Shown one piece after another: positions 1-64,000 of a stretch of 64,000 nucleotides of DNA. Made by a program: the position numbers and the translations under genes. Below the pieces are notes generated by a model. It had not been told where the DNA came from. It searched no databases and was given only the letters and a program-made list of their open reading frames with translations. How positions within the stretch are numbered: the first letter of the stretch is position 1; each line of letters begins with the position of its first letter. The DNA comes from Enterobacter sp. JUb54 (lineage in GTDB: Bacteria; Pseudomonadota; Gammaproteobacteria; Enterobacterales; Enterobacteriaceae): assembly GCF_014298075.1 (NCBI RefSeq), contig NZ_CP060418.1, positions 2,852,001-2,916,000 of the forward strand, given 5' to 3'.

Positions 1-312
1 AATCGCCACTTTGTACGGGACATCGTCACGTTTTGACAGCTCGAACAGGGCGATACGCAGTACCGCTTTTTCCACCTGGCCCAGCTCTTCGAGCAGACGG
101 GACAGGTACGGCTTCATCAGGCCGTCGAGGTATGCGCTGTTAGTCGCCACTCCGGACAGCAGTTCACGGAAATACAGAACGTCGACATCTTTGACATCCT
201 GTTCCGCCAGGAACTGGTATTCGACATCAGCGATGTCGTTCTGGGACAACTGCCAGGAGTAAAGCGCCTGGACAGCACACTCACGGGCGCGGCGACGAGC
301 AGCAGGTTTCAC
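1..312 (-). CDS. nusB: Transcription antitermination factor NusB (partial)
   Basis: NusB pairs with NusE (ribosomal protein S10) at boxA RNA and takes part in antitermination of rRNA transcription. The visible 104 codons begin with a GTG start and read [20 protein letters not shown], the arginine-rich N-terminus of enterobacterial NusB (E. coli protein 139 residues), so roughly the last 35 residues lie outside the window. The GTG at 310-312 is preceded by AAGGGG at a usual distance. It lies 21 bp downstream of ribH on the same strand, as in the conserved nrdR-ribD-ribH-nusB operon. Identification is from sequence similarity recalled for the family and from synteny. Confidence 0.95.
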
Positions 313-333
313 GGAATTCCCCTTACAAAAAAA

Positions 334-804
334 TCAGGCCTTGATGGCTTTCAATACGTTAATCATTTCCAGCGCGGTCAGCGCAGCTTCTGCGCCTTTG
401 TTACCGGCTTTGGTACCAGCGCGTTCGATGGCTTGTTCAATACTTTCAGTGGTCAGAACACCAAAGGCTACCGGGATTTCGCTCTCCTGCGCGACATGCG
501 CGAGGCCGTTGCTTGCTCCGCCAGCCACATATTCAAAGTGCGCGGTACCACCACGAATCACCGTACCCAGAGCAATCACTGCGTCATATTTACCGGTTTT
601 TGCCAGTGCGCCAGCCGCCAGTGGCAGCTCATACGCGCCTGGAACCCAAACAACGGTAATGTTTTCATCTTTTACCTGACCGATGCGCTTCAGGGCGTCA
701 ATTGCACCTTCCAGCAGGCTGTCATTGATAAAGTTGTTGAAACGCGCAATGGTGATGGCGACGCGAGCGTCCGGGGTAGCAACGTTAGCTTCAATAATGT
801 TCAT
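334..804 (-). CDS. ribH: 6,7-dimethyl-8-ribityllumazine synthase (beta subunit of riboflavin synthase)
   Basis: This enzyme condenses 5-amino-6-ribitylamino-uracil with 3,4-dihydroxy-2-butanone 4-phosphate to make 6,7-dimethyl-8-ribityllumazine, the penultimate step of riboflavin synthesis. It is cytoplasmic and usually assembles as an icosahedral shell. The 156-residue protein has the E. coli length. It carries the substrate-binding RFNNFI segment near residue 21, PGAYELP near 55-61, and the catalytic histidine in GGTAHFEYV (His89). The gene is called ribE in E. coli nomenclature. It sits between ribD and nusB on the same strand. The 134-bp gap to ribD is longer than the other spacings in this operon and holds an ERIC-end-like fragment. 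Confidence 0.97.
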
Positions 805-938
805 ACTCTTCCTTCGGGTTCATATGGCCCCGCAAGGGGGGCGGATTCTATCATAATAATTTATACACTTCATCCTTCAAACTGCCTCGCGGTCGCTGGC
901 AGAGGAATGACGTTGCGTCGCAACACGCCTGCCCTGAA
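805..938. repeat. ribD-ribH intergenic spacer with ERIC-end-like fragment
   Basis: Read on the minus strand, roughly 856-885 gives GCAGTTTGAAGGATGAAGTG followed by TATAA. This matches the right end of the ERIC copy upstream of sbcD (GCAACTTGAAGGATGAAGGG then TATAA) at all but a few positions. The rest of the spacer has no ERIC core, so this is at most a decayed terminal fragment. It lies within an operon and does not interrupt a gene. Confidence 0.35.
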
Positions 939-2042
939 TCAGGCATTCACTAAATGCAGGCACACATCCGGGCCGACATGACGTATCTCATTGAATTTGA
1001 AATGGGGGGCATCCTGTAGTTTCTCAAGCCCCGGCAGCGCACATAATCCACGCGCCGCATTGCCTAACAGTTTAGGCGCAATATAAACGATAAGCTCGTC
1101 CACCACACCTGCCTGTAATAGCGCCCCGGCGAGGGTCGGGCCGGCTTCCACCCAGATACTGTTCACCTGCTGCTTGCCCAGTTGCATCATCAACAGCACC
1201 AGATCGAGATGGCCGTTGTGCTCCGGCACCTGCAGCGTGCGCACGTTTTCCGGCCACGCGCGATCGTCGGCCTGGGTGCGGGCAAACAGCGTTTCGCCCG
1301 GCTGCTGCACGATGCGGTGCTGCGGGGTCACGCGGTTATGGCTGTCGATAACGATACGCAGCGGCTGACGCAGATTGTCCTGCGGGTACAGCGCCTGAGT
1401 GTCGGAGTCCAGCGATTCCCAACGCACGGTCATTGCCGGGTCGTCTGCCAGCACGGTGGCGCTGCTGGTCAGAATGGCGTGGCTCTGCGCGCGCAGACGC
1501 TGTACGTCGCGTCGCGCCTGCGGCGAAGTGATCCACTGGCTTTCGCCGCTGGCCATGGCGGTACGGCCATCCAGCGAAGCGCCCAGTTTGAGCTGCACAT
1601 ACGGGAAACCGGTGCGCATGCGCTTCAGGAAGCCTTTATTCAGCGCTTCGGCCTCGTTCATCATCAGGCCATGGCTGACGTCGATGCCTTCCTGCTGCAA
1701 ACGGTACAGGCCGCGCCCCGCTACCTGCGGGTTTGGATCCTGCATGGCGGCCACGACGCGGGTCACGCCGGCGGCGATCAGCGCCTCACAGCACGGCGGC
1801 GTGCGGCCATGATGGCTGCACGGTTCCAGCGTCACGTAGGCGGTCGCGCCTCGGGCTTGTTCACCGGCCATCCGCAGCGCATGCACTTCTGCATGCGGCT
1901 CACCGGCCCGGTAGTGAAAACCTTCGCCGACGATTTCGCCGTTTTTGACGATCACACAGCCGACGTTAGGATTGGGATGGGTGGTAAAACGCCCGCGCTG
2001 CGCCAGCTTCAGAGCGCGCGCCATGTACATTTCGTCATGCAT
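939..2042 (-). CDS. ribD: Bifunctional pyrimidine deaminase/reductase RibD
   Basis: RibD performs two successive steps of riboflavin synthesis: deamination of the pyrimidine from GTP cyclohydrolase II, then NADPH-dependent reduction of its ribosyl side chain. The N-terminal cytidine-deaminase-like domain (about 1-145) has the zinc ligands His50 in HAE (with Glu52), Cys75 in EPCSHHG and Cys84 in TPPC. The C-terminal reductase domain (about 147-367) contains KLGASLDGR and WVEAGPTLAGALL. Total length of 367 equals the E. coli enzyme. The start codon is 3 bp after the nrdR stop codon, so the pair is certainly cotranscribed. Confidence 0.97.
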   Translation of the reverse strand: MHDEMYMARALKLAQRGRFTTHPNPNVGCVIVKNGEIVGEGFHYRAGEPHAEVHALRMAGEQARGATAYVTLEPCSHHGRTPPCCEALIAAGVTRVVAAMQDPNPQVAGRGLYRLQQEGIDVSHGLMMNEAEALNKGFLKRMRTGFPYVQLKLGASLDGRTAMASGESQWITSPQARRDVQRLRAQSHAILTSSATVLADDPAMTVRWESLDSDTQALYPQDNLRQPLRIVIDSHNRVTPQHRIVQQPGETLFARTQADDRAWPENVRTLQVPEHNGHLDLVLLMMQLGKQQVNSIWVEAGPTLAGALLQAGVVDELIVYIAPKLLGNAARGLCALPGLEKLQDAPHFKFNEIRHVGPDVCLHLVNA

Positions 2043-2045
2043 GAC

Positions 2046-2531
<486 letters not shown>

Positions 2532-2643
2532 TTACCGCGAAGTGACCCGACTACAAAGAAAGAGCTTTTGAGACAAAGGATCTATGGTTGGTTATCAGAG
2601 ACGATCTACCATGAGTTATCCCCTTTTGACGGAATCCCCTACG

Positions 2644-3186
2644 ATGACAAGACATTATTTAAAGCTGGCGATACTGACGACGTTGTTCACGCTCAGCGCC
2701 TGCGCGCAGCAAAGTGAAGTCCGGCAGATGCATCAAAGCGTGAGCACGCTGAGCAAAGAGATGACTCAGTTGAATCAGCAAACGGTGAAAATTACCCAGC
2801 AAAATTCCCTGAATGCGAAATCCAGCAGCGGCGTCTATCTTCTGCCTGGCGCCAAAACCCCGGCGCGCCTGGAGAGCCAGATCGGCACGTTACGCATGTC
2901 GCTGCGGGATATTGCTGCCGATGGTGACGGCACCCGTCTGACCTTGCGCATTCAGGGTGAATCCAACGATCCACTTCCGGCATTTAGCGCCACCGTCGCT
3001 TCCGGGCAGATCACCGGCACCACCCAGAGCTATCAGGAAGTGAACGTCCAGGAGCAGCTGATCAGCGCCCCTGCCAGTATTCTGGCCCCCAGCGATGTGG
3101 ATATTCCGCTGCGCCTGAACGGCATCCCCCCGGAACAGCTCGGTTTCCTGCGTATTCACGACATCCAGCCCGCCACTCCGCAATAA
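2644..3186 (+). CDS. yajI: YajI-family lipoprotein (DUF3251)
   Basis: A 180-residue lipoprotein of unknown function. The chosen ATG gives MTRHYLKLAI with a hydrophobic stretch and the lipobox LSAC (Cys20), then AQQSEVRQ as in E. coli YajI. The reading frame is open further upstream (to 2584), but that extension would bury the signal peptide, so it is rejected. A helical segment follows the lipobox, then a beta-rich domain of about 100 residues. The neighbours nrdR and tsx are as in E. coli. The residue after the lipid cysteine is Ala, which does not suggest inner-membrane retention. Confidence 0.9.
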   Translation: MTRHYLKLAILTTLFTLSACAQQSEVRQMHQSVSTLSKEMTQLNQQTVKITQQNSLNAKSSSGVYLLPGAKTPARLESQIGTLRMSLRDIAADGDGTRLTLRIQGESNDPLPAFSATVASGQITGTTQSYQEVNVQEQLISAPASILAPSDVDIPLRLNGIPPEQLGFLRIHDIQPATPQ

Positions 3187-3196
3187 CCTCTGCCAA

Positions 3197-3215
3197 CGGG
3201 TGTCTTCGACACCCG
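3197..3215 (+). terminator. Hairpin downstream of yajI
   Basis: CGGGTGTC and GACACCCG form a perfect 8-bp stem around a TTC loop. It lies 10 bp after the yajI stop and is followed by ATTTCCCC, so the T-tract is weak. It probably ends yajI transcription before the tsx promoter region. Confidence 0.6.
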
Positions 3216-3318
3216 ATTTCCCCGCCATAAATCCATTTACAAATTTTGCGAACAGTTCAGTGAAAATTGACGCCATTGATGAATTTCAGTGGCATTTTGT
3301 CAGGAAATGCATAGAATC

Positions 3319-3392
3319 GTGAACGCAATCGATTACGTGTGTTTACTTTATGTGAAACAACACATATTTTTGTGAGCAATGATTTCTATAAT
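3319..3392 (+). promoter_or_regulatory. tsx promoter with two CRP-like sites (CytR/CRP type)
   Basis: A TATAAT -10 box occupies 3387-3392, which predicts a start near 3399. A CRP-like site TGTGAAACAACACATA is at 3351-3366, centred at about -40.5. A second CRP-like half site, CGTGAACGCAATCGAT, at 3319-3334 is centred at about -72.5. E. coli tsx is known to be activated by tandem CRP dimers with CytR binding between them, and this spacing reproduces that plan. No clear -35 box is seen, as expected for a CRP-dependent promoter. The exact start site is inferred. Confidence 0.65.
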
Positions 3393-3477
3393 AGACGCCA
3401 CAGAAATACGAAATATTTAGAAACGCTTCGGCAACGTTCTTAACGCCTTTTGGCTTAATTTAAACAGTGGCATCATT

Positions 3478-4362
3478 ATGAAAAAAACATTACTGGCAGC
3501 AAGCGCGGTCCTGGCGCTCTCCGCATCTTTCACTGCTGGCGCGGCAGAAAACGACAAACCTCAGTACCTGTCTGATTGGTGGCACCAGAGTGTGAACGTG
3601 GTGGGCAGCTACCACACCCGTTTTGGACCGCAGATCCGTAACGATACCTACCTGGAATACGAAGCGTTCGCCAAAAAAGACTGGTTTGATTTCTACGGTT
3701 ATATCGATGCACCGGTATTCTTTGGCGGTAACAGCACCGCAAAAGGTATCTGGAACAACGGTTCCCCGCTGTTTATGGAAATCGAACCGCGTTTCTCTAT
3801 CGACAAGCTGACCAACACCGACCTCAGCTTCGGCCCGTTCAAAGAGTGGTATTTCGCCAACAACTACATCTACGATATGGGTCGTAACGATTCCCAGGAG
3901 CAGAGCACCTGGTATATGGGTCTGGGTACCGATATCGATACCGGCCTGCCGATGAGCCTGTCCCTGAACGTTTATGCGAAATATCAGTGGCAGAACTACG
4001 GTGCTTCCAACGAAAACGAGTGGGATGGCTACCGTTTCAAAGTGAAATACTTTGTTCCGCTGACCGACCTGTGGGGCGGTTCCCTGAGCTACATCGGCTT
4101 CACCAACTTTGACTGGGGTTCCGATCTGGGCGATGACAACTTCTACGACATGAACGGCAAGCACGCGCGCACCAGCAACTCCATCGCGTCCAGCCACATC
4201 CTGGCGCTGAACTATGCGCACTGGCACTACTCGGTGGTTGCTCGTTACTGGCACAACGGTGGTCAGTGGGCGGATGACGCTAAGCTGAACTTCGGCGACG
4301 GCGACTTCAATGTTCGCTCTACCGGCTGGGGTGGTTACTTCGTTGTCGGTTACAACTTCTAA
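3478..4362 (+). CDS. tsx: Nucleoside-specific outer-membrane channel Tsx
   Basis: Tsx is a 12-stranded outer-membrane beta-barrel that lets nucleosides and deoxynucleosides diffuse into the periplasm; in E. coli it is also a phage and colicin receptor. The 294-residue precursor has a standard signal peptide ([20 protein letters not shown]) with cleavage just before AENDKPQY. Alternating aromatic strands follow, and the chain ends in the outer-membrane signature GYNF with a terminal phenylalanine. A hairpin follows the stop codon. The substrate class is inferred from family membership. The upstream region has the CRP/CytR arrangement known for tsx. Confidence 0.96.
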
Positions 4363-4376
4363 TCGCTGCTGATTTT

Positions 4377-4396
4377 CCCCGGCGGCAACGCCGGGG
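4377..4396 (+). terminator. tsx terminator hairpin
   Basis: CCCCGGCG and CGCCGGGG form a perfect 8-bp GC-rich stem around a GCAA tetraloop, 15 bp after the tsx stop. The following sequence has only scattered Ts. It may also serve the convergent WYL regulator gene, since on the minus strand it is followed by AAAATC rather than a T-run. Confidence 0.6.
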
Positions 4397-4407
4397 ATGA
4401 TATTGTC

Positions 4408-5097
4408 TTAGCGCTCCTCGCACTTCACCTTACGCAAGAAATCACTCAATGAGCGGTCAGCCCGTTCGCTAAAATGGCGCCCGGTCGCCACAATATTCAG
4501 ACATCGGTCGAGGCGAAAGCAGCGATAATCGGCGCGCAATTCGCACCAGCTCACCAGCAGCCAGCGTTCCCCCCAGAAAAACAGCCCCAGCGGCAGCACT
4601 TCACGCTGCGATACTTTTCCGGCTTCATCCCGATAGTGCAGATCAAGAACCTGCTGGCCCGAGACCGCCCGATGCACCAGATCAAACTGCTCTTTGGTGT
4701 AGCCCTGCGAACCAAAGTCCGGGGCGAACAGACGCGATTGCTCTGCCTGGCGTCGGCTCTCCGCCGGCAGTATGGCCAGCACTTTTTCCTGCGCCGATTC
4801 CAGCGCCTGGGACATCGAAACGCCGCCCCAGGTTTGCAGCAGCCGAATCGCCGCGACCAGCGCCTCCGACTCCTGGGTCGTTAGCATCAGCGGCGGCAGA
4901 TCGTAGCCTGCCAGCAGTCGATAGCCGCTGCCGGCCTCTCCCTCAACCGGGACGCCGGAGAGCGACAGGTCGCGAATATCGCGGTAAATCGTGCGTTCCG
5001 ATACGCCGAGCCGCTCGGCCAGCAGCCCGGCGGTGGTTAATCTTCTCCCCCGCAGGATCTGGACGATTTGAAAAAGGCGGTCGGCGCGTCGGCTCAT
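4408..5097 (-). CDS. YafY-type HTH/WYL-domain transcriptional regulator
   Basis: A 229-residue DNA-binding protein. The N-terminal winged helix (about 1-62) contains LTTAGLLAERLGVSERTIYR followed by DIRDL and SGYRL, typical of the HTH_11/DeoR-like fold. The C-terminal WYL domain (about 130-205) contains LHYRDEAGKVSQREVLPLGL and the WLLVSWCELRADYRCFRLDR stretch that defines the family. WYL domains often bind nucleic acid or small ligands, but the effector here is unknown. The start lies 14 bp after the stop codon of the VOC gene, so the two form an operon with the VOC gene first. It probably regulates that operon or the nearby M24 gene, by inference only. Confidence 0.85.
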   Translation of the reverse strand: MSRRADRLFQIVQILRGRRLTTAGLLAERLGVSERTIYRDIRDLSLSGVPVEGEAGSGYRLLAGYDLPPLMLTTQESEALVAAIRLLQTWGGVSMSQALESAQEKVLAILPAESRRQAEQSRLFAPDFGSQGYTKEQFDLVHRAVSGQQVLDLHYRDEAGKVSQREVLPLGLFFWGERWLLVSWCELRADYRCFRLDRCLNIVATGRHFSERADRSLSDFLRKVKCEER

Positions 5098-5111
5098 AAG
5101 CGTTATCTCAT

Positions 5112-5477
5112 TTATGCTGGTTGATGCAGGCCAATCCGGTTGCCTTCACTGTCGATAAACAGGGCAATCGTCCCGATGTCGTCCGCCAGCTGCAGCGGAC
5201 CAAAAACGCAGCGCCCTCCCGCAGAGCTCACCCGGTCAAGCGTCGCCGTCAGATTGTCAGTATGCAGATAGATAATGCAGCCCTGATCGGCGGGTTTAAC
5301 ACCGTCAAACTTTGCCAGCGCGCCGCCGGGGGCCGGATCCTGATAAGGGAATACGGCCAGTTGAGCGCAGTCCATATTTTCCCGCTTCAGCGTGACCTGC
5401 ATCACCGGCTCGTAAAACGCCACGGCACGATCCATGTCGGCGACCGGAATTTCAAACCAGTTAATTACGTTGTTCAT
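5112..5477 (-). CDS. VOC-superfamily (glyoxalase/bleomycin-resistance fold) protein
   Basis: A 121-residue single-domain protein beginning MNNVINWFEIPVADMDRAVAFYEPV, the classic start of the vicinal-oxygen-chelate fold. GGRCVFGPLQLADDIGTIAL and FIDSEGNRIGLHQP form the second beta-alpha-beta-beta-beta module. The start at 5475-5477 is chosen because AGGAGG lies at the right distance, although the frame is open for 20 more codons upstream. Proteins of this type include dioxygenases, glyoxalases and antibiotic-binding proteins. Nothing here identifies the substrate. It is cotranscribed with the WYL regulator. Confidence 0.85.
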   Translation of the reverse strand: MNNVINWFEIPVADMDRAVAFYEPVMQVTLKRENMDCAQLAVFPYQDPAPGGALAKFDGVKPADQGCIIYLHTDNLTATLDRVSSAGGRCVFGPLQLADDIGTIALFIDSEGNRIGLHQPA

Positions 5478-5577
5478 ACATCCTCCTGTCCATTGTGTGG
5501 GTTCAGGAGGAGTGTATGCCAGGCCTCCTGACAGCATACTGTCAGGAGTGTTTAACTACTTTCACACCACCAACGTT

Positions 5578-6975
5578 CTACACCTGTGAGGCGGTACACA
5601 CCAGCGCGCGGGAGTGATCCAGCAGCCACGGGCGCAGATAGCCGACGGTATTGGAAAATGGCAGTACTTCTTCCGGCAGGTCTATCCCTAACTGCTGGCG
5701 GATCCAGGCGCGCCGGGTGACAATTCGCTGCCACAGCTGCGGCCAATCCTGCGCCAGTGCATCGCGCAGCGCCTTATCGGCCACCGCCACGGTGTCTTCG
5801 ATGCTGGCACCGGCATACCCCGCCCGTGAGGGAATAATATCGATTTGCAGCAGCATACCGCTACGGATGCAGGCGTTGGAATCAGGCCCGACAGGTGAGC
5901 ACAGCCACTCTTCGTCCGCCACCAGATGCCCGGGGTTCAGATGCCAGTGATAGTCCGCCTTCGGCAGTACACTCTCGATCAGTGCGTACATCTCGCCGCC
6001 GCGCATACCGATGCGTAAATTCTCCAGCCAGCTGACCACCGCCTTGAAATAGGGCTTCGCCACCACTTCAAGATAGTCCGCCACCTCCGGCGCCAGCTCG
6101 GCGGCATCGCTCACCACGTAGGCGGCGCGGCTGCTTAACCCGCCTTTGTAACTGGTGGTCAGCGAGAATTTATCGCCACGCTGGATAGTCTTATCGCCAG
6201 GATAGAGGTTGGCATGGGCAAAGCGATCGCCGGTGGCGGCAATCATCACCACGGTGTTAGGCTGCCCTTGCGCCGCCAGCAGCGCGCCGATCTGCTTTTC
6301 GGTTTTGCCGGGGGCAATGGCGTCAAGCGCGGTCAGAACCGCCGTCGATGCGAGGTTCGCGCCATATTCATAATGGGCCAGTTCATTGGCGTTATTGACC
6401 GTTCTTACCCCGCAGTCCGGGGCGATAAAAATCCCCGTGGCATTGCGCAGGTGCGCCTGCGGCCCCGCGGCCTGGCGAATGGCGTCGACGATAAACGCAG
6501 GCAGGTCGAACATCTGCGCCCGGTCGTCGGCGTCGCCGGTAAACAGCTTCCAGCCCGCCAGCCCCAGCGTTTTCCCCGCCACGATCCCCGCATCCTGCAG
6601 CAGCTGCGGCAGACTTTTGTCCGTGGTCATCGGCTGGTTCGGCAATGAGAACCATGGGGCGTGGATCACCCGGTTCTCCAGCCGGGCAAAGGCCGCCAGC
6701 TTGAGGTTTTCGTTGCCCAACACCAGCACCGCCTCCCCCTCGCGATGCAGCACCAGCAGCGCCTCTTCAAACCGCGGAATAAACCCGGTGAGATACTCAA
6801 AGTTGCCGCCGTGCTCTTTATCGGCATAGATGATCAGGGTGTCATACCCGTCGCGGGCCATCTGCGCAAGCACGTTGGCTTTGCGCTGACGCAAGGTCTC
6901 ATCGCTGAGCGTGACGGAAGGCAGGTCGTGCCAGAGGGTTGGCGGGGCGACGGTGGAAAGGGCTATCGTGGCCAT
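5578..6975 (-). CDS. M24 (creatinase/Xaa-Pro aminopeptidase) family protein with degenerate metal site
   Basis: A 465-residue protein with a creatinase-type N-terminal domain (about 30-200; LIIYADKEHGGNFEYLTGFI) and a pita-bread C-terminal domain (about 215-430). By eye against PepP-type enzymes, the two aspartate ligands of the IDAG and GDITRT motifs correspond to threonine in LTTS and serine in GLSSRAAY. The ligand glutamate of VEPG corresponds to aspartate in QIDIIPS. The active-site His (PGHLVADEEW) and final Glu (SIEDTVAV) remain. It may therefore be a metal-independent hydrolase like creatinase rather than an aminopeptidase. It lies between secF and the VOC/WYL pair on the same strand, a position that holds yajD in E. 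coli. Confidence 0.8.
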   Translation of the reverse strand: MATIALSTVAPPTLWHDLPSVTLSDETLRQRKANVLAQMARDGYDTLIIYADKEHGGNFEYLTGFIPRFEEALLVLHREGEAVLVLGNENLKLAAFARLENRVIHAPWFSLPNQPMTTDKSLPQLLQDAGIVAGKTLGLAGWKLFTGDADDRAQMFDLPAFIVDAIRQAAGPQAHLRNATGIFIAPDCGVRTVNNANELAHYEYGANLASTAVLTALDAIAPGKTEKQIGALLAAQGQPNTVVMIAATGDRFAHANLYPGDKTIQRGDKFSLTTSYKGGLSSRAAYVVSDAAELAPEVADYLEVVAKPYFKAVVSWLENLRIGMRGGEMYALIESVLPKADYHWHLNPGHLVADEEWLCSPVGPDSNACIRSGMLLQIDIIPSRAGYAGASIEDTVAVADKALRDALAQDWPQLWQRIVTRRAWIRQQLGIDLPEEVLPFSNTVGYLRPWLLDHSRALVCTASQV

Positions 6976-7044
6976 GGGCGTATCTCCATCTCATTAAACA
7001 CAATGCAAGGAGAGTAGCGAAATTCAAAGGCCCTGTAATAAAAA

Positions 7045-7068
7045 AATCCCGGCCTTGCGACCGGGATT
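7045..7068 (-). terminator. Rho-independent terminator after secF
   Basis: On the minus strand AATCCCGG and CCGGGATT form a stem around a short loop and are followed by a run of seven Ts. It sits 23 bp beyond the secF stop and closes the queA-tgt-yajC-secD-secF operon. Confidence 0.9.
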
Positions 7069-7090
7069 GCGTTCTCAGAACCGTTCTGAC

Positions 7091-8062
7091 TTACGGCAGA
7101 ATGGACGGCTGATCCGCGCCTTCTTTCTCGACTTTCTGCTGCAGCATATGCTCGCGCTTCATGCCCAGCTTCAGCGCCAGTGCCGACGCCACGTAGATAG
7201 AAGAAGCTGTACCGATGGAGACACCGATCAGCATGGTCAGCGAGAAGCCTTCCAGCACCGGGCCGCCAAAGAGGAACAGCATCAGGATAACCATCAAGGT
7301 GGTCCCTGAGGTGATCAAGGTACGATGCAGCGTCTGCGTCAACGACACGTTAAAGATCTCATACGGCGTACCGCGGCGGATCTTACGGAAGTTTTCACGG
7401 ATACGGTCCGATACCACGATGCTGTCGTTCAGCGAGTAGCCGATAACCGACATCAGTGACGCGACGATGGTCAGATCGATCTCGATATGGAACAGCGACA
7501 GGATGCCCATCGTAATTACCACATCGTGCGCCAGGGCGATAACGACCCCGGCAGCAAGACGCCACTCAAAGCGGAAACCAACGTAGACCAGGATACAGAT
7601 CAAGGCGGCCAGCAGCGCCATTGCGCCGCTTTGTGCCAGGTCTGCCCCGACGCTCGGTCCCACAAATTCAATTCGTTTGACGGTCGCATTCTGGCTGGTC
7701 GATTCGTTAATCACATTAACGACCTTGCTGCCCAGCTCCTGGCTGCCGTTGGTATCATGTACCGGCGGCATACGTACCATGATGTCACGGCTGCTACCGA
7801 AGTTCTGCAGCTGCGGCTCTTCGAAGCCCGCCTTCTGCAGCGCCAGACGCATCTGGTCCATATCGGCAGGTTTTTCAAGGGTAATTTCAATCACCGTACC
7901 ACCAGTGAAATCCAGACCCCAGTTAAACCCACGCACGCCCATCACGACAATGGCGGCAATCAGCAGAAAACCGGAGATGCCGAAAGCCCAGTAGTCCCAG
8001 CGCATAAAGTCATAGACTTTACGGCCGTGGTTCAATTGTTCAACAGTATATTCCTGTGCCAC
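7091..8062 (-). CDS. secF: Protein translocase subunit SecF
   Basis: SecF forms with SecD and YajC the inner-membrane complex that uses the proton-motive force to assist late stages of SecYEG/SecA protein export. The 323-residue protein equals E. coli SecF. It has one N-terminal membrane helix (about 25-45), a periplasmic domain, and five C-terminal helices. The family motif GLDFTGGT is near residues 50-57, and [16 protein letters not shown] lies in the conserved transmembrane/cytoplasmic region. It starts 10 bp after secD. A terminator follows. Confidence 0.97.
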
Positions 8063-8072
8063 AACGCACTCC

Positions 8073-9920
8073 TCAGATAGACAGCTTTTTAACGCGCTTG
8101 CCGCCGTACAGCAGGTTCACGATGGCACGGGTGCCGACGATAGCGGTAAACATCGAGGTTGCAACACCGATACCGGTCGTAATCGCAAACCCTTTAATTG
8201 CACCGGTACCGACCGCGTACAGGATGATAACTTTGATCAGGGTCGTAATGTTCGCATCGAAGATAGAGCTGAATGCGCCCTTATAACCTTCGTCAATCGC
8301 CTGCTGAACAGAACGTCCGTTGCTCAACTCTTCTTTAATACGCTCGTTGATCAGTACGTTAGCATCGACCGCTACCGCAAGGGTTAGCACGATACCCGCA
8401 ATCCCCGGCATACTCAGCGTTGCCCCTGGAAGCAGGGACATGATACCGACGATCAGCACCAGGTTCGCCACCAGCGCGGAGGTCGCGATCAGACCGAATT
8501 TCTTGTAGAAGAAAATCATGAACAGGATAGAGACCACCAGACCGGCCAGACATGCTTCCAGACCCTGTTTGATGTTCTGCATCCCCAGAGTTGGGCCGAT
8601 GGTACGTTCTTCAACGATCTGAATCGGCGCAATCAGCGCACCGGCACGCAGCAGCAGAGACAGCTGACGCGCTTCGTTCGGGTTGCTGATACCGGTAATA
8701 CGGAAGCTGTTCCCCAGGCGAGACTGGATGTTGGCGATGTTAATCACCTCTTCCTGCTTCACCAGAACCGCACGACCGTTAGCATCTTTCTTACCGCTGT
8801 CTTTGTACTCCACGAACAGGGTCGCCATCGGCTTACCGATGTTGTCCTTGGTGAAGTTAGACATGATGTTGCCACCAGCGCTATCCAGCGAGATGTTAAC
8901 CTGCGGCTGATTGTACTCATCCATGCTGGAAGTGGAGTCGGTGATATGGTCACCGGTCAGAATCACACGCTTGTACAGCACAACCGGCCGACCTTCACGG
9001 GTGTCTTTCACTTCGGAGTCACCAGGGACGCGGCCCGAAGCGGCAGCTGCACTGTCGACGTTGCTGTTCACCAGACGGAATTCCAGGGTCGCGGTCGCGC
9101 CAAGGATTTCTTTCGCACGCGCGGTATCCTGAATACCCGGCAGTTCAACCACGATACGGTCGGCGCCCTGACGCTGTACCAGCGGCTCGGCAACACCCAG
9201 TTGGTTAACACGGTTACGCAGAATGTTGATGTTCTGCTGCACGGCATATTCGCGGGCTTCTTTCAGGCGTTCATCGGTCATCACGGCTTTCAGGCCGGTA
9301 GTGCCCTGAGTGGAGATAACCAGATCGCGGTGACGCGGGCTCAGCCAGGAGATAGCCTGATCGCGTGCTGCGCTATCGCGAAACGCAATGCTCAGACCAA
9401 AATTGTCTTCCTTACGCACGGTAGAGTAAGGGATGCCTTTTTCACGCAGTTCGCTGCGCAGGCTGTCGATATTTTGTTCCTGCAGTTTACCCAGCGCGGT
9501 GTCCATATCCACTTCCATCAGGAAGTGCACGCCGCCACGCAGGTCAAGACCCAGCTTCATTGGCTCGGCATGAATAGCCGCCAGCCAGCGAGGGGTCGCC
9601 GGTGCAAGGTTCAGTGCCACGACGTATTTATCACCCAATACGCCCATCAGCACTTCACGTGCACGTAACTGGACGTCGGTGGTGTCGAAGCGCGCAAGAA
9701 TAGTGCCCTCTTCCAGCGCCACAGACTTAGCGGTAATTTTTTCTTCTTGTAACGATTTCTGGACCTGGATCAGCGTTTGCTCACTGGCGGCGACACCGCG
9801 CACGCCAGTGATTTGAACGGCCGGATCCTCACCATACAGGTTGGGGAGTGCATACATCAGGCCGACGATAATAACGACGACCAGCATGATGTACTTCCAC
9901 AAAGGATAACGGTTTAACAC
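8073..9920 (-). CDS. secD: Protein translocase subunit SecD
   Basis: SecD is the larger partner of SecF in the SecDF-YajC auxiliary complex. The 615 residues match E. coli length. After one N-terminal helix (about 10-28) comes the long periplasmic region with the P1 head domain and the motif [16 protein letters not shown] near 123-138. Five C-terminal helices from about 450 onward contain [20 protein letters not shown], with the conserved aspartate implicated in proton transfer in this family. Gaps of 25 bp to yajC and 10 bp to secF show operon organisation. Confidence 0.97.
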
Positions 9921-9945
9921 GGCAGTTCCCTTAGGGAAAAGTGGA

Positions 9946-10278
9946 TTACAGTGCTTTCATAGTGCCTTTCGGCAGAACGGCAGCTACGAAGTCACGTTTG
10001 ATAACCACTTCGGTGGTATCGTTCAGCGCGATAGCAATGTATCCGCTTTCCGCAACTTTAGTGACGCGACCGACCAGACCACCATTCGTCAGCACTTCAT
10101 CGCCTTTCGCGATGGAGCTCATCAGGTTTTTATGTTCCTTGGTACGCTTCTGCTGTGGGCGCAGGATCATGAAGTAGAAAATCAGACCAAACACCACCAG
10201 CATCAGGATCAGAGACATCGGGCTACCCTGCGCCGCGCCACCGGTTGCTGCTACCGCATCAGAAATAAAAAAGCTCAT
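9946..10278 (-). CDS. yajC: Sec translocon accessory protein YajC
   Basis: YajC is a small inner-membrane protein that copurifies with SecDF. The 110 residues contain a short N-terminal periplasmic part, one transmembrane helix (about 20-38, [16 protein letters not shown]) and the family motif [12 protein letters not shown] directly after it. The C-terminal cytoplasmic domain has the [18 protein letters not shown] segment typical of the family. It lies between tgt and secD on the same strand. Confidence 0.96.
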
Positions 10279-10300
10279 TCAAATTCCCTCATTATTAAAA

Positions 10301-11482
<1,182 letters not shown>

Positions 11483-12553
11483 TTATTCCCCGACACGCTC
11501 AAAAATAGCCTGCGGATTGTACGTGATAAACATCGCGTCACCGTAGCTAAAAAAGCGATATTTTTGTTCTACCGCAGCCTTGTAGGCATTCATAGTATGC
11601 TGGTAACCGGCAAAGGCCGAAACCAACATAATCAGAGTCGATTCAGGGAGATGGAAGTTGGTCACCAGCGCATCAACCGCTTTATATTGATATCCCTGAT
11701 AGATAAAGATCTGCGTATCACCGAAGAACGGTTCAATCAGGTCGTTTTTCGCCGCCTGCGCCGCGCTCTCCAGCGAGCGCACGGAGGTGGTGCCCACCGC
11801 GATGACGCGATTACCGCGTGCTTTCGCCGCCAGCACCGCGTCGACCACCTCTTGCGGCACTTCGGCATACTCGGAGTGCATGATGTGGTCTTCGATGGTA
11901 TCCACGCGCACCGGCTGGAAGGTTCCGGCGCCGACGTGCAGCGTCACGAACGCCATTTCGATACCTTTGGCACGCAGCTTATCCAGCATCGCATCGTCAA
12001 AGTGCAGGCCGGCGGTCGGTGCGGCCACGGCCCCTGGTTTGGTGCTATAGACGGTTTGATACAGCTCGCGGTCGGCGTCTTCGTCCGGGCGGTCGATATA
12101 CGGCGGCAGCGGCATATGGCCGATGCTGTTCAGGATATCCAGTACCGGGCGCTCGTCGTTAAACTCGACTTCAAACAGCGCATCGTGACGCGCCACCATG
12201 GTGGCATGAATGCTTTCATCGTCGCCCAGCAGCAGCTCCGCTCCCGGCTTTGGCGCTTTAGAGGCGCGAATATGGGCCAGAATGCGTTTGTCGTCGAGCA
12301 TCCGCTCAACCAGGACTTCAATCTTGCCGCCGCTGACTTTACGGCCAAACAGGCGCGCCGGGATCACCCGGGTATTGTTGAATACCAGCAGGTCGCCTGG
12401 GTTCAGCTTGTCGAGGAGATCGGTGAAGATGCCATGCGTCAGCGCCCCCGTCGGTCCGTCTAACGACAGCAGGCGACAGCTACTGCGCTCCGGCTGTGGG
12501 TAGTGGGCGATCAGGGATTCGGGTAGTTCAAAGGAAAAATCAGTAACGCGCAT
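11483..12553 (-). CDS. queA: S-adenosylmethionine:tRNA ribosyltransferase-isomerase QueA
   Basis: QueA transfers and isomerises the ribosyl part of S-adenosylmethionine onto preQ1 in tRNA to give epoxyqueuosine. The 356 residues match the family length. Conserved segments include the N-terminal [39 protein letters not shown] and the C-terminal YGDAMFI. It is the first gene of the queA-tgt-yajC-secDF operon and is divergent from acpH. Confidence 0.97.
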
Positions 12554-12639
12554 GACGGTGGCTCGGCCTAAATAAAGAGGCGGGTAGTCTAGTGCCGGGG
12601 CGTGTTCCCTGCAACCTTTACCCCTCAGGAGAGATGTAA

Positions 12640-12708
12640 TACTCTACGTCATTGATGAGGCGAGTCACGTTGAAGCCAACGCACCTGCAACCTGAAGAAT
12701 AACGAGTA
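12640..12708. repeat. ERIC right-end-like fragment upstream of acpH
   Basis: The segment GCCAACGCACCTGCAACCTG continuing AAGAATAACGAGTAT (about 12673-12707) matches the right end of ERIC elements, including the copy ahead of sbcD. The ERIC core palindrome is missing, so it is a terminal remnant. It runs up to the acpH start codon, so the ribosome binding region of acpH overlaps this end. Confidence 0.5.
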
Positions 12709-12710
12709 TT

Positions 12711-13292
12711 ATGAATTTTCTCGCACACCTGCATTTAGCTCATCTCGCCAACAGCTCACTTCCCGGCAACCTTCTGGCTGATTTCGTTCGCGGCAACCCG
12801 CAGGCGGACTACCCGGCCGATATCGTCGACGGCATCTTTATGCATCGCCGCATCGATGTCATGACCGACAATCTGGCAGAGGTCAAAGCGGCGCGAGAGT
12901 GGTTCCGTCCCGAAACGCGCCGTGTCGCCCCGATTACGCTGGACGTCATGTGGGATCATTTTCTGTCGCACCACTGGGCGCAAATTTCGCCCGACTTTCC
13001 GCTCAGTGAATTTGTGCGCTATGCCGAGGAGCAGGTCACGCCGGTGTTGCCCGATTCGCCGCCGCGCTTCGTCAATCTCAATGACTATTTATGGTCGGAA
13101 CGCTGGCTGGAACGTTATAAAGACATGGACTTTATTCAGCGCGTCCTCAACGGTATGGCCAGCCGTCGGCCCCGTCTTGATGCCCTGCGCGACTCCTGGC
13201 AGGACCTGGACACCCACTACGACAAGCTGGAGCAGCAGTTCTGGCAGTTTTATCCGCGCATGATGGCCCAGGCGACCCGCCGGGAACTGTAA
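12711..13292 (+). CDS. acpH: ACP phosphodiesterase AcpH
   Basis: AcpH hydrolyses the 4'-phosphopantetheine group from holo acyl-carrier protein. The 193-residue sequence begins [20 protein letters not shown], as in E. coli AcpH (YajB). It has the metal-binding pattern of the HD-like fold ([31 protein letters not shown]). It lies divergent from queA. No strong Shine-Dalgarno is seen within the ERIC-end-derived leader, which suggests modest translation (inference). Confidence 0.94.
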
Positions 13293-13474
13293 CGAGCGCG
13301 ATAAAAGATTGCGCTTTCTCACAGAAAAGCTATTCTGAACCTCGTTTTCTGATACATATTGATAGGCTGAACCTATCTCATTGATTGTCAGCGTCACGTT
13401 GAGTTCGCACAAGCCAGTCCCTATACTTGCCCCCGTTGCGTACCAATTAACCTTACTATTAACAGGAGAATCAT

Positions 13475-14077
13475 ATGGTTCTGGTCACTCGTCAGGCTCC
13501 GGATTTTACCGCAGCAGCAGTTTTAGGTAACGGCGAAATCGTTGAGAAATTCAACTTCAAACAGCACACCAACGGTAAAGCGACCGTACTGTTCTTCTGG
13601 CCGATGGACTTCACCTTCGTATGCCCGTCTGAGCTGATCGCTTTTGACAAGCGTTACGAAGAGTTCCAGAAACGCGGCGTAGAAGTCGTTGGCGTCTCCT
13701 TCGACTCCGAATTCGTTCACAACGCATGGCGTAACACCCCGGTTGACCAGGGCGGTATTGGCCCGGTTAAATACGCGATGGTTGCTGACATCAAACGTGA
13801 AATCCAGAAAGCTTACGGTATCGAGCATCCGGACGAAGGCGTTGCACTGCGTGGTTCCTTCCTGATCGACGCAAACGGCGTTGTTCGTCACCAGGTGGTT
13901 AACGACCTGCCGCTGGGCCGTAACATCGACGAAATGCTGCGCATGGTTGACGCGCTGCAGTTCCACGAAGAGCACGGTGAAGTTTGCCCGGCACAGTGGG
14001 AAAAAGGAAAAGAAGGTATGGCTGCATCTCCGGAAGGCGTTGCAAAATACCTGACCGAGAACGTCTCCAGCCTGTAA
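13475..14077 (+). CDS. tsaA: Typical 2-Cys peroxiredoxin (TsaA type)
   Basis: A 200-residue thiol peroxidase that reduces hydrogen peroxide and organic hydroperoxides using a reductant such as thioredoxin. The peroxidatic cysteine is Cys50 in DFTFVCPSE and the resolving cysteine is Cys171 in GEVCPAQW. A GGIG segment resembles the GGLG motif of overoxidation-sensitive peroxiredoxins, but the C-terminus (ENVSSL) lacks the YF motif. It is distinct from the AhpC type, which is about 187 residues. AGGAG precedes the ATG. It occupies the same place as the Salmonella gene called tsaA and is monocistronic, with its own terminator. Confidence 0.9.
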   Translation: MVLVTRQAPDFTAAAVLGNGEIVEKFNFKQHTNGKATVLFFWPMDFTFVCPSELIAFDKRYEEFQKRGVEVVGVSFDSEFVHNAWRNTPVDQGGIGPVKYAMVADIKREIQKAYGIEHPDEGVALRGSFLIDANGVVRHQVVNDLPLGRNIDEMLRMVDALQFHEEHGEVCPAQWEKGKEGMAASPEGVAKYLTENVSSL

Positions 14078-14091
14078 TCGGCTCGCGTTTA

Positions 14092-14121
14092 AAAAAAGGC
14101 TCGCATCTGCGAGCCTTTTTT
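14092..14121 (+). terminator. Rho-independent terminator of tsaA
   Basis: GGCTCGCA (14098-14105) pairs with TGCGAGCC (14108-14115) and is followed by six Ts. A run of As precedes the stem, so it can also act on the convergent amidohydrolase transcript. Confidence 0.92.
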
Positions 14122-14162
14122 GATCCCGCGGCCTGGCATACCCGCCGCGGGTTATCTGCTAA

Positions 14163-16031
14163 TCAAAACGCGAAACAGGAACAGCCCAGCACGCCCCAGA
14201 AAGCCTGATCGTCGGAGACCGGGATCGACGACTTACGGGCGATATCATGCTGGTGACCATGCACGCCACAGCTGCCGCAGCACTGGTGCATCTGCACGAT
14301 TGCCCCGATTTTCGCCGCCGCAGGCGGTGCGGACCGATAGTGGCCCGGCACCTTAACCACCGGCGACCAGTCCGGCACCACCGGAATCGGCGGCGGCGCT
14401 AGCGGCGAGAAGTGTCCGGCAGCGTAAACCACTTTGCCGCCGACGACCGTCAGCACCGACTCGATGCCTTTGATTTCCTCTTCCGGTACGCTGAAGTAGT
14501 CTTTTGACAGCACCACCAGGTCCGCCAGTTGGCCGTTCTCAATACGCCCTTTTTTACCCTGCTCGCTGGAGAACCAGGCGCTGCCCGCCGTCCACAATTC
14601 CAGCGCCACGTCGCGCGGCAGACGGTTACTCTCGTCATACATCGCCATGCCGCCCACGGTGCGCCCGGAGACCAGCCAGTAGAGCGCAGTCCACGGGTTG
14701 TAACTCGCCACCCGCGTCGCATCGGTCCCCAGCCCAACCGGCACCTCCAGTTCCAGCATTTTCGCCACCGGCGGGGTATGTTTCACCGCATCTTTACCAT
14801 AGCGGTCGACAAAATATTCCCCCTGGAATGCCATCCTGTGCTGTACTGCAATCCCGCCGCCCAGCGCCTTCACGCGTTCAATATTCCGCTCGGTGATGGT
14901 TTCGGCATGGTCGAAGAACCAGTGCAGACCGTTAAACGGAATATCACGGTTCACCTTCTCGAAGACGTTGAGCATCCGGCCGATCGACTCATCGTAGGTG
15001 GCATGCAGGCGGAACGGCCAGCGATGCTCCACCAGATGACGCACCACGCGCTCCAGTTCATCTTCCATCCCTTCTGGCAGATCCGGGCGCGGCTGCAGGA
15101 AATCTTCAAAGTCCGCCGCCGAGAACACCAGCATTTCGCCGGCGCCGTTGGCGCGGAAGAAGTCGGTCCCCTGCCCCGGCTTCAGCATATCGGTCCAGCG
15201 CTCGAAATCATCCAGCTCCTGTTTAGGACGCTGGGTAAACAGGTTATAGGCAATGCGCACGGTCATCTGATCTTGCGCATGCAGCTGTTCAATAATTTGA
15301 TAATCTTCCGGGTAGTTCTGGAAACCGCCCCCGGCGTCAATAGCGCTGGTCAGGCCAAGCCGGTTTAGCTCGCGCATAAACTGGCGCGTCGAGTTAACCT
15401 GCATCTCCAGCGGCAGCTTCGGCCCTTTAGCCAGCGTGGCGTACAGGATCATGGCGTTCGGTTTGGCGATCAGCATCCCGGTGGGATTGCCGCGGCTATC
15501 GCGCACGATTTCGCCCCCGGCCGGGTCCGGCGTCTCTTTGGTATAGCCCACCGCCTTCAGCGCAGCGCGGTTCAGCAGCGCGCGATCGTAGAGGTGCAGC
15601 ACAAAGACCGGGGTATCCGGCGCCGCCTCGTTTAACTCTTCGAGGGTCGGCATCCGCCGTTCGGCAAACTGGAACTCGCTCCAGCCGCCGACCACGCGAA
15701 CCCACTGCGGTGACGGCGTGCGGTCGGCCTGATCTTTGAGCATCCGCAGCGCATCCGCCAGTGACGGAACGCCTTCCCACCGCAGCTCAAGGTTATAGTT
15801 CAGCCCGCCGCGGATCAGATGCAGGTGGGAATCGTTGAGGCCCGGGATCACCGTATGGCCCTGCAGATCGACGATCTGCGTCCCTTCAGCAGCAAAGCTC
15901 ATGATCCGATCGCGGCTGCCGGTGGCCAGGATCTTACCGTCGGCGATGGCGATGGCCTCGGTCAACGGGTTGTTTTGATCGAGAGTATGGATGCGACCAT
16001 TCGTCAGGATCAGTGTGGCAGTTTGCGACAT
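14163..16031 (-). CDS. Amidohydrolase family 3 (YtcJ-like) metal-dependent hydrolase with Cys/His-rich tail
   Basis: A 622-residue protein whose first strand-rich part (LILTNGRIHTLDQNNPLTEA) is the composite domain of amidohydrolases. The metal motif is NDSHLHL (His69, His71). The barrel continues through HATYDESIGRML and HWFFDHAE to VGLGTDATRVASYNPW with the conserved aspartate near 450. YtcJ-like members hydrolyse N-acyl or formamide-type bonds, but the substrate here is unknown. After the barrel an unusual tail contains MHQCCGSCGVHGHQHD and ends GVLGCSCFAF. It is last in a minus-strand operon after the ABM and cysteine-hydrolase genes. Confidence 0.85.
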   Translation of the reverse strand: MSQTATLILTNGRIHTLDQNNPLTEAIAIADGKILATGSRDRIMSFAAEGTQIVDLQGHTVIPGLNDSHLHLIRGGLNYNLELRWEGVPSLADALRMLKDQADRTPSPQWVRVVGGWSEFQFAERRMPTLEELNEAAPDTPVFVLHLYDRALLNRAALKAVGYTKETPDPAGGEIVRDSRGNPTGMLIAKPNAMILYATLAKGPKLPLEMQVNSTRQFMRELNRLGLTSAIDAGGGFQNYPEDYQIIEQLHAQDQMTVRIAYNLFTQRPKQELDDFERWTDMLKPGQGTDFFRANGAGEMLVFSAADFEDFLQPRPDLPEGMEDELERVVRHLVEHRWPFRLHATYDESIGRMLNVFEKVNRDIPFNGLHWFFDHAETITERNIERVKALGGGIAVQHRMAFQGEYFVDRYGKDAVKHTPPVAKMLELEVPVGLGTDATRVASYNPWTALYWLVSGRTVGGMAMYDESNRLPRDVALELWTAGSAWFSSEQGKKGRIENGQLADLVVLSKDYFSVPEEEIKGIESVLTVVGGKVVYAAGHFSPLAPPPIPVVPDWSPVVKVPGHYRSAPPAAAKIGAIVQMHQCCGSCGVHGHQHDIARKSSIPVSDDQAFWGVLGCSCFAF

Positions 16032-16055
16032 AACGCTCTCCTCCAGGCGTCTGGC

Positions 16056-16601
16056 TCAGTTTTTCTTTAACCAGCCAGCAAACAGACGGGTCACGATGGG
16101 CATCCAGAACCAGACCACCAGCGCGACCACACAGGCATCATTTATCAAATGCAGCAACAAGCTCCCCCGCATCGAGGGAAGCAACATCCCGGTCAGCCAG
16201 GGCACCAGATTAGTACTGGGGAAAATCACCAGCAGTGTTATCAGAAACTGCTTCCAGCGCAGCGGCTGGCGCACGTTGGTGACGGGTGGGGTAAACCAGA
16301 ACGCCGGTTCGGTACGAATTTCCGTGCGATCGCCTTCATTGAGCAGCGGCGCGATTTCCGCCACCAGCTCGTGACGCGTTGATGACTGCGTCCAGGCGTA
16401 GAGGTGTTCGATGGTGTCAAAACGAATAATGACGCTCCAGAGATTCTGCCCGGGAGTCGGACGAATCACGTTAGCGCCAAGATGGCCTGGAAACTCCGCC
16501 GCGATGGGCATAATTTTACCGAGCCACTGTTCATAGCGTTCCCCATGCTCGGGGTCGAGCATATGGCTTATCACCAGGGTCACCAATTTCTGCTGCGTCA
16601 T
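16056..16601 (-). CDS. Antibiotic biosynthesis monooxygenase (ABM) domain protein with membrane segments
   Basis: A 181-residue protein starting MTQQKLVTLVISHMLDPEHG; AAGGAG stands 8 bp before this ATG, so upstream in-frame codons are not used. Residues 1-100 form a dimeric alpha/beta-barrel-like ABM domain (YEQWLGKIMPIAAEFPGHLG). The C-terminal half holds two hydrophobic segments (about 117-138, FLITLLVIFPSTNLVPWL, and about 152-175, LINDACVVALVVWFWM), so it should be anchored in the inner membrane. COG3224-type proteins have this plan; their function is unknown. It is separated by 24 bp from the amidohydrolase. Confidence 0.8.
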   Translation of the reverse strand: MTQQKLVTLVISHMLDPEHGERYEQWLGKIMPIAAEFPGHLGANVIRPTPGQNLWSVIIRFDTIEHLYAWTQSSTRHELVAEIAPLLNEGDRTEIRTEPAFWFTPPVTNVRQPLRWKQFLITLLVIFPSTNLVPWLTGMLLPSMRGSLLLHLINDACVVALVVWFWMPIVTRLFAGWLKKN

Positions 16602-16737
16602 TACCGGGCTCCTTGCTGCAGGCGAATCGCGGATGGCCCCGCCATTCGCCATGAATGACAATACACAAAATCATTCATGCTGCGTCGAGGCGGGCAAACG
16701 GAGCCAACCAGCGGGCAGCATGAAGGAGGACGCGTAT

Positions 16738-17379
16738 TTAGGCTTTACGTTCCGGCGCGCCGTGCACCATGGTATAGGCATAATCCACGCCCATGCCGTA
16801 AGCGCCGCTGTGTTCGCGAACCAGATCCATCACCGCATCGTAGGTCTCTTTGCGTGACCAGTCGCGCTGGTACTCAAGCAGAACCTGCTGCCAGGTCACC
16901 GGTACTGCGCCAGCCTGCACCATCCGATCGATAGAGCGCTCATGGGCATCCACGGAGGTGCCGCCGGAAGTGTCGGTGACCACGTAGACTTCGAAGCCTT
17001 CTTCCAGCGCCATCAGCGCCGGGAAGGTCAGGCACACTTCGGTCCACAGCGCGGAGATAATCAATTTCTTGCGACCCGTCGCTTTCACTGCTTTAACAAA
17101 AGCGGCATCTTCCCAGGAGTTCATAGATGTACGTTCAATCGGTTTAACCTGCGGATGGACTGCCAGTAATTCCGGCCAGATGTAGCCACTGAAGCTTTTG
17201 GTTTCCACGGAGGTATAAATTACCGGGACATTAAAAATCTTGCCGGCTTTAGCCAGGGCAACGGTATTATTTTTAAGTGTCTGACGGTCAATATTGGCAA
17301 CACCAAAAGACATCTGCGGTTGATGGTCAATAAAGATAAGGGCGGAGTTGGTTGGGTCGATCAGTTCCCGAATAGACAT
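16738..17379 (-). CDS. Isochorismatase-like cysteine hydrolase (YcaC type)
   Basis: A 213-residue cytoplasmic hydrolase of the isochorismatase superfamily. The nucleophilic Cys116 is in LWTEVCLTFPAL and the acidic member of the triad is Asp18 in FIDHQPQMSF. The pattern KAVKATGRKKLIISALWTEV resembles E. coli YcaC, whose physiological substrate is unknown. The start at 17377-17379 has AAGG 7 bp upstream; an in-frame upstream ATG at 17454 lacks support. It leads an operon with the ABM and amidohydrolase genes and is divergent from a LysR-type gene, which suggests an inducible degradation pathway (inference). Confidence 0.85.
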   Translation of the reverse strand: MSIRELIDPTNSALIFIDHQPQMSFGVANIDRQTLKNNTVALAKAGKIFNVPVIYTSVETKSFSGYIWPELLAVHPQVKPIERTSMNSWEDAAFVKAVKATGRKKLIISALWTEVCLTFPALMALEEGFEVYVVTDTSGGTSVDAHERSIDRMVQAGAVPVTWQQVLLEYQRDWSRKETYDAVMDLVREHSGAYGMGVDYAYTMVHGAPERKA

Positions 17380-17661
17380 GAATACCTTCTTAATCATTGA
17401 GTTAAAGAGATATAGCAAACACTGTTGTGGGTCGGATCGTGACGGATAAAGCATGCTGAGTATAGTCAGTAATTTCTAACGAGTTATTAAAGAAATTCAC
17501 TGTGCTATTTCGAAAATAAGAAAGTATGAAACAACAATGTTAATGAATGACGATCGCGATATTTATCAAAAAATTACGCGAAAGGGTTCTAAATTATTCA
17601 CTGGCATTGAATGTCGGGTTCGGTAAAACTGAGTCACCTTATTTTTTCCGGTAACTCATTG

Positions 17662-18564
17662 ATGCGCTTAAACCTTGATGTGCTGCTCATTCTCGATGCT
17701 TTAGAAACCCATGGCTCGTTCGCCACCGCCGCAGAATCACTCTATAAAACCCCAGCGGCCCTGAGCTATATGATCCAAAAGCTGGAAAGCGATCTGGATA
17801 TCACCCTGCTGGATCGCAGCGGTCACCGGGCAAAATTTACCGATACCGGAAGAATGGTGCTGGAGAAGGGACGGCTGTTGATCAATGCCGCGAAAGATCT
17901 GGAAAAACAGGCCAAACAGCTGAGTGCCGGTTGGGAACGGGATCTGGCGATCGCCCTCGATGCCTCTTTCCCCTTTGAACGTCTGCTGCCGTTGATCGAC
18001 GCCTTTTACGCGCAAAATCCGCAGACCCGGCTCAACTTTACCCACCATACGCTGGCCGGATCCTGGGAGGAGCTGACCCGCAACGGCGCCGATATGATCC
18101 TCGGCGCCATTAACGAACCGCCGACTTCAGCCGAATGGTCATGGAAAATGGCCGGTACGCTGGACAACGTCTTTGTCGTTGCGGCCAACCATCCGCTGGC
18201 CGCCACCACCCAGCCGCTCAGCAACAAACAGCTCAGCCTGCATCGGGCGGTGGTGATAAGCGACAGCGCCCGCTATTGCCAGCCGCTGAACAGCAACCTG
18301 CTCACCGAGCAGCTTCAGATTCGCGTCGACGATTTTGCCAGCAAAGTGGCGCTGCTGCGGGCCGGCGTGGGCTGCGGTTTTCTGCCCCGTCATATCGCTC
18401 AGCCGTGGCTGGAGAGTGGCGAGCTGCTTGAGAAGTCCGTCATCTCCTGCCGCGAAAAAGACCTGGCCTATATTGCCTGGCGCAGCGATAACGACGGACT
18501 GGCCCAACGCTGGTGGCGCGAGGCCCTTCTCCACGAATCGTTCCTGAGTCAGCTTTACGCCTGA
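17662..18564 (+). CDS. LysR-family transcriptional regulator
   Basis: A 300-residue regulator. The N-terminal winged helix (about 1-60) reads [20 protein letters not shown], then [20 protein letters not shown] and [11 protein letters not shown]. The effector-binding domain covers about 90-295. The ATG at 17662 is chosen to give the normal family N-terminus. Divergent orientation to the YcaC-like operon with a 282-bp shared control region suggests it is that operon's activator, as is typical for the family. The shared region is AT-rich and holds no gene; no certain LysR box was identified by eye. Its 3' end overlaps the convergent malZ gene by 10 bp. Confidence 0.88.
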
Positions 18565-20378
18565 CGGCTGAACCACACGCTGGCAGAGATCGCGGGCAGT
18601 GCCAGCACCCCGTCGTGCAGCGCGCCATCGCCCTCTTTCAGCAGCCACTCCTCGACGTTCAGAAGCGGCGAATCCTCGACCACCACCTCGCAGGCTTCGC
18701 CCCGGTTGATGGCAACCAGCACCCGCTGCTGCTTGTAGACGCGGGCAAACACCACCACGTTCTCCTCGGCATAAACCACCTGGCAACCGCCGTAGCGCAA
18801 CGCCTGACTGGCTTTACGCAGCTTCGCTACCCGCTTATACAACCCCAGCAGCGCGGTATCCTGCAGCGCCGGGTCCCACGGGAAAGGTTTGCGGCAGAAC
18901 GGATCGTTATTGCCGTCGACGCCCACTTCATCGCCGTAGTAAATGCACGGTACCCCCGGCCAGCAGAACAGCCACACGACCGCCAGCGGCAGGCGAGCAA
19001 CATCTTTCCCCAGCAGCGACTTAAATCGCGCGGTATCGTGGCTATCCAACTGGTTAAACATCCGCAGCTGCTGCTGATGCGACAGCCCGGCGCGATAGTT
19101 CTCCATCCAGGCAACGCAGGTTTGCGCATCGATTTTTTGCGGATCGTACGAGATATCGGTATTGGCGAGGAAGCCCCACAGCGGGAAGGTAAACCCGCGA
19201 TAGTTCATCGCCGCATCTTCGGCATCGGCCTGCAACCACTGGCGGGCATCACCAAAATGTTCACCAAAAACAAAAGCCTCTGGCTGCTCCTGTTTCGCCG
19301 CCTGGGTAATGCCGGCGATATGTTTCAGGTTATTGCGCGCACCGCCGCCTTCTCCCAGCATATGCACCACGTCCAGCCGCCAGCCGTCCATGCTCCACGG
19401 CGCTTTCAGCCAGTGGCGCACAATGCTGTCTTCCCCGGCATAGATTTCATTCACCAGGCTCTCGGAGCGGTAGTCCAGCTTAGGCAGGCTGGCGTAGCCC
19501 AGCCAGTTATGCGCTTCGCCTTCCTCAGATATCGTAAACCAGTCACGCCACGGCGAATCCGCATGATGGCAGGCGCCGCTGCTCCCGCGCTGATGGCGAT
19601 CGAACCAGGCGTGGGAATCCCCGGAATGGTTAAACACGCCGTCGAGGATCAGACGCATCCCTTCCCGTTGCGTATTGTGGCGCAGACGCAGCAGCGCGGC
19701 ATCACCGCCAAACTGTGGGTCGACGCGACGGTAATCTTCGGTATCGTATTTATGCACGCTCGGCGCAACAAACACCGGGTTCAGATACAGCGCGGTGACG
19801 CCAAGCTGCTTGAGGTACGGCAGCTTCTCGCTGATGCCATCAAGATCGCCGCCATAAAACGTTGACCCACCCGCCTCACCGGTGAGCGGTTCATCCCACG
19901 CTTTCTGCACGATATCGTGCCCGGCGGCGTGGTGATGATAGACCTGATCCTGCTCCACTTCCCGCGGCTCGCTGCGGGCAAAACGGTCGGGGAAGATTTG
20001 ATAAAACACCTGATCGGCGACCCACTGCGGGCCGCTGTCCGGCAGGTCAACGGCAAACTGCTCCAGCCGCGCCGGCGGGAAAGACTGCAATCCCTGCGGG
20101 GTGAACCAGCGCTGACGATCCGCCCACAGCAGTTTAAAGCTATAGCGCCGACGCGGCTGCCCGCTGGCAAGGTTGATCTCGCCGCGCCACGCGACGACGC
20201 CCGGATGCGGTTCCTGCCGCAGCCGGTGCATAGGCAGCGACAGCTCTTCATTATCTTCTTCTGCGCGCAGCGTGACCCGCTGCGGCAGGTCATCGCCGCG
20301 CAACCATAAAGTGATAAAGAGTCGTTCCTGTTGCTCTTTAATAAAGGGAGCTACAGGCAGGTGCCATGCCTTCAACAT
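18555..20378 (-). CDS. malZ: Maltodextrin glucosidase MalZ
   Basis: MalZ is a cytoplasmic GH13 alpha-glucosidase that removes glucose from the reducing end of maltodextrins. The 607-residue protein is close to E. coli MalZ (605). Domain N (about 1-110) contains [13 protein letters not shown], and the barrel follows. The catalytic nucleophile is the aspartate of [11 protein letters not shown], the acid/base glutamate is in [11 protein letters not shown], and the third acid is in LDSHDTARF. The start at 20376-20378 ([12 protein letters not shown]) has GAGG 8 bp upstream and matches E. coli; 13 more in-frame codons upstream are ignored. Its product feeds the maltose system, and MalT control is expected. 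Confidence 0.95.
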
Positions 20379-20456
20379 CGTCGTTCCTCTTTGTTCAGAA
20401 TAGGCATACCTTGCCATAGCGCACAGGCGTATGACTCATCATCGCAGGAATTATTA

Positions 20457-20466
20457 GGGGAGGATA
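20457..20466 (+). promoter_or_regulatory. Possible MalT box upstream of malZ
   Basis: GGGGAGGATA resembles the MalT box (GGGGA[T/G]GAGG, core GGAKGA). It lies about 80 bp before the malZ start, but in the orientation opposite to malZ. Another G-rich stretch follows. This is weak evidence; only the core hexamer fits. Confidence 0.3.
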
Positions 20467-20483
20467 ATGGGGGCGGAGAGTGT

Positions 20484-20516
20484 GCCTGCCGGGCAGCATC
20501 TGGCTATCCGGCAGGC
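20484..20516. repeat. REP-like hairpin between proY and malZ
   Basis: GCCTGCCGG (20484-20492) and CCGGCAGGC (20508-20516) form a perfect 9-bp stem with a 15-nt loop. The outer GCCGG...CCGGC layout is that of REP sequences. It lies 12 bp downstream of the proY stop and may protect the proY mRNA 3' end. It is unlike the GTAG-type REPs near rayT. Confidence 0.5.
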
Positions 20517-20527
20517 GAAGGACGCGC

Positions 20528-21901
20528 TTATTGTGCCTGTGCCAGGCGGCGGTCGCGGCGGGTTTTGAACGTCCAGCCCACCAGCAGCAGCGCAATCCAC
20601 GCAAAGCCGACGTACAGCGAGATGCGGGTTTCCGGGTGATAGCCAATCAGCGCAATGATAAACACCAGGAACACCAGTCCTACAGCCGTGGTGGTGACGC
20701 CGCCAGGGACTTTAAACTTCAGTGCTTTCGCCTCTTCAGGCGGCAGGCGACGGCGGAAGGCAATCTGCGACAGCAGGATCATAATCCACACCCAGACGGT
20801 CGCGAAGGTCGCCAGCGACGCAATCACCAGGAAGACGTTTTCCGGCATGATGTAGTTCAGATAAACCGCAAACAGCAGCGCCACGGTCATCACCAGCACC
20901 GTCACCCACGGGATACCGCGGCGTGAGGTTTTCGCGAAAAACTTCGGCGCGCTGCCCTGCTCTGCCATCCCGTGCAGCATCCGGCCAACGCCGAAGACAT
21001 CGCTGTTAATCGCCGACAGCGAGGCGGTCAGGACCACAAAGTTGAGGATGCTGGCAGCAAAGGCAATGCCCATATGCTGGAAGGTCAGCACGAACGGACT
21101 GCCGTTGGTCCCGACCTGGTTCCACGGGTAAATAGACATGATCACAAACAGCGTGCCCACATAGAACACCAGAATACGCATCGGCACGGAGTTAATCGCC
21201 CGCGGGATGGATTTCTCCGGGTCTTTGGCTTCGCCGGCAGTAATACCGATGATCTCAATCCCGCCGTAGGCGAACATCACCATCTGCAGCGACATCACCA
21301 TTCCCAGCCAGCCGTTGCTGAAGAAGCCGCCGTTGCTCCACAGATTATGGATGCCGGTGGGCTGTCCCCCGTTGCCAATACCCCAGATAATGATGCCGAA
21401 ACCGGCAATAATCATGATGATGATGGTGGCAACTTTAAAGAACGAGAACCAGAACTCCAGCTCGCCGAACACCTTGACGCTCATCAGGTTAACGGCGCAG
21501 ATGATCAGCACCACGCTCAGCACCCAAATCCAGTGCGGCACCGTCGGGAACCACACTCCCATATAGATGCCGAAAGCCGTCACGTCGGCAATCGCCACGA
21601 TCAGGATTTCAAAGCAATAGGTCCAGCCGGTGATATAGCCCGCCAGCGGGCCGAGATAGTCCTGCGCATAGCGTGAAAATGAGCTGGCGGCCGGGTTATG
21701 CACCGACATCTCACCGAGGGCGCGCATGATGATGTACGCCGCTACGCCGCCGATAATATAGGCCAGCAGCACGCTCGGGCCGGCCATTTTAATGGCGTCC
21801 GCCGAACCGTAGAACAGGCCGGTACCAATGGCCGAACCCAGTGCCATAAAGCGAATATGCCGGGTACTTAGCCCGCGCTTAAGTTTGTTGTTACTTTCCA
21901 T
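20528..21901 (-). CDS. proY: Proline-specific permease ProY (APC family)
   Basis: An inner-membrane amino-acid permease of the amino acid-polyamine-organocation family; E. coli ProY is described as a cryptic proline transporter. The 457 residues match E. coli and include the hallmark first helix [20 protein letters not shown] and twelve hydrophobic segments, ending in a basic tail. The start [12 protein letters not shown] at 21899-21901 is chosen by comparison with the family; the frame extends 24 codons upstream without support. It lies 123 bp after brnQ with a terminator between them, so it probably has its own promoter. Confidence 0.93.
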
Positions 21902-21977
21902 CGTATTCCATGCCGTTTTTCTCTTCGGGCCTTCGCGGGGGCAAAAACCAAAAGGGGATGACTTAAAAAACAAAAAA

Positions 21978-22000
21978 CCACGGGACCCGAAGTCCCGTGG
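21978..22000 (-). terminator. Rho-independent terminator of brnQ
   Basis: On the minus strand CCACGGGAC pairs with GTCCCGTGG around a short loop and is followed by TTTTTTGTTTTTT. It is 25 bp beyond the brnQ stop. It is a strong canonical terminator and should separate brnQ from proY. Confidence 0.93.
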
Positions 22001-22024
22001 CTTAACACTGCTTAAAAACGCCGG

Positions 22025-23344
22025 TTAGTGTGCGCTGGAAGTCACCTGACGCCCAACGGTACGGTCCCAGATAACCGCCAGAACCACCATCACCGCGGTC
22101 GGCATTAACCAGGCCAGACCCTGTTCCGCCATCGGCAGACGTGCGGTCCAGGCCGGCAGCATATCCGCAATCGCCGACGATTTAATGCCGTCAATGATAC
22201 CAAACATCAGGCTGATAAACATGGCCGGCGCAATAACGCGGGTCGAATTATGCCACCAGTTGCGGGTAAAGCTTAATACCACAAGTGCGATACACGGCGG
22301 ATAGATGGCCGTCAGCACCGGGATCGAAATCTGAATCAGATGGCTCAGACCGAGGTTGGAGATCGCCATCGAGAACAGGCCGAGGATAAACACCAGCGTG
22401 CGATAGGATAATGGCAGATACTGCGCGAAAAACTCGGCACAGGCGCAGGTCAGGCCAACCGCGGTGACCAGACAGGCGATGAAAATCAGCGCCGCCAGCA
22501 TGAAGCTGCCCGCGCCACCAAAGGTGTGCTGGACGTAAGCATGGAGGATCGCCGCGCCGTTAGCGGATTGATCCACCAGGGTCGCGCTATCGGAACCGAG
22601 ACGGAACAGCGCCAGATACAGCAGCGTCAGGCCAACACCGGCCATTAAACCAGCCCACACGGTGTAACGAGTCAGCAGGCGCGCTTCGCTTACGCCACGA
22701 GAACGCGCGGCGTTAACAATCACGATACCGAAGACCATCGCGCCAAGGGTATCCATCGTCAGGTAACCGTTGACGAAACCGTTGGAGAATGAGGCGGTAC
22801 GATACGCTTCCATCGCGTCGCTGATCGGGCCGGCCGGCCAGACAATCGCCGCCACGGAAAGAATAATCAGGGCAACGATTTTCAGCGGAGCCAGGAAGTT
22901 GCCCACCGTATCGAGCAGCTTGCCCGGATACAGCGAAACCAGAATCACCAGCGCAAAATAGATCACGCTATAAATCAGCAGCGGCAGCGGGCCGTCGCCG
23001 GTCAGTGGCGCAATGCCGACTTCAAAGGAGACCGTAGCGGTACGCGGCGTCGCGAACAGCGGGCCAACGGCCAGATAGCACACGACCGCCAGCAGAATAC
23101 CGGCGACTTTGCCGATCGGCGTGCTCAGGCTTTCAACACCACCGCCGACTTTTGCCAGCGCCACGACCGTAAGCACCGGAAGACCCACCGCCGTAATCAG
23201 GAAGCCAATTGCTGCGGTCCAGACGTGTTCACCAGCCTGTAAACCGACCATCGGAGGGAAGATAATGTTGCCGGCGCCGACAAACAACGCGAAGGTCATA
23301 AAGCCCAACGCAATGATGTCGCGCGATTTTAACTGATGGGTCAT
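22025..23344 (-). CDS. brnQ: Branched-chain amino acid transporter BrnQ (LIV-II)
   Basis: BrnQ is a sodium- or proton-coupled inner-membrane carrier for leucine, valine and isoleucine. The 439 residues equal E. coli BrnQ. The start [20 protein letters not shown] at 23342-23344 fits the family, while an open upstream extension of 30 codons does not. About twelve hydrophobic segments are visible, with the conserved [13 protein letters not shown] near residue 22 and [17 protein letters not shown] near 95. The tail is RQVTSSAH. It lies downstream of phoR on the same strand after a 411-bp gap with a terminator. Confidence 0.95.
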
Positions 23345-23755
23345 AAATTCATTACTGCCTGTGGATGTGGTGTTATTAATAAACGGAAATACCGTGCTTT
23401 TCCCTGGGGATGATACAGCGGCGATTGCCGGCAAACTCAGCGAGATATGCTCCCGAAGCGGCGTGGGAAAGAATTGTTTTTTGAATTACCACGCAAAAAC
23501 AGTCTGTCTGCGACTGCATGGGGGGCAATTTAAACGCTTATAACGTTTTAATGCAAGGAGGGATCGCGAAAGCAGATGATTATGCTGACTCTATATTTTT
23601 AACCAAAACTATTCACCATATTGGTAGAAAACCCATGGCTAATCATGCGAACAAAAAAGCAACAGGCGTTGATTAATTACGCGGCGCAAAGTGACTGCAA
23701 ATGAAAATGACCAGCCGAAGCTGGTCATTGGCAAGTAATGCTGACAGACAGGCGG
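23345..23755. other. phoR-brnQ intergenic region, no gene seen
   Basis: The 411 bp contain the phoR terminator hairpin at 23706-23729 and an AT-rich stretch around 23520-23680 that probably carries the brnQ promoter on the minus strand. No convincing conserved coding frame or structured RNA was recognised. No -35/-10 pair is clear enough to place. Confidence 0.5.
23706..23729 (-). terminator. Rho-independent terminator of phoR
   Basis: AATGACCAGC and GCTGGTCATT form a perfect 10-bp stem with a CGAA/TTCG tetraloop. On the minus strand it is followed by TTCATTT. It lies 27 bp beyond the phoR stop and ends the phoBR operon. Confidence 0.85.
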
Positions 23756-25051
23756 TCAGGCGCTTTTTTTGGCAATTAAACGTTCCGGGAGCAGGAAGCT
23801 AAACCGCGTCCCCTTGCCCAGGGTACTCTCAATTTCCAGTCGGCTGTCATGATGATTAACCGCATGTTTGACGATAGCCAGCCCCAGGCCGCTGCCGCCG
23901 GTCTGGCGCGACCGGGCTTTATCAACGCGATAAAACCGCTCGGTCAGGCGCGGAATATGCTCCGGCGCAATACCGGGGCCGTTATCCTCGACGCTAAACA
24001 GCGCGCCGTGCGGCGCCCGCTGCCAGCTGACGGTGATCTCCGTCCCGGCAGGGGTATGGTTAATAGCGTTATACACCAGGTTGGATATCGCGCTGCGCAG
24101 CTGCTCTTCATTGCCGAGCACCTGCAGGCTGTCATCCACCGCGAAATGCAGGGTGTGCTTCTGCTGGCTGAGGGTCTGCGCTTCGCGCTCCACCACCCGC
24201 AGCATCATCGGCACGTCAATTTTGTCATTCATCGCCAGGGTTGGCGCGGCTTCAATGCGTGACAGGGTTAACAGCTGTTTGACCAACCCTTCCATGCGCT
24301 GAGTTTGCTCGCGCATGGTATGCAGCGCTTTCTCGCGCGTCATCCCTTCCAGCACCTGCTCCTGCATCATCTCCAGATAGCCCTGCAGCACCGTCAACGG
24401 CGTGCGCAGTTCATGGCTGACGTTAGCAAAAAAGTTACGCCGCGCGCCTTCGAGCTGGTGCATCTGCGTGACGTCGCGTGCCACCATCAGCCACTGTTTG
24501 TCGCTGTAGGGCATCACGCGGATCTCCAGATGGCGAGCCGTGTTGAGCACCAGATTGAGAGGTTTGGAGAAGTCCCGGTTTTTGAGGTAGTTAGCAAATT
24601 CAGGGTAACGCAGAAGGTTGAGAATGTTTTGTCCGCTGTCGTCCGGCCAGCGCAGATTCAGGATCTGCTGCGCCAGACCATTACACCAGAAGATGGCGCC
24701 CTCCTCCGTCGTCAGCACCACCGCATCGGGCAATGACTCCGCCCCGCTACGAAAGCGTTTGATCAGACTGCCCAGCTCGCGTCGACGCTTTTTATTACGC
24801 ATCTGCATCTGGTGGAGGCCATACAGCAGCGGTTCCCAGCTGCCGCTTCCCGGCGGCGGCGTCATGCTGCGGTCAACCCACAGCCACCATGACAGGCGCA
24901 TCAGGTTCCAGAAATGCCATATCAGCAGGCCGGTCACCGCCGCCAGCAAAAACCACGGCAGATGACCAAAAATCGCCCCAAGGATCAGGGCCGGTATACA
25001 ACATAAGAAAAGCTCAAGCGCCAGCCTTTTCCATGACAGCCGTTCCAGCAC
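23756..25051 (-). CDS. phoR: Phosphate regulon sensor histidine kinase PhoR
   Basis: PhoR phosphorylates PhoB when phosphate is limiting, with input from PstSCAB-PhoU. The 431 residues match E. coli. There are two N-terminal membrane segments (about 10-28 and 33-58), a basic linker, a PAS domain (about 96-185), the HisKA dimerisation domain with His213 in [10 protein letters not shown], and an ATPase domain with [13 protein letters not shown] (N box), [10 protein letters not shown] (G1) and [12 protein letters not shown] (G2). It starts 21 bp after the phoB stop codon, so both are in one operon. Confidence 0.97.
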
Positions 25052-25072
25052 GGTTCACACTCCTGTCGACAT

Positions 25073-25762
25073 TCAGAAACGAGCGGAGAAACGATACCCC
25101 GTGCCGCGAACCGTTTGTACCATCCGGTCATGGCCGCTAAGTTCCAGCGCTTTACGTAGACGACGAATATGCACATCCACCGTTCGGTCTTCTACATACA
25201 CGTTCGTACCCCAGACGTGATTCAGCAGCTGTTCGCGGCTGTACACGCGTTCCGGGTGGGTCATAAAGAAATGTAATAATTTAAATTCCGTTGGCCCCAT
25301 GTCCAGCGGACTTTCACCGGTCATCACGCGATGCGAGGAAGGATCCAGGCTAAGGCCTTGCATTTCAATCACTTCTTCTACCGCCATCGGCGAAATTCGA
25401 CGCATCACCGCTTTGATACGCGCCACCAGCTCTTTCGGTGAGAAAGGCTTGGTAATGTAATCGTCGGCCCCGGTTTCCAGGCCACGAACGCGGTCTTCTT
25501 CTTCACCGCGCGCGGTCAGCATCACCACCGGAATATCCCGGGTCATCGCTTCGCGCTTCAGTTGTTTAATAAACTGCAGACCCGACCCGCCCGGTAGCAT
25601 CCAGTCAAGGAGAATCAAATCAGGCCAGGGTTCATTGAGTTGATTCACCGCACTGTCATAATCTTCCGCCTCGACGGGCTGAAAGCCGTTTTGCTCCAGA
25701 ACAAAGCAGACCATTTCGCGGATCGGAGCTTCATCTTCAACGACCAGAATTCTTCTCGCCAT
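25073..25762 (-). CDS. phoB: Phosphate regulon response regulator PhoB
   Basis: PhoB is the DNA-binding activator of the Pho regulon (pst, phoA, psiF, phoBR). The 229 residues equal E. coli PhoB. The receiver domain has the acidic pair at Glu9/Asp10, phosphorylation site Asp53 in LLDWMLPGG, and the conserved lysine in [10 protein letters not shown]. The C-terminal OmpR-type winged helix (about 128-229) ends [20 protein letters not shown] followed by GTGYRFS. A Pho box stands about 60 bp upstream, giving autoregulation. It is divergent from sbcD. Confidence 0.98.
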
Positions 25763-25822
25763 TATTTACCCTGTGTTTTTTAGCCATCAGTATAGAGTGC
25801 GGCGTCATTATGCGTCAGTTTT

Positions 25823-25840
25823 GTGACAGATTTATGAAAA
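25823..25840 (-). promoter_or_regulatory. Pho box of phoB
   Basis: On the minus strand the sequence TTTTCATAAATCTGTCAC matches the 18-bp Pho box CTGTCATAAATCTGTCAC at 16 positions. It lies 61-78 bp upstream of the phoB start. Two further TGAC-type repeats follow toward the gene. This supports autoactivation by phosphorylated PhoB, as known in E. coli. Confidence 0.85.
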
Positions 25841-25913
25841 AAATGACCGTCTGATGATCGGAGATTTCGAATAATGACAAGGAGTAACCGACAATCCGAT
25901 CGCTGCTCGGGGA

Positions 25914-26218
25914 GGCAACCTGAAGGATGAAGAATATATACCCAAAATTATTCGAGTTGCTTGTAGGCAGCAAGGCCGTGACAAATCGGTATTAACCGAT
26001 TTGAACAGCGCTTGCGCTGGCCCGAAGGGTGAGCCTCATCATCAATGAGGCTCATAATTCCCAGGAGCTTACTCAGGTAAGTGACTGGGGTGACAAATCT
26101 GTCTGGAACAGATTTGAACGCTGCGAGCAGCGGCCCTGATAAGGGTGAGGCTCATGGATGAGCCGAATAACGGTGCAGCTAACACCCAAGCAACTTGAAG
26201 GATGAAGGGTATAATGCG
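25914..26218. repeat. Composite ERIC element with two inserted modules, preceded by an ERIC right-end fragment
   Basis: The ERIC core (CCCAGGAGCTTAC...GTAAGTGACTGGGG) is at 26060-26090. The left end TATACCCAAAATTATTCGAG starts at 25937 and the right end GCAACTTGAAGGATGAAGGG then TATA ends near 26214. Between left end and core lies a 77-bp module (25979-26055), and between core and right end a related 72-bp module (26091-26162). Both contain TGACAAAT, a small inverted repeat, ATTTGAAC, a second hairpin and AGGGTGAGxCTCAT. Removing both leaves about 130 bp, the normal ERIC size (about 127 bp). An extra right-end copy (GGCAACCTGAAGGATGAAGA) abuts on the left at 25914-25933. Confidence 0.88.
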
Positions 26219-26248
26219 CTCATGCTTTTTCGTCAGGAAAAAATCATT

Positions 26249-27451
26249 ATGCGCATCATTCATACCTCTGACTGGCACCTGGGTCAGAATTTTTACAGTA
26301 AAAGCCGTGCCGCCGAACATTCGGCCTTTCTCGACTGGCTGCTGTCCAACGCCCAGCAGCACGAGGTCGATGCCATCATTGTCGCCGGTGATATTTTTGA
26401 TACCGGATCGCCCCCCAGCTACGCCCGCGAACTGTATAACCACTTTGTGGTGCAGCTTCAGCAGGCCGGCTGTCAGCTGGTAGTGCTGGCCGGCAACCAT
26501 GACTCGGTCGCGACCCTGAATGAATCCCGCGACATCCTGGCCTTTTTGAAAACCACGGTGGTGGCCAACGCGGGGCATGCCCCCTTTATCCTGCCCCTGC
26601 GTGACGGCACCCCCGGCGCTGTTTTTTGCCCGGTGCCGTTCCTGCGCCCGCGCGAGCTGGTCACCAGCCAGGCGGGACACTCCAGCGGCGAGAAGCAACA
26701 GCAGCTGTTAAGCGCTATCAGCGACTATTATCAACAGCAGTATCAGCAGGCCTGCGACCTGCGCGGCGACCGCCCGCTGCCGATAATTGCCAGCGGTCAC
26801 CTGACCACCGTCGGCGCCAGTAAAAGTGATGCGGTACGCGATATCTATATCGGGACCCTGGAGGCGTTTCCCGCCAGCCATTTCCCGCCGGTTGACTATA
26901 TTGCGCTCGGCCATATTCACCGGGCGCAGCTGGTCGGCGGCAACGAGCATATTCGCTACAGCGGCTCACCGATCTCCCTCAGTTTTGACGAAACGGGGAA
27001 AAGTAAAAGCGTCAATCTGGTGACCTTTACCGATGGCCATCTGACAGACGTGAGCCCGCTGACGGTACCGGTTACCCAGCCGCTGGCGGTCCTGAAAGGC
27101 GATTTCGCCAGCATCAGCGAACAGCTCACCCAGTGGCGGGACGCCCCAGCGGACCCCGTCACATGGCTGGATATTGAAATCACCAGCGACGAATACCTGC
27201 ATGATATCCAACGTAAAATTCAGGCCCAGACCGACGACCTGCCGGTGGAAGTGCTGCTGGTTCGCCGCAGCCGCGCCCAGCGCGAACGGATCCTCGCCGG
27301 GGAACGCCGCGAAACGCTCAGTGAATTACGCGTGGAAGAGGTGTTTGAACGCCGTCTGGCGCAGGAAACGCTGGAAGAGACGCAGCAGCAGCGCCTGAAG
27401 CAGCTGTTTAACGAAACGCTGCATAGCCTGCACGGTGAGGAGCACCTGTGA
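26249..27451 (+). CDS. sbcD: Exonuclease subunit SbcD
   Basis: SbcD is the nuclease of the SbcCD complex (bacterial Mre11-Rad50), which cleaves DNA hairpins and processes palindromes and protein-blocked ends. The 400 residues match E. coli. Metallophosphatase motifs appear in order: HTSDWHLGQ (about 5-13), [17 protein letters not shown], the GHLTTVG histidine and ALGHIHRAQ. The start [10 protein letters not shown] at 26249 agrees with the family; an upstream in-frame ATG lies within the ERIC-derived leader. A TATAAT at 26210-26215 inside the ERIC end may be its -10 box. It overlaps sbcC by 4 bp. Confidence 0.96.
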
Positions 27452-30400
27452 AAATTCTGAGCTTGCGCCTGAAGAATATCAACTCGCTGAAAGGCGAATG
27501 GAAAATCGATTTCACCGCTGAACCGTTCGCCAGCAACGGGCTGTTCGCGATTACCGGGCCGACCGGCGCCGGGAAAACCACCCTGCTGGACGCCATCTGC
27601 CTCGCGCTGTATCACGAAACCCCGCGCCTGAGCAGCGTCTCGCAATCGCAAAACGATCTGATGACCCGCGACACCGCCGAGTGCCTGGCGGAGGTGGAAT
27701 TCGAGGTCAAAGGGACGGCCTACCGCGCTTTCTGGAGCCAGAACCGCGCCCGTAACCAGCCGGAAGGCAACCTGCAGGCCCCGCGCGTCGAGCTGGCCCG
27801 CTGCGACGATGGCCAGATCCTCGCCGACAAAGTCAAAGATAAGCTCGAGCTCACCGCCTCGCTCACCGGGCTGGATTATGGCCGTTTTACCCGTTCAATG
27901 CTGCTTTCGCAGGGCCAGTTCGCCGCCTTTCTCAACGCCAAACCTAAAGAGCGCGCGGAACTCCTGGAGGAGCTGACCGGTACCGAAATCTACGGTCAGA
28001 TCTCGGCCCAGGTGTTTGACAAGCATAAGCTTGCCCGCAGCGAGCTAGATAAACTGCAGGCGCAGGCCTCCGGCGTGCTGCTTCTGAGCGCCGAACAGCA
28101 GCAGGCGCTGCAACAAAGTTTGCAAGCACTTACTGATGAGGAACATCAACACCTTAGCGAACAAACCCGCCTGCAAACCACCTTGCAATGGCTGCTTCGC
28201 CTGCAGGAGCTGAGCACGGAAGCCACCCAGGCCCAGCGTCAGCTACAGGAAGCGCAGCAGGCGCTGGAGCACGCCCAGCCGCAGCTTTCCGCCTTACTCA
28301 AAGCCCAGCCGGCAGAACAGCTGCGCCCGCTGTGGAACCGCGAACAAGAGCAGACCAACGCGCTGGCGCACACCCGCCGTCAGGTGGAAGAAGTAAATAC
28401 TCGCTTACATGGCCAGCTGCGGCTACGGGCGGGGATTCGCCTTGCCGCGAGTCAACAGCGGAGTCAGTTGCAGACCGCCCAGCACGCCCTCACGACGTGG
28501 CTGCAGGAACATGACCGCTACCGCCAATGGGGAAACGCGCTGGCAGGCTGGCGGGAGGCGTTCGCACAGCAGGCCCGCGATGAACAACAGCACGCTCAGC
28601 TGCAGCAACGGCTGGCCGAAACCGATCGCACCCTGGCCGGGCTGCCCCCGACCACCCTGACGCTGGATGCCGGAGCGGTCAGCGCCAGTCTGGCACAGCA
28701 CGCCGCCGCCCGCCCGCTACGCCAGCAGCTTTCTACGCTGCATAGCCGCCTGCTGCCGCTGCGCCAGCGCCAGCAGCAGTTGCAAACCGCCGGACAGGCC
28801 CGCCAGCAGGAGCAGGAGAAGCTGGAAACGACGCTGGCCCAGCGCCGTCTGGCCTACAAAGAGAAAAACCAGCAGTTCAGCGATGTGAAAGCCATCTGCG
28901 AGCTGGAAGCCCGTATTGCTGGTCTTGAAGAAGAACGCGCGCGCCTGCAGCCCGGCGCACCGTGCCCGCTCTGCGGATCCAGCGAACATCCTGCCGTCGC
29001 ACAATACCGGGCGCTGGAGCCCGGCGTTAACCAGGCCCGCCGGGACAGCCTCGAGCGCGAGGTAAAACAGCTGGCTGAAGAAGGCGCCCAGCTGCGCGGT
29101 CAGCTGGAGGCGTTGCTAAAACAACAGCTTAACGAGAAAGAGGAGCTAGAATCCCTTCTCCAGCAGGAGCAAGCACTTACATCACAGTGGCAGAGCACCG
29201 TCAGCGCATTGCACTGTGAACTGCAGCCGCAGGACGATATTCCCGGCTGGTTGGCGGCGCAGGAGGAGCATGAACAGCAACTGTATCAGCATCAGCAGCG
29301 GCTGGCCTGCCAGGCGCAACAGCAGGCGTTCCAGCAGCAGTTGCAACAGAGCCAACAGAGCCAGGAACAGCGCCGGGCGCAGCTGACAGCGGAGCTGGTG
29401 CCTTTCGCACTCGATCTTCCGCAGGCCGATCGGGCGACGGGCTGGCTGGCGCAGCGGGAACAAGAAACCCGCGGCTGGCAGGAAAAACAGAACCAATCCG
29501 TCGCCCTTCAGGAACAGCTTCAGCAGCTGACCCCGCTACTGGAAACCCTACCGGAGTCCGACGAGGCCGCAGAACCGGCAGCGCTCACCGGCTGGCGCCA
29601 GGTCCATGACGATTGTCTGGCCCTGCAAAGCCAGTGGCAAACCCTGTGCCAGCAGGAGAGCCAACAGCAGCAGGCGCTGCTGGAGACGCAGAACCAGTTC
29701 GCCGCCGCATTAGCCAGCAGCCCGTTTGCCGACCGTCAGGCCTTCCTTGATGCCCTGCTCGACGCCGACACGCGCCAGCATCTGGAGCAACGCAAGCAGG
29801 CGCTGGAAAACGCCTTACAGCAGGCCAGCGCGCTGGCCCTGCGCGCCCGCGACACGCTGAATCAGCATCAACAACAACCGCCGGCAGAGGTCGACATCAC
29901 CCAGCCGCTGGAGCCGGTTCAGGCTCGTCTGCAACAGCTGGCGCCGCTGCTGCGGGAGAATAGCGCGCGTCAGGGAGAAATTCGCCAGCAGCTGAAACAG
30001 AACACCGAGAATCAACAGCGCCAGCAGGCACTGCAACAGGAGATCGCGCTCGCCACCCAGCAGCTGGAAGACTGGGGATGGCTGAATGCGCTGATCGGTT
30101 CAAAAGAGGGCGATAAATTCCGTAAATTCGCCCAGGGCTTAACCCTGGATAACCTGGTATGGCTGGCGAACCACCAGCTTAATCGTCTGCACGGGCGCTA
30201 TCAGTTACAGCGTAAGGCCAGCGAAGCGCTGGAGCTGGAGGTTGTGGATACCTGGCAGGCGGACGCCGTTCGCGACACCCGCACTCTCTCCGGCGGCGAA
30301 AGCTTCCTGGTCAGCCTCGCGCTGGCGCTGGCGCTCTCCGACCTGGTCAGCCACAAAACGCGGATTGACTCGCTGTTCCTCGATGAAGGCTTCGGTACCC

Positions 30401-30582
30401 TCGACAGCGAAACCCTCGATACCGCACTGGATGCGCTGGATGCCCTCAACGCCAGCGGAAAAATCATTGGCGTGATAAGCCACGTCGAAGCCATGAAGGA
30501 GCGGATCCCGGTGCAGATCAAGGTGAAGAAAATCAATGGGCTGGGCTACAGCCGACTGGAAAAGGCCTTTGCCGTAGAGTAA
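27448..30582 (+). CDS. sbcC: Exonuclease subunit SbcC (Rad50-like ATPase)
   Basis: SbcC is the SMC-like ATPase partner of SbcD. The 1044-residue chain has an N-terminal Walker [10 protein letters not shown] (37-45), long coiled coils rich in Gln, Leu and Glu (about 190-890), a central zinc hook Cys506-Pro-Leu-Cys509, the ABC signature [14 protein letters not shown] near 947, and Walker [13 protein letters not shown] near 973. The GTG start at 27448 overlaps the sbcD stop (GTGA), implying translational coupling. The coiled coil is strikingly glutamine-rich. A hairpin follows the stop, and E. coli araJ is absent from the space before mak. Confidence 0.96.
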
Positions 30583-30594
30583 CGGCCTGGCGCG

Positions 30595-30624
30595 CTTCCC
30601 CGGCCCTGTTGCTGGCCGGGGAAG
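30595..30624. terminator. Hairpin between convergent sbcC and mak
   Basis: CTTCCCCGGCC and GGCCGGGGAAG form a perfect 11-bp stem with an 8-nt loop. There is no T-tract on either side, so it is a stable mRNA end or processing signal rather than a canonical terminator. It sits 12 bp after sbcC and 18 bp after mak. Confidence 0.55.
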
Positions 30625-30642
30625 ACGCCCGTCATTCGCAGA

Positions 30643-31548
30643 CTACAGCGGCCACAGCCACGCCGCACCGCGCACACCGCTGGAATCCCCATGCAGCGCT
30701 TTGCGGATTGGCGTTTCGCATTCGCCGCCAAACACCCACGGTTTCACTAACTCAGGCACCGTCTGATAGAGGCGATCGACGTTGCTCATTCCGCCACCCA
30801 GCACGATCACATCCGGGTCGATAATATTGACGATATGGGCCAGCGACTTCGCCAGCCGCGTCTCGTAGCGCGTCAGCGCCAGCCCGGCCTGCGGATCCTG
30901 CTCGCTCACCCGCTGCATTATCGCACTGCCCGCCAGCGCCTGACCGCTCAGACGCTGATAATCGGTGGCAAAACCGGTGCCGGAGATAAAGGTTTCAATG
31001 CACCCTTGTTTACCGCAGTAGCACGGCACCTCGGCGCGATAACGCAGTTCATCTTCATCCATCCACGGCAGCGGGTTATGGCCCCACTCCCGTGCGGTAC
31101 CGTTGCCGCCGATGTGGGAACGGCCATTGATCGCCACTCCCGCGCCGCAGCCGGTCCCGATAATCACCGCAAACACGGTCTGCGCCCCGGCGGCGGCACC
31201 GTCCACCGCTTCCGAGACCGCCAGGCAGTTGGCATCATTGGCCAGCCGCACTTCGCGGTTCAGCCGCTGGCTCAGATCGCGGTCAAACGGCTGGCCGTTG
31301 AGCCACGTCGAGTTGGCGTTTTTCACCACTCCGGTATAGGGCGAAATCGATCCAGGGATCCCGATGCCGACGCTGCCGCGCTCCCCGGTAGCCTGCTCCG
31401 CCATCTCCACCAGCGCGGCGATGTTCTCAATGGTCTGACGATAATCTTCCCGCGGCGTGGGCAGGCGGTGGCGAAATAGCTGCTCTCCCCGGTCACTCAG
31501 GGCAATGACTTCTGTTTTTGTACCACCCAGATCAATACCAATACGCAC
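30643..31548 (-). CDS. mak: Fructokinase Mak (ROK family)
   Basis: Mak phosphorylates fructose (and, more weakly, mannose) with ATP in the cytoplasm. The 301-residue protein starts with GTG at 31546-31548 ([20 protein letters not shown]), preceded by GAGGAG at 7 bp, as in E. coli. The ROK signature appears with phosphate-loop DLGGTKTE, sugar-binding [12 protein letters not shown] with the catalytic Asp, GTGCGAGV, and the zinc motif [12 protein letters not shown]. It is divergent from rdgC with 91 bp between them. Confidence 0.94.
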
Positions 31549-31639
31549 TGTAGGCTCCTCTCCCCGATTAACAATGCAAGCATAGCGACAATTCGCTATC
31601 ATGCCCGCTGGATTTAACGACAACGCCGTGGAAATTATC

Positions 31640-32551
31640 ATGCTGTGGTTCAAAAATTTAATGGTTTACCGTCTCAGCCGCGACATTTCATTGCAGGCTG
31701 AAGAGATGGAAAAACAGCTGGCCGAGCTGACATTTACCCCTTGTGGTAGCCAGGATATGGCGAAAACCGGCTGGGTATCGCCGATGGGATCGCACAGCGA
31801 CGCGCTGACACATACGAACAACGGACAGATCCTGATCTGCGCGCGCAAAGAAGAGAAGATCCTGCCATCGCCGGTGATCAAACAGGCGCTGGAAGCCAAG
31901 ATCCTCAAGCTGGAAGCCGATCAGGGCCGTAAGCTGAAAAAAACGGAAAAAGATTCGCTGAAAGACGAAGTGCTGCATTCTCTGCTGCCCCGCGCTTTTA
32001 GCCGCTTCAGCCAGACCATGATGTGGATCGATACCGTCAACGGGCTGATCATGGTGGATTGTGCCAGCGCGAAGAAAGCAGAAGATACGCTGGCGCTGCT
32101 GCGTAAAACGTTAGGATCGCTGCCGGTGGTTCCGCTGACGCTGGAAAACCCGATCGAGCTGACGCTGACGGAATGGGTCCGTTCCGGTACTGTCGCACAA
32201 GGTTTCCAGCTGCTGGACGAAGCCGAACTGAAAGCGATGCTGGAAGATGGCGGCGTGATCCGCGCCAAGAAGCAGGATCTGGTCAGCGACGAGATCGCGG
32301 TGCACATTGAAGCCGGGAAAGTGGTGACCAAACTGGCGCTCGACTGGCAGCAGCGGATCCAGTTCCTGATGTGTGACGATGCGTCGATCAAGCGTCTGAA
32401 GTTCTGCGACGAACTGCGCGATCAGAATGAAGACATCGACCGGGAAGATTTTGCCCAGCGCTTCGATGCTGACTTTATTCTGATGACCGGCGAACTGGCG
32501 GCCTTGATTCAAAATCTGGTGGAAGGTCTGGGTGGCGAAGCGCAGCGCTAA
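31640..32551 (+). CDS. rdgC: Recombination-associated protein RdgC
   Basis: RdgC is a nucleoid-associated ring-shaped dimer that binds double-stranded DNA and modulates RecA activity. The 303 residues match E. coli from [15 protein letters not shown] to GLGGEAQR. The charged segment [20 protein letters not shown] near residues 87-106 and the hydrophobic core [20 protein letters not shown] are conserved. The ATG at 31640 is used; an upstream in-frame ATG at 31601 is not supported. A terminator hairpin is shared with convergent ppnP. Confidence 0.96.
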
Positions 32552-32585
32552 TCAGCCCTGAGCGCACCCGAAAGATCGGCTAAAA

Positions 32586-32611
32586 CACCTTCCTGCTGCG
32601 GCAGGAAGGTG
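32586..32611 (-). terminator. Terminator between convergent rdgC and ppnP
   Basis: CACCTTCCTGC and GCAGGAAGGTG form a perfect 11-bp stem with a 4-nt loop. On the minus strand it is followed by TTTTAGCC, so it fits ppnP termination best. On the plus strand it would cap rdgC mRNA without a T-run. Confidence 0.75.
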
Positions 32612-32616
32612 AGTCA

Positions 32617-32901
32617 TTACAGATAGCGGCACAGATAAGAGGTTGCTTCAGCCACCTGCAGATGGAACTCGCTGTTGCCCGGAACATTGAATACTTCACC
32701 CGCAGAATAGACTTTCCACTCGGTTTCCCCTGGAAGCAGCACATTCAGCGCACCACTCACCACCGTCATCTCTTCCGGCTGTGCGGTTCCAAAGGTATAT
32801 TCCCCTTCCGCCATCACCCCGACGCTGGCGCGACCGACGCTGCTGCTGGTGAAGCCAATAGATTTCACTTTTCCGTCGAAGTATTCATTACTTTGAAGCA
32901 T
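32617..32901 (-). CDS. ppnP: Pyrimidine/purine nucleoside phosphorylase PpnP
   Basis: PpnP (YaiE) is a small cupin that catalyses phosphorolysis of a range of nucleosides. The 94 residues ([17 protein letters not shown] to TSYLCRYL) match E. coli in length and sequence character, with the cupin stretch [20 protein letters not shown]. The start at 32899-32901 is chosen from the family. It is on the same strand as aroM, 87 bp downstream. Confidence 0.94.
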
Positions 32902-32988
32902 AAACAAGCCCTTATGATCTTTTGTTGAAGCCTCAATATAGGGGGCGCTCCTTGCCCCTGTCACGCAAAATTACGTGCGCGCAGCATG

Positions 32989-33666
32989 TTAAATTAATAG
33001 TTCTGCCGCCAGTCGCGAAACCAGCACATTTGACAGCAAAACCGGGACATTCAGCGCTTTTTGCAATACGTCCCGATGATGCTGATGGTAGCCCAGACAG
33101 TCCAGCACCAGCACATCGGCCCCCTGCTCCAGCAATTCCCGTCCGGCCATCAGCAAATCGCTATCGCTGCCGCCGATCGGGTTGGCTAACGCGTAGTAAG
33201 GTGCGTTTTCCAGCGCCAGCCACTTTTGCTGCTGCATGGGCAACACATCCTCGACCGGCACAATCACCCCGACCTGATGGCCCTCAACGATCGATGCCAC
33301 CAGCGGCGGAATAATCCGCTGCGGTTCCAGTAAAATGGCGTTGCGCGCCGTCAAGCCGCTGAGCATTTCTGAACTCAAAAACAAAATCACGTCATATTCT
33401 TGCCGGTCGAGCATGGCGATCACATGCTTTAAATCCCGCTCGACCTTCTGGCGCGAAACCTCCGCCAGCTGGTTATCATTCAACAGCGTCAGCAGACACT
33501 CGTCGCCGGAATCCACGGCGTAATCTTCCATTACGTCTTCACGTGTCATTTTGCCTAACAGGCTAATATGTGTGATCTGATCTTCCCTGATATGTTCGGT
33601 TAATAGCGGCAGAACTTCTCCTACCGGAACCACGCCAACGCTTAAAATTGCCATCGTTGTACTCAT
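32989..33666 (-). CDS. aroM: AroM family protein
   Basis: A 225-residue protein of unknown function, named for its place in the E. coli aroL-yaiA-aroM operon. It begins [20 protein letters not shown] and contains [34 protein letters not shown] and [13 protein letters not shown], an Asp/Glu-racemase-like arrangement with a conserved Cys. The middle gene yaiA, present in E. coli, is not found here; 306 bp of apparently non-coding DNA replace it. Regulation by TyrR/TrpR via aroL read-through is possible but unproven here. Confidence 0.88.
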
Positions 33667-33972
33667 ATCACGTACCTTTTCACCACCACTGCTTCAGCAC
33701 AGGCTTACCGCAAACCACATTCGCCCCCTTGTTGGCTAAAAATCAACCGTTCAGAAGCGTAGCAGCTTACTCCCCATGCGGAGTGTAAAGATTGAGACGC
33801 CTTCAGCGCGTTGCTGAAAAATCCGCGTCTTAGGTATTCATTAACCCTGCTGATGAATGAAAAATGTGACAGATGCCCGGTATTCTGACTGTCAGAAAGG
33901 ATGCCGGGTCTGGAGATAACCAAACAGAGGGAAGCGCTGTCGCCGCGGCGAAGGCCTGTGGTTCGAAATGGC
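33667..33972. other. aroL-aroM gap without recognisable yaiA
   Basis: In E. coli the 63-residue yaiA lies between aroL and aroM. None of its expected start (MPTKPPYPREAY) or body was found on the minus strand here. A compact palindrome TTCTGACTGTCAGAA at 33883-33897, flanked by CCCGG and CCGGG, could be a transcript-end hairpin after aroL. Nothing else was recognised. Confidence 0.5.
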
Positions 33973-34533
33973 TTATTGCTCGCGTGCCGCCTCGGCGCAC
34001 GGAGTCTGCGGGAGAGCAGAGAGCGGGTGCAGCGTCGCCAGAATTTGCCTGACGACCTCATCCGGCGCCGCGGTGGCATCGATAATATGGTGCGCGGTTG
34101 CGCGGTACAGCGCTTCTCGTTGCGCCAGCACTTCACCGACTTCATCACGCACCGGCTTGCCGGTCAGCGTAGGCCGCTGTTCCGCTTTGGGGTACGCTTC
34201 CAGCCTGTCGATCAGCGCCGATACCGAGGCCTGAAGATAAATCACCACGCCGTTTTCCCGCATAAACTGCCGGTTAGCTTCAGCCAGAACAATACCGCCA
34301 CCGGTCGCCACCACCGTTTGTGGCCGGGTGACCGCTTTCAGCGCCTCGGACTCCAGCTCACGAAAACGCGCCCAGCCTTCTTGTTCAACGATAGCCGCGA
34401 CCGTACGCTGTTCACGCTCCTGCAGCGCATGATCGGTATCGGTAAACGGGTAATTACACGCCCGCGCCAGCGCATGGCCGACCGTCGTTTTACCGCAGCC
34501 GCGTGGCCCGATGAGAAAGATTGGCAGTGTCAT
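33973..34533 (-). CDS. aroL: Shikimate kinase II AroL
   Basis: AroL phosphorylates shikimate at O-3 in the common aromatic pathway. The P-loop GPRGCGKTT is at residues 9-17; the shikimate-binding DTDHALQ, the ATGGGIVL loop and the lid-region arginine in QRPTLTGKP are all present. At 186 residues it is about 12 longer than E. coli AroL (174); the extra part is the C-terminal tail with [15 protein letters not shown]. The gene is divergent from the DUF2076 gene. Confidence 0.94.
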
Positions 34534-34869
34534 TACCGAAGACCCCCTGGTTCCGCGTTTTGGCGGGAAAATGAATGCGAAAAGTCAGCCATGATACCTG
34601 CAAAATCGCCCAACCATAACCGTAAAATAAACGTTACGTTAAAATAACACACTCCTTTCAGCGCTCATGGCGAAAGGATTTGACGTGTAAACCTATCATT
34701 GCATTATGTGTTATTCCATATTTACTTGCTGTTGCGGATTATTTTTCCGCCGTTAGCTGGCGTAAACGGTAACACATTTATGCACAGCTTTACGCAACAA
34801 CATATTTACAGCATGGGTCATTCGGACGCACTCTGACGCTAAACGACCAGTATGACAGAGGAAAGTACC
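34534..34869. promoter_or_regulatory. aroL / DUF2076 divergent control region
   Basis: This 336-bp region contains no gene. CGTAAAATAAACGTTACG at 34621-34638 resembles a TYR box (TGTAAA-N6-TTTACA) in its left half and partly in its right half, 88-105 bp before the aroL start. A TGTAAA half-site also occurs at 34685-34690. E. coli aroL is repressed by TyrR and TrpR, so TyrR control is expected. The box matches are imperfect and the assignment is tentative. Confidence 0.4.
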
Positions 34870-35553
34870 ATGCAATCTGAAGAACAACGCCTTATCGATG
34901 GACTGTTTTCCCGCCTCAAAGAGGCCGGGACGCAGAGCGCAGCGCGCGATGCCAGCGCCGAGGAGCGGATTGCGCAACACCTGAAAGAGCAGCCTGCCGC
35001 CCCCTATTACATGGCGCAAACCATCCTGATTCAGGAAGCAGCGATTAAGCAGCTCAATGACCGTATCCAGGCGCTGGATAGCCAGGTGAGCCAGCTGCAG
35101 GCGGCCAAACCGAGCAGCGGCGGCTTCCTCGCCGGCCTGTTTGGCGGCAGCCAGAGCCGCGTAGCGGACCCGATTCCCGGTGCGGAACAGTATGGCCGCC
35201 CGCAGGCGCAATATGCCCCGCAGATGCCACAGCAAAACGTCGCCGCGCAGGCGGCACGTAGCGGCGGTGGCGGCTTTATGGCCGGGGCGCTGCAAACGGC
35301 AGCGGGTGTGGCCGGCGGCGTAGTGTTGGGTAACATGCTGACCAATATGTTCAGCGGCTCCCATCCGCAGGAGATCGTCAATATTATCGAAGAGAATCCG
35401 CAGCCCGATCTCAGCCAGACCCAGGACGCGGCCGATCCGTTCCGCCAGGAGGATAATCAGTTCCTCGCGGACAACAACACCTACGACGATGATTTCGACG
35501 CCGGTTTCGGCAACGACAACGATTTCAGCGGCGATGACGACAGCTGGGTTTAA
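34870..35553 (+). CDS. DUF2076 domain protein
   Basis: A 227-residue protein of unknown function. Residues 1-85 are helical and start [20 protein letters not shown]; a coiled-coil-like stretch [20 protein letters not shown] follows. A Gly/Gln/Pro-rich linker (about 95-150) leads to a hydrophobic glycine-rich segment [20 protein letters not shown] near 143-162, which might enter a membrane. The tail is strongly acidic, ending DDDSWV. No signal peptide is seen. It is absent from this place in E. coli, where yaiI and aroL are adjacent. Its stop codon region overlaps that of convergent yaiI by 4 bp. Confidence 0.85.
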
Positions 35554-36008
35554 CCCTGCTCGCGTTTCGTCTCTAACAACCACTTCTCCAGCGCGGCGGC
35601 AAATTGCTGCCGGTCGCGCTGCGATAAACTATCCGGGCCGCCGGTTTGCACGCCGCTGGCCCGCATGGTTTCCATAAAATCACGCATCGTCAGGCGCTCA
35701 CGAATCGTCGCTTCACTGTAGCGCTCACCGCGCGGATTCAGCGCCGCCCCCCCTTTGGCCAGCACTTCCGCCGCCAGCGGAATATCCGCAGTAATCACCA
35801 GGTCGCCCGGTTCACACAGCCGAACGATTTCGTTATCGGCCACATCAAATCCCTGCGGCACGCGCATCGTGCGGATCACCCGCGATGGCGGTACCCGTAG
35901 CGTCTGGTTAGCGACCAGCGTCATCGGGGTTTGTGTACGCTCCGCCGCGCGGAACAATATTTCTTTAATGACGTTCGGACACGCGTCCGCATCAACCCAA
36001 ATAGCCAT
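35550..36008 (-). CDS. yaiI: UPF0178 protein YaiI (DUF188, PIN-like)
   Basis: A 152-residue protein matching E. coli Yai[21 protein letters not shown] carries the conserved acidic pair of the PIN-like fold, followed by [13 protein letters not shown] and LNPRGERY and the [16 protein letters not shown] motif. PIN-like folds are often nucleases, but no activity is established for this family to my knowledge. The start at 36006-36008 fits the family. It is divergent from proC. Confidence 0.92.
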
Positions 36009-36124
36009 GTCGGCTCCTGTCGATGAAAAGTGAGTGATCATTGTCACCTGCTTTTGTCTCCCAGAAAAGCGCCAGAGTGATAAGCTAGATAGCTAACGAT
36101 GAACTAAGCAAAAGAGGAACGGTG

Positions 36125-36934
36125 ATGGAGAAGAAAATTGGCTTTATCGGCTGCGGGAATATGGGTAAAGCCATTCTGGGCGGTTTGATCGCAAGCGGGC
36201 AGGTACAGCCGGGGCAAATTTGGGTCTATACCCCATCGCCGGACAAAGTGGCGGCCCTGCACGATCAGTACGGCATCAATGCCGCTCAGAGTGCCCAGGA
36301 AGTGGCCCAGGTAGCAGATATTGTCTTCGGTGCGGTCAAGCCGGGGATCATGATTAAAGTGCTGAGCGAGGTCGCCTCAAGCCTCAATAAAGACTCGCTG
36401 ATTATCTCTATTGCCGCCGGTGTGACGCTCGATCAACTGGCACGAGCGCTGGGTCACGACCGTAAGATCGTCCGCGCCATGCCTAACACGCCGTCGCTGG
36501 TCAACGCCGGGATGACCTCCGTCACCCCTAACGCGCTGGTCACCAGCGAAGAGATCGCTGAAGCGCTGACGATTTTCCGCTGCTTTGGTCAGGCAGAGAT
36601 TATTGCCGAACCGATGATCCACCCGGTGGTGGGCGTCAGCGGCTCTGCGCCAGCCTACGTCTTTATGTTTATCGAAGCGATGGCGGATGCCGCTGTCCTC
36701 GGCGGTATGCCGCGCGCCCAGGCGTACAAATTCGCCGCTCAGGCGGTGATGGGCTCGGCCAAAATGGTGCTCGAAAGCGGAGAACATCCGGGGACGCTGA
36801 AAGATATGGTCTGCTCGCCTGGCGGTACCACCATCGAAGCGGTGCGGGTGCTGGAAGAGAAAGGTTTCCGTTCTGCGGTGATCGAAGCGATGGTCAAATG
36901 CATGGAAAAATCAGAAAAACTGAGCCGTTCCTGA
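36125..36934 (+). CDS. proC: Pyrroline-5-carboxylate reductase ProC
   Basis: ProC reduces 1-pyrroline-5-carboxylate to proline with NAD(P)H, the last step of proline synthesis. The 269-residue protein begins MEKKIGFIGCGNMGKAILGG, a Rossmann fold with GxGxxG. It contains VRAMPNTPSLVNAGMTSV and the C-terminal dimer domain with HPGTLKDMVCSPGGTTIEAV. ATG at 36125 is preferred to the immediately preceding GTG, with GAGGAA upstream. Confidence 0.97.
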   Translation: MEKKIGFIGCGNMGKAILGGLIASGQVQPGQIWVYTPSPDKVAALHDQYGINAAQSAQEVAQVADIVFGAVKPGIMIKVLSEVASSLNKDSLIISIAAGVTLDQLARALGHDRKIVRAMPNTPSLVNAGMTSVTPNALVTSEEIAEALTIFRCFGQAEIIAEPMIHPVVGVSGSAPAYVFMFIEAMADAAVLGGMPRAQAYKFAAQAVMGSAKMVLESGEHPGTLKDMVCSPGGTTIEAVRVLEEKGFRSAVIEAMVKCMEKSEKLSRS

Positions 36935-36949
36935 TCCCTGTCGCCATAT

Positions 36950-36972
36950 CGGGTGAGGCCAGGCCTCACCCG
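36950..36972 (+). terminator. Bidirectional terminator between proC and psiF
   Basis: CGGGTGAGGCC and GGCCTCACCCG are separated by one base, a near-continuous 23-bp palindrome, followed on the plus strand by TTTACG. It serves convergent proC and psiF. Confidence 0.75.
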
Positions 36973-37003
36973 TTTACGTACGGTTATTGCTGTCTCAGCC
37001 GCA

Positions 37004-37324
37004 TCAGACCTGTTTTTTCAGGCAGGCGCTCATAAACTTATTACGATCGTCCCCTTTCAGAGACTGCTGGGTTGCCTGCGAGTTGCACTCGCCCATTTTT
37101 TGCTGCTGAGGCGTCAACGCTTTACCGTCCTTCGCCGGCGCGTCTTTCTTCAGACACTGGCTCATAAACGTTTTACGCTCATCACCCTTCAACGCTTTCG
37201 ATGAGGCCTCTTTATTACAGACCGTCATTTTTTGCTGCTGGGGCGTTTGCGTTTTTTCCGCGGCACTCACCGCTGTTACAAAGATCAAACCAAAAAGTAG
37301 GGTTACAAGAAATGTTATTTTCAT
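37004..37324 (-). CDS. psiF: Phosphate-starvation-inducible protein PsiF
   Basis: A 106-residue secreted protein of unknown function, under PhoB control in E. coli. A signal peptide (MKITFLVTLLFGLIFVTAVSA) is followed by two copies of the PsiF repeat, each of the form QQQKM..CN..A....LKGD.R..FMS.CLKK. The two copies carry paired cysteines, probably disulfide-linked. It is 91 bp downstream of phoA on the same strand, as in E. coli. Confidence 0.94.
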   Translation of the reverse strand: MKITFLVTLLFGLIFVTAVSAAEKTQTPQQQKMTVCNKEASSKALKGDERKTFMSQCLKKDAPAKDGKALTPQQQKMGECNSQATQQSLKGDDRNKFMSACLKKQV

Positions 37325-37415
37325 TACACCATCCTTCTGTCAGTCAATCTCTGTAAGTCTGGTCGCTGATGACAAAAATACCAGCCGATAACGACAATTC
37401 GCTACCGGCATGGGG

Positions 37416-38837
37416 TTATTTCAGGCCCAGCGCGTCCTTCATGGTGTAGAACAGATCGGTCTGATCGGTTAAGCCCACCACGTTTGCCGCATGAGGACCA
37501 TAGGCGGCAATGCGCAGCTGCGTGCCGGTATGTTCCATCGAGGCTTCTTCAGAGTTGCCGTAGCTCATGACCATCACCGCACCGTCTTTGGTGGTTAAGG
37601 CCTGGGTCAGGCCCGGTGCTTTGGTATCTGCCGGGATAATCTGGCTGGCGTGGGCGTGGTCAGCGGTGACGATAACCAGCGTGTTGCCCTCTTTTTTGGC
37701 AAACTCCAGCGCTTTTTGTACCGCTTCGTCCAGGTCAACGGTTTCGCCGATCTGGCCGCACGGATTCGCCGCATGGTCCTGTTTGTCGATAGAGGCGCCT
37801 TCCACCTGCAGGAAGAATCCTTTCTCGTTAGTGCTCAGCAGATCGATCGCTTTTTCAGTCATCTGCGCCAGCGTCGGAACGGAGGCATCGCGTTTGTCGT
37901 TTGGCGTACAGGTCACCGCAGGCTTATCGATATTGCCGTGGAAGGAGGCTTTCGGCCCTTCCCAACGTACTGGCATGTTGCCATCCGAGAACAGGCCCAG
38001 CAGCGGTTTGTCCTGGTTTGCTTCACGCACGGCGGCCAGAGAGCTGGCGTCGGTGACCATCTGGTAGCCACGGGCGACGGCCTGGTCGTGCAGCGTTTTG
38101 CCCTGCCATTCGCCGGCGGTTGCCGTTTCTGCGAAGGTTTTGGCCCCGCCGCCTAAAGTGACATCGGCGCGGGCATTAAGCAGCTGTTCAGTGATTGAGC
38201 CTTTCCCGCCCTTCTCCAGCGCGTTGCTGGCGCATTTTTCACTGGTCACGCTCGGGCCGTAGCATTTCCGCGAGGTGACATGGGCGACCAGCGCGGCAGG
38301 TGTGGCGTCCTGCAATTCTGCGGTGGAGACGTTACCGGTCGCCAGGCCAGCGGCTTTGGCCATCTCGAGGATCGTCGGGTGATCTTTTTCATGGATATCA
38401 ACCCCCAGCGCGCCATTGTAGCTTTTCACGCCGGTGGTCCAGGCGGTGGCGGATGCTGCAGAGTCAGTCACGTAATCCGGTTTGCCGGTTTTCTTGTCCA
38501 GCGAATAGTGGGTGTACTGGCCGGTTAACGGCAGAGCATCAATCCCTTTAAAGAAGCCGCCTGCACCTTCGGCATAGTTGCGCGCGGCGGTAATTTCTGA
38601 ATCGCCCATACCGTCGCCAATCAGCAGAATAATATTTTTCGCCGGCCGGTTGATTAACGAGGCCTGCAGTGCGGCGGTCTGATCGCCGCTTAAACGACGA
38701 GCGCCGCCGGGCGTGGTGATATCACCCTGCGCGGCACGATTTTCCAGAACCGGGGCTGCAGTTGTTTCTGCATGAATAGCCGTGGTGCCCAGCAGAGGTA
38801 ACAGGGCAATAAATAGGGCACTTAATTTCAATTTCAC
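37416..38837 (-). CDS. phoA: Alkaline phosphatase PhoA
   Basis: PhoA is the periplasmic zinc/magnesium phosphomonoesterase that releases phosphate from organic esters under starvation. The 473-residue precursor has a signal peptide ending TTAIHA. Active-site motifs are [19 protein letters not shown], the nucleophilic serine in [11 protein letters not shown], the metal-site [27 protein letters not shown] and EHTGTQLRI. The GTG at 38835-38837 is chosen because GGAG lies 8-9 bp upstream and it yields a normal signal peptide; an in-frame ATG at 38852 has no ribosome binding site. A Pho box lies upstream. Confidence 0.95.
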
Positions 38838-38899
38838 GTTGGTCTTCTCCATGTAAAAATACTCAAAAATCAAAACGAAGAAGACTTTATAAAAGTGAT

Positions 38900-38917
38900 G
38901 TGACAGTAAAATGACGG
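38900..38917 (-). promoter_or_regulatory. Pho box of phoA
   Basis: On the minus strand CCGTCATTTTACTGTCAC fits the Pho box pattern: TGTCA-like repeats 11 bp apart with an AT-rich spacer. It lies 63-80 bp upstream of the GTG start. The outer half-sites GTCA and CTGTCAC fit well, while the spacer differs from the consensus. Confidence 0.75.
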
Positions 38918-38939
38918 CATCCGTGTCCGCTCAAAAGAA

Positions 38940-39200
38940 CTAGCTACGCGGATGCCGCAACAGCTTTTTTATATATTGCTGCAACCGCTGAGCATCGCGA
39001 TCGTCCACCAGCGGGCCGGGGCTGGCCTGGGCGATAGCGTCCTCAATATCATTAATTAATGCCTGCTGCTTGTCCTGTGCCATATGGCGCAGTAACGCCG
39101 TCACGACAACTTCAAGCGCCTCAACCTGCACCGTCAGTTCCTTTGCCTCTTCTTCCTTTTGAGCCAGATTCACCAGTAGTTCGGCAATGAGATTCTTCAC
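38940..39200 (-). CDS. iraP: RpoS stabilisation anti-adaptor IraP
   Basis: IraP binds RssB and blocks ClpXP degradation of the stationary-phase sigma factor RpoS, notably during phosphate starvation. The 86 residues ([20 protein letters not shown] to KKLLRHPRS) match E. coli IraP in length and N-terminal pattern, with an amphipathic helix-coil plan. It lies just upstream of phoA on the same strand, as in E. coli. Confidence 0.9.
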
Positions 39201-39428
39201 AGCACGGTATCCTTATGCGAGTTCCATTATTCGCTAGTTATGTCATACATCCGCCGGTGGATACCAGTATTATTTTTTAAAAATGATTCCTCATCCCACA
39301 CAATAATAAGCGAAACGTTTTGCTCTTTCGGTGAAGCACCAGGAATAAACGCAATACCCGAGAAATACGTTTCATAAAAAAATTTCAATAGATAATAATA
39401 AAAAAATATATTGCGATTTCATTGGTAA

Positions 39429-40421
39429 TTATAACGTATCGCCATAATAAATCTGGTAAGCCATATTCACGCTAGCTGCCGCGTCTTTACCGGCAAGCCG
39501 GGCAAGGAGTATTTCACTCGCCGTTTTACCAATGTCATAACGCGGAGTAATGACGCTGGCAATTTTTTGCAGGCGCGCGCGACCAATTTCCAGCCCGTGG
39601 AAACCGGCAATCGCTATCTTCTCAGGGACGGCAATGCCCTGCGCCTGACACTCCAGCAGCACGCCGACCGCCAGATCGTCATTGGTACAAAAAATAGCGT
39701 CAATATCCGGGTGCGAGCGCTGCATTTGCAGAAACATCTGGCGCCCCAGCGCCACCGACGAGATGCTGCGCGGTGTGATGTGATATGCCTTCAGACCATA
39801 GGCCGCCACGGCGCGTTCGGTGCCGCGAAAACGGCTCACATCACGAGGGTCGTCCATCGAACCAAAAAAGGCGATTTGTCGTTTACCGCTGTCGAGGAAC
39901 GCGTTGGTCATATCCCAGCCGGCCTTCTCGTTATCGAACCCGACCTGAATATCGAGGGGCTGCCCGCCGATATCCATCAGCTCCGCCACCGGGATCCCGC
40001 TGGCGCGGACATACTGAATCATGCGATCGCTGTGCTGCGTACCGGTCAGAATCAGCCCGTCAATGTTGTAAGAGAGCAAATTGAGCACTTCGCGCTCTTC
40101 GCGCTGCGGGTCATAACCGTAGTTGGCAATCAGGGTCTGATACTGGTGGGCGGACGTGACGGATTCAATCCCGGCGAGGACATCGGCGAAAATCTGATTA
40201 CGGAAGGACGGGATCAGCACGCCTATCGTTTTACTGCGCGCATTGAGTAAAATTTCCGGCGCCCGGTTAGGGATATAGTTGTGCTCTTCCATGATCTTCG
40301 CAATCAGCTCGCGGCTGCGCTGCGACACCTGGCCCGGGTCACGTAAATAACGGCTGACCGTCATTTTATTCAGTCCGGCCAGGTTGGCGATATCCTGCAA
40401 TGTCATCCGGTTGTTTTTCAT
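39429..40421 (-). CDS. LacI-family regulator, IdnR/GntR-like
   Basis: A 330-residue regulator. The N-terminal helix-turn-helix MTLQDIANLAGLNKMTVSRY is followed by the hinge helix region NYIPNRAPEILLNARSKTIG and a periplasmic-binding-like effector domain (about 62-330) with LSYNIDGLILTGTQHSDR and AGFHGLEIGRARLQKIASVI. It resembles E. coli IdnR through the whole length, ending YQIYYGDTL. It probably senses a sugar acid related to gluconate, idonate or 5-ketogluconate (inference). It is the last gene of a module with an MFS carrier and an IdnO-like reductase. A 12-bp inverted repeat covers its ribosome binding site. Confidence 0.88.
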   Translation of the reverse strand: MKNNRMTLQDIANLAGLNKMTVSRYLRDPGQVSQRSRELIAKIMEEHNYIPNRAPEILLNARSKTIGVLIPSFRNQIFADVLAGIESVTSAHQYQTLIANYGYDPQREEREVLNLLSYNIDGLILTGTQHSDRMIQYVRASGIPVAELMDIGGQPLDIQVGFDNEKAGWDMTNAFLDSGKRQIAFFGSMDDPRDVSRFRGTERAVAAYGLKAYHITPRSISSVALGRQMFLQMQRSHPDIDAIFCTNDDLAVGVLLECQAQGIAVPEKIAIAGFHGLEIGRARLQKIASVITPRYDIGKTASEILLARLAGKDAAASVNMAYQIYYGDTL

Positions 40422-40423
40422 CG

Positions 40424-40463
40424 GGTTCTCTGCGACAAACGACTCATATGCTCGCAGAGAACC
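40424..40463 (-). promoter_or_regulatory. 12-bp inverted repeat covering the ribosome binding site of the IdnR-like gene
   Basis: GGTTCTCTGCGA (40424-40435) and TCGCAGAGAACC (40452-40463) are exact inverted repeats with a 16-bp loop. The proximal arm contains AGAGAA, the only plausible Shine-Dalgarno, 2 bases from the arm's end and just before the ATG. No T-tract follows, so it is not a normal terminator. It could be an mRNA hairpin that limits regulator translation, or an operator. Confidence 0.6.
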
Positions 40464-40486
40464 TTACCACAGGCGCTTCGTGTCTG

Positions 40487-41776
40487 TTAACCCGCAAGCT
40501 TATTTGTGGTCATTAACGCCGGTGTGCGATCGTCATTGGCCCGCACGTTGTACATCAGCACCACCGAGGCCAGCAGCGCGATAGCCATAAAGGTATATGA
40601 CGCACCGGGCCCGCCCATCACGCCATTCAGGTAGCCCACCAGCCAGGCCCCCAGGAAAGCGCCCAGCGCGCCGAAGCTGTTGATAAGCCCCATCGACACC
40701 CCGGAGACGTTGCGTGGCAGCAGCTCGGGGATAAGCGCGAAGAACGGTCCGTATGGGGCATACATACAGGCGGCGGCGATCACCAACAAGGCGTAGGAGA
40801 ACCAGAATGCGTGGTCGCCGATAAGCCAGGAGCCGAAGAAGGCCAACGCGGCAATCAGCAACAGCGGCCAGATAAACAGTTTACGGTTCTGGAACTTATC
40901 TGATAGCCAGGAAACCGTCAGCATCAGGCAAATAGCCGCCAGGTACGGCACCGCGGCCAGCCAGCCTACCGCGACGATATCCATTTGCGCGGCATTTTTC
41001 AGAATTGACGGCATCCACATCATGAAGCCGTACACCCCGATGCTCCACAGGGCATGGACGGCGCACAGCATGATCACATTACGTGAACGCAGCGCTTCGC
41101 CATAATTACGTACCGGCTTGATCGCGCTCTGCTCGCGGTCCATCGCTTCCTGCAGCACCTGCTTCTCCTCGGCATTCAGCCAGGAGACTTCCTCGGGCTT
41201 ATCCCTGACCAGGATCCACCAGCACACGGCCCACAGCACCGCCGGAATGCCCTCAATAATAAACATTTCACGCCAGCCCCAGGCCTGAATCAGGTAGCCG
41301 GAGACGATGGACATCCACAGTACCGTCACCGGGTTGCCGAGAATCAGGAAGGTATTGGCCCGTGAGCGCTCGGTTTTGGTAAACCAGTTGCTGATATAAA
41401 TCAGCATCGCCGGCATAACCGCCGCTTCCACTACCCCGAGAATAAAGCGAATGGCCATTAACATCGGAATATTGCTGACAAAACCGGTAGCCGCCGCGCA
41501 GCAGCCCCATAATATCAGACTGACAAATATCATTTTCCGCACGCTGCGTTTTACGGCATATATCGCACCGGGCACCTGAAAAAAGAAATAGCCCAGGAAA
41601 AATAATGCACCAATCAGCGATGCAGTACCTTTGGTAATACCTAAATCATTTTCGATACCTGCCGCGGCGGCAAAACCATAATTAGCACGGTCGAGATAGG
41701 CCAGACTATAGGTAATAAATATAATCGGCATTAAATACCACCAGCGACGCGCTGGTAATTTGGCGAGCATTTGCAT
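40487..41776 (-). CDS. MFS transporter, anion:cation symporter (sugar-acid) type
   Basis: A 429-residue inner-membrane carrier with about twelve hydrophobic segments. The first loop has YLDRANYGFAAAAGI and the second half of the N-domain VPGAIYAVKRSVRKM, typical of the ACS family (tartrate, glucarate/galactarate, rhamnogalacturonide carriers). The reductase gene upstream and the IdnR-like gene downstream suggest import of a keto-sugar acid such as 5-keto-D-gluconate, but the substrate is not shown by sequence. E. coli idn uses a GntP-type carrier (IdnT) instead. The gap to the reductase gene is 104 bp. Confidence 0.87.
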   Translation of the reverse strand: MQMLAKLPARRWWYLMPIIFITYSLAYLDRANYGFAAAAGIENDLGITKGTASLIGALFFLGYFFFQVPGAIYAVKRSVRKMIFVSLILWGCCAAATGFVSNIPMLMAIRFILGVVEAAVMPAMLIYISNWFTKTERSRANTFLILGNPVTVLWMSIVSGYLIQAWGWREMFIIEGIPAVLWAVCWWILVRDKPEEVSWLNAEEKQVLQEAMDREQSAIKPVRNYGEALRSRNVIMLCAVHALWSIGVYGFMMWMPSILKNAAQMDIVAVGWLAAVPYLAAICLMLTVSWLSDKFQNRKLFIWPLLLIAALAFFGSWLIGDHAFWFSYALLVIAAACMYAPYGPFFALIPELLPRNVSGVSMGLINSFGALGAFLGAWLVGYLNGVMGGPGASYTFMAIALLASVVLMYNVRANDDRTPALMTTNKLAG

Positions 41777-41880
41777 ATGCCATCCTCAGATTAACGATAT
41801 AATCAAACGGGTTTAATTATTTTATGTTTCACCGTATATCGGGAAGCCAGGAACGGACAGCCCGATATACGATAACGCGG

Positions 41881-42645
41881 TTACACGGCGGCGAGCATCC
41901 CGCCATCAACAAACAGCAGATGGCCATTAACAAAATTTGCCGCCGGGGAGGCCAGATACACCGCAGCGCCAATTAACTCTTCCGGTTTCCCCCAGCGGGC
42001 CGCCGGGGTTCGTTGATATAACCAGGCAGAAAATCCCGGGTCATTCACTAATGCGCTGGTCATTTCCGTCGCAAAATAGCCAGGGGCGATGCCATTAACC
42101 TGAATATTATATTCCGCCAGCTCCACGCACATGCCCCGGGTGAGCATTTTGACCGCCCCTTTCGATGCGGCATACGGCGTAATGGTCTTACGCCCTAATT
42201 CACTCTGCATGGAGCAAATATTAATAATTTTACCGGACCGGCGCGCCATCATATATTTTGCCACCTGCTGCGAGACCAGAAATACGCCTTTCTGGTTAAC
42301 CTCAATCACCTGATCCCACTCCTCTTCCGGAAATTCGCTAAACGGATGGCGGCGTTGGATCCCGGCGTTATTGATCAAAATATCAATCGGCCCGATCTCT
42401 GCTTCGATGCGAGTGATGGCTCGTTCGACCTCGGCGCGGCGGGTGACATCAAAGGCCACTCCCGTTGCACGGTATCCGAGAGCGGCCAGCGCTTCAGTCG
42501 CGCAATCCGCTTTCTCCTGTGTACGGTCATTGATAATGACCTCCGCCCCGTACTCGGCCAACCCTCTGGCCAACAGGTTACCAATGCCCCTGGCGGAACC
42601 GGTGATCAGGGCGCGCTTGCCGGATAAATCGAATAGATTTTTCAT
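41881..42645 (-). CDS. SDR-family gluconate 5-dehydrogenase-like (IdnO-like)
   Basis: A 254-residue short-chain dehydrogenase/reductase. The cofactor motif is ITGSARGIGNLLARGL (TGxxxGxG, about 15-30); NNAGIQRRHPF lies near 90-100, and the catalytic tetrad includes Ser in NICSMQSELG and Tyr-x-x-x-Lys in PYAASKGAVK. Similarity to E. coli IdnO (5-ketogluconate to gluconate) runs over the full length, including AARWGKPEELIGAAVYL and VNGHLLFVDGGML. NADPH-dependent reduction of 5-ketogluconate is the best guess. It is first in the operon with MFS and LacI genes, behind paired operator-like palindromes. Confidence 0.87.
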   Translation of the reverse strand: MKNLFDLSGKRALITGSARGIGNLLARGLAEYGAEVIINDRTQEKADCATEALAALGYRATGVAFDVTRRAEVERAITRIEAEIGPIDILINNAGIQRRHPFSEFPEEEWDQVIEVNQKGVFLVSQQVAKYMMARRSGKIINICSMQSELGRKTITPYAASKGAVKMLTRGMCVELAEYNIQVNGIAPGYFATEMTSALVNDPGFSAWLYQRTPAARWGKPEELIGAAVYLASPAANFVNGHLLFVDGGMLAAV

Positions 42646-42666
42646 AGAAATGTCTTTTTCTGTAAC

Positions 42667-42695
42667 TGTTATGCGTAACTGTATACGCGTAACAG
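42667..42695 (-). promoter_or_regulatory. Paired LacI/GntR-type operators upstream of the reductase gene
   Basis: Two adjacent imperfect palindromes, TGTTATGCGTAACT (42667-42680) and TATACGCGTAACAG (42682-42695), together form an inverted repeat with outer arms CTGTTA and TAACAG. They resemble gluconate/idonate regulator operators of the form TGTTA-N4-TAACA. They lie 22-50 bp before the start of the IdnO-like gene, where a repressor would block transcription. Confidence 0.6.
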
Positions 42696-42725
42696 TAGAA
42701 AATTAAAGCATGGCGGAAGGGAAAA

Positions 42726-42742
42726 TGATCAATTTGTGATCA
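42726..42742. promoter_or_regulatory. TGATCA-N5-TGATCA palindrome
   Basis: A 17-bp symmetrical site about 85 bp upstream of the IdnO-like gene, between it and the end of the MdtG-like gene. It might be an activator site; it is only partly like a CRP site (TGTGATCA). Function unknown. Confidence 0.35.
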
Positions 42743-42815
42743 GCGCAGCATTTGCGGGAGGGAGGGGTCTAGCCACGGCATTTGCGCTCCAGCACAAACG
42801 CCGTGGGAAACAGTA

Positions 42816-44015
42816 TTATGCGGCGGTACGGCGGCTGCGGCGCAGCATCACGGCCAGCTGCCAGAGGTTAATCAGCACGATAATGGCGGTGGCAATAAAC
42901 ACCCAGCGGAAACCGGCCATCGCCGAGACCGAGGCGCCAATCAGCGGGCCGACGACGTTACCGAGGTACATAAACGACTGGTTATAGCCGAAGATGCGCC
43001 CGGTGACGTTATCGCTGCAGTATTTCAGCAGCAGGGTCTGTACCGCAGGCAGCATCGCGCCATCGGCAAAGCCCAGTAAAAAGCGCAAAACGCCTAACTG
43101 CAGCGGCGTGGTGACAAACGACATGGCGAAGAACATCACCACCGCGCAGGCCAGCGTCGCCAGTAAAATCCGGGACGTACCGATTCGATCGCCAAGTTTG
43201 CCCAGACGCGGCGCCGATATCAGCGCGGATACCCCCGGCACTGCGGCAATCATCCCGGCAAGAAAGGCGATATTGTTGCTGTCCGGCGCCATCGATTTGA
43301 TAAACAGCGCCAGAATAGGCCCGATGGAGCCATTGCAGAGCTGGATCACCAGGGTAGTGAAGAACAGACTAATGACCAGCCCAGGGTACGGCAGCGAGGC
43401 AAATACTTCCCGGCCGCTTAAGCGGTCGGCCTTGCTGGTTTGCGGGCGAACCCCTTCTTTAATCAGGAATAAGGTGACGAGGAAGCTCACCGTCAGCAGG
43501 ATCGCGGTGATGAAAAATACCGCCCGCAGGCCAACGTGGTCGGCCAGAAAACCGCCGAGCAACGGCCCGCCGATCACGCCGCTGATTTGCGCAGTAGAGA
43601 GCGTACTGAGCGCCCAGCCGCTACGCTCGCGCGGTACCTGAGAAGCTACCAGCGCCATGGCATTTGGGATATAGCCGGAGGTCAGCCCCATTATCGCGCG
43701 CAGAATAAACAGCTGCCAGACGTTGGTCGCGAAGGCCTGGAGCAGAATCGCAATCGCCATGCCGAGGGAGGCGCGCAGCAGCATCAGCTTGCGCCCTTTG
43801 CGATCCGCCAGACTGCCCCACATGGGGGAGACAATCGCCGACACGAGGAAGGTGACGCTGAACGTCAGCCCCGACCACATCGACAGCGCCTCGTGCGAAG
43901 TCACGCCGAGCTGAGAAACATAGAGCGGCAAAAAGGGGAGAATTTGACTGATCGCCAGACCGGTAAAGAAACAACCGAACCAGACGGAGATGAGATTGAC
44001 CTTCCAGGATTCCAT
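42816..44015 (-). CDS. MFS drug:proton antiporter family protein (MdtG-like)
   Basis: A 399-residue inner-membrane carrier with about twelve hydrophobic segments. It begins [20 protein letters not shown] and carries motif A-type [20 protein letters not shown] between helices 2 and 3, and [12 protein letters not shown] in the second half. It closely resembles E. coli MdtG (YceE) along its length, including [19 protein letters not shown]. MdtG gives low-level drug resistance when overproduced. This gene is not in this position in E. coli, so it is either a relocated or paralogous copy. It is divergent from ddlA. Confidence 0.85.
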
Positions 44016-44328
44016 AACTACACGTATTCATTAATTTTTTGCGAATTATTATCTAGCTTAGCAATTTCCTGAGAACGACGTATTACCAGAGATGCGCTGA
44101 TGAAGAGTTTAGTGCTTTATCGTCCAATACGTTATTTCGTCGGTAAAAATAAGCACCAACCGGTCAACCCTCAGCGTGTTGTGCTGATGCCACCCCACCA
44201 ACCGGGTCGGGAGCAGATTCAGCGCGCAGCTTTTAACCCCCTGCTTTCAGAGAGGAAGATTCTGGCAGCCATGCCGTCATTTCACATGCTATGTTATGTG
44301 CTTTGATGTTATCTGGATGGAAGTTGAA
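44016..44328. other. Divergent region between the MdtG-like gene and ddlA, no gene seen
   Basis: The 313 bp are AT-rich near both ends and must hold promoters for both genes. A short open frame at 44100-44306 has no recognisable product or good ribosome binding site and is not called. No operator or riboswitch was identified. Confidence 0.5.
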
Positions 44329-45426
44329 ATGGCTAAGATGAGGGTTGGGATCGTTTTTGGCGGTAAGTCGGCAGAGCATGAAGTGTCGCTGCAGTCAGCG
44401 AAGAATATCGTGGAAGCGATTGATAAAACGCGCTTTGACGTGGTTCTGCTCGGCATTGATAAGCAGGGACTCTGGCATATCAATGACGCCGGTAACTACC
44501 TGTTAAACCCGCAGGATCCTGCCCGTATCGCGCTACGTCCTTCAGACGTCACGCTGGCGCAAATCCCTGGCCGTGAGGCGCAGCAACTGATCAATGCCGA
44601 CAGCGGGCAGCCGCTGGCCGCTATCGACGTTATTTTCCCTATCGTTCACGGCACCCTCGGAGAAGACGGCTCGCTGCAGGGCATGCTGCGCATGGCCAAT
44701 CTGCCGTTCGTCGGTTCCGATGTGCTCGGCTCCGCGGCCTGTATGGACAAAGACGTGACCAAGCGTCTGCTGCGCGACGCCGGGCTGTCGATTGCCCCGT
44801 TCATCACCTTAACCCGCGCCAACCGCCAGCAGTTCAGCTTCGCGCAAGTGCAGGAAAAACTGGGCCTGCCGCTGTTTGTCAAACCGGCGAACCAGGGTTC
44901 ATCGGTTGGTGTCAGCAAGGTGAACACCGAAGCGCAATATCAGCAGGCGGTAGATTTGGCCTTTGAATTCGACCATAAAGTGGTGGTTGAACAAGGAATT
45001 AAAGGGCGTGAAATTGAGTGTGCGGTGCTGGGCAACGACTACCCGCAGGCCAGTACCTGCGGCGAAATCGTCCTCAACAGCGAGTTCTACGCCTACGACA
45101 CCAAGTACATTGACGACCAGGGGGCCAAAGTGGTGGTTCCTGCAGCGATCTCCGGCGAGATCAACGATAAGATCCGTGAAATTGCCGTGCGTGCCTATCA
45201 GACGTTGGGCTGCAGCGGCATGGCGCGCGTCGACGTCTTCCTGACCCCGGACGATGAAGTCATCATCAACGAAATCAACACCCTGCCAGGGTTTACCAAT
45301 ATCAGCATGTATCCGAAGCTGTGGCAGGCTAGCGGGCTGGACTACACCAGCCTGATCAGCCGCCTGATTGAACTGGCGCTGGAGCGCCATGCGGCAGACC
45401 GCGCGCTGAAAACATCGATGAACTAA
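44329..45426 (+). CDS. ddlA: D-alanine--D-alanine ligase A
   Basis: DdlA joins two D-alanines with ATP to make the dipeptide for peptidoglycan precursors. The 365 residues match E. coli DdlA from [20 protein letters not shown] onward. ATP-grasp features include [18 protein letters not shown]-like [31 protein letters not shown], and the metal-binding [12 protein letters not shown]. The start at 44329 has GGAAG 5 bp upstream; two upstream in-frame ATGs are not favoured. A REP-like hairpin follows. Confidence 0.95.
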
Positions 45427-45434
45427 TGTGCTTC

Positions 45435-45464
45435 CCGGGTAGCGGCGCGTGTCGCCCTACCCGG
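45435..45464. repeat. REP-like hairpin after ddlA
   Basis: CCGGGTAG (45435-45442) and CTACCCGG (45457-45464) form an 8-bp stem over a GC-rich loop GCGGCGCGTGTCGC that can pair further. This is the form of a REP unit. It lies between convergent ddlA and yaiZ. Confidence 0.55.
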
Positions 45465-45481
45465 CCTGTCCTGACCCTGGG

Positions 45482-45685
45482 TCAGGCCTCTTCGGTCTGG
45501 CGACGACGAATAATCTTCCCCGCGATCCAGAAGCTAATCACCCAGGTCACCAGCCCGACGGCATAGGATTGCCAGCCTTGCGTCTCAAACCCCACCAGCC
45601 CTACCACGCCGTTCAGAATAAAAATTAACCCCAGCGCAAACGCATAGTAATGCCAGTCACGGCGGATTTTTTCAGTGAGTTTCAT
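45482..45685 (-). CDS. yaiZ: YaiZ family membrane protein (DUF2754)
   Basis: A 67-residue inner-membrane protein of unknown function, beginning MKLTEKIRRDWHYYAFALGL, nearly the same as E. coli YaiZ (70 residues). Two hydrophobic segments (about 13-30 and 40-58) are visible. The frame is open upstream, but 45683-45685 gives the family start. It is convergent with ddlA, as in E. coli. Confidence 0.9.
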   Translation of the reverse strand: MKLTEKIRRDWHYYAFALGLIFILNGVVGLVGFETQGWQSYAVGLVTWVISFWIAGKIIRRRQTEEA

Positions 45686-45938
45686 AACCACTCCGACAAC
45701 AAAAAACGCATCTTCGCACAGCCGGAATCCGCGGTCTGTAGCGGCGCGGAGAATTATCAAACATTGGGATACCGCTCTACTTTTCGCCGCCCGGTCTTCG
45801 CGGGCGGCGGGCAAAAAAACAGGATTATTCCTGGCCGGAAATTAGCAGCAATCTGATACTGCCTCTGCGCGCCCGCTGCCAGAATCATCGACATGCCGTT
45901 ATGTAAAGCCAGTAGGTCAGTGAGGTTCGGAGGGTTAA

Positions 45939-46241
45939 ATGGCTGAATTCGCCTTTTCAAAATCTATTTTTAGCGGCAAAAAAAGAGGTGCCATCACCAG
46001 CAGCAATATCGCCTACACCCTGTTTGTCCTGTTCTGCTTCTGGGCTGGCGCGCAAATGCTAAGCATGCTGGTGCACGCTCCTGGTGTTTTCGAGCACCTG
46101 ATGCAAATCCAGGATAACAACGCGCCGCGCATCCAGATTGGCCTGGCGGTGGGGACATTGTTTGGTCTGATCCCGTTCCTGCTCGGCTGTATGCTGATTG
46201 GGGTTTTGGGGCTTATCCTGCGCTGGAGCAACAACCGCTAG
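45939..46241 (+). CDS. yaiY: YaiY family inner-membrane protein (DUF2755)
   Basis: A 100-residue protein of unknown function, with two hydrophobic segments (about 23-43, [20 protein letters not shown], and about 65-93). It matches E. coli YaiY (102 residues) in the [11 protein letters not shown] and [14 protein letters not shown] segments. GGAGG lies 5-10 bp before the ATG. Its stop overlaps the convergent yaiW stop by 4 bp. Confidence 0.9.
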
Positions 46242-47368
46242 CGGCGCGCCATACAGTTGGCGCGTCGTTCATCTACCCGTTTGGCAAACCAGGCCGTCGT
46301 CAGATTGCGCGTAATTTTCGGGCTCTCAAGCTGGATCCCCGGCAGTATCTCGCGCGGCAGCGCCTTGCCAGCTTTCTTATCCGCCAGACGGAAAACCTGC
46401 TGATAGAGATCGGTTTTTTCAAACGCCAGGCTGTCGCCCTTTTTCAACTGACGGTGGATATCGTCATCGCTCATCTTCAGCGACCCGGCTAAGCGGCGTA
46501 CCGCCAGCTCCGTCGTCCCTGCCTCATCACTATCATAACGAATCAGATCGCCGTCCAGCGCCAGCTTCACGCCGGTCGCCTTACTGACCGCATTCTGGAA
46601 CGCGGCATTCCGACTGGCGTACCAGCCGGCGTTGAAATCGGCAAAGCGGTATAGCGGTACGCTGTAGTTCGCCGGGTAGTTGAGCAGATGATAGGTCCCG
46701 AACCACAGGCCACCGCGCAAGCTGAACACCTCCTGACGCACGGTGCCGTCGATTTTCCACGGATAACCATCGGCATGCTCCTGGGCGAAGGCAATGCTCA
46801 CCTGCATCGGGCCGCCGGTGTGTACCGGGTTGAGTGAGCCAAACAGTTTCTGTCCCATCGGCACCATGCCGATAAAATCGTCAAACACGGCGCTCAGCTG
46901 CTTTTCCGTTTTTACGCTGTCCAGCCGCTCGCTGTAGCTCTTGCCGTTGGGCGAAGGAATTTTCAGGGCGGTATGCACAAGGAACACCGGGATGTGCAGT
47001 TTCTCAGCCCGGCGGTCGATCTCCTGCCAGGCGATTTTATTGAGTCCTGGCACTACCGGATCCGATTGATAGTTGGATTCCTGCTGGGCGACAGCCAGCA
47101 CCGAGCAGACATTCTCCTCCGTCGGTGCCAGCTTCTGGCTCTCAAAGGCTTTGGCTATCGCCTGGGCCCACTGCTCCCTGTCTTTGACGCTGGCGGGCAT
47201 TTTCTGCCGCACCACCGTCGCCACATCAACGGGCTTTTTGCCCTCTTTGAGTACCGGCGCCTGCTGGCTGGTACAGGCGCTGAGGATCCCCCCGGCTAAC
47301 AGCGTCAGCGCGCATGAAACACGACGTGGTACCACGGTGGTCCTGTACTTTCCTTGTCTACGCATCAT
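46238..47368 (-). CDS. yaiW: YaiW family surface lipoprotein (DUF1615)
   Basis: A 376-residue lipoprotein with lipobox ILSAC at about Cys32. In E. coli YaiW is an outer-membrane, surface-exposed protein linked with SbmA in uptake of some antimicrobial peptides (established for E. coli). The body contains [20 protein letters not shown] and [20 protein letters not shown], which look like a lysozyme-like or glycosidase fold. The start is uncertain: ATG at 47368 or 47365, or a GTG near residue 12 with AGGA upstream, which would give a tighter signal peptide. It follows sbmA by 34 bp on the same strand. Confidence 0.88.
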
Positions 47369-47402
47369 CCTTCAGTCTGCCTCTGTTATGGGGGTTTCGG
47401 GG

Positions 47403-48623
47403 TTAACTCAACGTCTGGGTCACTGGTTGCAGATCTTTACCGTCGAGTTCGCGTTCAAAGCTGCGCAGACGTTTGTAGATGGACATCAGTTCCACCAGCG
47501 TGGTCCACGAGCTAATCAGATACTGGAACGAACCACGTACCTGACCGAAAACGTTGGTGATCTGCGTCATCAGACCCAGCGTAATGGTACCGGCAACAAT
47601 CGACGGAAACAGCAGGAACAAACCGAAAACGTTATCCACCTGCAGATACAGAATCCGCGCGATGTTGAAGTACATGTAGTGGAAATAGAGGCGGAAATAG
47701 TTGCGACGCACGGCGCTAAACAGCTCCCGCACCGTCGGCGGCGTGGCACGCGCGGCGTCATCTTCCCCGTACACCAGCTCTTTACGGTACGCCGCTTCGA
47801 CGCGCTGGTTTTTAAATTCCAGCCCCGGCAGCTTGATCCCGACTACCGCCAGCAAACCGGTCCCCATCAGGGACCAGACGATCGCCGCAATCACCAGGCC
47901 ATAGGGCAGATGGCCGACAATCGGCAGATCCGGCACGTGCTCGGACAGGGTTACCAGCACCGGCAGGAAGGCAATCAGGGTCATGACGGCGTTGATAAAG
48001 CTGACGCCCATATCTTCAAGGGTGGAGGCAAAGCGCATGGTATCTTCCTGCACACGCTGGGCGGCACCTTCGATATGACGCAGATGGTGCCAGTGCGCCA
48101 TATAGTGTTCGTTCATCGCCGTACGCCAGCGGAAGACATAGTGGCTGACGAAGAAGTTGTTCATTACCCCAATAATTACCGCAATGATGGCAATCCCGAG
48201 GAACACGCCAATTTCCTGATAAAACTGGTTAATGCTGACCTTATGCGGCGTCGCCAGCGCGGTCTGGATAAGATCGTAGAACGGCGCGTACCAGGCGTTA
48301 ATCGCCACCCCGACTTCCACCAAGAACCAGGTGACAAAAATAATCAGCGAGGTCCCGAGAATCGACCAGTATTGCCAGCGATGCGGGCTATAAATAAACC
48401 AGAACAGGGCAAAAATACCCACGCAGAGAGCATAGTAAGCGTAGAAGACCAGATAGTTCAGCGACCAGAAACGCGCGGCACTGATGGCAACGTTCTGCGA
48501 GGCTCCGGTTATACGCAGCAGCCAGTCACCTCCTCCAGCCTGCCAGAAGATCACGGCAATCAGCGACCAGACAAGAACTGAGAGAAAAAACGGCCCCGGT
48601 TTGGGGAAAAAAGATTTAAACAT
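47403..48623 (-). CDS. sbmA: Peptide antibiotic transporter SbmA
   Basis: SbmA is a proton-driven inner-membrane importer of microcins, bleomycin and proline-rich antimicrobial peptides; it resembles the membrane part of an ABC exporter but lacks an ATPase. The 406 residues equal E. coli SbmA. Hydrophobic segments occur at about 15-32, 60-80, 90-110, 140-160, 210-240 and 320-350, with the conserved [20 protein letters not shown] and [19 protein letters not shown] segments. The second of two adjacent ATGs is used, as in E. coli. It forms an operon with yaiW. Confidence 0.96.
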
Positions 48624-48741
48624 CATGTACTCCTGCTAACTGCTTTATCATTCTGGCTATGCTGTGTACCACGAGTATGCCTGCTGCATAGCGGCGGCAG
48701 CCGTGGAAAGTGGTTGGGTGATGAGACCGAAAATCAGCGGC

Positions 48742-49275
48742 TTAGTTCGTCCGCCATTCAGTCAGAATTGTTTCTACGGGTTTCACATGTAAAGGATTGC
48801 CGGGTACGGTTAAGGTACGCCAGACATCGTTGTAGTGGTCGATGAGCATTTTAGCCGGCGCAGCGGGACGATTGGCGGTGGTGTGCGCATCTTCGGCAAC
48901 GGTGATGGCATAGCCGCGACTGGCACCGTTTTTGATGGTGGTATCGACGCAATAATCGGTCGCGCAGCCGCAAATCACGAACTGCTGGATCCCCTGCTCG
49001 CGCAAGACCTGTTCAAGCTGGGTGTTATAGAAGGCATCGCAGGCTGTTTTGGTGACATGAATGGAGTCTGCCGGGTGTTCCAGCTCCGCCAGCAGCGCAA
49101 AGCCGTCACTGCCCTCCTCCAGTCCGCCGTCCTCAGCATGCTGAATGAAAATAACGCGATCCGCGGCGCGTATCAGATGATTAATCTGGGCGACGCAACG
49201 CTCACGCTCAATGCGCGGCATCGCAAAAACACCATTTTGCATATCGACTACCATTACCACCCGTTGAGCCGCCAT
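48742..49275 (-). CDS. Isochorismatase-like cysteine hydrolase
   Basis: A 177-residue hydrolase of the isochorismatase superfamily. The likely catalytic triad is Asp11 (VVDMQNGVF), Lys76 (HVTKTACDAF) and Cys109 (GCATDYCVDTT). Members hydrolyse nicotinamide, isochorismate, ureidoacrylate or related amides and vinyl ethers; this one lacks features that decide the substrate. It lies alone between sbmA (same strand, 118 bp upstream end to end) and ampH (divergent), a place without this gene in E. coli. Confidence 0.85.
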   Translation of the reverse strand: MAAQRVVMVVDMQNGVFAMPRIERERCVAQINHLIRAADRVIFIQHAEDGGLEEGSDGFALLAELEHPADSIHVTKTACDAFYNTQLEQVLREQGIQQFVICGCATDYCVDTTIKNGASRGYAITVAEDAHTTANRPAAPAKMLIDHYNDVWRTLTVPGNPLHVKPVETILTEWRTN

Positions 49276-49475
49276 TTTTCTCTCTCATGACCTGATAAAT
49301 CAAAGACTCATCATACGCGTCCGCCGGGCAATGCGAATATCCGAAATCATAAAAAAATCCTTTTTACCCACGGTTACGTTTTTCCGCGAAATATTGTCGT
49401 TATTGCACATCGCTGCGCCTCACTTCGTAGTATAAATACGTTCTATATTTCTACTCATCATTATGGATACCACCG

Positions 49476-50633
49476 TTGAAACGTAGTCTGCTTGTTTTTG
49501 CTGCACTTTGCGCGGCGTCGTGGACCTCGGTCCAGGCAGCTCAACCGATCGTTGACCCTGAATTTGCTGCCGATGTTGTCGATCGTTACGCCAACCATAT
49601 CTATTACGGCAGCGGTGCCACCGGTATGGCGCTGGTGGTTATCGACGGTAATCAGCGTGTTTTCCGCAGTTTTGGCGAAACACGCCCGGGCAACAATGAG
49701 CACCCGCAGCTGGATTCGGTGATCCGCATTGCGTCGCTAAGTAAACTGATGACCAGCGAGATGCTGGTGAAAATGCTCGATCAGGGCGTCGTGAAGCTTA
49801 ACGATCCGCTCAGCAAGTATGCGCCACCGGGTGCCCGGGTTCCGACCTATCAGGGAACCCCGATTACGCTGGTGAACCTGGCAACCCATACCAGCGCCCT
49901 ACCGCGTGAGCAGCCGGGCGGCGCGGCACATCGTCCGGTCTTCGTCTGGCCAACCCGCGATCAACGCTGGTCATGGCTGTCAACAGCATCGCTGAAAGCG
50001 GCACCTGGCACCCAGGCAGCTTACTCGAATCTCGCGTTTGATCTGCTGGCCGACGCCCTTGCTACCGCGTCTGGTAAACCCTATCCGCAGCTGTTTGAAG
50101 AGCAGATCACCCGCCCGCTGGGTATGAAAGACACCACCTTTACGCCGTCACCGGACCAGTGCGGCCGCCTGATGGTTGCCGAGAAAGGCGCCAGCCCGTG
50201 TAACAATACCCTGGCGGCGATCGGCAGCGGCGGCGTGTACTCAACGCCGGGCGATATGATGCGCTGGATGCAGCAGTTCTTGTCTTCTGATTTTTATACC
50301 CGCGGGCGCCAGGCCGACCGTATGCAAACGTTGATTTATCAACGCAGTCAGCTCACCCGCGTTATCGGGATGGACGTGCCGGGCAAAGCCGATGCGCTGG
50401 GCCTCGGTTGGGTTTATATGAAACCTAAAAATGGTCAGCCGGGCATTATTCAGAAAACCGGCGGCGGAGGCGGGTTTATTACCTATATGGCGATGAATCC
50501 ACAGGCAAACATCGGTGCGTTTGTGGTGGTTACCCGTTCATCGTTGACCCGCTTTAGCAATATGAGCAACGGCATCAACGATCTGGTCAGCGAGTTGAGC
50601 GGCGGACAGCCGGCTCCGGTACCGGAATCCTGA
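49476..50633 (+). CDS. ampH: D-alanyl-D-alanine carboxypeptidase/endopeptidase AmpH
   Basis: AmpH is a periplasmic class-C penicillin-binding protein with carboxypeptidase and endopeptidase activity on peptidoglycan. The 385 residues equal E. coli AmpH and start with the same rare TTG codon. A signal peptide (MKRSLLVFAALCAASWTSVQA) precedes the mature chain. The active-site SxxK is Ser87-Leu-Ser-Lys90, and YSN lies in QAAYSNLAFD. KTG is present in IQKTGGGGGF. It is convergent with nothing; hemB follows on the same strand. Confidence 0.96.
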   Translation: MKRSLLVFAALCAASWTSVQAAQPIVDPEFAADVVDRYANHIYYGSGATGMALVVIDGNQRVFRSFGETRPGNNEHPQLDSVIRIASLSKLMTSEMLVKMLDQGVVKLNDPLSKYAPPGARVPTYQGTPITLVNLATHTSALPREQPGGAAHRPVFVWPTRDQRWSWLSTASLKAAPGTQAAYSNLAFDLLADALATASGKPYPQLFEEQITRPLGMKDTTFTPSPDQCGRLMVAEKGASPCNNTLAAIGSGGVYSTPGDMMRWMQQFLSSDFYTRGRQADRMQTLIYQRSQLTRVIGMDVPGKADALGLGWVYMKPKNGQPGIIQKTGGGGGFITYMAMNPQANIGAFVVVTRSSLTRFSNMSNGINDLVSELSGGQPAPVPES

Positions 50634-50652
50634 GAATCATCACTGAATAGAG

Positions 50653-50688
50653 CGCCAAAGGAATGCGGGTAAAATGCTTCCTTTGGCG
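50653..50688 (+). terminator. Hairpin after ampH
   Basis: CGCCAAAGGAA and TTCCTTTGGCG form a perfect 11-bp stem with a 14-nt loop, 19 bp beyond the ampH stop. No T-tract follows on the plus strand (GAAACATC), so termination may be inefficient or Rho-assisted. Confidence 0.55.
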
Positions 50689-50749
50689 AAACATCCCACC
50701 GAAATTTCAGTTAGACTAGTTGTTTTCATTTCACAAAATCAGGCAAACC

Positions 50750-51724
<975 letters not shown>

Positions 51725-51737
51725 TTTCCTGTAATTC

Positions 51738-51766
51738 CCCCGGTGGCGCTGCGCTGACCGGGCTAC
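51738..51766 (-). repeat. REP unit a (GTAG type)
   Basis: CCCGGT (51739-51744) and ACCGGG (51757-51762) form the stem, with GTAG on the minus strand at the 5' side (CTAC at 51763-51766). GTAG adjacent to the hairpin is the tetranucleotide recognised by REP-associated transposases in E. coli. It lies 14 bp after hemB. Confidence 0.88.
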
Positions 51767-51807
51767 AGGCCCGCCGCAATATTGTGACCTTGCTGGCTGG
51801 CACCATT

Positions 51808-51835
51808 CCCGGTGGCGCTGCGCTGACCGGGCTAC
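51808..51835 (-). repeat. REP unit b, direct copy of unit a
   Basis: CCCGGT (51808-51813) and ACCGGG (51826-51831) then CTAC, identical to unit a in the hairpin. The following spacer (CCGCAATATTGTGACCTTG) is also repeated after both units, so a unit of REP plus spacer has been tandemly duplicated with a period of about 70 bp. Confidence 0.88.
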
Positions 51836-51860
51836 GGGCCCACCGCAATATTGTGACCTT

Positions 51861-51894
51861 GTAGCCCGGACAGGCGCCACGCGCCGCCTCCGGG
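51861..51894 (+). repeat. REP unit c, inverted orientation
   Basis: GTAGCCCGGA (51861-51870) opens the unit and TCCGGG (51889-51894) closes it; the loop GCGCCACGCGCCGCC differs from units a and b. Its orientation is opposite, so b and c form an inverted REP pair (BIME). Confidence 0.87.
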
Positions 51895-52028
51895 GATGCC
51901 CTGCTCTCGCTGCGGTTACTGATATTTTACGAGCGCCTTTCCATTCTCTTCCCGTGGTCGTTGTTTCTGCATCTCTCCGCATTTATCTTCCTGCTCTCAC
52001 GCAATCCGTTCTGAGCAAGGAGCTCGCC

Positions 52029-52517
52029 GTGGTCGCCTATCGTCGTAACTACATTCAAGGTGGAACCTGGTTTTTCACCGTCAATTTGCGCAACAGAAGA
52101 AGCTCACTTCTGACTCAGGAAATCAGGGAATTACGCCGCGCTATTCTCACCGTCAAACAACGCAAGCCGTTTATTATCGATGCATGGGTCGTTCTGCCGG
52201 AACACCTGCATTGCATCTGGACGTTGCCTGAACATGATTGTGATTTTTCTGCTCGCTGGCGGGACATAAAAAGAGGGTTTACCCGTGCATTGAAACTACA
52301 CCGGGTCTGGCAGCCGCGGTTCTGGGAACACACGATTCGACATCAGCAGGACTACCGGCGTCATATTGACTATATCTACATGAATCCGCTCAAACATGGC
52401 TGGGTACACCAGGTACGGGACTGGCCTTTTTCAACCTTTCATCGGGATGTGAGGTTAGGGTTATATCCTGCAGACTGGGGTGGAGAGAAGGATGATTTCC
52501 CCTGCGGAGAGCGTTGA
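52029..52517 (+). CDS. rayT: REP-associated tyrosine transposase RayT
   Basis: A 162-residue Y1 HUH transposase of the TnpREP/RAYT family, which in E. coli binds and cleaves single-stranded REP sequences. The N-terminus RRNYIQGGTWFFTVNLRNRR is the family hallmark. HUH motif His59-Leu-His61 is in LPEHLHCIW; WQPRFWEHTIR is conserved; the catalytic tyrosine is probably Tyr115 in HIDYIYMNPLKHG. The GTG start at 52029 has AAGGAG 6 bp upstream and gives the family N-terminus; the frame is open further upstream but into REP sequence. Three REP units precede and two follow the gene, the usual arrangement. Confidence 0.93.
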   Translation: MVAYRRNYIQGGTWFFTVNLRNRRSSLLTQEIRELRRAILTVKQRKPFIIDAWVVLPEHLHCIWTLPEHDCDFSARWRDIKRGFTRALKLHRVWQPRFWEHTIRHQQDYRRHIDYIYMNPLKHGWVHQVRDWPFSTFHRDVRLGLYPADWGGEKDDFPCGER

Positions 52518-52527
52518 AGGTCATCTC

Positions 52528-52556
52528 CCCCGGTGGCGCTGCGCTGACCGGGACTA
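52528..52556 (-). repeat. REP unit d
   Basis: CCCGGT (52529-52534) and ACCGGG (52547-52552), hairpin identical to units a and b, but followed by ACTAC instead of CTAC, so there is a one-base insertion between the stem and the GTAG motif on the minus strand. It lies 11 bp after rayT. Confidence 0.85.
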
Positions 52557-52570
52557 CATACTTGTGCACT

Positions 52571-52606
52571 GTAGCCCGGATAAGGTGCCTGCACCGCCAT
52601 CCGGGA
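52571..52606 (+). repeat. REP unit e, inverted orientation
   Basis: GTAGCCCGGA (52571-52580) with the closing TCCGGG at 52600-52605; loop GGTGCCTGCACCGCC. With unit d it forms an inverted pair separated by 14 bp. Confidence 0.85.
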
Positions 52607-52703
52607 ACATACCTGCACACCGCGATACGTAATGTTCACCCAACTGTAATCTGAGCGACACTTGCACCTTCTACTGTCTGGGCAGGACGGAGGAGGAAGC
52701 GCT

Positions 52704-54422
52704 ATGTTTAGTCTCGACAATGTACTCGACGACCTGTGGCCTCAGGCGAGGCCTGCCCCCTGGCAAAAAAAACTACTCAAAAAATTACTGCATGAAGACG
52801 AGTTTCAACAATTTGCCGCTCGCCATCGCCACCTGAAAGGACTTGATACGGTCGAACAGGTGCTCGAACATCTCAATATCCGCTGCGCCATCCCGGCGCA
52901 CGATCTGGAACAAATCCCCGAACACGGCCCGCTGGTGATCGTCTCAAACCATCCCACCGGCACGCTTGATGGCCTCGCGCTACTCTATGCCGTCTCCCGA
53001 GTGCGTCGCGATGTCAAAGTCGTCACCAACCGCCTGTTAAGCCATCTGGAGCCGCTCAGCTCGCTGTTTATTCCCGTCGACAACATCAACGGGCGCACCG
53101 CCAAAGCCGCCTTGCAGCAGATGGATCACCAGCTCCAGAACGGCGGCGTGCTGATCTTCTTCCCGGCGGGCGAAGTGTCGCGTCTGACGCGTCGGGGCAT
53201 TCGCGATAAAAAATGGCACCCCGGCTTTATCAAGCTGGCCACCAAATACCGCGCCCCGCTGCTTCCGGTCTCGATCCGCGCCCATAACAGCGCGCTGTTT
53301 TACGCCAGCACGCTGCTCTCCGACAACCTGCCGATGTTGCTGCTGATGCAGCAGATGTTCCGTCGCCGCAACAGCAGCCTGCCGATCGCCATCGGCCAAC
53401 AAGTGGCCTGGTCTTCCTGGTATCAGCCGCAGGCCTCGCCCCGTGAACTGGCGGATCGCTGCTATCGCCACGTCGAACGGCTGGGTAAAGGCCTGCCGGG
53501 CGTGTTTAAAACCGAAAGCGCGATTGCGCGACCGGAAGACCGCGCGCTGCTCAAGCGTGAGCTCAGCCAGGCCGAATGCCTGGGGCGCACGGCGGACGGC
53601 AAAATGATCTATCTGTGGCAGCGTCAGGAGCAGGAGGATGCGCCACTGCTACGCGAGCTGGGCCGCCTGCGAGAAATCGCCTTTCGTGCGGTCGGTGAAG
53701 GCAGCGGTAAACGACGCGACGTCGACGGGTATGACGACGATTATCTGCATCTGATTTTGTGGGATGAAGAAGACCTGGAGATCGTCGGTGCCTACCGTTT
53801 TATGCCCACCGGCCAGCAGCGGGAAAAGCGCGGGCTGGAAGGGATCTACAGCTACAGCCTGTTTCATTACGATGCAAGGATGGAGGATATCCTCACTCAT
53901 GGTATCGAACTGGGGCGCAGCTTTATCCAACCGCGTTACTGGGGACGCCGCGGGCTTGATTACCTGTGGTCCGGTATCGGGGCCTATCTGGCGCGCTACC
54001 CGCACTACCGGTATTTGTTTGGCCCGGTCTCTATTTCCGGCGGTCTGCCGCCTGCGGCACGCGATCTGCTGGTGGCCTTCTATCGCCTGTGGTTCCCGGC
54101 CATGCATCCGCTGGCGGAGTCTCGTCGTCCTTATCCTGCCTCGCTGCCCGACGTGCTGGCGCAGTTTGGCGGCGAAGATTATAACGAGGATCTGACGAGG
54201 CTGAAGTCGCTGCTGGGCAATCTCGGCTGCGCCATTCCGCCGCTGTATAAACAGTACTCCGAGGTCTGCGAACCGGGCGGCGTGCAGTTTATCGATTTCG
54301 GCAGCGACCCGGATTTCAACAACTGCGTCGATGGTCTGGTGCTGGTGGATTTGACCTATCTGAAAGCGAATCGCTATCAGCGCTATATTGGCGCGCATCT
54401 GGACTCGCAAAAGTCGGCGTAA
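52704..54422 (+). CDS. olsF: Bifunctional acyltransferase, OlsF-like (PlsC-like plus GNAT N-acyltransferase)
   Basis: A 572-residue two-domain protein. The N-terminal lysophospholipid-acyltransferase domain (about 60-270) has NHPTGTLDGLALL in the position of the HX4D motif and FFPAGEVSRLTRR as block III. The C-terminal GNAT-like N-acyltransferase domain (about 300-560) contains AVGEGSGKRRDVDGYDDDYL, LEIVGAYRFMPTG and the ELGRSFIQPRYWGRRGLDYL motif. OlsF of Serratia makes ornithine lipid with this same fusion, which replaces separate OlsB and OlsA. Ornithine lipid synthesis is thus the likely role (inference). AGGAGG precedes the ATG. REP units flank the gene on both sides. Confidence 0.82.
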   Translation: MFSLDNVLDDLWPQARPAPWQKKLLKKLLHEDEFQQFAARHRHLKGLDTVEQVLEHLNIRCAIPAHDLEQIPEHGPLVIVSNHPTGTLDGLALLYAVSRVRRDVKVVTNRLLSHLEPLSSLFIPVDNINGRTAKAALQQMDHQLQNGGVLIFFPAGEVSRLTRRGIRDKKWHPGFIKLATKYRAPLLPVSIRAHNSALFYASTLLSDNLPMLLLMQQMFRRRNSSLPIAIGQQVAWSSWYQPQASPRELADRCYRHVERLGKGLPGVFKTESAIARPEDRALLKRELSQAECLGRTADGKMIYLWQRQEQEDAPLLRELGRLREIAFRAVGEGSGKRRDVDGYDDDYLHLILWDEEDLEIVGAYRFMPTGQQREKRGLEGIYSYSLFHYDARMEDILTHGIELGRSFIQPRYWGRRGLDYLWSGIGAYLARYPHYRYLFGPVSISGGLPPAARDLLVAFYRLWFPAMHPLAESRRPYPASLPDVLAQFGGEDYNEDLTRLKSLLGNLGCAIPPLYKQYSEVCEPGGVQFIDFGSDPDFNNCVDGLVLVDLTYLKANRYQRYIGAHLDSQKSA

Positions 54423-54432
54423 CGGCTCTTTT

Positions 54433-54466
54433 CCCGGAGGCGGCGCGTTGCGCCTGTCCGGGCTAC
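54433..54466 (-). repeat. REP unit f
   Basis: CCCGGA (54433-54438) and TCCGGG (54457-54462) then CTAC; loop GGCGGCGCGTTGCGCCTG, the same loop class as unit c. It lies 10 bp downstream of the acyltransferase stop. Confidence 0.87.
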
Positions 54467-54488
54467 AAGGCCACAACATCACGCTGAC

Positions 54489-54522
54489 CCCGGAGGCGGC
54501 GCGACGCGCCTGTCCGGGCTAC
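54489..54522 (-). repeat. REP unit g
   Basis: CCCGGA (54489-54494) and TCCGGG (54513-54518) then CTAC, a direct repeat of unit f with period 56 bp and few differences in the loop. Confidence 0.87.
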
Positions 54523-54545
54523 AAGGCACAACGTCGCGCAGGGCC

Positions 54546-54573
54546 GTAGCCCGGTCAGCGCAGCGCCACCGGG
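54546..54573 (+). repeat. REP unit h, inverted orientation
   Basis: GTAGCCCGGTCAGCGCAGCG continuing to CCACCGGG, the exact inverse complement of units a and b. It forms an inverted pair with unit g. Confidence 0.88.
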
Positions 54574-54583
54574 AATGGTGCCA

Positions 54584-54629
54584 GCCGCCTGTCCGGGCTA
54601 CAGGGTCATGCTGAACTCGTAGCCCGGTA
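54584..54629. repeat. REP fragments i and j, j inside the 3' end of tauD
   Basis: CCAGCCGCCTGTCCGGGCTAC (about 54582-54602) is the right half of an f/g-type unit, and GTAGCCCGGTAA (54619-54630) is the left half of an h-type unit. Fragment j lies within the tauD coding sequence and encodes part of its C-terminal residues. Confidence 0.75.
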
Positions 54630-55466
54630 ATAGGGTTTATCACCAAGGATGGTCGCCCGGTGCATGATGCGCCGCTGCGGCAGATAGTCGGCATTGGCGT
54701 AGTGTTGCGTCACCCGGTTATCCCAGATGGCCACATCGTCAGGCTGCCAGCGCCAGCGCACCTGAAATTCCGGCTTCGTAATGTGGGCAAACAGGAAGCT
54801 TAACAGCGCCTCGCTCTCTTTTTCCGTCACGTCGACAATGCGGGTGGTGAATCCTTCGTTCACGAACAGTGCCTGCTTGCCGGTCACCGGATGGGTACGC
54901 ACCACCGGGTGCAGCAGCGGCGGATTCTTGCTCACCGCCTCCAGCCAGCGCTGATGCTCCGCCTCGGTGTTGCGGTATTTATACTCCTGGAACGATTTAC
55001 GGAAATCATGTTCCGCCCGCAGTCCGCTGAGCAACTGACGAAAAGGCGCCGAAAGCGCCTCATAGGCCGCCACGCCGCTGGTCCACAGCGTATCGCCACC
55101 GGTCACCGGCAGCTCCTTCGCCGCCAGAATCGCCCCGGCGGGCGGCGTCTCAATAAACGTCACATCGGTGTGCCAGTTATCGTTATCCGGCGGATTATCG
55201 TCATGGGTATCGAGCACAATGATCTCATCGACTCCTGGCGCATGCGGATACACCGGATGAATATGCAGATCGCCAAAGCGCAACGCCAGGTCGCGCTGCT
55301 GCTGCGGGGTGATGTGCTGCCCGCGCAGGAACACCACCTGGTGACGCAGCACCGCATGATACAGCTGTTCAAACTGGTTATCGTTCAGCGGACGAGTCAG
55401 ATCGGCACCGGTAACTTGCGCGCCAATGTACGGCCCCAGCGGGGTAATGCTCAGACGTTCACTCAT
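54606..55466 (-). CDS. tauD: Taurine dioxygenase TauD
   Basis: TauD is the Fe(II)/2-oxoglutarate dioxygenase that releases sulfite from taurine. The 286 residues include iron ligands His99 and Asp101 in WHTDVTF and the distal His in HRATI near 255, with the nearby 2-oxoglutarate arginine in MHRATI-flanking RRIMHR. E. coli TauD has 283 residues and ends GDKPFYRAG; here the end is GDKPYYRATSSA, and these last codons come from a REP half-unit. Its start overlaps the tauC stop by 4 bp. Sulfate-starvation control via Cbl/CysB is known for E. coli. Confidence 0.95.
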   Translation of the reverse strand: MSERLSITPLGPYIGAQVTGADLTRPLNDNQFEQLYHAVLRHQVVFLRGQHITPQQQRDLALRFGDLHIHPVYPHAPGVDEIIVLDTHDDNPPDNDNWHTDVTFIETPPAGAILAAKELPVTGGDTLWTSGVAAYEALSAPFRQLLSGLRAEHDFRKSFQEYKYRNTEAEHQRWLEAVSKNPPLLHPVVRTHPVTGKQALFVNEGFTTRIVDVTEKESEALLSFLFAHITKPEFQVRWRWQPDDVAIWDNRVTQHYANADYLPQRRIMHRATILGDKPYYRATSSA

Positions 55467-56290
55467 TGTATTTCTCCATGCCAGGGCGTCAGTCGGCGCT
55501 GTAATGCGCGCAGTCCCAGTTCTAACAGAAACGCGATAATCGCAATCACCGCAATGCCGGCCAGCACCACATCGGTCGCGAGGAATTCACCGGCGGATTG
55601 CACCATAAAACCTAAACCGCGGGTGGCGGCAATCAGCTCCGCGGCCACCAACGTTGACCAGCCCACCCCCAGCCCGATACGCAGCCCGGTCAGGATTTCC
55701 GGCAACGCGCCAGGCAGGATCACCAGCCACAACACCTGCGCCCGGCTGGCGCCTAAGGATTGCGCCGCGCGAATACGTACCGGCTGGGCGCTTTTCACCC
55801 CCGCCAGCGTCGCCATCACCACCGGGGCGAAAATCGCGAGATAGATCAGTAATATTTTTGGCGTTTCGCCGATCCCAAACCAGATGATCACCAGCGGCAG
55901 CCACGCCAGCGGCGGCACCGGACGATACAGCTCAATTAACGGATCGAGGATCCCGTGCACCGTCGGATTCAGCCCCATCGCGATCCCCACCGGAACGCCC
56001 ACGATCGTCGCCGCCGCGAGGGCGATCACGATCCGCGTCAGGCTTGCCGCCAGATGCTGCCACAGCGTGGCATCCATAAAGCCCTGCGGCCCGGCAATCA
56101 CCAGCAGCTTGCGAAATACCTGCTCCGGCGGCGGAAGAAACAGCGGGCTAATCAGCCCAATGGCGGTCACGGCCCACCAGGCCGCCAGCAGCACCGCCAG
56201 CGTCGAAAAACTCAACGTCAGCTGACGGGAGAGCGGCCAGCGCCACTTCAACGCCCGCGGGCGCGGTTTGTCATTGATCACGACGCTCAT
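55463..56290 (-). CDS. tauC: Taurine ABC transporter permease TauC
   Basis: The inner-membrane component of the taurine importer, with six hydrophobic segments over 275 residues. The ABC-interaction (EAA-type) loop is [20 protein letters not shown] and continues [14 protein letters not shown]. It overlaps tauB by 4 bp upstream and tauD by 4 bp downstream, so the operon is translationally coupled. Confidence 0.95.
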
Positions 56291-57057
56291 GAGAAGGCCT
56301 CCCGTTGTTCAAATACCCGGCTCAGGACGTATTCACGCTGTTCGATAAACAGCGGGTCGGATTTGATGCTGCGGCAGGACTCCCCGGCAACAAAACGGCG
56401 ACCAAAATTGAGCGGCAAACGCTCCAGCACCCGCCCCGGCCCCGGCGACAGCAGCACCAGCTCGGTGGCCATAAATACCGCCTCTTCGATATCGTGAGTG
56501 ATCAGCAGCACCTGTTTTCCGGTCTCATGCCACAGGCTGAGCAGCAGGGTTTGCATCTGCTCACGGGTGAAAGCGTCCAGCGCGCCAAACGGCTCATCAA
56601 GCAGCAGCAACTGCGGGTTCGCCGCCAGCGCTCTGGCAATGCCGACCCGCTGACGCTGGCCGCCTGAGAGTTGCCAGATAAAGCGTTTCCCCGCCCCTTC
56701 CAGCCCGACTTTTTTCAGCATCCGCGCCGCCGTCTCCCGGCGCACGGCTTTGTCGACGCCTGCCAGCTGTAGTCCGAGGGCAACGTTATCCTGCACGTTA
56801 CGCCACGGCAGCAGCCCTTCATGTTGAAACACCACGCCGCGCTCGGCGCCCGGTCCGTCAACCCGTTTTCCTTCGAGGGTGATGCTGCCGTGCTGATAAG
56901 GCACAAATCCGGCAATCAGGTTCAGCAGCGTGGTTTTGCCACAGCCGGATGGCCCGAGGACCACCAGCAGTTCGCCGCTGTCCAGCGTCAGGTTGATATC
57001 TGCCAGCGCCGGTTTACCCGCGTAGTCGGCAGAGAGGTGCGAGATTTGCAGCATCAA
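56287..57057 (-). CDS. tauB: Taurine ABC transporter ATP-binding protein TauB
   Basis: A 256-residue ATPase with Walker [10 protein letters not shown] (about 36-44), Q-loop in [12 protein letters not shown], signature [15 protein letters not shown], Walker [13 protein letters not shown] and the switch His in [12 protein letters not shown]. It drives taurine uptake with TauA and TauC. It starts 9 bp after the tauA stop. Confidence 0.96.
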
Positions 57058-57066
57058 AGCCTCCTG

Positions 57067-58029
57067 TTACTTCACAAAACGGTCGGTGACGTACTGGCGG
57101 TAGTCGCTGCCGGCCGCCGGCACCTTGCCCTGCTCTTTGAGGAACTTCGCAGTATCGACAATCGCCTCGTTTACCGGGCCATTCAGCGCCTGCGCCTGCT
57201 GGGCGGCGGTCAGGTAGGTATTACCTTTCACCAGCCCCGGGACATCGGCATCCGGGACGCCGCTCAGGCGCGCCAGTTTGCTGATGTTATCCGGCTGCTT
57301 CAGCCACTGCTCCGGATTGGCGATGTACGCTTGCTGGGCCTCGATCGCGCTCTTCGCAAAGGCTTTCACGATGTCCGGGTGCTGCTCGGCAAAATCTTTG
57401 CGTACCACCCAGACGTCCAGCGTCGGCGCGCCCCACTCGCCCACCTGCGACGAATCGGTCAACACGGTGCCCTCTTTTTCCAGCTCGTTTACCGCCGGCG
57501 CCCAGACGTAGGCCCCGTCAATATCGCCACGCTGCCAGGCGGCAATAATCGCCGGCGGCTGCAGATTGATGATCTGCACCTGACCCGGCTTAATGCCCCA
57601 GTGTTTCAGCGCCGACAGCAGGCTGTAGTGGGTGGTGGAGATAAACGGCACCGCGATGCGTTTGCCGATCAGATCTTCGGGTTTGGTGATGCTCTTTTTC
57701 ACCACCAGCGCTTCGGAATTGCCGAGCTTCGACGCCAGCAGGAACACTTCAATCGGCACCTGCTGGCTGGCGGCCACCGCCAGCGGGCTGGAACCGAGGT
57801 TACCGATTTGCACATCGCCGGAGGCCAGCGCGCGGACGATGCTCGACCCGCTATCGAATTTGCGCCAGTCGACGGTTGCGCCGCTGGTTTTCGCAAAGGT
57901 GTTATCCGCCTGCGCGACTTTCGCCGGTTCAGCAGAGGTCTGATAGGCCACGGTAACGTTGACCGCCTGGGCCTGGAATGCCGCAAGCGCCAGGGCGGTA
58001 ATAAGTGTGATGCGCGATGTTAGTGCCAT
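57067..58029 (-). CDS. tauA: Taurine ABC transporter substrate-binding protein TauA
   Basis: The periplasmic taurine receptor, 320 residues as in E. coli. A signal peptide (MALTSRITLITALALAAFQAQA) is followed by VNVTVAYQTSAEPAKVAQAD and the ligand-site region RKFDSGSSIVRALASGDVQI. The ATG at 58027-58029 is chosen from the family; an in-frame ATG six codons upstream is not. It is first in the tauABCD operon. Confidence 0.95.
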   Translation of the reverse strand: MALTSRITLITALALAAFQAQAVNVTVAYQTSAEPAKVAQADNTFAKTSGATVDWRKFDSGSSIVRALASGDVQIGNLGSSPLAVAASQQVPIEVFLLASKLGNSEALVVKKSITKPEDLIGKRIAVPFISTTHYSLLSALKHWGIKPGQVQIINLQPPAIIAAWQRGDIDGAYVWAPAVNELEKEGTVLTDSSQVGEWGAPTLDVWVVRKDFAEQHPDIVKAFAKSAIEAQQAYIANPEQWLKQPDNISKLARLSGVPDADVPGLVKGNTYLTAAQQAQALNGPVNEAIVDTAKFLKEQGKVPAAGSDYRQYVTDRFVK

Positions 58030-58372
58030 AGTGTCTGCTGTCCTCATCTCCCGTCATACTTCGAGCCGCATGTGCGTTGGCTACAACTCGAATTATTTAG
58101 GGACGTGTATGTTATGAGTGCAGTATTTCCGGCCTGATGTGTTTGATGAAGTAATTAAAAATTCTTGTTAAGAACAAAGCGTTTTTAGAAAAAAAGCGGC
58201 AATGCTTATATCCCCAATGGATTTCAAGATGCCGACAGGCGGCAAACAGGCCGCCTGAAGGATGACGTGTATTGCGATTTTGTTACATTCATTGCATAAC
58301 TGCGCCTGGATGATTGCCAGCGCAGCGGCGGCAGGCATCATAGGCGCCATGATCTGCTAAGAGAGAAGAAAC
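58030..58372. other. Divergent tauA / uhpA-like control region with ERIC-end remnants
   Basis: The 343 bp hold no gene. At about 58048-58094 the minus strand reads CCCTAAATAATTCGAGTTGT followed by AGCCAACGCACATGC and GAAGTATGACGGG, i.e. an ERIC left end joined directly to an ERIC right end with the core deleted. At 58204-58272 a second segment begins like a left end (TATCCCCAATGGATTTCAAG) and ends CTGAAGGATGACGTGTAT like a right end. AGAGAAG precedes the uhpA-like start. CysB/Cbl sites expected for tauA could not be placed by eye. Confidence 0.55.
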
Positions 58373-59002
58373 ATGATTCGAGTGGTGCTGGTTGACGATC
58401 ATGTGGTGGTGCGCTCCGGCTTTGCGCAATTGCTCAGCCTCGAAGAAGGCCTTGAAGTTGCGGGCCAGTACAGCTGCGCGGCGCAGGCATGGCCAGCCCT
58501 GCTGCGCGATGACATCAACGTGGCAGTGATCGATATCGCCATGCCGGACGAAAACGGCCTGAGCCTGCTGAAACGCCTGCGCGCCCAGAAACCCGACTTC
58601 CGCGCCATCATCCTGAGCATCTACGACACCCCGACCTTTGTGCAGAGCGCGTTAGATGCCGGCGCCAGCGGCTATTTAACCAAGCGCTGCGGGCCGGAAG
58701 AGCTGGTGCAGGCGGTGCGCTCCGTCGGGCTGGGTGGCCACTACCTGTGCGCCGATGCGCTGCGGGCGTTGCGCGGCGGGCAACAGCCGTCGCCGGTGCT
58801 GGACATCCTCACGCCACGTGAACGCGAAGTGTTTGATCTGCTGGTGAAAGGCGATAGCGTCAAGGAGATAGCCTACCGCCTCGAGCTTAGCCATAAAACC
58901 GTGCACGTGCATCGCGCGAACGTGCTGGGCAAGTTGCAGTGCCAGAGCACGATAGACCTGGTCCATTTTGCTCTCGATCACCAGCTGCTGACCGGCCATT
59001 AA
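58373..59002 (+). CDS. UhpA-like NarL/FixJ response regulator
   Basis: A 209-residue regulator with a receiver domain (Asp8, Asp9, phosphorylation Asp54 in VIDIAMPDENG, Lys104 in YLTKRCGPEEL) and a LuxR-type helix-turn-helix (about 145-205; LTPREREVFDLLVKGDSVKE, LELSHKTVHVHRANVLGKL). The HTH and the KRC segment resemble E. coli UhpA, the activator of hexose-phosphate uptake. It overlaps the sensor kinase gene by one base (TAATG). With the kinase and an UhpC-like protein it makes a complete Uhp-type sensing set next to afu genes. Confidence 0.9.
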   Translation: MIRVVLVDDHVVVRSGFAQLLSLEEGLEVAGQYSCAAQAWPALLRDDINVAVIDIAMPDENGLSLLKRLRAQKPDFRAIILSIYDTPTFVQSALDAGASGYLTKRCGPEELVQAVRSVGLGGHYLCADALRALRGGQQPSPVLDILTPREREVFDLLVKGDSVKEIAYRLELSHKTVHVHRANVLGKLQCQSTIDLVHFALDHQLLTGH

Positions 59003-60543
59003 TGTCGCGCAATCTGCGTTATTGGGTGATCTCGCTGTTCATCGTGCTGGCCTGGGGAAGCGGCTGGCTGATGCTGTGGACGCTGGGATTCTATTTGACC
59101 CACAACGGCCAGCAGGCGGCGCTGTTCCTGCCGCACGGAGTCTATCTGGCGCTGCTGATCCTCCTCTCCCGCCGCTACTGGCCGGCCCTGATGCTGCCGC
59201 CCATGGCGATGCTGCTGTGGCTGCACAGCGAACAGTTGCTGAGCGGCTATGCCCTGCTGGCCAGCCCGTTGATTAATCTGCTACCCGCTCGCCTCGCCCA
59301 GACTTTCTGGCACCGTTTTCCCCTGTACTGGCAGCGGCTGACGCTGCTGTTGGCCACGGTGACCGCCGCGGCGTTACTCAACACCGCCCTGATGTCGCCG
59401 CTGGTGGAAAGCCCGGCGATGCTGCTCGGGCTGGCCGCGTTTACCGGCGGCGTGTTGCTGACGCCGTTCGTCTACCTGATCTTTGAATTTTTACGCCAGC
59501 AGCACCGCTACCACCTGCTGGGGCTGGATACCAGCAATCCACCGCTCCGCACCTCGCTGATTATCTGGTGCAGCCTGTTCTTTATCATCGGCATCGGCAC
59601 CCAGATGGTGTTGTCGCCGGAAATTGAGCGACTGTTGCTGATTGTGGTGTTTCTCCCCAACGTGGTGATGGCCTGGAAGTTTGGCTGGCAGGGCGGCGTG
59701 CTCTCCGGCCTGCTGGGCAGCATGATGATCACCATTGCCCGCCAGGTTGGCGTCGGGTTCAGCAATCTGGTTGAACTGGAGATTTTTCTGGCAACCCAGG
59801 CGCTGCTCGGGATCGGGCTGGGCATCGCCATCAGCCGCCAGCAGCACCTGGCGCAGAATCTGCACCACTACCGCCAGCGGCTGGAAGCCGAACTGGCCGC
59901 ACGGCGGGCGCTGACCGAAAAGCTGATCCACACCGAAGAGGACACCCGCAAAAGCCTGGCGCGTGAGCTGCACGATGAGATCGGGCAGAACATCACCGCC
60001 ATTCAGATTCAGTCTCAACTGGTTAAGCGCTCGCAGGATCCGGCGCAAACCCAGGCCGCAGCCAGCCAGATAAACGATCTCGCCCGGCGGATCCATCACT
60101 CCACGCGCCAGCTGCTGCGCCAGTTGCGCCCACCGGCCCTTGACGAGCTGTCGTTCAGGGAGGCGCTGCTGCACCTGCTCAACGACTGCGCGTTTGCCGA
60201 ACGCGGCATCCGCTGTCAGTTTGACTACCGCCTGACCGCCACGCCGGACAGCGAAACGCTGCGCTTTACCCTCTACCGGCTGCTGCAGGAGCTGCTGAAT
60301 AACATCTGCAAACATGCCGCCGCCAGCGAGGTGACGATTACCCTGCTTCAGCAGGGTGGGACGTTACGCCTGGAAGTGAAGGATAACGGCGTCGGTATCA
60401 GCCCTGACAAAATAGCCGGGTTTGGCATCCAGGGGATGCGCGAACGCGTCAGCGCCCTCGGCGGAGCGCTGACCCTGGAATCGCAGCACGGCACGCGGGT
60501 AATTGTTAACCTGCCCACAAATTTGCAACAAAGCGGCACCTGA
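59002..60543 (+). CDS. UhpB-like membrane sensor histidine kinase
   Basis: A 513-residue kinase. Residues 1-290 hold about eight hydrophobic segments (the MASE1-like sensory part of UhpB). A HisKA_3 domain follows with the phospho-accepting His324 in ARELHDEIGQNITAIQIQSQ, and a HATPase domain with ELLNNICKHA (N box) and VKDNGVGISPDKIAGFGIQG (G boxes). The start at 59002 overlaps the regulator stop; upstream in-frame codons lie within the regulator gene. By analogy with E. coli it should respond to an UhpC-type partner that senses external sugar phosphate. Confidence 0.88.
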   Translation: MSRNLRYWVISLFIVLAWGSGWLMLWTLGFYLTHNGQQAALFLPHGVYLALLILLSRRYWPALMLPPMAMLLWLHSEQLLSGYALLASPLINLLPARLAQTFWHRFPLYWQRLTLLLATVTAAALLNTALMSPLVESPAMLLGLAAFTGGVLLTPFVYLIFEFLRQQHRYHLLGLDTSNPPLRTSLIIWCSLFFIIGIGTQMVLSPEIERLLLIVVFLPNVVMAWKFGWQGGVLSGLLGSMMITIARQVGVGFSNLVELEIFLATQALLGIGLGIAISRQQHLAQNLHHYRQRLEAELAARRALTEKLIHTEEDTRKSLARELHDEIGQNITAIQIQSQLVKRSQDPAQTQAAASQINDLARRIHHSTRQLLRQLRPPALDELSFREALLHLLNDCAFAERGIRCQFDYRLTATPDSETLRFTLYRLLQELLNNICKHAAASEVTITLLQQGGTLRLEVKDNGVGISPDKIAGFGIQGMRERVSALGGALTLESQHGTRVIVNLPTNLQQSGT

Positions 60544-60570
60544 CCAGGAAAAAGTCTTAGCGACTCCGGA

Positions 60571-60627
60571 CTTTATCTCATCCCCTTTCGTCGTCCCTTT
60601 CTTATAGTCAGCCCAACGGAGGCGGCC
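60571..60627 (+). promoter_or_regulatory. Possible regulated promoter before the uhpC-like gene
   Basis: The 84-bp gap between the kinase and the UhpC-like gene holds TATAGT at 60603-60608 as a possible -10 with no -35, as expected for an activator-dependent promoter. Upstream, AGTC...GACT (around 60553-60572) is a loose inverted repeat. An UhpA-type activator could act here. GGAGG stands before the ATG. This is inference from layout only. Confidence 0.35.
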
Positions 60628-61932
60628 ATGCACTCAGGCACAACACGCGAGATCAACCAACGCTATCGGGCGCTTCGTCCACGGCTGCTGATGTGCATGG
60701 TCATCGGGTATGCAGCGTTTTATCTGACGCGCAAAAGCGTCAACTACGTGCTTCCGGCGTTACAAACGGATCTCGGTCTGGATAAAGGCGATATCGGCCT
60801 GCTGGGGTCGCTGTTTTATCTGACCTACGGGCTGTCGAAATTTACCGCCGGACTGTGGCACGACAGCCACGGGCAGCGCTGGTTTATGGGCATCGGGCTG
60901 TTCGCCACCGGCCTATTGAACGTGGTGTTTGCCTTCGGCGAATCGCTGACGCTGCTGCTGGCGGTCTGGACGCTGAACGGTTTTTTCCAGGGCTGGGGCT
61001 GGCCGCCCTGTGCCCGACTGCTGACCCACTGGTATTCGCGCAATGAACGCGGCTTCTGGTGGGGGTGCTGGAATATGTCGATCAACATCGGCGGGGCGAT
61101 TATCCCGCTGATTAGCGCCTTCGCCGCCCACTGGTGGGGCTGGCAGGCGGCGATGCTGGCCCCCGGAACCATCGGCATGGCCGCGGGCCTGTGGCTGATG
61201 CTCCAGCTCAAAGGCACGCCACAGGAAGAGGGATTGCCGTCGGTCGGCAACTGGCGTAACGACCCGTTAGAGCTGCGTCAGGAGCAGCAAAGTCCGCCAA
61301 TGGGGCTGTGGGAAATGTGGCGCACCACGATGCTCAACAACCCGATGCTCTGGCTGCTGGGCGTCTCGTATGTGCTGGTCTATTTGATCCGCATCGCGCT
61401 CAACGACTGGGGCAACATCTGGCTGACGGAGAGCCACGGCGTCAACCTGCTCAGCGCCAATGCCACGGTGATGCTGTTCGAAGCCGGCGGTTTGCTCGGC
61501 GCGCTGTTTGCCGGATGGGGTTCGGATCTGTTGTTCAGCGGCCAGCGGGCGCCGATGATTTTACTGTTTACGCTCGGGCTGATGGTGTCCGTCGCCGCCC
61601 TGTGGCTCGCCCCGGTGCATCACTACGCCCTGCTGGCGATCTGTTTCTTCACCGTGGGCTTCTTCGTTTTTGGCCCGCAAATGCTGATTGGCCTCGCGGC
61701 GGTGGAAGCCGGACACAAAGCGGCGGCGGGGTCGATCAGCGGTTTTCTCGGCCTGTTCGCCTATCTGGGCGCGGCGCTGGCAGGTTGGCCGCTGTCACTG
61801 GTTATTGAACGCTACGGCTGGCCCGGGATGTTCAGTTCGCTCTCGGTCGCGGCGGTACTTATGGGGCTATTGCTGATGCCGCTGCTGATGGCCGGCATGA
61901 CCCCCGCTTCTGGTCAAAGGATAAAACAATGA
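60628..61932 (+). CDS. UhpC-like MFS sugar-phosphate sensor/transporter
   Basis: A 434-residue organophosphate:phosphate antiporter-family membrane protein with about twelve hydrophobic segments. YAAFYLTRKSVNYVLPAL and LTYGLSKFTAGLWHDSHGQR are typical of UhpC/UhpT/GlpT; NGFFQGWGWPPCARLLTHWY and ERGFWWGCWNMSINIGGAII are signature stretches. The gene position after uhpA/uhpB-like genes suggests a sensor (UhpC role) rather than the main carrier, since uptake can be served by the ABC genes that follow. Its stop overlaps afuA start by 4 bp (ATGA). Confidence 0.87.
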   Translation: MHSGTTREINQRYRALRPRLLMCMVIGYAAFYLTRKSVNYVLPALQTDLGLDKGDIGLLGSLFYLTYGLSKFTAGLWHDSHGQRWFMGIGLFATGLLNVVFAFGESLTLLLAVWTLNGFFQGWGWPPCARLLTHWYSRNERGFWWGCWNMSINIGGAIIPLISAFAAHWWGWQAAMLAPGTIGMAAGLWLMLQLKGTPQEEGLPSVGNWRNDPLELRQEQQSPPMGLWEMWRTTMLNNPMLWLLGVSYVLVYLIRIALNDWGNIWLTESHGVNLLSANATVMLFEAGGLLGALFAGWGSDLLFSGQRAPMILLFTLGLMVSVAALWLAPVHHYALLAICFFTVGFFVFGPQMLIGLAAVEAGHKAAAGSISGFLGLFAYLGAALAGWPLSLVIERYGWPGMFSSLSVAAVLMGLLLMPLLMAGMTPASGQRIKQ

Positions 61933-62960
61933 AAAAAACTCTGGTCACTACCCTGATAGCTTCCGGCATTGCGCTGGCCACCCTGAGCGGCGCGGCACAT
62001 GCCAAAGGCCGCCTGGTGGTCTACTGCAGCGCCACCAACGAAATGTGTGAAGCTGAAACCAAAGCCTTCGGTGAAAAATATGACGTGAAAACGTCATTCA
62101 TCCGCAACGGATCCGGCAGTACCCTGGCGAAGGTCGATGCCGAGAAGAAAAACCCGCAGGCGGACGTCTGGTACGGCGGCACCCTTGACCCGCAGTCTCA
62201 GGCCGGTGAAATGGGTCTGCTGCAACCCTATAAATCGCCTAATCTCGCGCAGGTAATGGAACAGTTTCGCGATCCGGCGAAGCTGAAAGGTAACTACTCC
62301 TCGGCGGTGTACGTCGGTATTCTCGGCTTCGGCGTCAACACCGAGCGCCTGAAAGAGAAAAACCTGCCGGTACCGAAATGCTGGAAGGATCTGACCAAAC
62401 CGGAATACAAAGGCGAGATTCAGATTGCCGATCCGCAAAGCTCCGGCACCGCCTACACCGCGCTGGCGACCTTCGCCCAGTTGTGGGGGGAAGATCAGGC
62501 CTTTGATTACCTGAAGCAGCTCAACGCCAACGTCTCTCAGTACACCAAATCCGGCATTGCCCCGGCACGCAACGCCGCCCGCGGTGAAACGGCCATCGGC
62601 ATCGGCTTCCTGCACGACTATTCGCTGGAAAAAGAACAGGGCGCCCCGCTGGAGCTGATTGCCCCGTGCGAAGGCACCGGTTATGAAATTGGCGGCATCA
62701 GCATTCTGAAAGGCGCGCGCAACCTCGACAACGCCAAACTGTTTGTTGACTGGGTGCTGTCGAAAGAGGCCCAGGAGCTGGCATGGAAGAAAGGCAAGTC
62801 CTATCAGATCCTGACCAACACCAGCGCCGAAACCTCGCCAAACTCACTGAAGCTCGATGACCTGAAGCTTATCAACTACGACATGGACAAATACGGTTCT
62901 ACCGATGTTCGTAAAGCGTTGATCAATAAGTGGGTTAGCGAAGTGAAGATGGGTAAATAA
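61929..62960 (+). CDS. afuA: AfuA-type sugar-phosphate ABC transporter substrate-binding protein
   Basis: A 343-residue periplasmic protein of the ferric-binding-protein fold family, with signal peptide MKKTLVTTLIASGIALATLS then GAAHA. VVYCSATNEMCEAETKAF and FIRNGSGSTLAKVDAE form the first ligand loop. The tandem tyrosines that bind iron in FbpA proteins are absent; the region reads IGIGFLHDYS. AfuA proteins of this kind bind phosphorylated hexoses (glucose-6-phosphate and others) and not iron, as shown for the Afu system of other Gammaproteobacteria. Overlap with the UhpC-like gene shows cotranscription. Confidence 0.88.
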   Translation: MKKTLVTTLIASGIALATLSGAAHAKGRLVVYCSATNEMCEAETKAFGEKYDVKTSFIRNGSGSTLAKVDAEKKNPQADVWYGGTLDPQSQAGEMGLLQPYKSPNLAQVMEQFRDPAKLKGNYSSAVYVGILGFGVNTERLKEKNLPVPKCWKDLTKPEYKGEIQIADPQSSGTAYTALATFAQLWGEDQAFDYLKQLNANVSQYTKSGIAPARNAARGETAIGIGFLHDYSLEKEQGAPLELIAPCEGTGYEIGGISILKGARNLDNAKLFVDWVLSKEAQELAWKKGKSYQILTNTSAETSPNSLKLDDLKLINYDMDKYGSTDVRKALINKWVSEVKMGK

Positions 62961-62980
62961 ACCCGCATTGCGTTCATTTG

Positions 62981-63010
62981 CCGGGTGATGCGTCAGCGCC
63001 TTACCCGGCC
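62981..63010. repeat. REP unit between afuA and afuB
   Basis: GCCGGGTGATGCGTCAGCGC followed by CTTACCCGGC is a REP hairpin of the classical enterobacterial form (GCCGG(A/G)TG...GCCTTA(T/C)CCGGC), different from the GTAG units near rayT. Placed inside an operon, it may lower or stabilise expression of downstream versus upstream mRNA. Confidence 0.85.
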
Positions 63011-63028
63011 AACCTTACCGGAACCGCT

Positions 63029-64000
63029 ATGTCACACACACTTGCACTCCATCCCGTGAAAAAACGGGATGCGATATTCCTTTGGGTTTTGCTCGGCTGG
63101 CTGGCGTTTGCCCTGCTGCCGAGCTGGAGCCTGGATTACGGTCTGCTGGAGTCCACGAGCGATGAAATTCTCGCGGCCTACGGCTGGTCACAGTTCACGG
63201 TCAGCTGGCTGTGGTATCTGCTGCCGAGCCTGCTGCTGATCCGTCCGTTCCATGAGGCCAGGCGCGAACAGCGCAGCCGTCACTACCTCGATGCCGGCTG
63301 GGCGCTGTTGTGCATGGCGTTTATCGTCATCAGCGCCACCGTTGCCGGGCGTGGCCTGGGTTACGCCACCATCGTCCTGTTTGTCGCGCTGGGCGCCATT
63401 ATGACCACGGCCCTGACGCGCCTCGAATGGCTGGGCGGCGATCGCTTCGTGATTGGCTCTCTGGTCACCATCGTGGCGTTAATTGGCGTGTTTATCGTCT
63501 GGCCAAGCATCGCTATTTTCATCCCGATGTTCACCAACGAGGCGGGCGAGTTTGCCCCGCTGGCGTTTATGGCCGTGCTGTCGCAGGCGCATATTGTCCA
63601 GGTGATCCTCAACTCCATCGCCCTGTCGATGGCGGTCGGCGTCGGCTGCACCTTCTTTGGCCTGGTGCTGGCGATTTACACCACCCGCATCGCCCAGCGG
63701 AGCGCCATTATTGGCCGCATCTTCTCGATTCTGCCGATCGTCACCCCGCCGTTCGTCGTCGGCCTGGGCGTCACGCTGATGATGGGCCGCTCCGGCTACG
63801 TCACCGAGTTTATGGTCGAGTGGTTCGGCCTGACCAACACCAACTGGCTGTACGGCTTTACCGGCATCTGGCTGGCGCAGGTGCTGGCCTTCACCCCCAT
63901 GGCCTTTATGATCCTGGACGGGGCGATCAAAACCATTCACCCCTCGTTGGAAGAAGCGTCGTACACCCTGCGCGCCAGCCGCTGGCAAACCTTTAACGGT
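63029..64000 (+). CDS. afuB: AfuB-type ABC transporter permease (partial)
   Basis: The open frame runs 324 codons from ATG 63029 to the window edge without a stop. It begins MSHTLALHPVKKRDAIFLWV and has repeated hydrophobic segments typical of a permease; LPIVTPPFVVGLGVTLMMGR and GAIKTIHPSLEEASYTLRAS are the ABC-contact region of the FbpB/AfuB family. AfuB proteins are double-length (about 690 residues) with two permease domains, so roughly half is present. It follows afuA after a REP unit. The ATPase gene afuC presumably lies beyond the window. Confidence 0.88.
   Translation, partial: MSHTLALHPVKKRDAIFLWVLLGWLAFALLPSWSLDYGLLESTSDEILAAYGWSQFTVSWLWYLLPSLLLIRPFHEARREQRSRHYLDAGWALLCMAFIVISATVAGRGLGYATIVLFVALGAIMTTALTRLEWLGGDRFVIGSLVTIVALIGVFIVWPSIAIFIPMFTNEAGEFAPLAFMAVLSQAHIVQVILNSIALSMAVGVGCTFFGLVLAIYTTRIAQRSAIIGRIFSILPIVTPPFVVGLGVTLMMGRSGYVTEFMVEWFGLTNTNWLYGFTGIWLAQVLAFTPMAFMILDGAIKTIHPSLEEASYTLRASRWQTFNG

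Follow-up and report, generated by a model that had tools for sequence, protein, structure and literature searches.

The DNA analysed here, the window, is a stretch of 64,000 nucleotides from Enterobacter sp. JUb54, and the element under study is intergenic between phoB and sbcD (Table 1). It starts with TATACCC at 25937, stops with GGGTATA at 26213, and conforms to the definition of an ERIC, namely an imperfect palindrome of about 127 bp with the known core and TATA ends. At the right end of the ERIC the letters TATAAT are formed at 26210-26215. Two related modules are inserted in it, and when these are subtracted the joined remainder of 126 nt agrees in 119 of 127 columns with the plain ERICs that match it best in the same genome, in line with the preliminary description, which had put the remainder at the usual ERIC length.

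Table 1. Features at the phoB-sbcD locus, in positions of the window
Feature	Positions	Strand	Basis and remarks
phoB, neighbouring gene	25073-25762	-	NCBIfam NF007546, 532 bits (cut-off 471)
Host DNA left of the ERIC	25914-25936		Sister genomes, by eye
ERIC carrying two modules	25937-26213	+	277 nt; 126 nt without modules
GTGA entry motif abutting left module	25978-25981	+	
Left module	25982-26056	+	75 nt; ERIC site 45, after GTGA; covariance model 71.6 bits
Left-module hairpins	H1 25982-26003, H2 26006-26019, H3 26020-26030, H4 26031-26053	+	RNA fold and sequence
ERIC core palindrome	26060-26089	+	Pattern search
GTGA entry motif abutting right module	26090-26093	+	
Right module	26094-26169	+	76 nt; ERIC site 82, after GGGGTGA; covariance model 100.2 bits
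Right-module hairpins	H1 26094-26116, H2 26119-26132, H3 26133-26146, H4 26149-26164	+	RNA fold and sequence
sbcD, neighbouring gene	26249-27451	+	NCBIfam NF008206, 604.7 bits (cut-off 450); ATG at 26249

Each module opens with CAAATC, immediately preceded by GTGA, and closes with ATA before an A, the junctions reading GTGA/CAAATC...CTCATA/ATTCCC on the left and GGGGTGA/CAAATC...CGAATA/ACGG on the right, with a one-base ambiguity at each border. They share the order of parts CAAA-H1-TTTGAAC-H2-GGCCC-H3-GGGTGAG-H4-ATA and are identical in 58 of 81 aligned columns, and their alignment score of 28.5 (against -4.9 +/- 3.7 in 2000 mononucleotide shuffles, none of which scored as high) confirms that two related modules inside one ERIC are real and beyond chance. 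The two inserts had thus been recognised correctly, but the positions first given for them, 25979-26055 and 26091-26162, are replaced by those of Table 1. Bases 25914-25936 had been read as the left end of the ERIC, a claim that is withdrawn since loci without any ERIC (L095-L098) have similar bases there; the stretch may be a relic of an old ERIC end. When folded as RNA, the plus strand forms the ERIC terminal stem, the core stem and four hairpins in each module (z = -10.7, none of 200 shuffles as low), and because the minus strand folds nearly alike (z = -10.6) the fold alone gives no strand assignment. Taken by itself, the element in the window is an unremarkable ERIC that bears two insertions of a kind already known. 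Elsewhere in the window, on the minus strand and within the gene beside phoB, a weak match to the COG2908 RNA at 24645-24701 (27.5 bits, cut-off 58.7) is probably due to chance.

Twenty genomes of the genus were searched and yielded 28 loci that were readable over the phoB-sbcD intergenic region, eight genomes being represented twice. As judged by eye, the site holds no ERIC in L095-L098 and several others, and decayed ERIC remains in the orientation of the window in L101, L102, L103 and L105. The site is empty in L106, L108 carries an ERIC of opposite orientation with one module at the same TATA, and L104 and L107 carry shortened forms of the latter. Opposite ERIC orientations at the same TATA before sbcD in different species point to repeated entry, and ERICs have probably entered this site more than once. 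In the sister genomes the empty site is rich in TATA and its adjoining bases differ, so that any duplication of TA could be judged by eye alone. Among the alignments listed, those covering both modules and the full ERIC were found in at least eight places in five other genomes of the genus.

Structure and distribution of the module family

In the source genome a pattern search found 10 copies of the module, against none on a reversed control, and a covariance model built from seven sequences found 24 (alignment R1 leaves out three lineage-B rows, MAFFT having shifted lineage B by one base). By reading, these copies lie in the right arms of ERICs, where two lineages occur, in tRNA 3' arrays and in tandem behind a gene, and the only copy in a left arm is that of the window. 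The right module of the window is identical to three further copies in the same genome. Single loci deserve mention in their own right: one module lies 86 bases past the 5S rRNA gene that closes an rRNA operon, on the same strand (L058, 1501-1574); another in a tRNA 3' array appears by eye to be nested within a further module (L004, 1400-1640); and a gene is followed by three directly adjoining modules in head-to-tail order (L056, 1360-1572, that is 3042313-3042525).

Modules are mostly 66-86 bp long, and throughout the family four consecutive hairpins with conserved joints follow the order CAAA-H1-TTTGAAC-H2-GGCCC-H3-GGG(T/C)GAG-H4-CGARTA. Compensatory changes, on which the preliminary description had made its structural reading depend, are plentiful in both the class- and the family-level alignments. 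In these alignments, which were fitted to the covariance model and lean toward it, 97.3% of the cells pair among 73 distinct class-level rows, with 21 of 24 pairs changed on both sides and a covariation of 0.582 (0.152 when shuffled, 0.039-0.074 when slid); the corresponding values for 89 distinct family-level rows are 97.8%, 19 of 24 pairs and 0.504 (0.157 when shuffled). Covariation is strong in three hairpins and weak in H3, where it is seen in two of four pairs at class level and one of four at family level, because the CCC/GGG of this hairpin scarcely varies.

Matches to the covariance model, counted at E <= 0.001 with model E-values that are rough, were present in all 20 genomes of the genus (8-67 copies each), in 57 of 119 genomes of the family, in 106 of 274 of the class and in 54 of 200 of the phylum; 34 of these 54 lie outside the class, 26 of them in one family. 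A genome scan with a strict pattern, which proved too strict, gave three matches (Silvania, a Thiotrichales MAG and Atlantibacter). With one query module, matches were obtained in 674 of 5426 genomes of an E. coli collection, in 177 plasmid records, 172 of which are from Salmonella, and in eight records of a phage collection, five of which are bacterial contigs. The module is not ERIC-specific and belongs to a much wider family.

Copies in ERICs also differ by lineage. In a tree of 111 family-level copies, which has few columns and many weak forks, 17 changes suffice to account for the site labels, where shuffled labels require 46.8. The deepest fork separates off a side that contains nine of the ten left-site copies (three of the ten labels were assigned manually) but not one of the 47 right-site copies. 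The left module of the window is among the nine, so that its two modules stand on different branches and are not sisters derived by local duplication.

Insertion sites and alleles

Junctions were drawn from 250 covariance-model matches in the fetched loci, the overlapping L054, L059, L060 and L064 being left out of one batch. A short key distinguishes 197 junctions among them (143 outside ERIC) and a longer key 219. Larger repeats in which the module is a passenger account for many of them, and these are not independent. The bases directly upstream are GA in 175 of the 219, CA in 21 and neither in 23. Outside ERIC the figures are 107 (GA) and 17 (CA) of 143, with A downstream in 76%, and GA precedes the module in 55 of 60 ERIC junctions.

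The expectation that insertions would recur at the same two ERIC positions is borne out in other genera. On a 127-bp ERIC, the 60 distinct ERIC junctions fall at sites 28 (7), 45-49 (7, the left site), 82 (23, the right site), 86 (19), 89 (3) and 95 (1). Two or more modules share one ERIC in 13 loci from eight genera, of which seven loci (four genera) combine the left site with 82 or 86 and the rest mostly combine 28 with 82 or 86; in L082 and L083 match positions indicate three modules in one ERIC. The two arms of the palindrome had been proposed as the defined target. This is not supported, since the further sites 28, 86, 89 and 95 are used, the modules are oriented alike and not mirrored, and the same module also occurs in tRNA arrays, in other repeats and in genes; what the insertion sites have in common is mostly GA directly upstream. 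The symmetry noticed earlier follows from sites 45 and 82 being equidistant from the centre of the ERIC. A general preference for hairpin loops, an idea that had come from tRNA T-arms and a YPAL hairpin, was rejected (26% against 21% of control GA positions, p = 0.48; with tRNA-like sites included 25% against 20%, p = 0.36). Pairing across the junction is slightly above that of mismatched flanks (p = 0.017).

Among the junctions outside ERIC, 24 end in TTCGA as in the tRNA T-loop and 13 of these continue with ATC, which indicates that the module splits copied tRNA 3' halves. A tRNA was found in the locus in 14 of 80 class-level regions and 10 of 49 trimmed mixed loci, against none of 49 control stretches, and no tRNA lay near the module in 40 family-level regions. 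Where the module lies in a tRNA array, its position predicts co-transcription with the tRNA. In one genome (G105, L078) the module splits one hairpin of a YPAL-type repeat that matches the printed RU-2 in 129 of 162 aligned bases. Two further loci of that genome (L260 and L264) are similar, placing YPAL-type repeats outside Yersinia-named records; L088 and L271, which looked YPAL-like by eye, were rejected as their alignment to RU-2 was not above shuffles. Just 3' of tmRNA and on the same strand, L231 (283-675) has a module within an RtT-like match. Genome G123 (L330-L341) holds at least about 20 identical copies among the matches listed, many near contig ends. The G123 copies share a non-coding stretch of about 400-530 bp (12 regions), an unnamed composite repeat, and the one locus with ORFs listed contained no transposase that would make it a protein-coding carrier. 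In G261 and G272 a single reading frame runs through the module in related genes.

Occupied and empty alleles could be compared in two cases. The dxs-yajO region of E. coli exists in three alleles, one without ERIC (L281), one with an ERIC (L279, L280) and one with an ERIC and a module (L275). With the module the junctions read GGTGAACGA/CAAATCC...GAATA/ACTCGCAG and without it GGTGAACGA/ATGCAG, and the three bases after the border differ between the alleles. In 40 records taken at even ranking steps, one covered the full query, 20 covered 91%, 18 covered 78% and one was a fragment, and the full, 91% and 78% classes are those expected from the three alleles. These alleles may reflect either gain or precise loss of the module. 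In the terminase large subunit of the Mu-like phage PhiKM, an in-frame insert of 72 nt follows ATGA and is absent from the homologues of KP12, Phi06_2974 B and the more distant YPCBV-1; its absence from three homologues, one of them distant, makes gain the simpler reading. For an Rhs-type site (L080), no close empty homologue was found in E. coli.

Proposed mobility of the module and its alternatives

The window ERIC has probably been entered twice by a short, non-autonomous mobile module that is spread through the Gammaproteobacteria and some other proteobacteria. Such a module would enter DNA one way round, mostly 3' of GA and before A, without duplicating its target. An ERIC would offer few sites of this kind, and that of the window would have been struck at 45 and 82 by two module lineages. 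The module would be moved by an enzyme acting in trans, perhaps as a folded single strand, and to the single-strand step we would give even chances at best. Comparison of seven lineage-A copies at ERIC site 82 of the source genome bears on this proposal: the modules are 96-100% identical, four of them being identical, while the 46 ERIC bases to the right are 62-89% and the 82 bases to the left 58-95% identical (L055, which has lost its left arm, is omitted, and left values with L042 are lowered by its left module). Near-identical modules in divergent ERICs suggest that the module moved after the ERICs had diverged, or that conversion tracts end at its border, and gene conversion ending there could indeed place identical modules in different ERICs.

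A rival reading is that the module cannot move by itself but is a long-standing component of ERIC-like and tRNA-linked repeats, spread only with them and by conversion and lost from plain ERICs by deletion. The clustering of left- and right-site copies by site in the tree is in its favour, as are the many identical copies with identical flanks in G383, G025 and G123. It must nevertheless explain why divergence of the ERICs begins at the module border, and why the same junction is found throughout in a phage terminase, in the reading frames of G261 and G272 and in a YPAL-type repeat, and we regard it as quite improbable. A private duplication of one insert within the window ERIC, to which two related modules in a single element could have pointed, is of vanishing probability: the left copy falls among left-site copies from other genera, the right copy among other right-site copies, and this tree together with the recurrence of two-module ERICs in 13 loci rules it out. 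Mobility could alternatively be secondary to a function as RNA, the module being an attenuator or a processing or stability element such as rtT under selection. This is suggested by the strong covariation, by an RtT match above cut-off that covers the module in L219, by modules behind tRNA, 5S rRNA and tmRNA genes, and by an influence of ERIC on mRNA stability reported in the available text of PMC2229807. Against it stand the in-frame copies in coding sequence, the equal folding of both strands and a promoter scan that found no sigma-70-like site on the plus strand at the window locus. Furthermore, G-T pairs are rare, with 129 of 4835 pair cells (Watson-Crick 4578, A-C 42), and their excess over A-C, largely due to a single H3 pair, was rejected as a sign of RNA-level selection. 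A primary RNA function is accordingly hard to credit.

The module has traits that recall single-strand transposition of the IS200/IS605 type: it is inserted in one orientation only, just after a short motif that abuts its 5' border, and duplication-free, as for REP/RAYT and IS200/IS605, and hairpins form both ends. That a Y1/HUH transposase moves it, as for REP (RAYT) or IS200/IS605 derivatives, is nonetheless unlikely. No Y1_Tnp match was found in the module-rich G000, G025, G097 and G003 (four of the 17 module-bearing genomes searched), 30 Y1 loci (87 kb) gave one weak module match, and a Y1 or RAYT partner was discarded for lack of linkage to the modules. The reading is also weakened by the absence of a replication-fork bias, which would have been a sign of single-strand insertion: across 15 genomes 70 copies are co-directional with the fork and 64 opposed to it (p = 0.67; 139 of 288 matches were used, near neighbours being left out, and collapsed to 134).

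Relation to known systems

ERIC insertions of about 70 bp at set sites have so far been regarded as a local oddity of one repeat. Published accounts of insertions in ERICs go back to 1997: PMC3696847 cites Sharp 1997, "Insertions within ERIC sequences", as well as Cromie et al. 1997, whose title concerns interruptions of the sequence that keep a well-folded RNA structure. The ERIC insertions are thus known, and the wider, probably mobile module family is added here. This wider family is not described in the accessible parts of PMC2229807, PMC2267715, PMC10969869, PMC2759123, PMC2965389 and PMC3091717, nor in any title or abstract of the literature searched, which is weak evidence of absence as most subscription journals lie outside its coverage.

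A broader view, which we hold to be possible though somewhat doubtful, is that one proteobacterial family of four-hairpin mobile modules, oriented and duplication-free, underlies the ERIC insertions, the rtT RNA of tRNA operons, an Aggregatibacter sRNA and the passengers of other repeats, that it would move itself at GA^A via an enzyme not yet described that recognises the folded strand, and that it would be a principal source of composite repeats in these genomes. If this is true, the ERIC inserts, RtT, AaHKsRNA22 and composite repeats become a single question, that of the enzyme for four hairpins with a cut at GA^A, and ERIC size variation would have a concrete cause. In addition, the in-frame copies of the module show one way in which short peptides come to be inserted in gene products.

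Two RNA families come close to the module. RtT RNA (RF00391) matches enclose matches of our model on the same strand in L219 (283-421 around 301-377), L213 and L231, but among the scanned loci only L219, with 63.1 against 45, is above the cut-off, copied 3' parts of tRNAs are included in RtT as well, and an Rfam scan up to E 1 gave no RtT match at the window element. According to the available text of PMC2965389, the largest cluster of enterobacterial attenuators includes several members that are similar to rtT and are parts of BIMEs. The Aggregatibacter sRNA AaHKsRNA22 (RF02902) has the same order of hairpins and joints in its alignment, although all matches are below its cut-off of 39.8 bits (28.1 to 34.5; right module of the window 29.1). 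Other Rfam matches at the window were far below their cut-offs.

Of the mobile repeats, REP/REPIN elements with RAYT and the IS200/IS605 derivatives are likewise small, folded, oriented and free of target duplications, whereas the module has neither a linked Y1 gene nor a fork strand bias. The traits of MITEs are lacking, since the module ends are different hairpins (CAAA...TTTG versus H4) and not terminal inverted repeats, and no target site duplication was seen at the dxs-yajO alleles or in the phage terminase. The Yersinia palindromic sequence YPAL/RU-2, of 168 bp and with target duplications of 3-26 bp in the available text of PMC2229807, is a small folded repeat too, but here acts as host to the module (G105, L078). 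Rickettsia palindromic elements, which as described in the same text are small folded repeats lying in frame inside genes, can be likened to it by description and belong to a different bacterial class. Finally, Sharp 1997 and Cromie et al. 1997 concern, by their titles, inserts inside ERIC with the fold kept, whereas the module described here occurs in many surroundings and beyond the enterobacteria.
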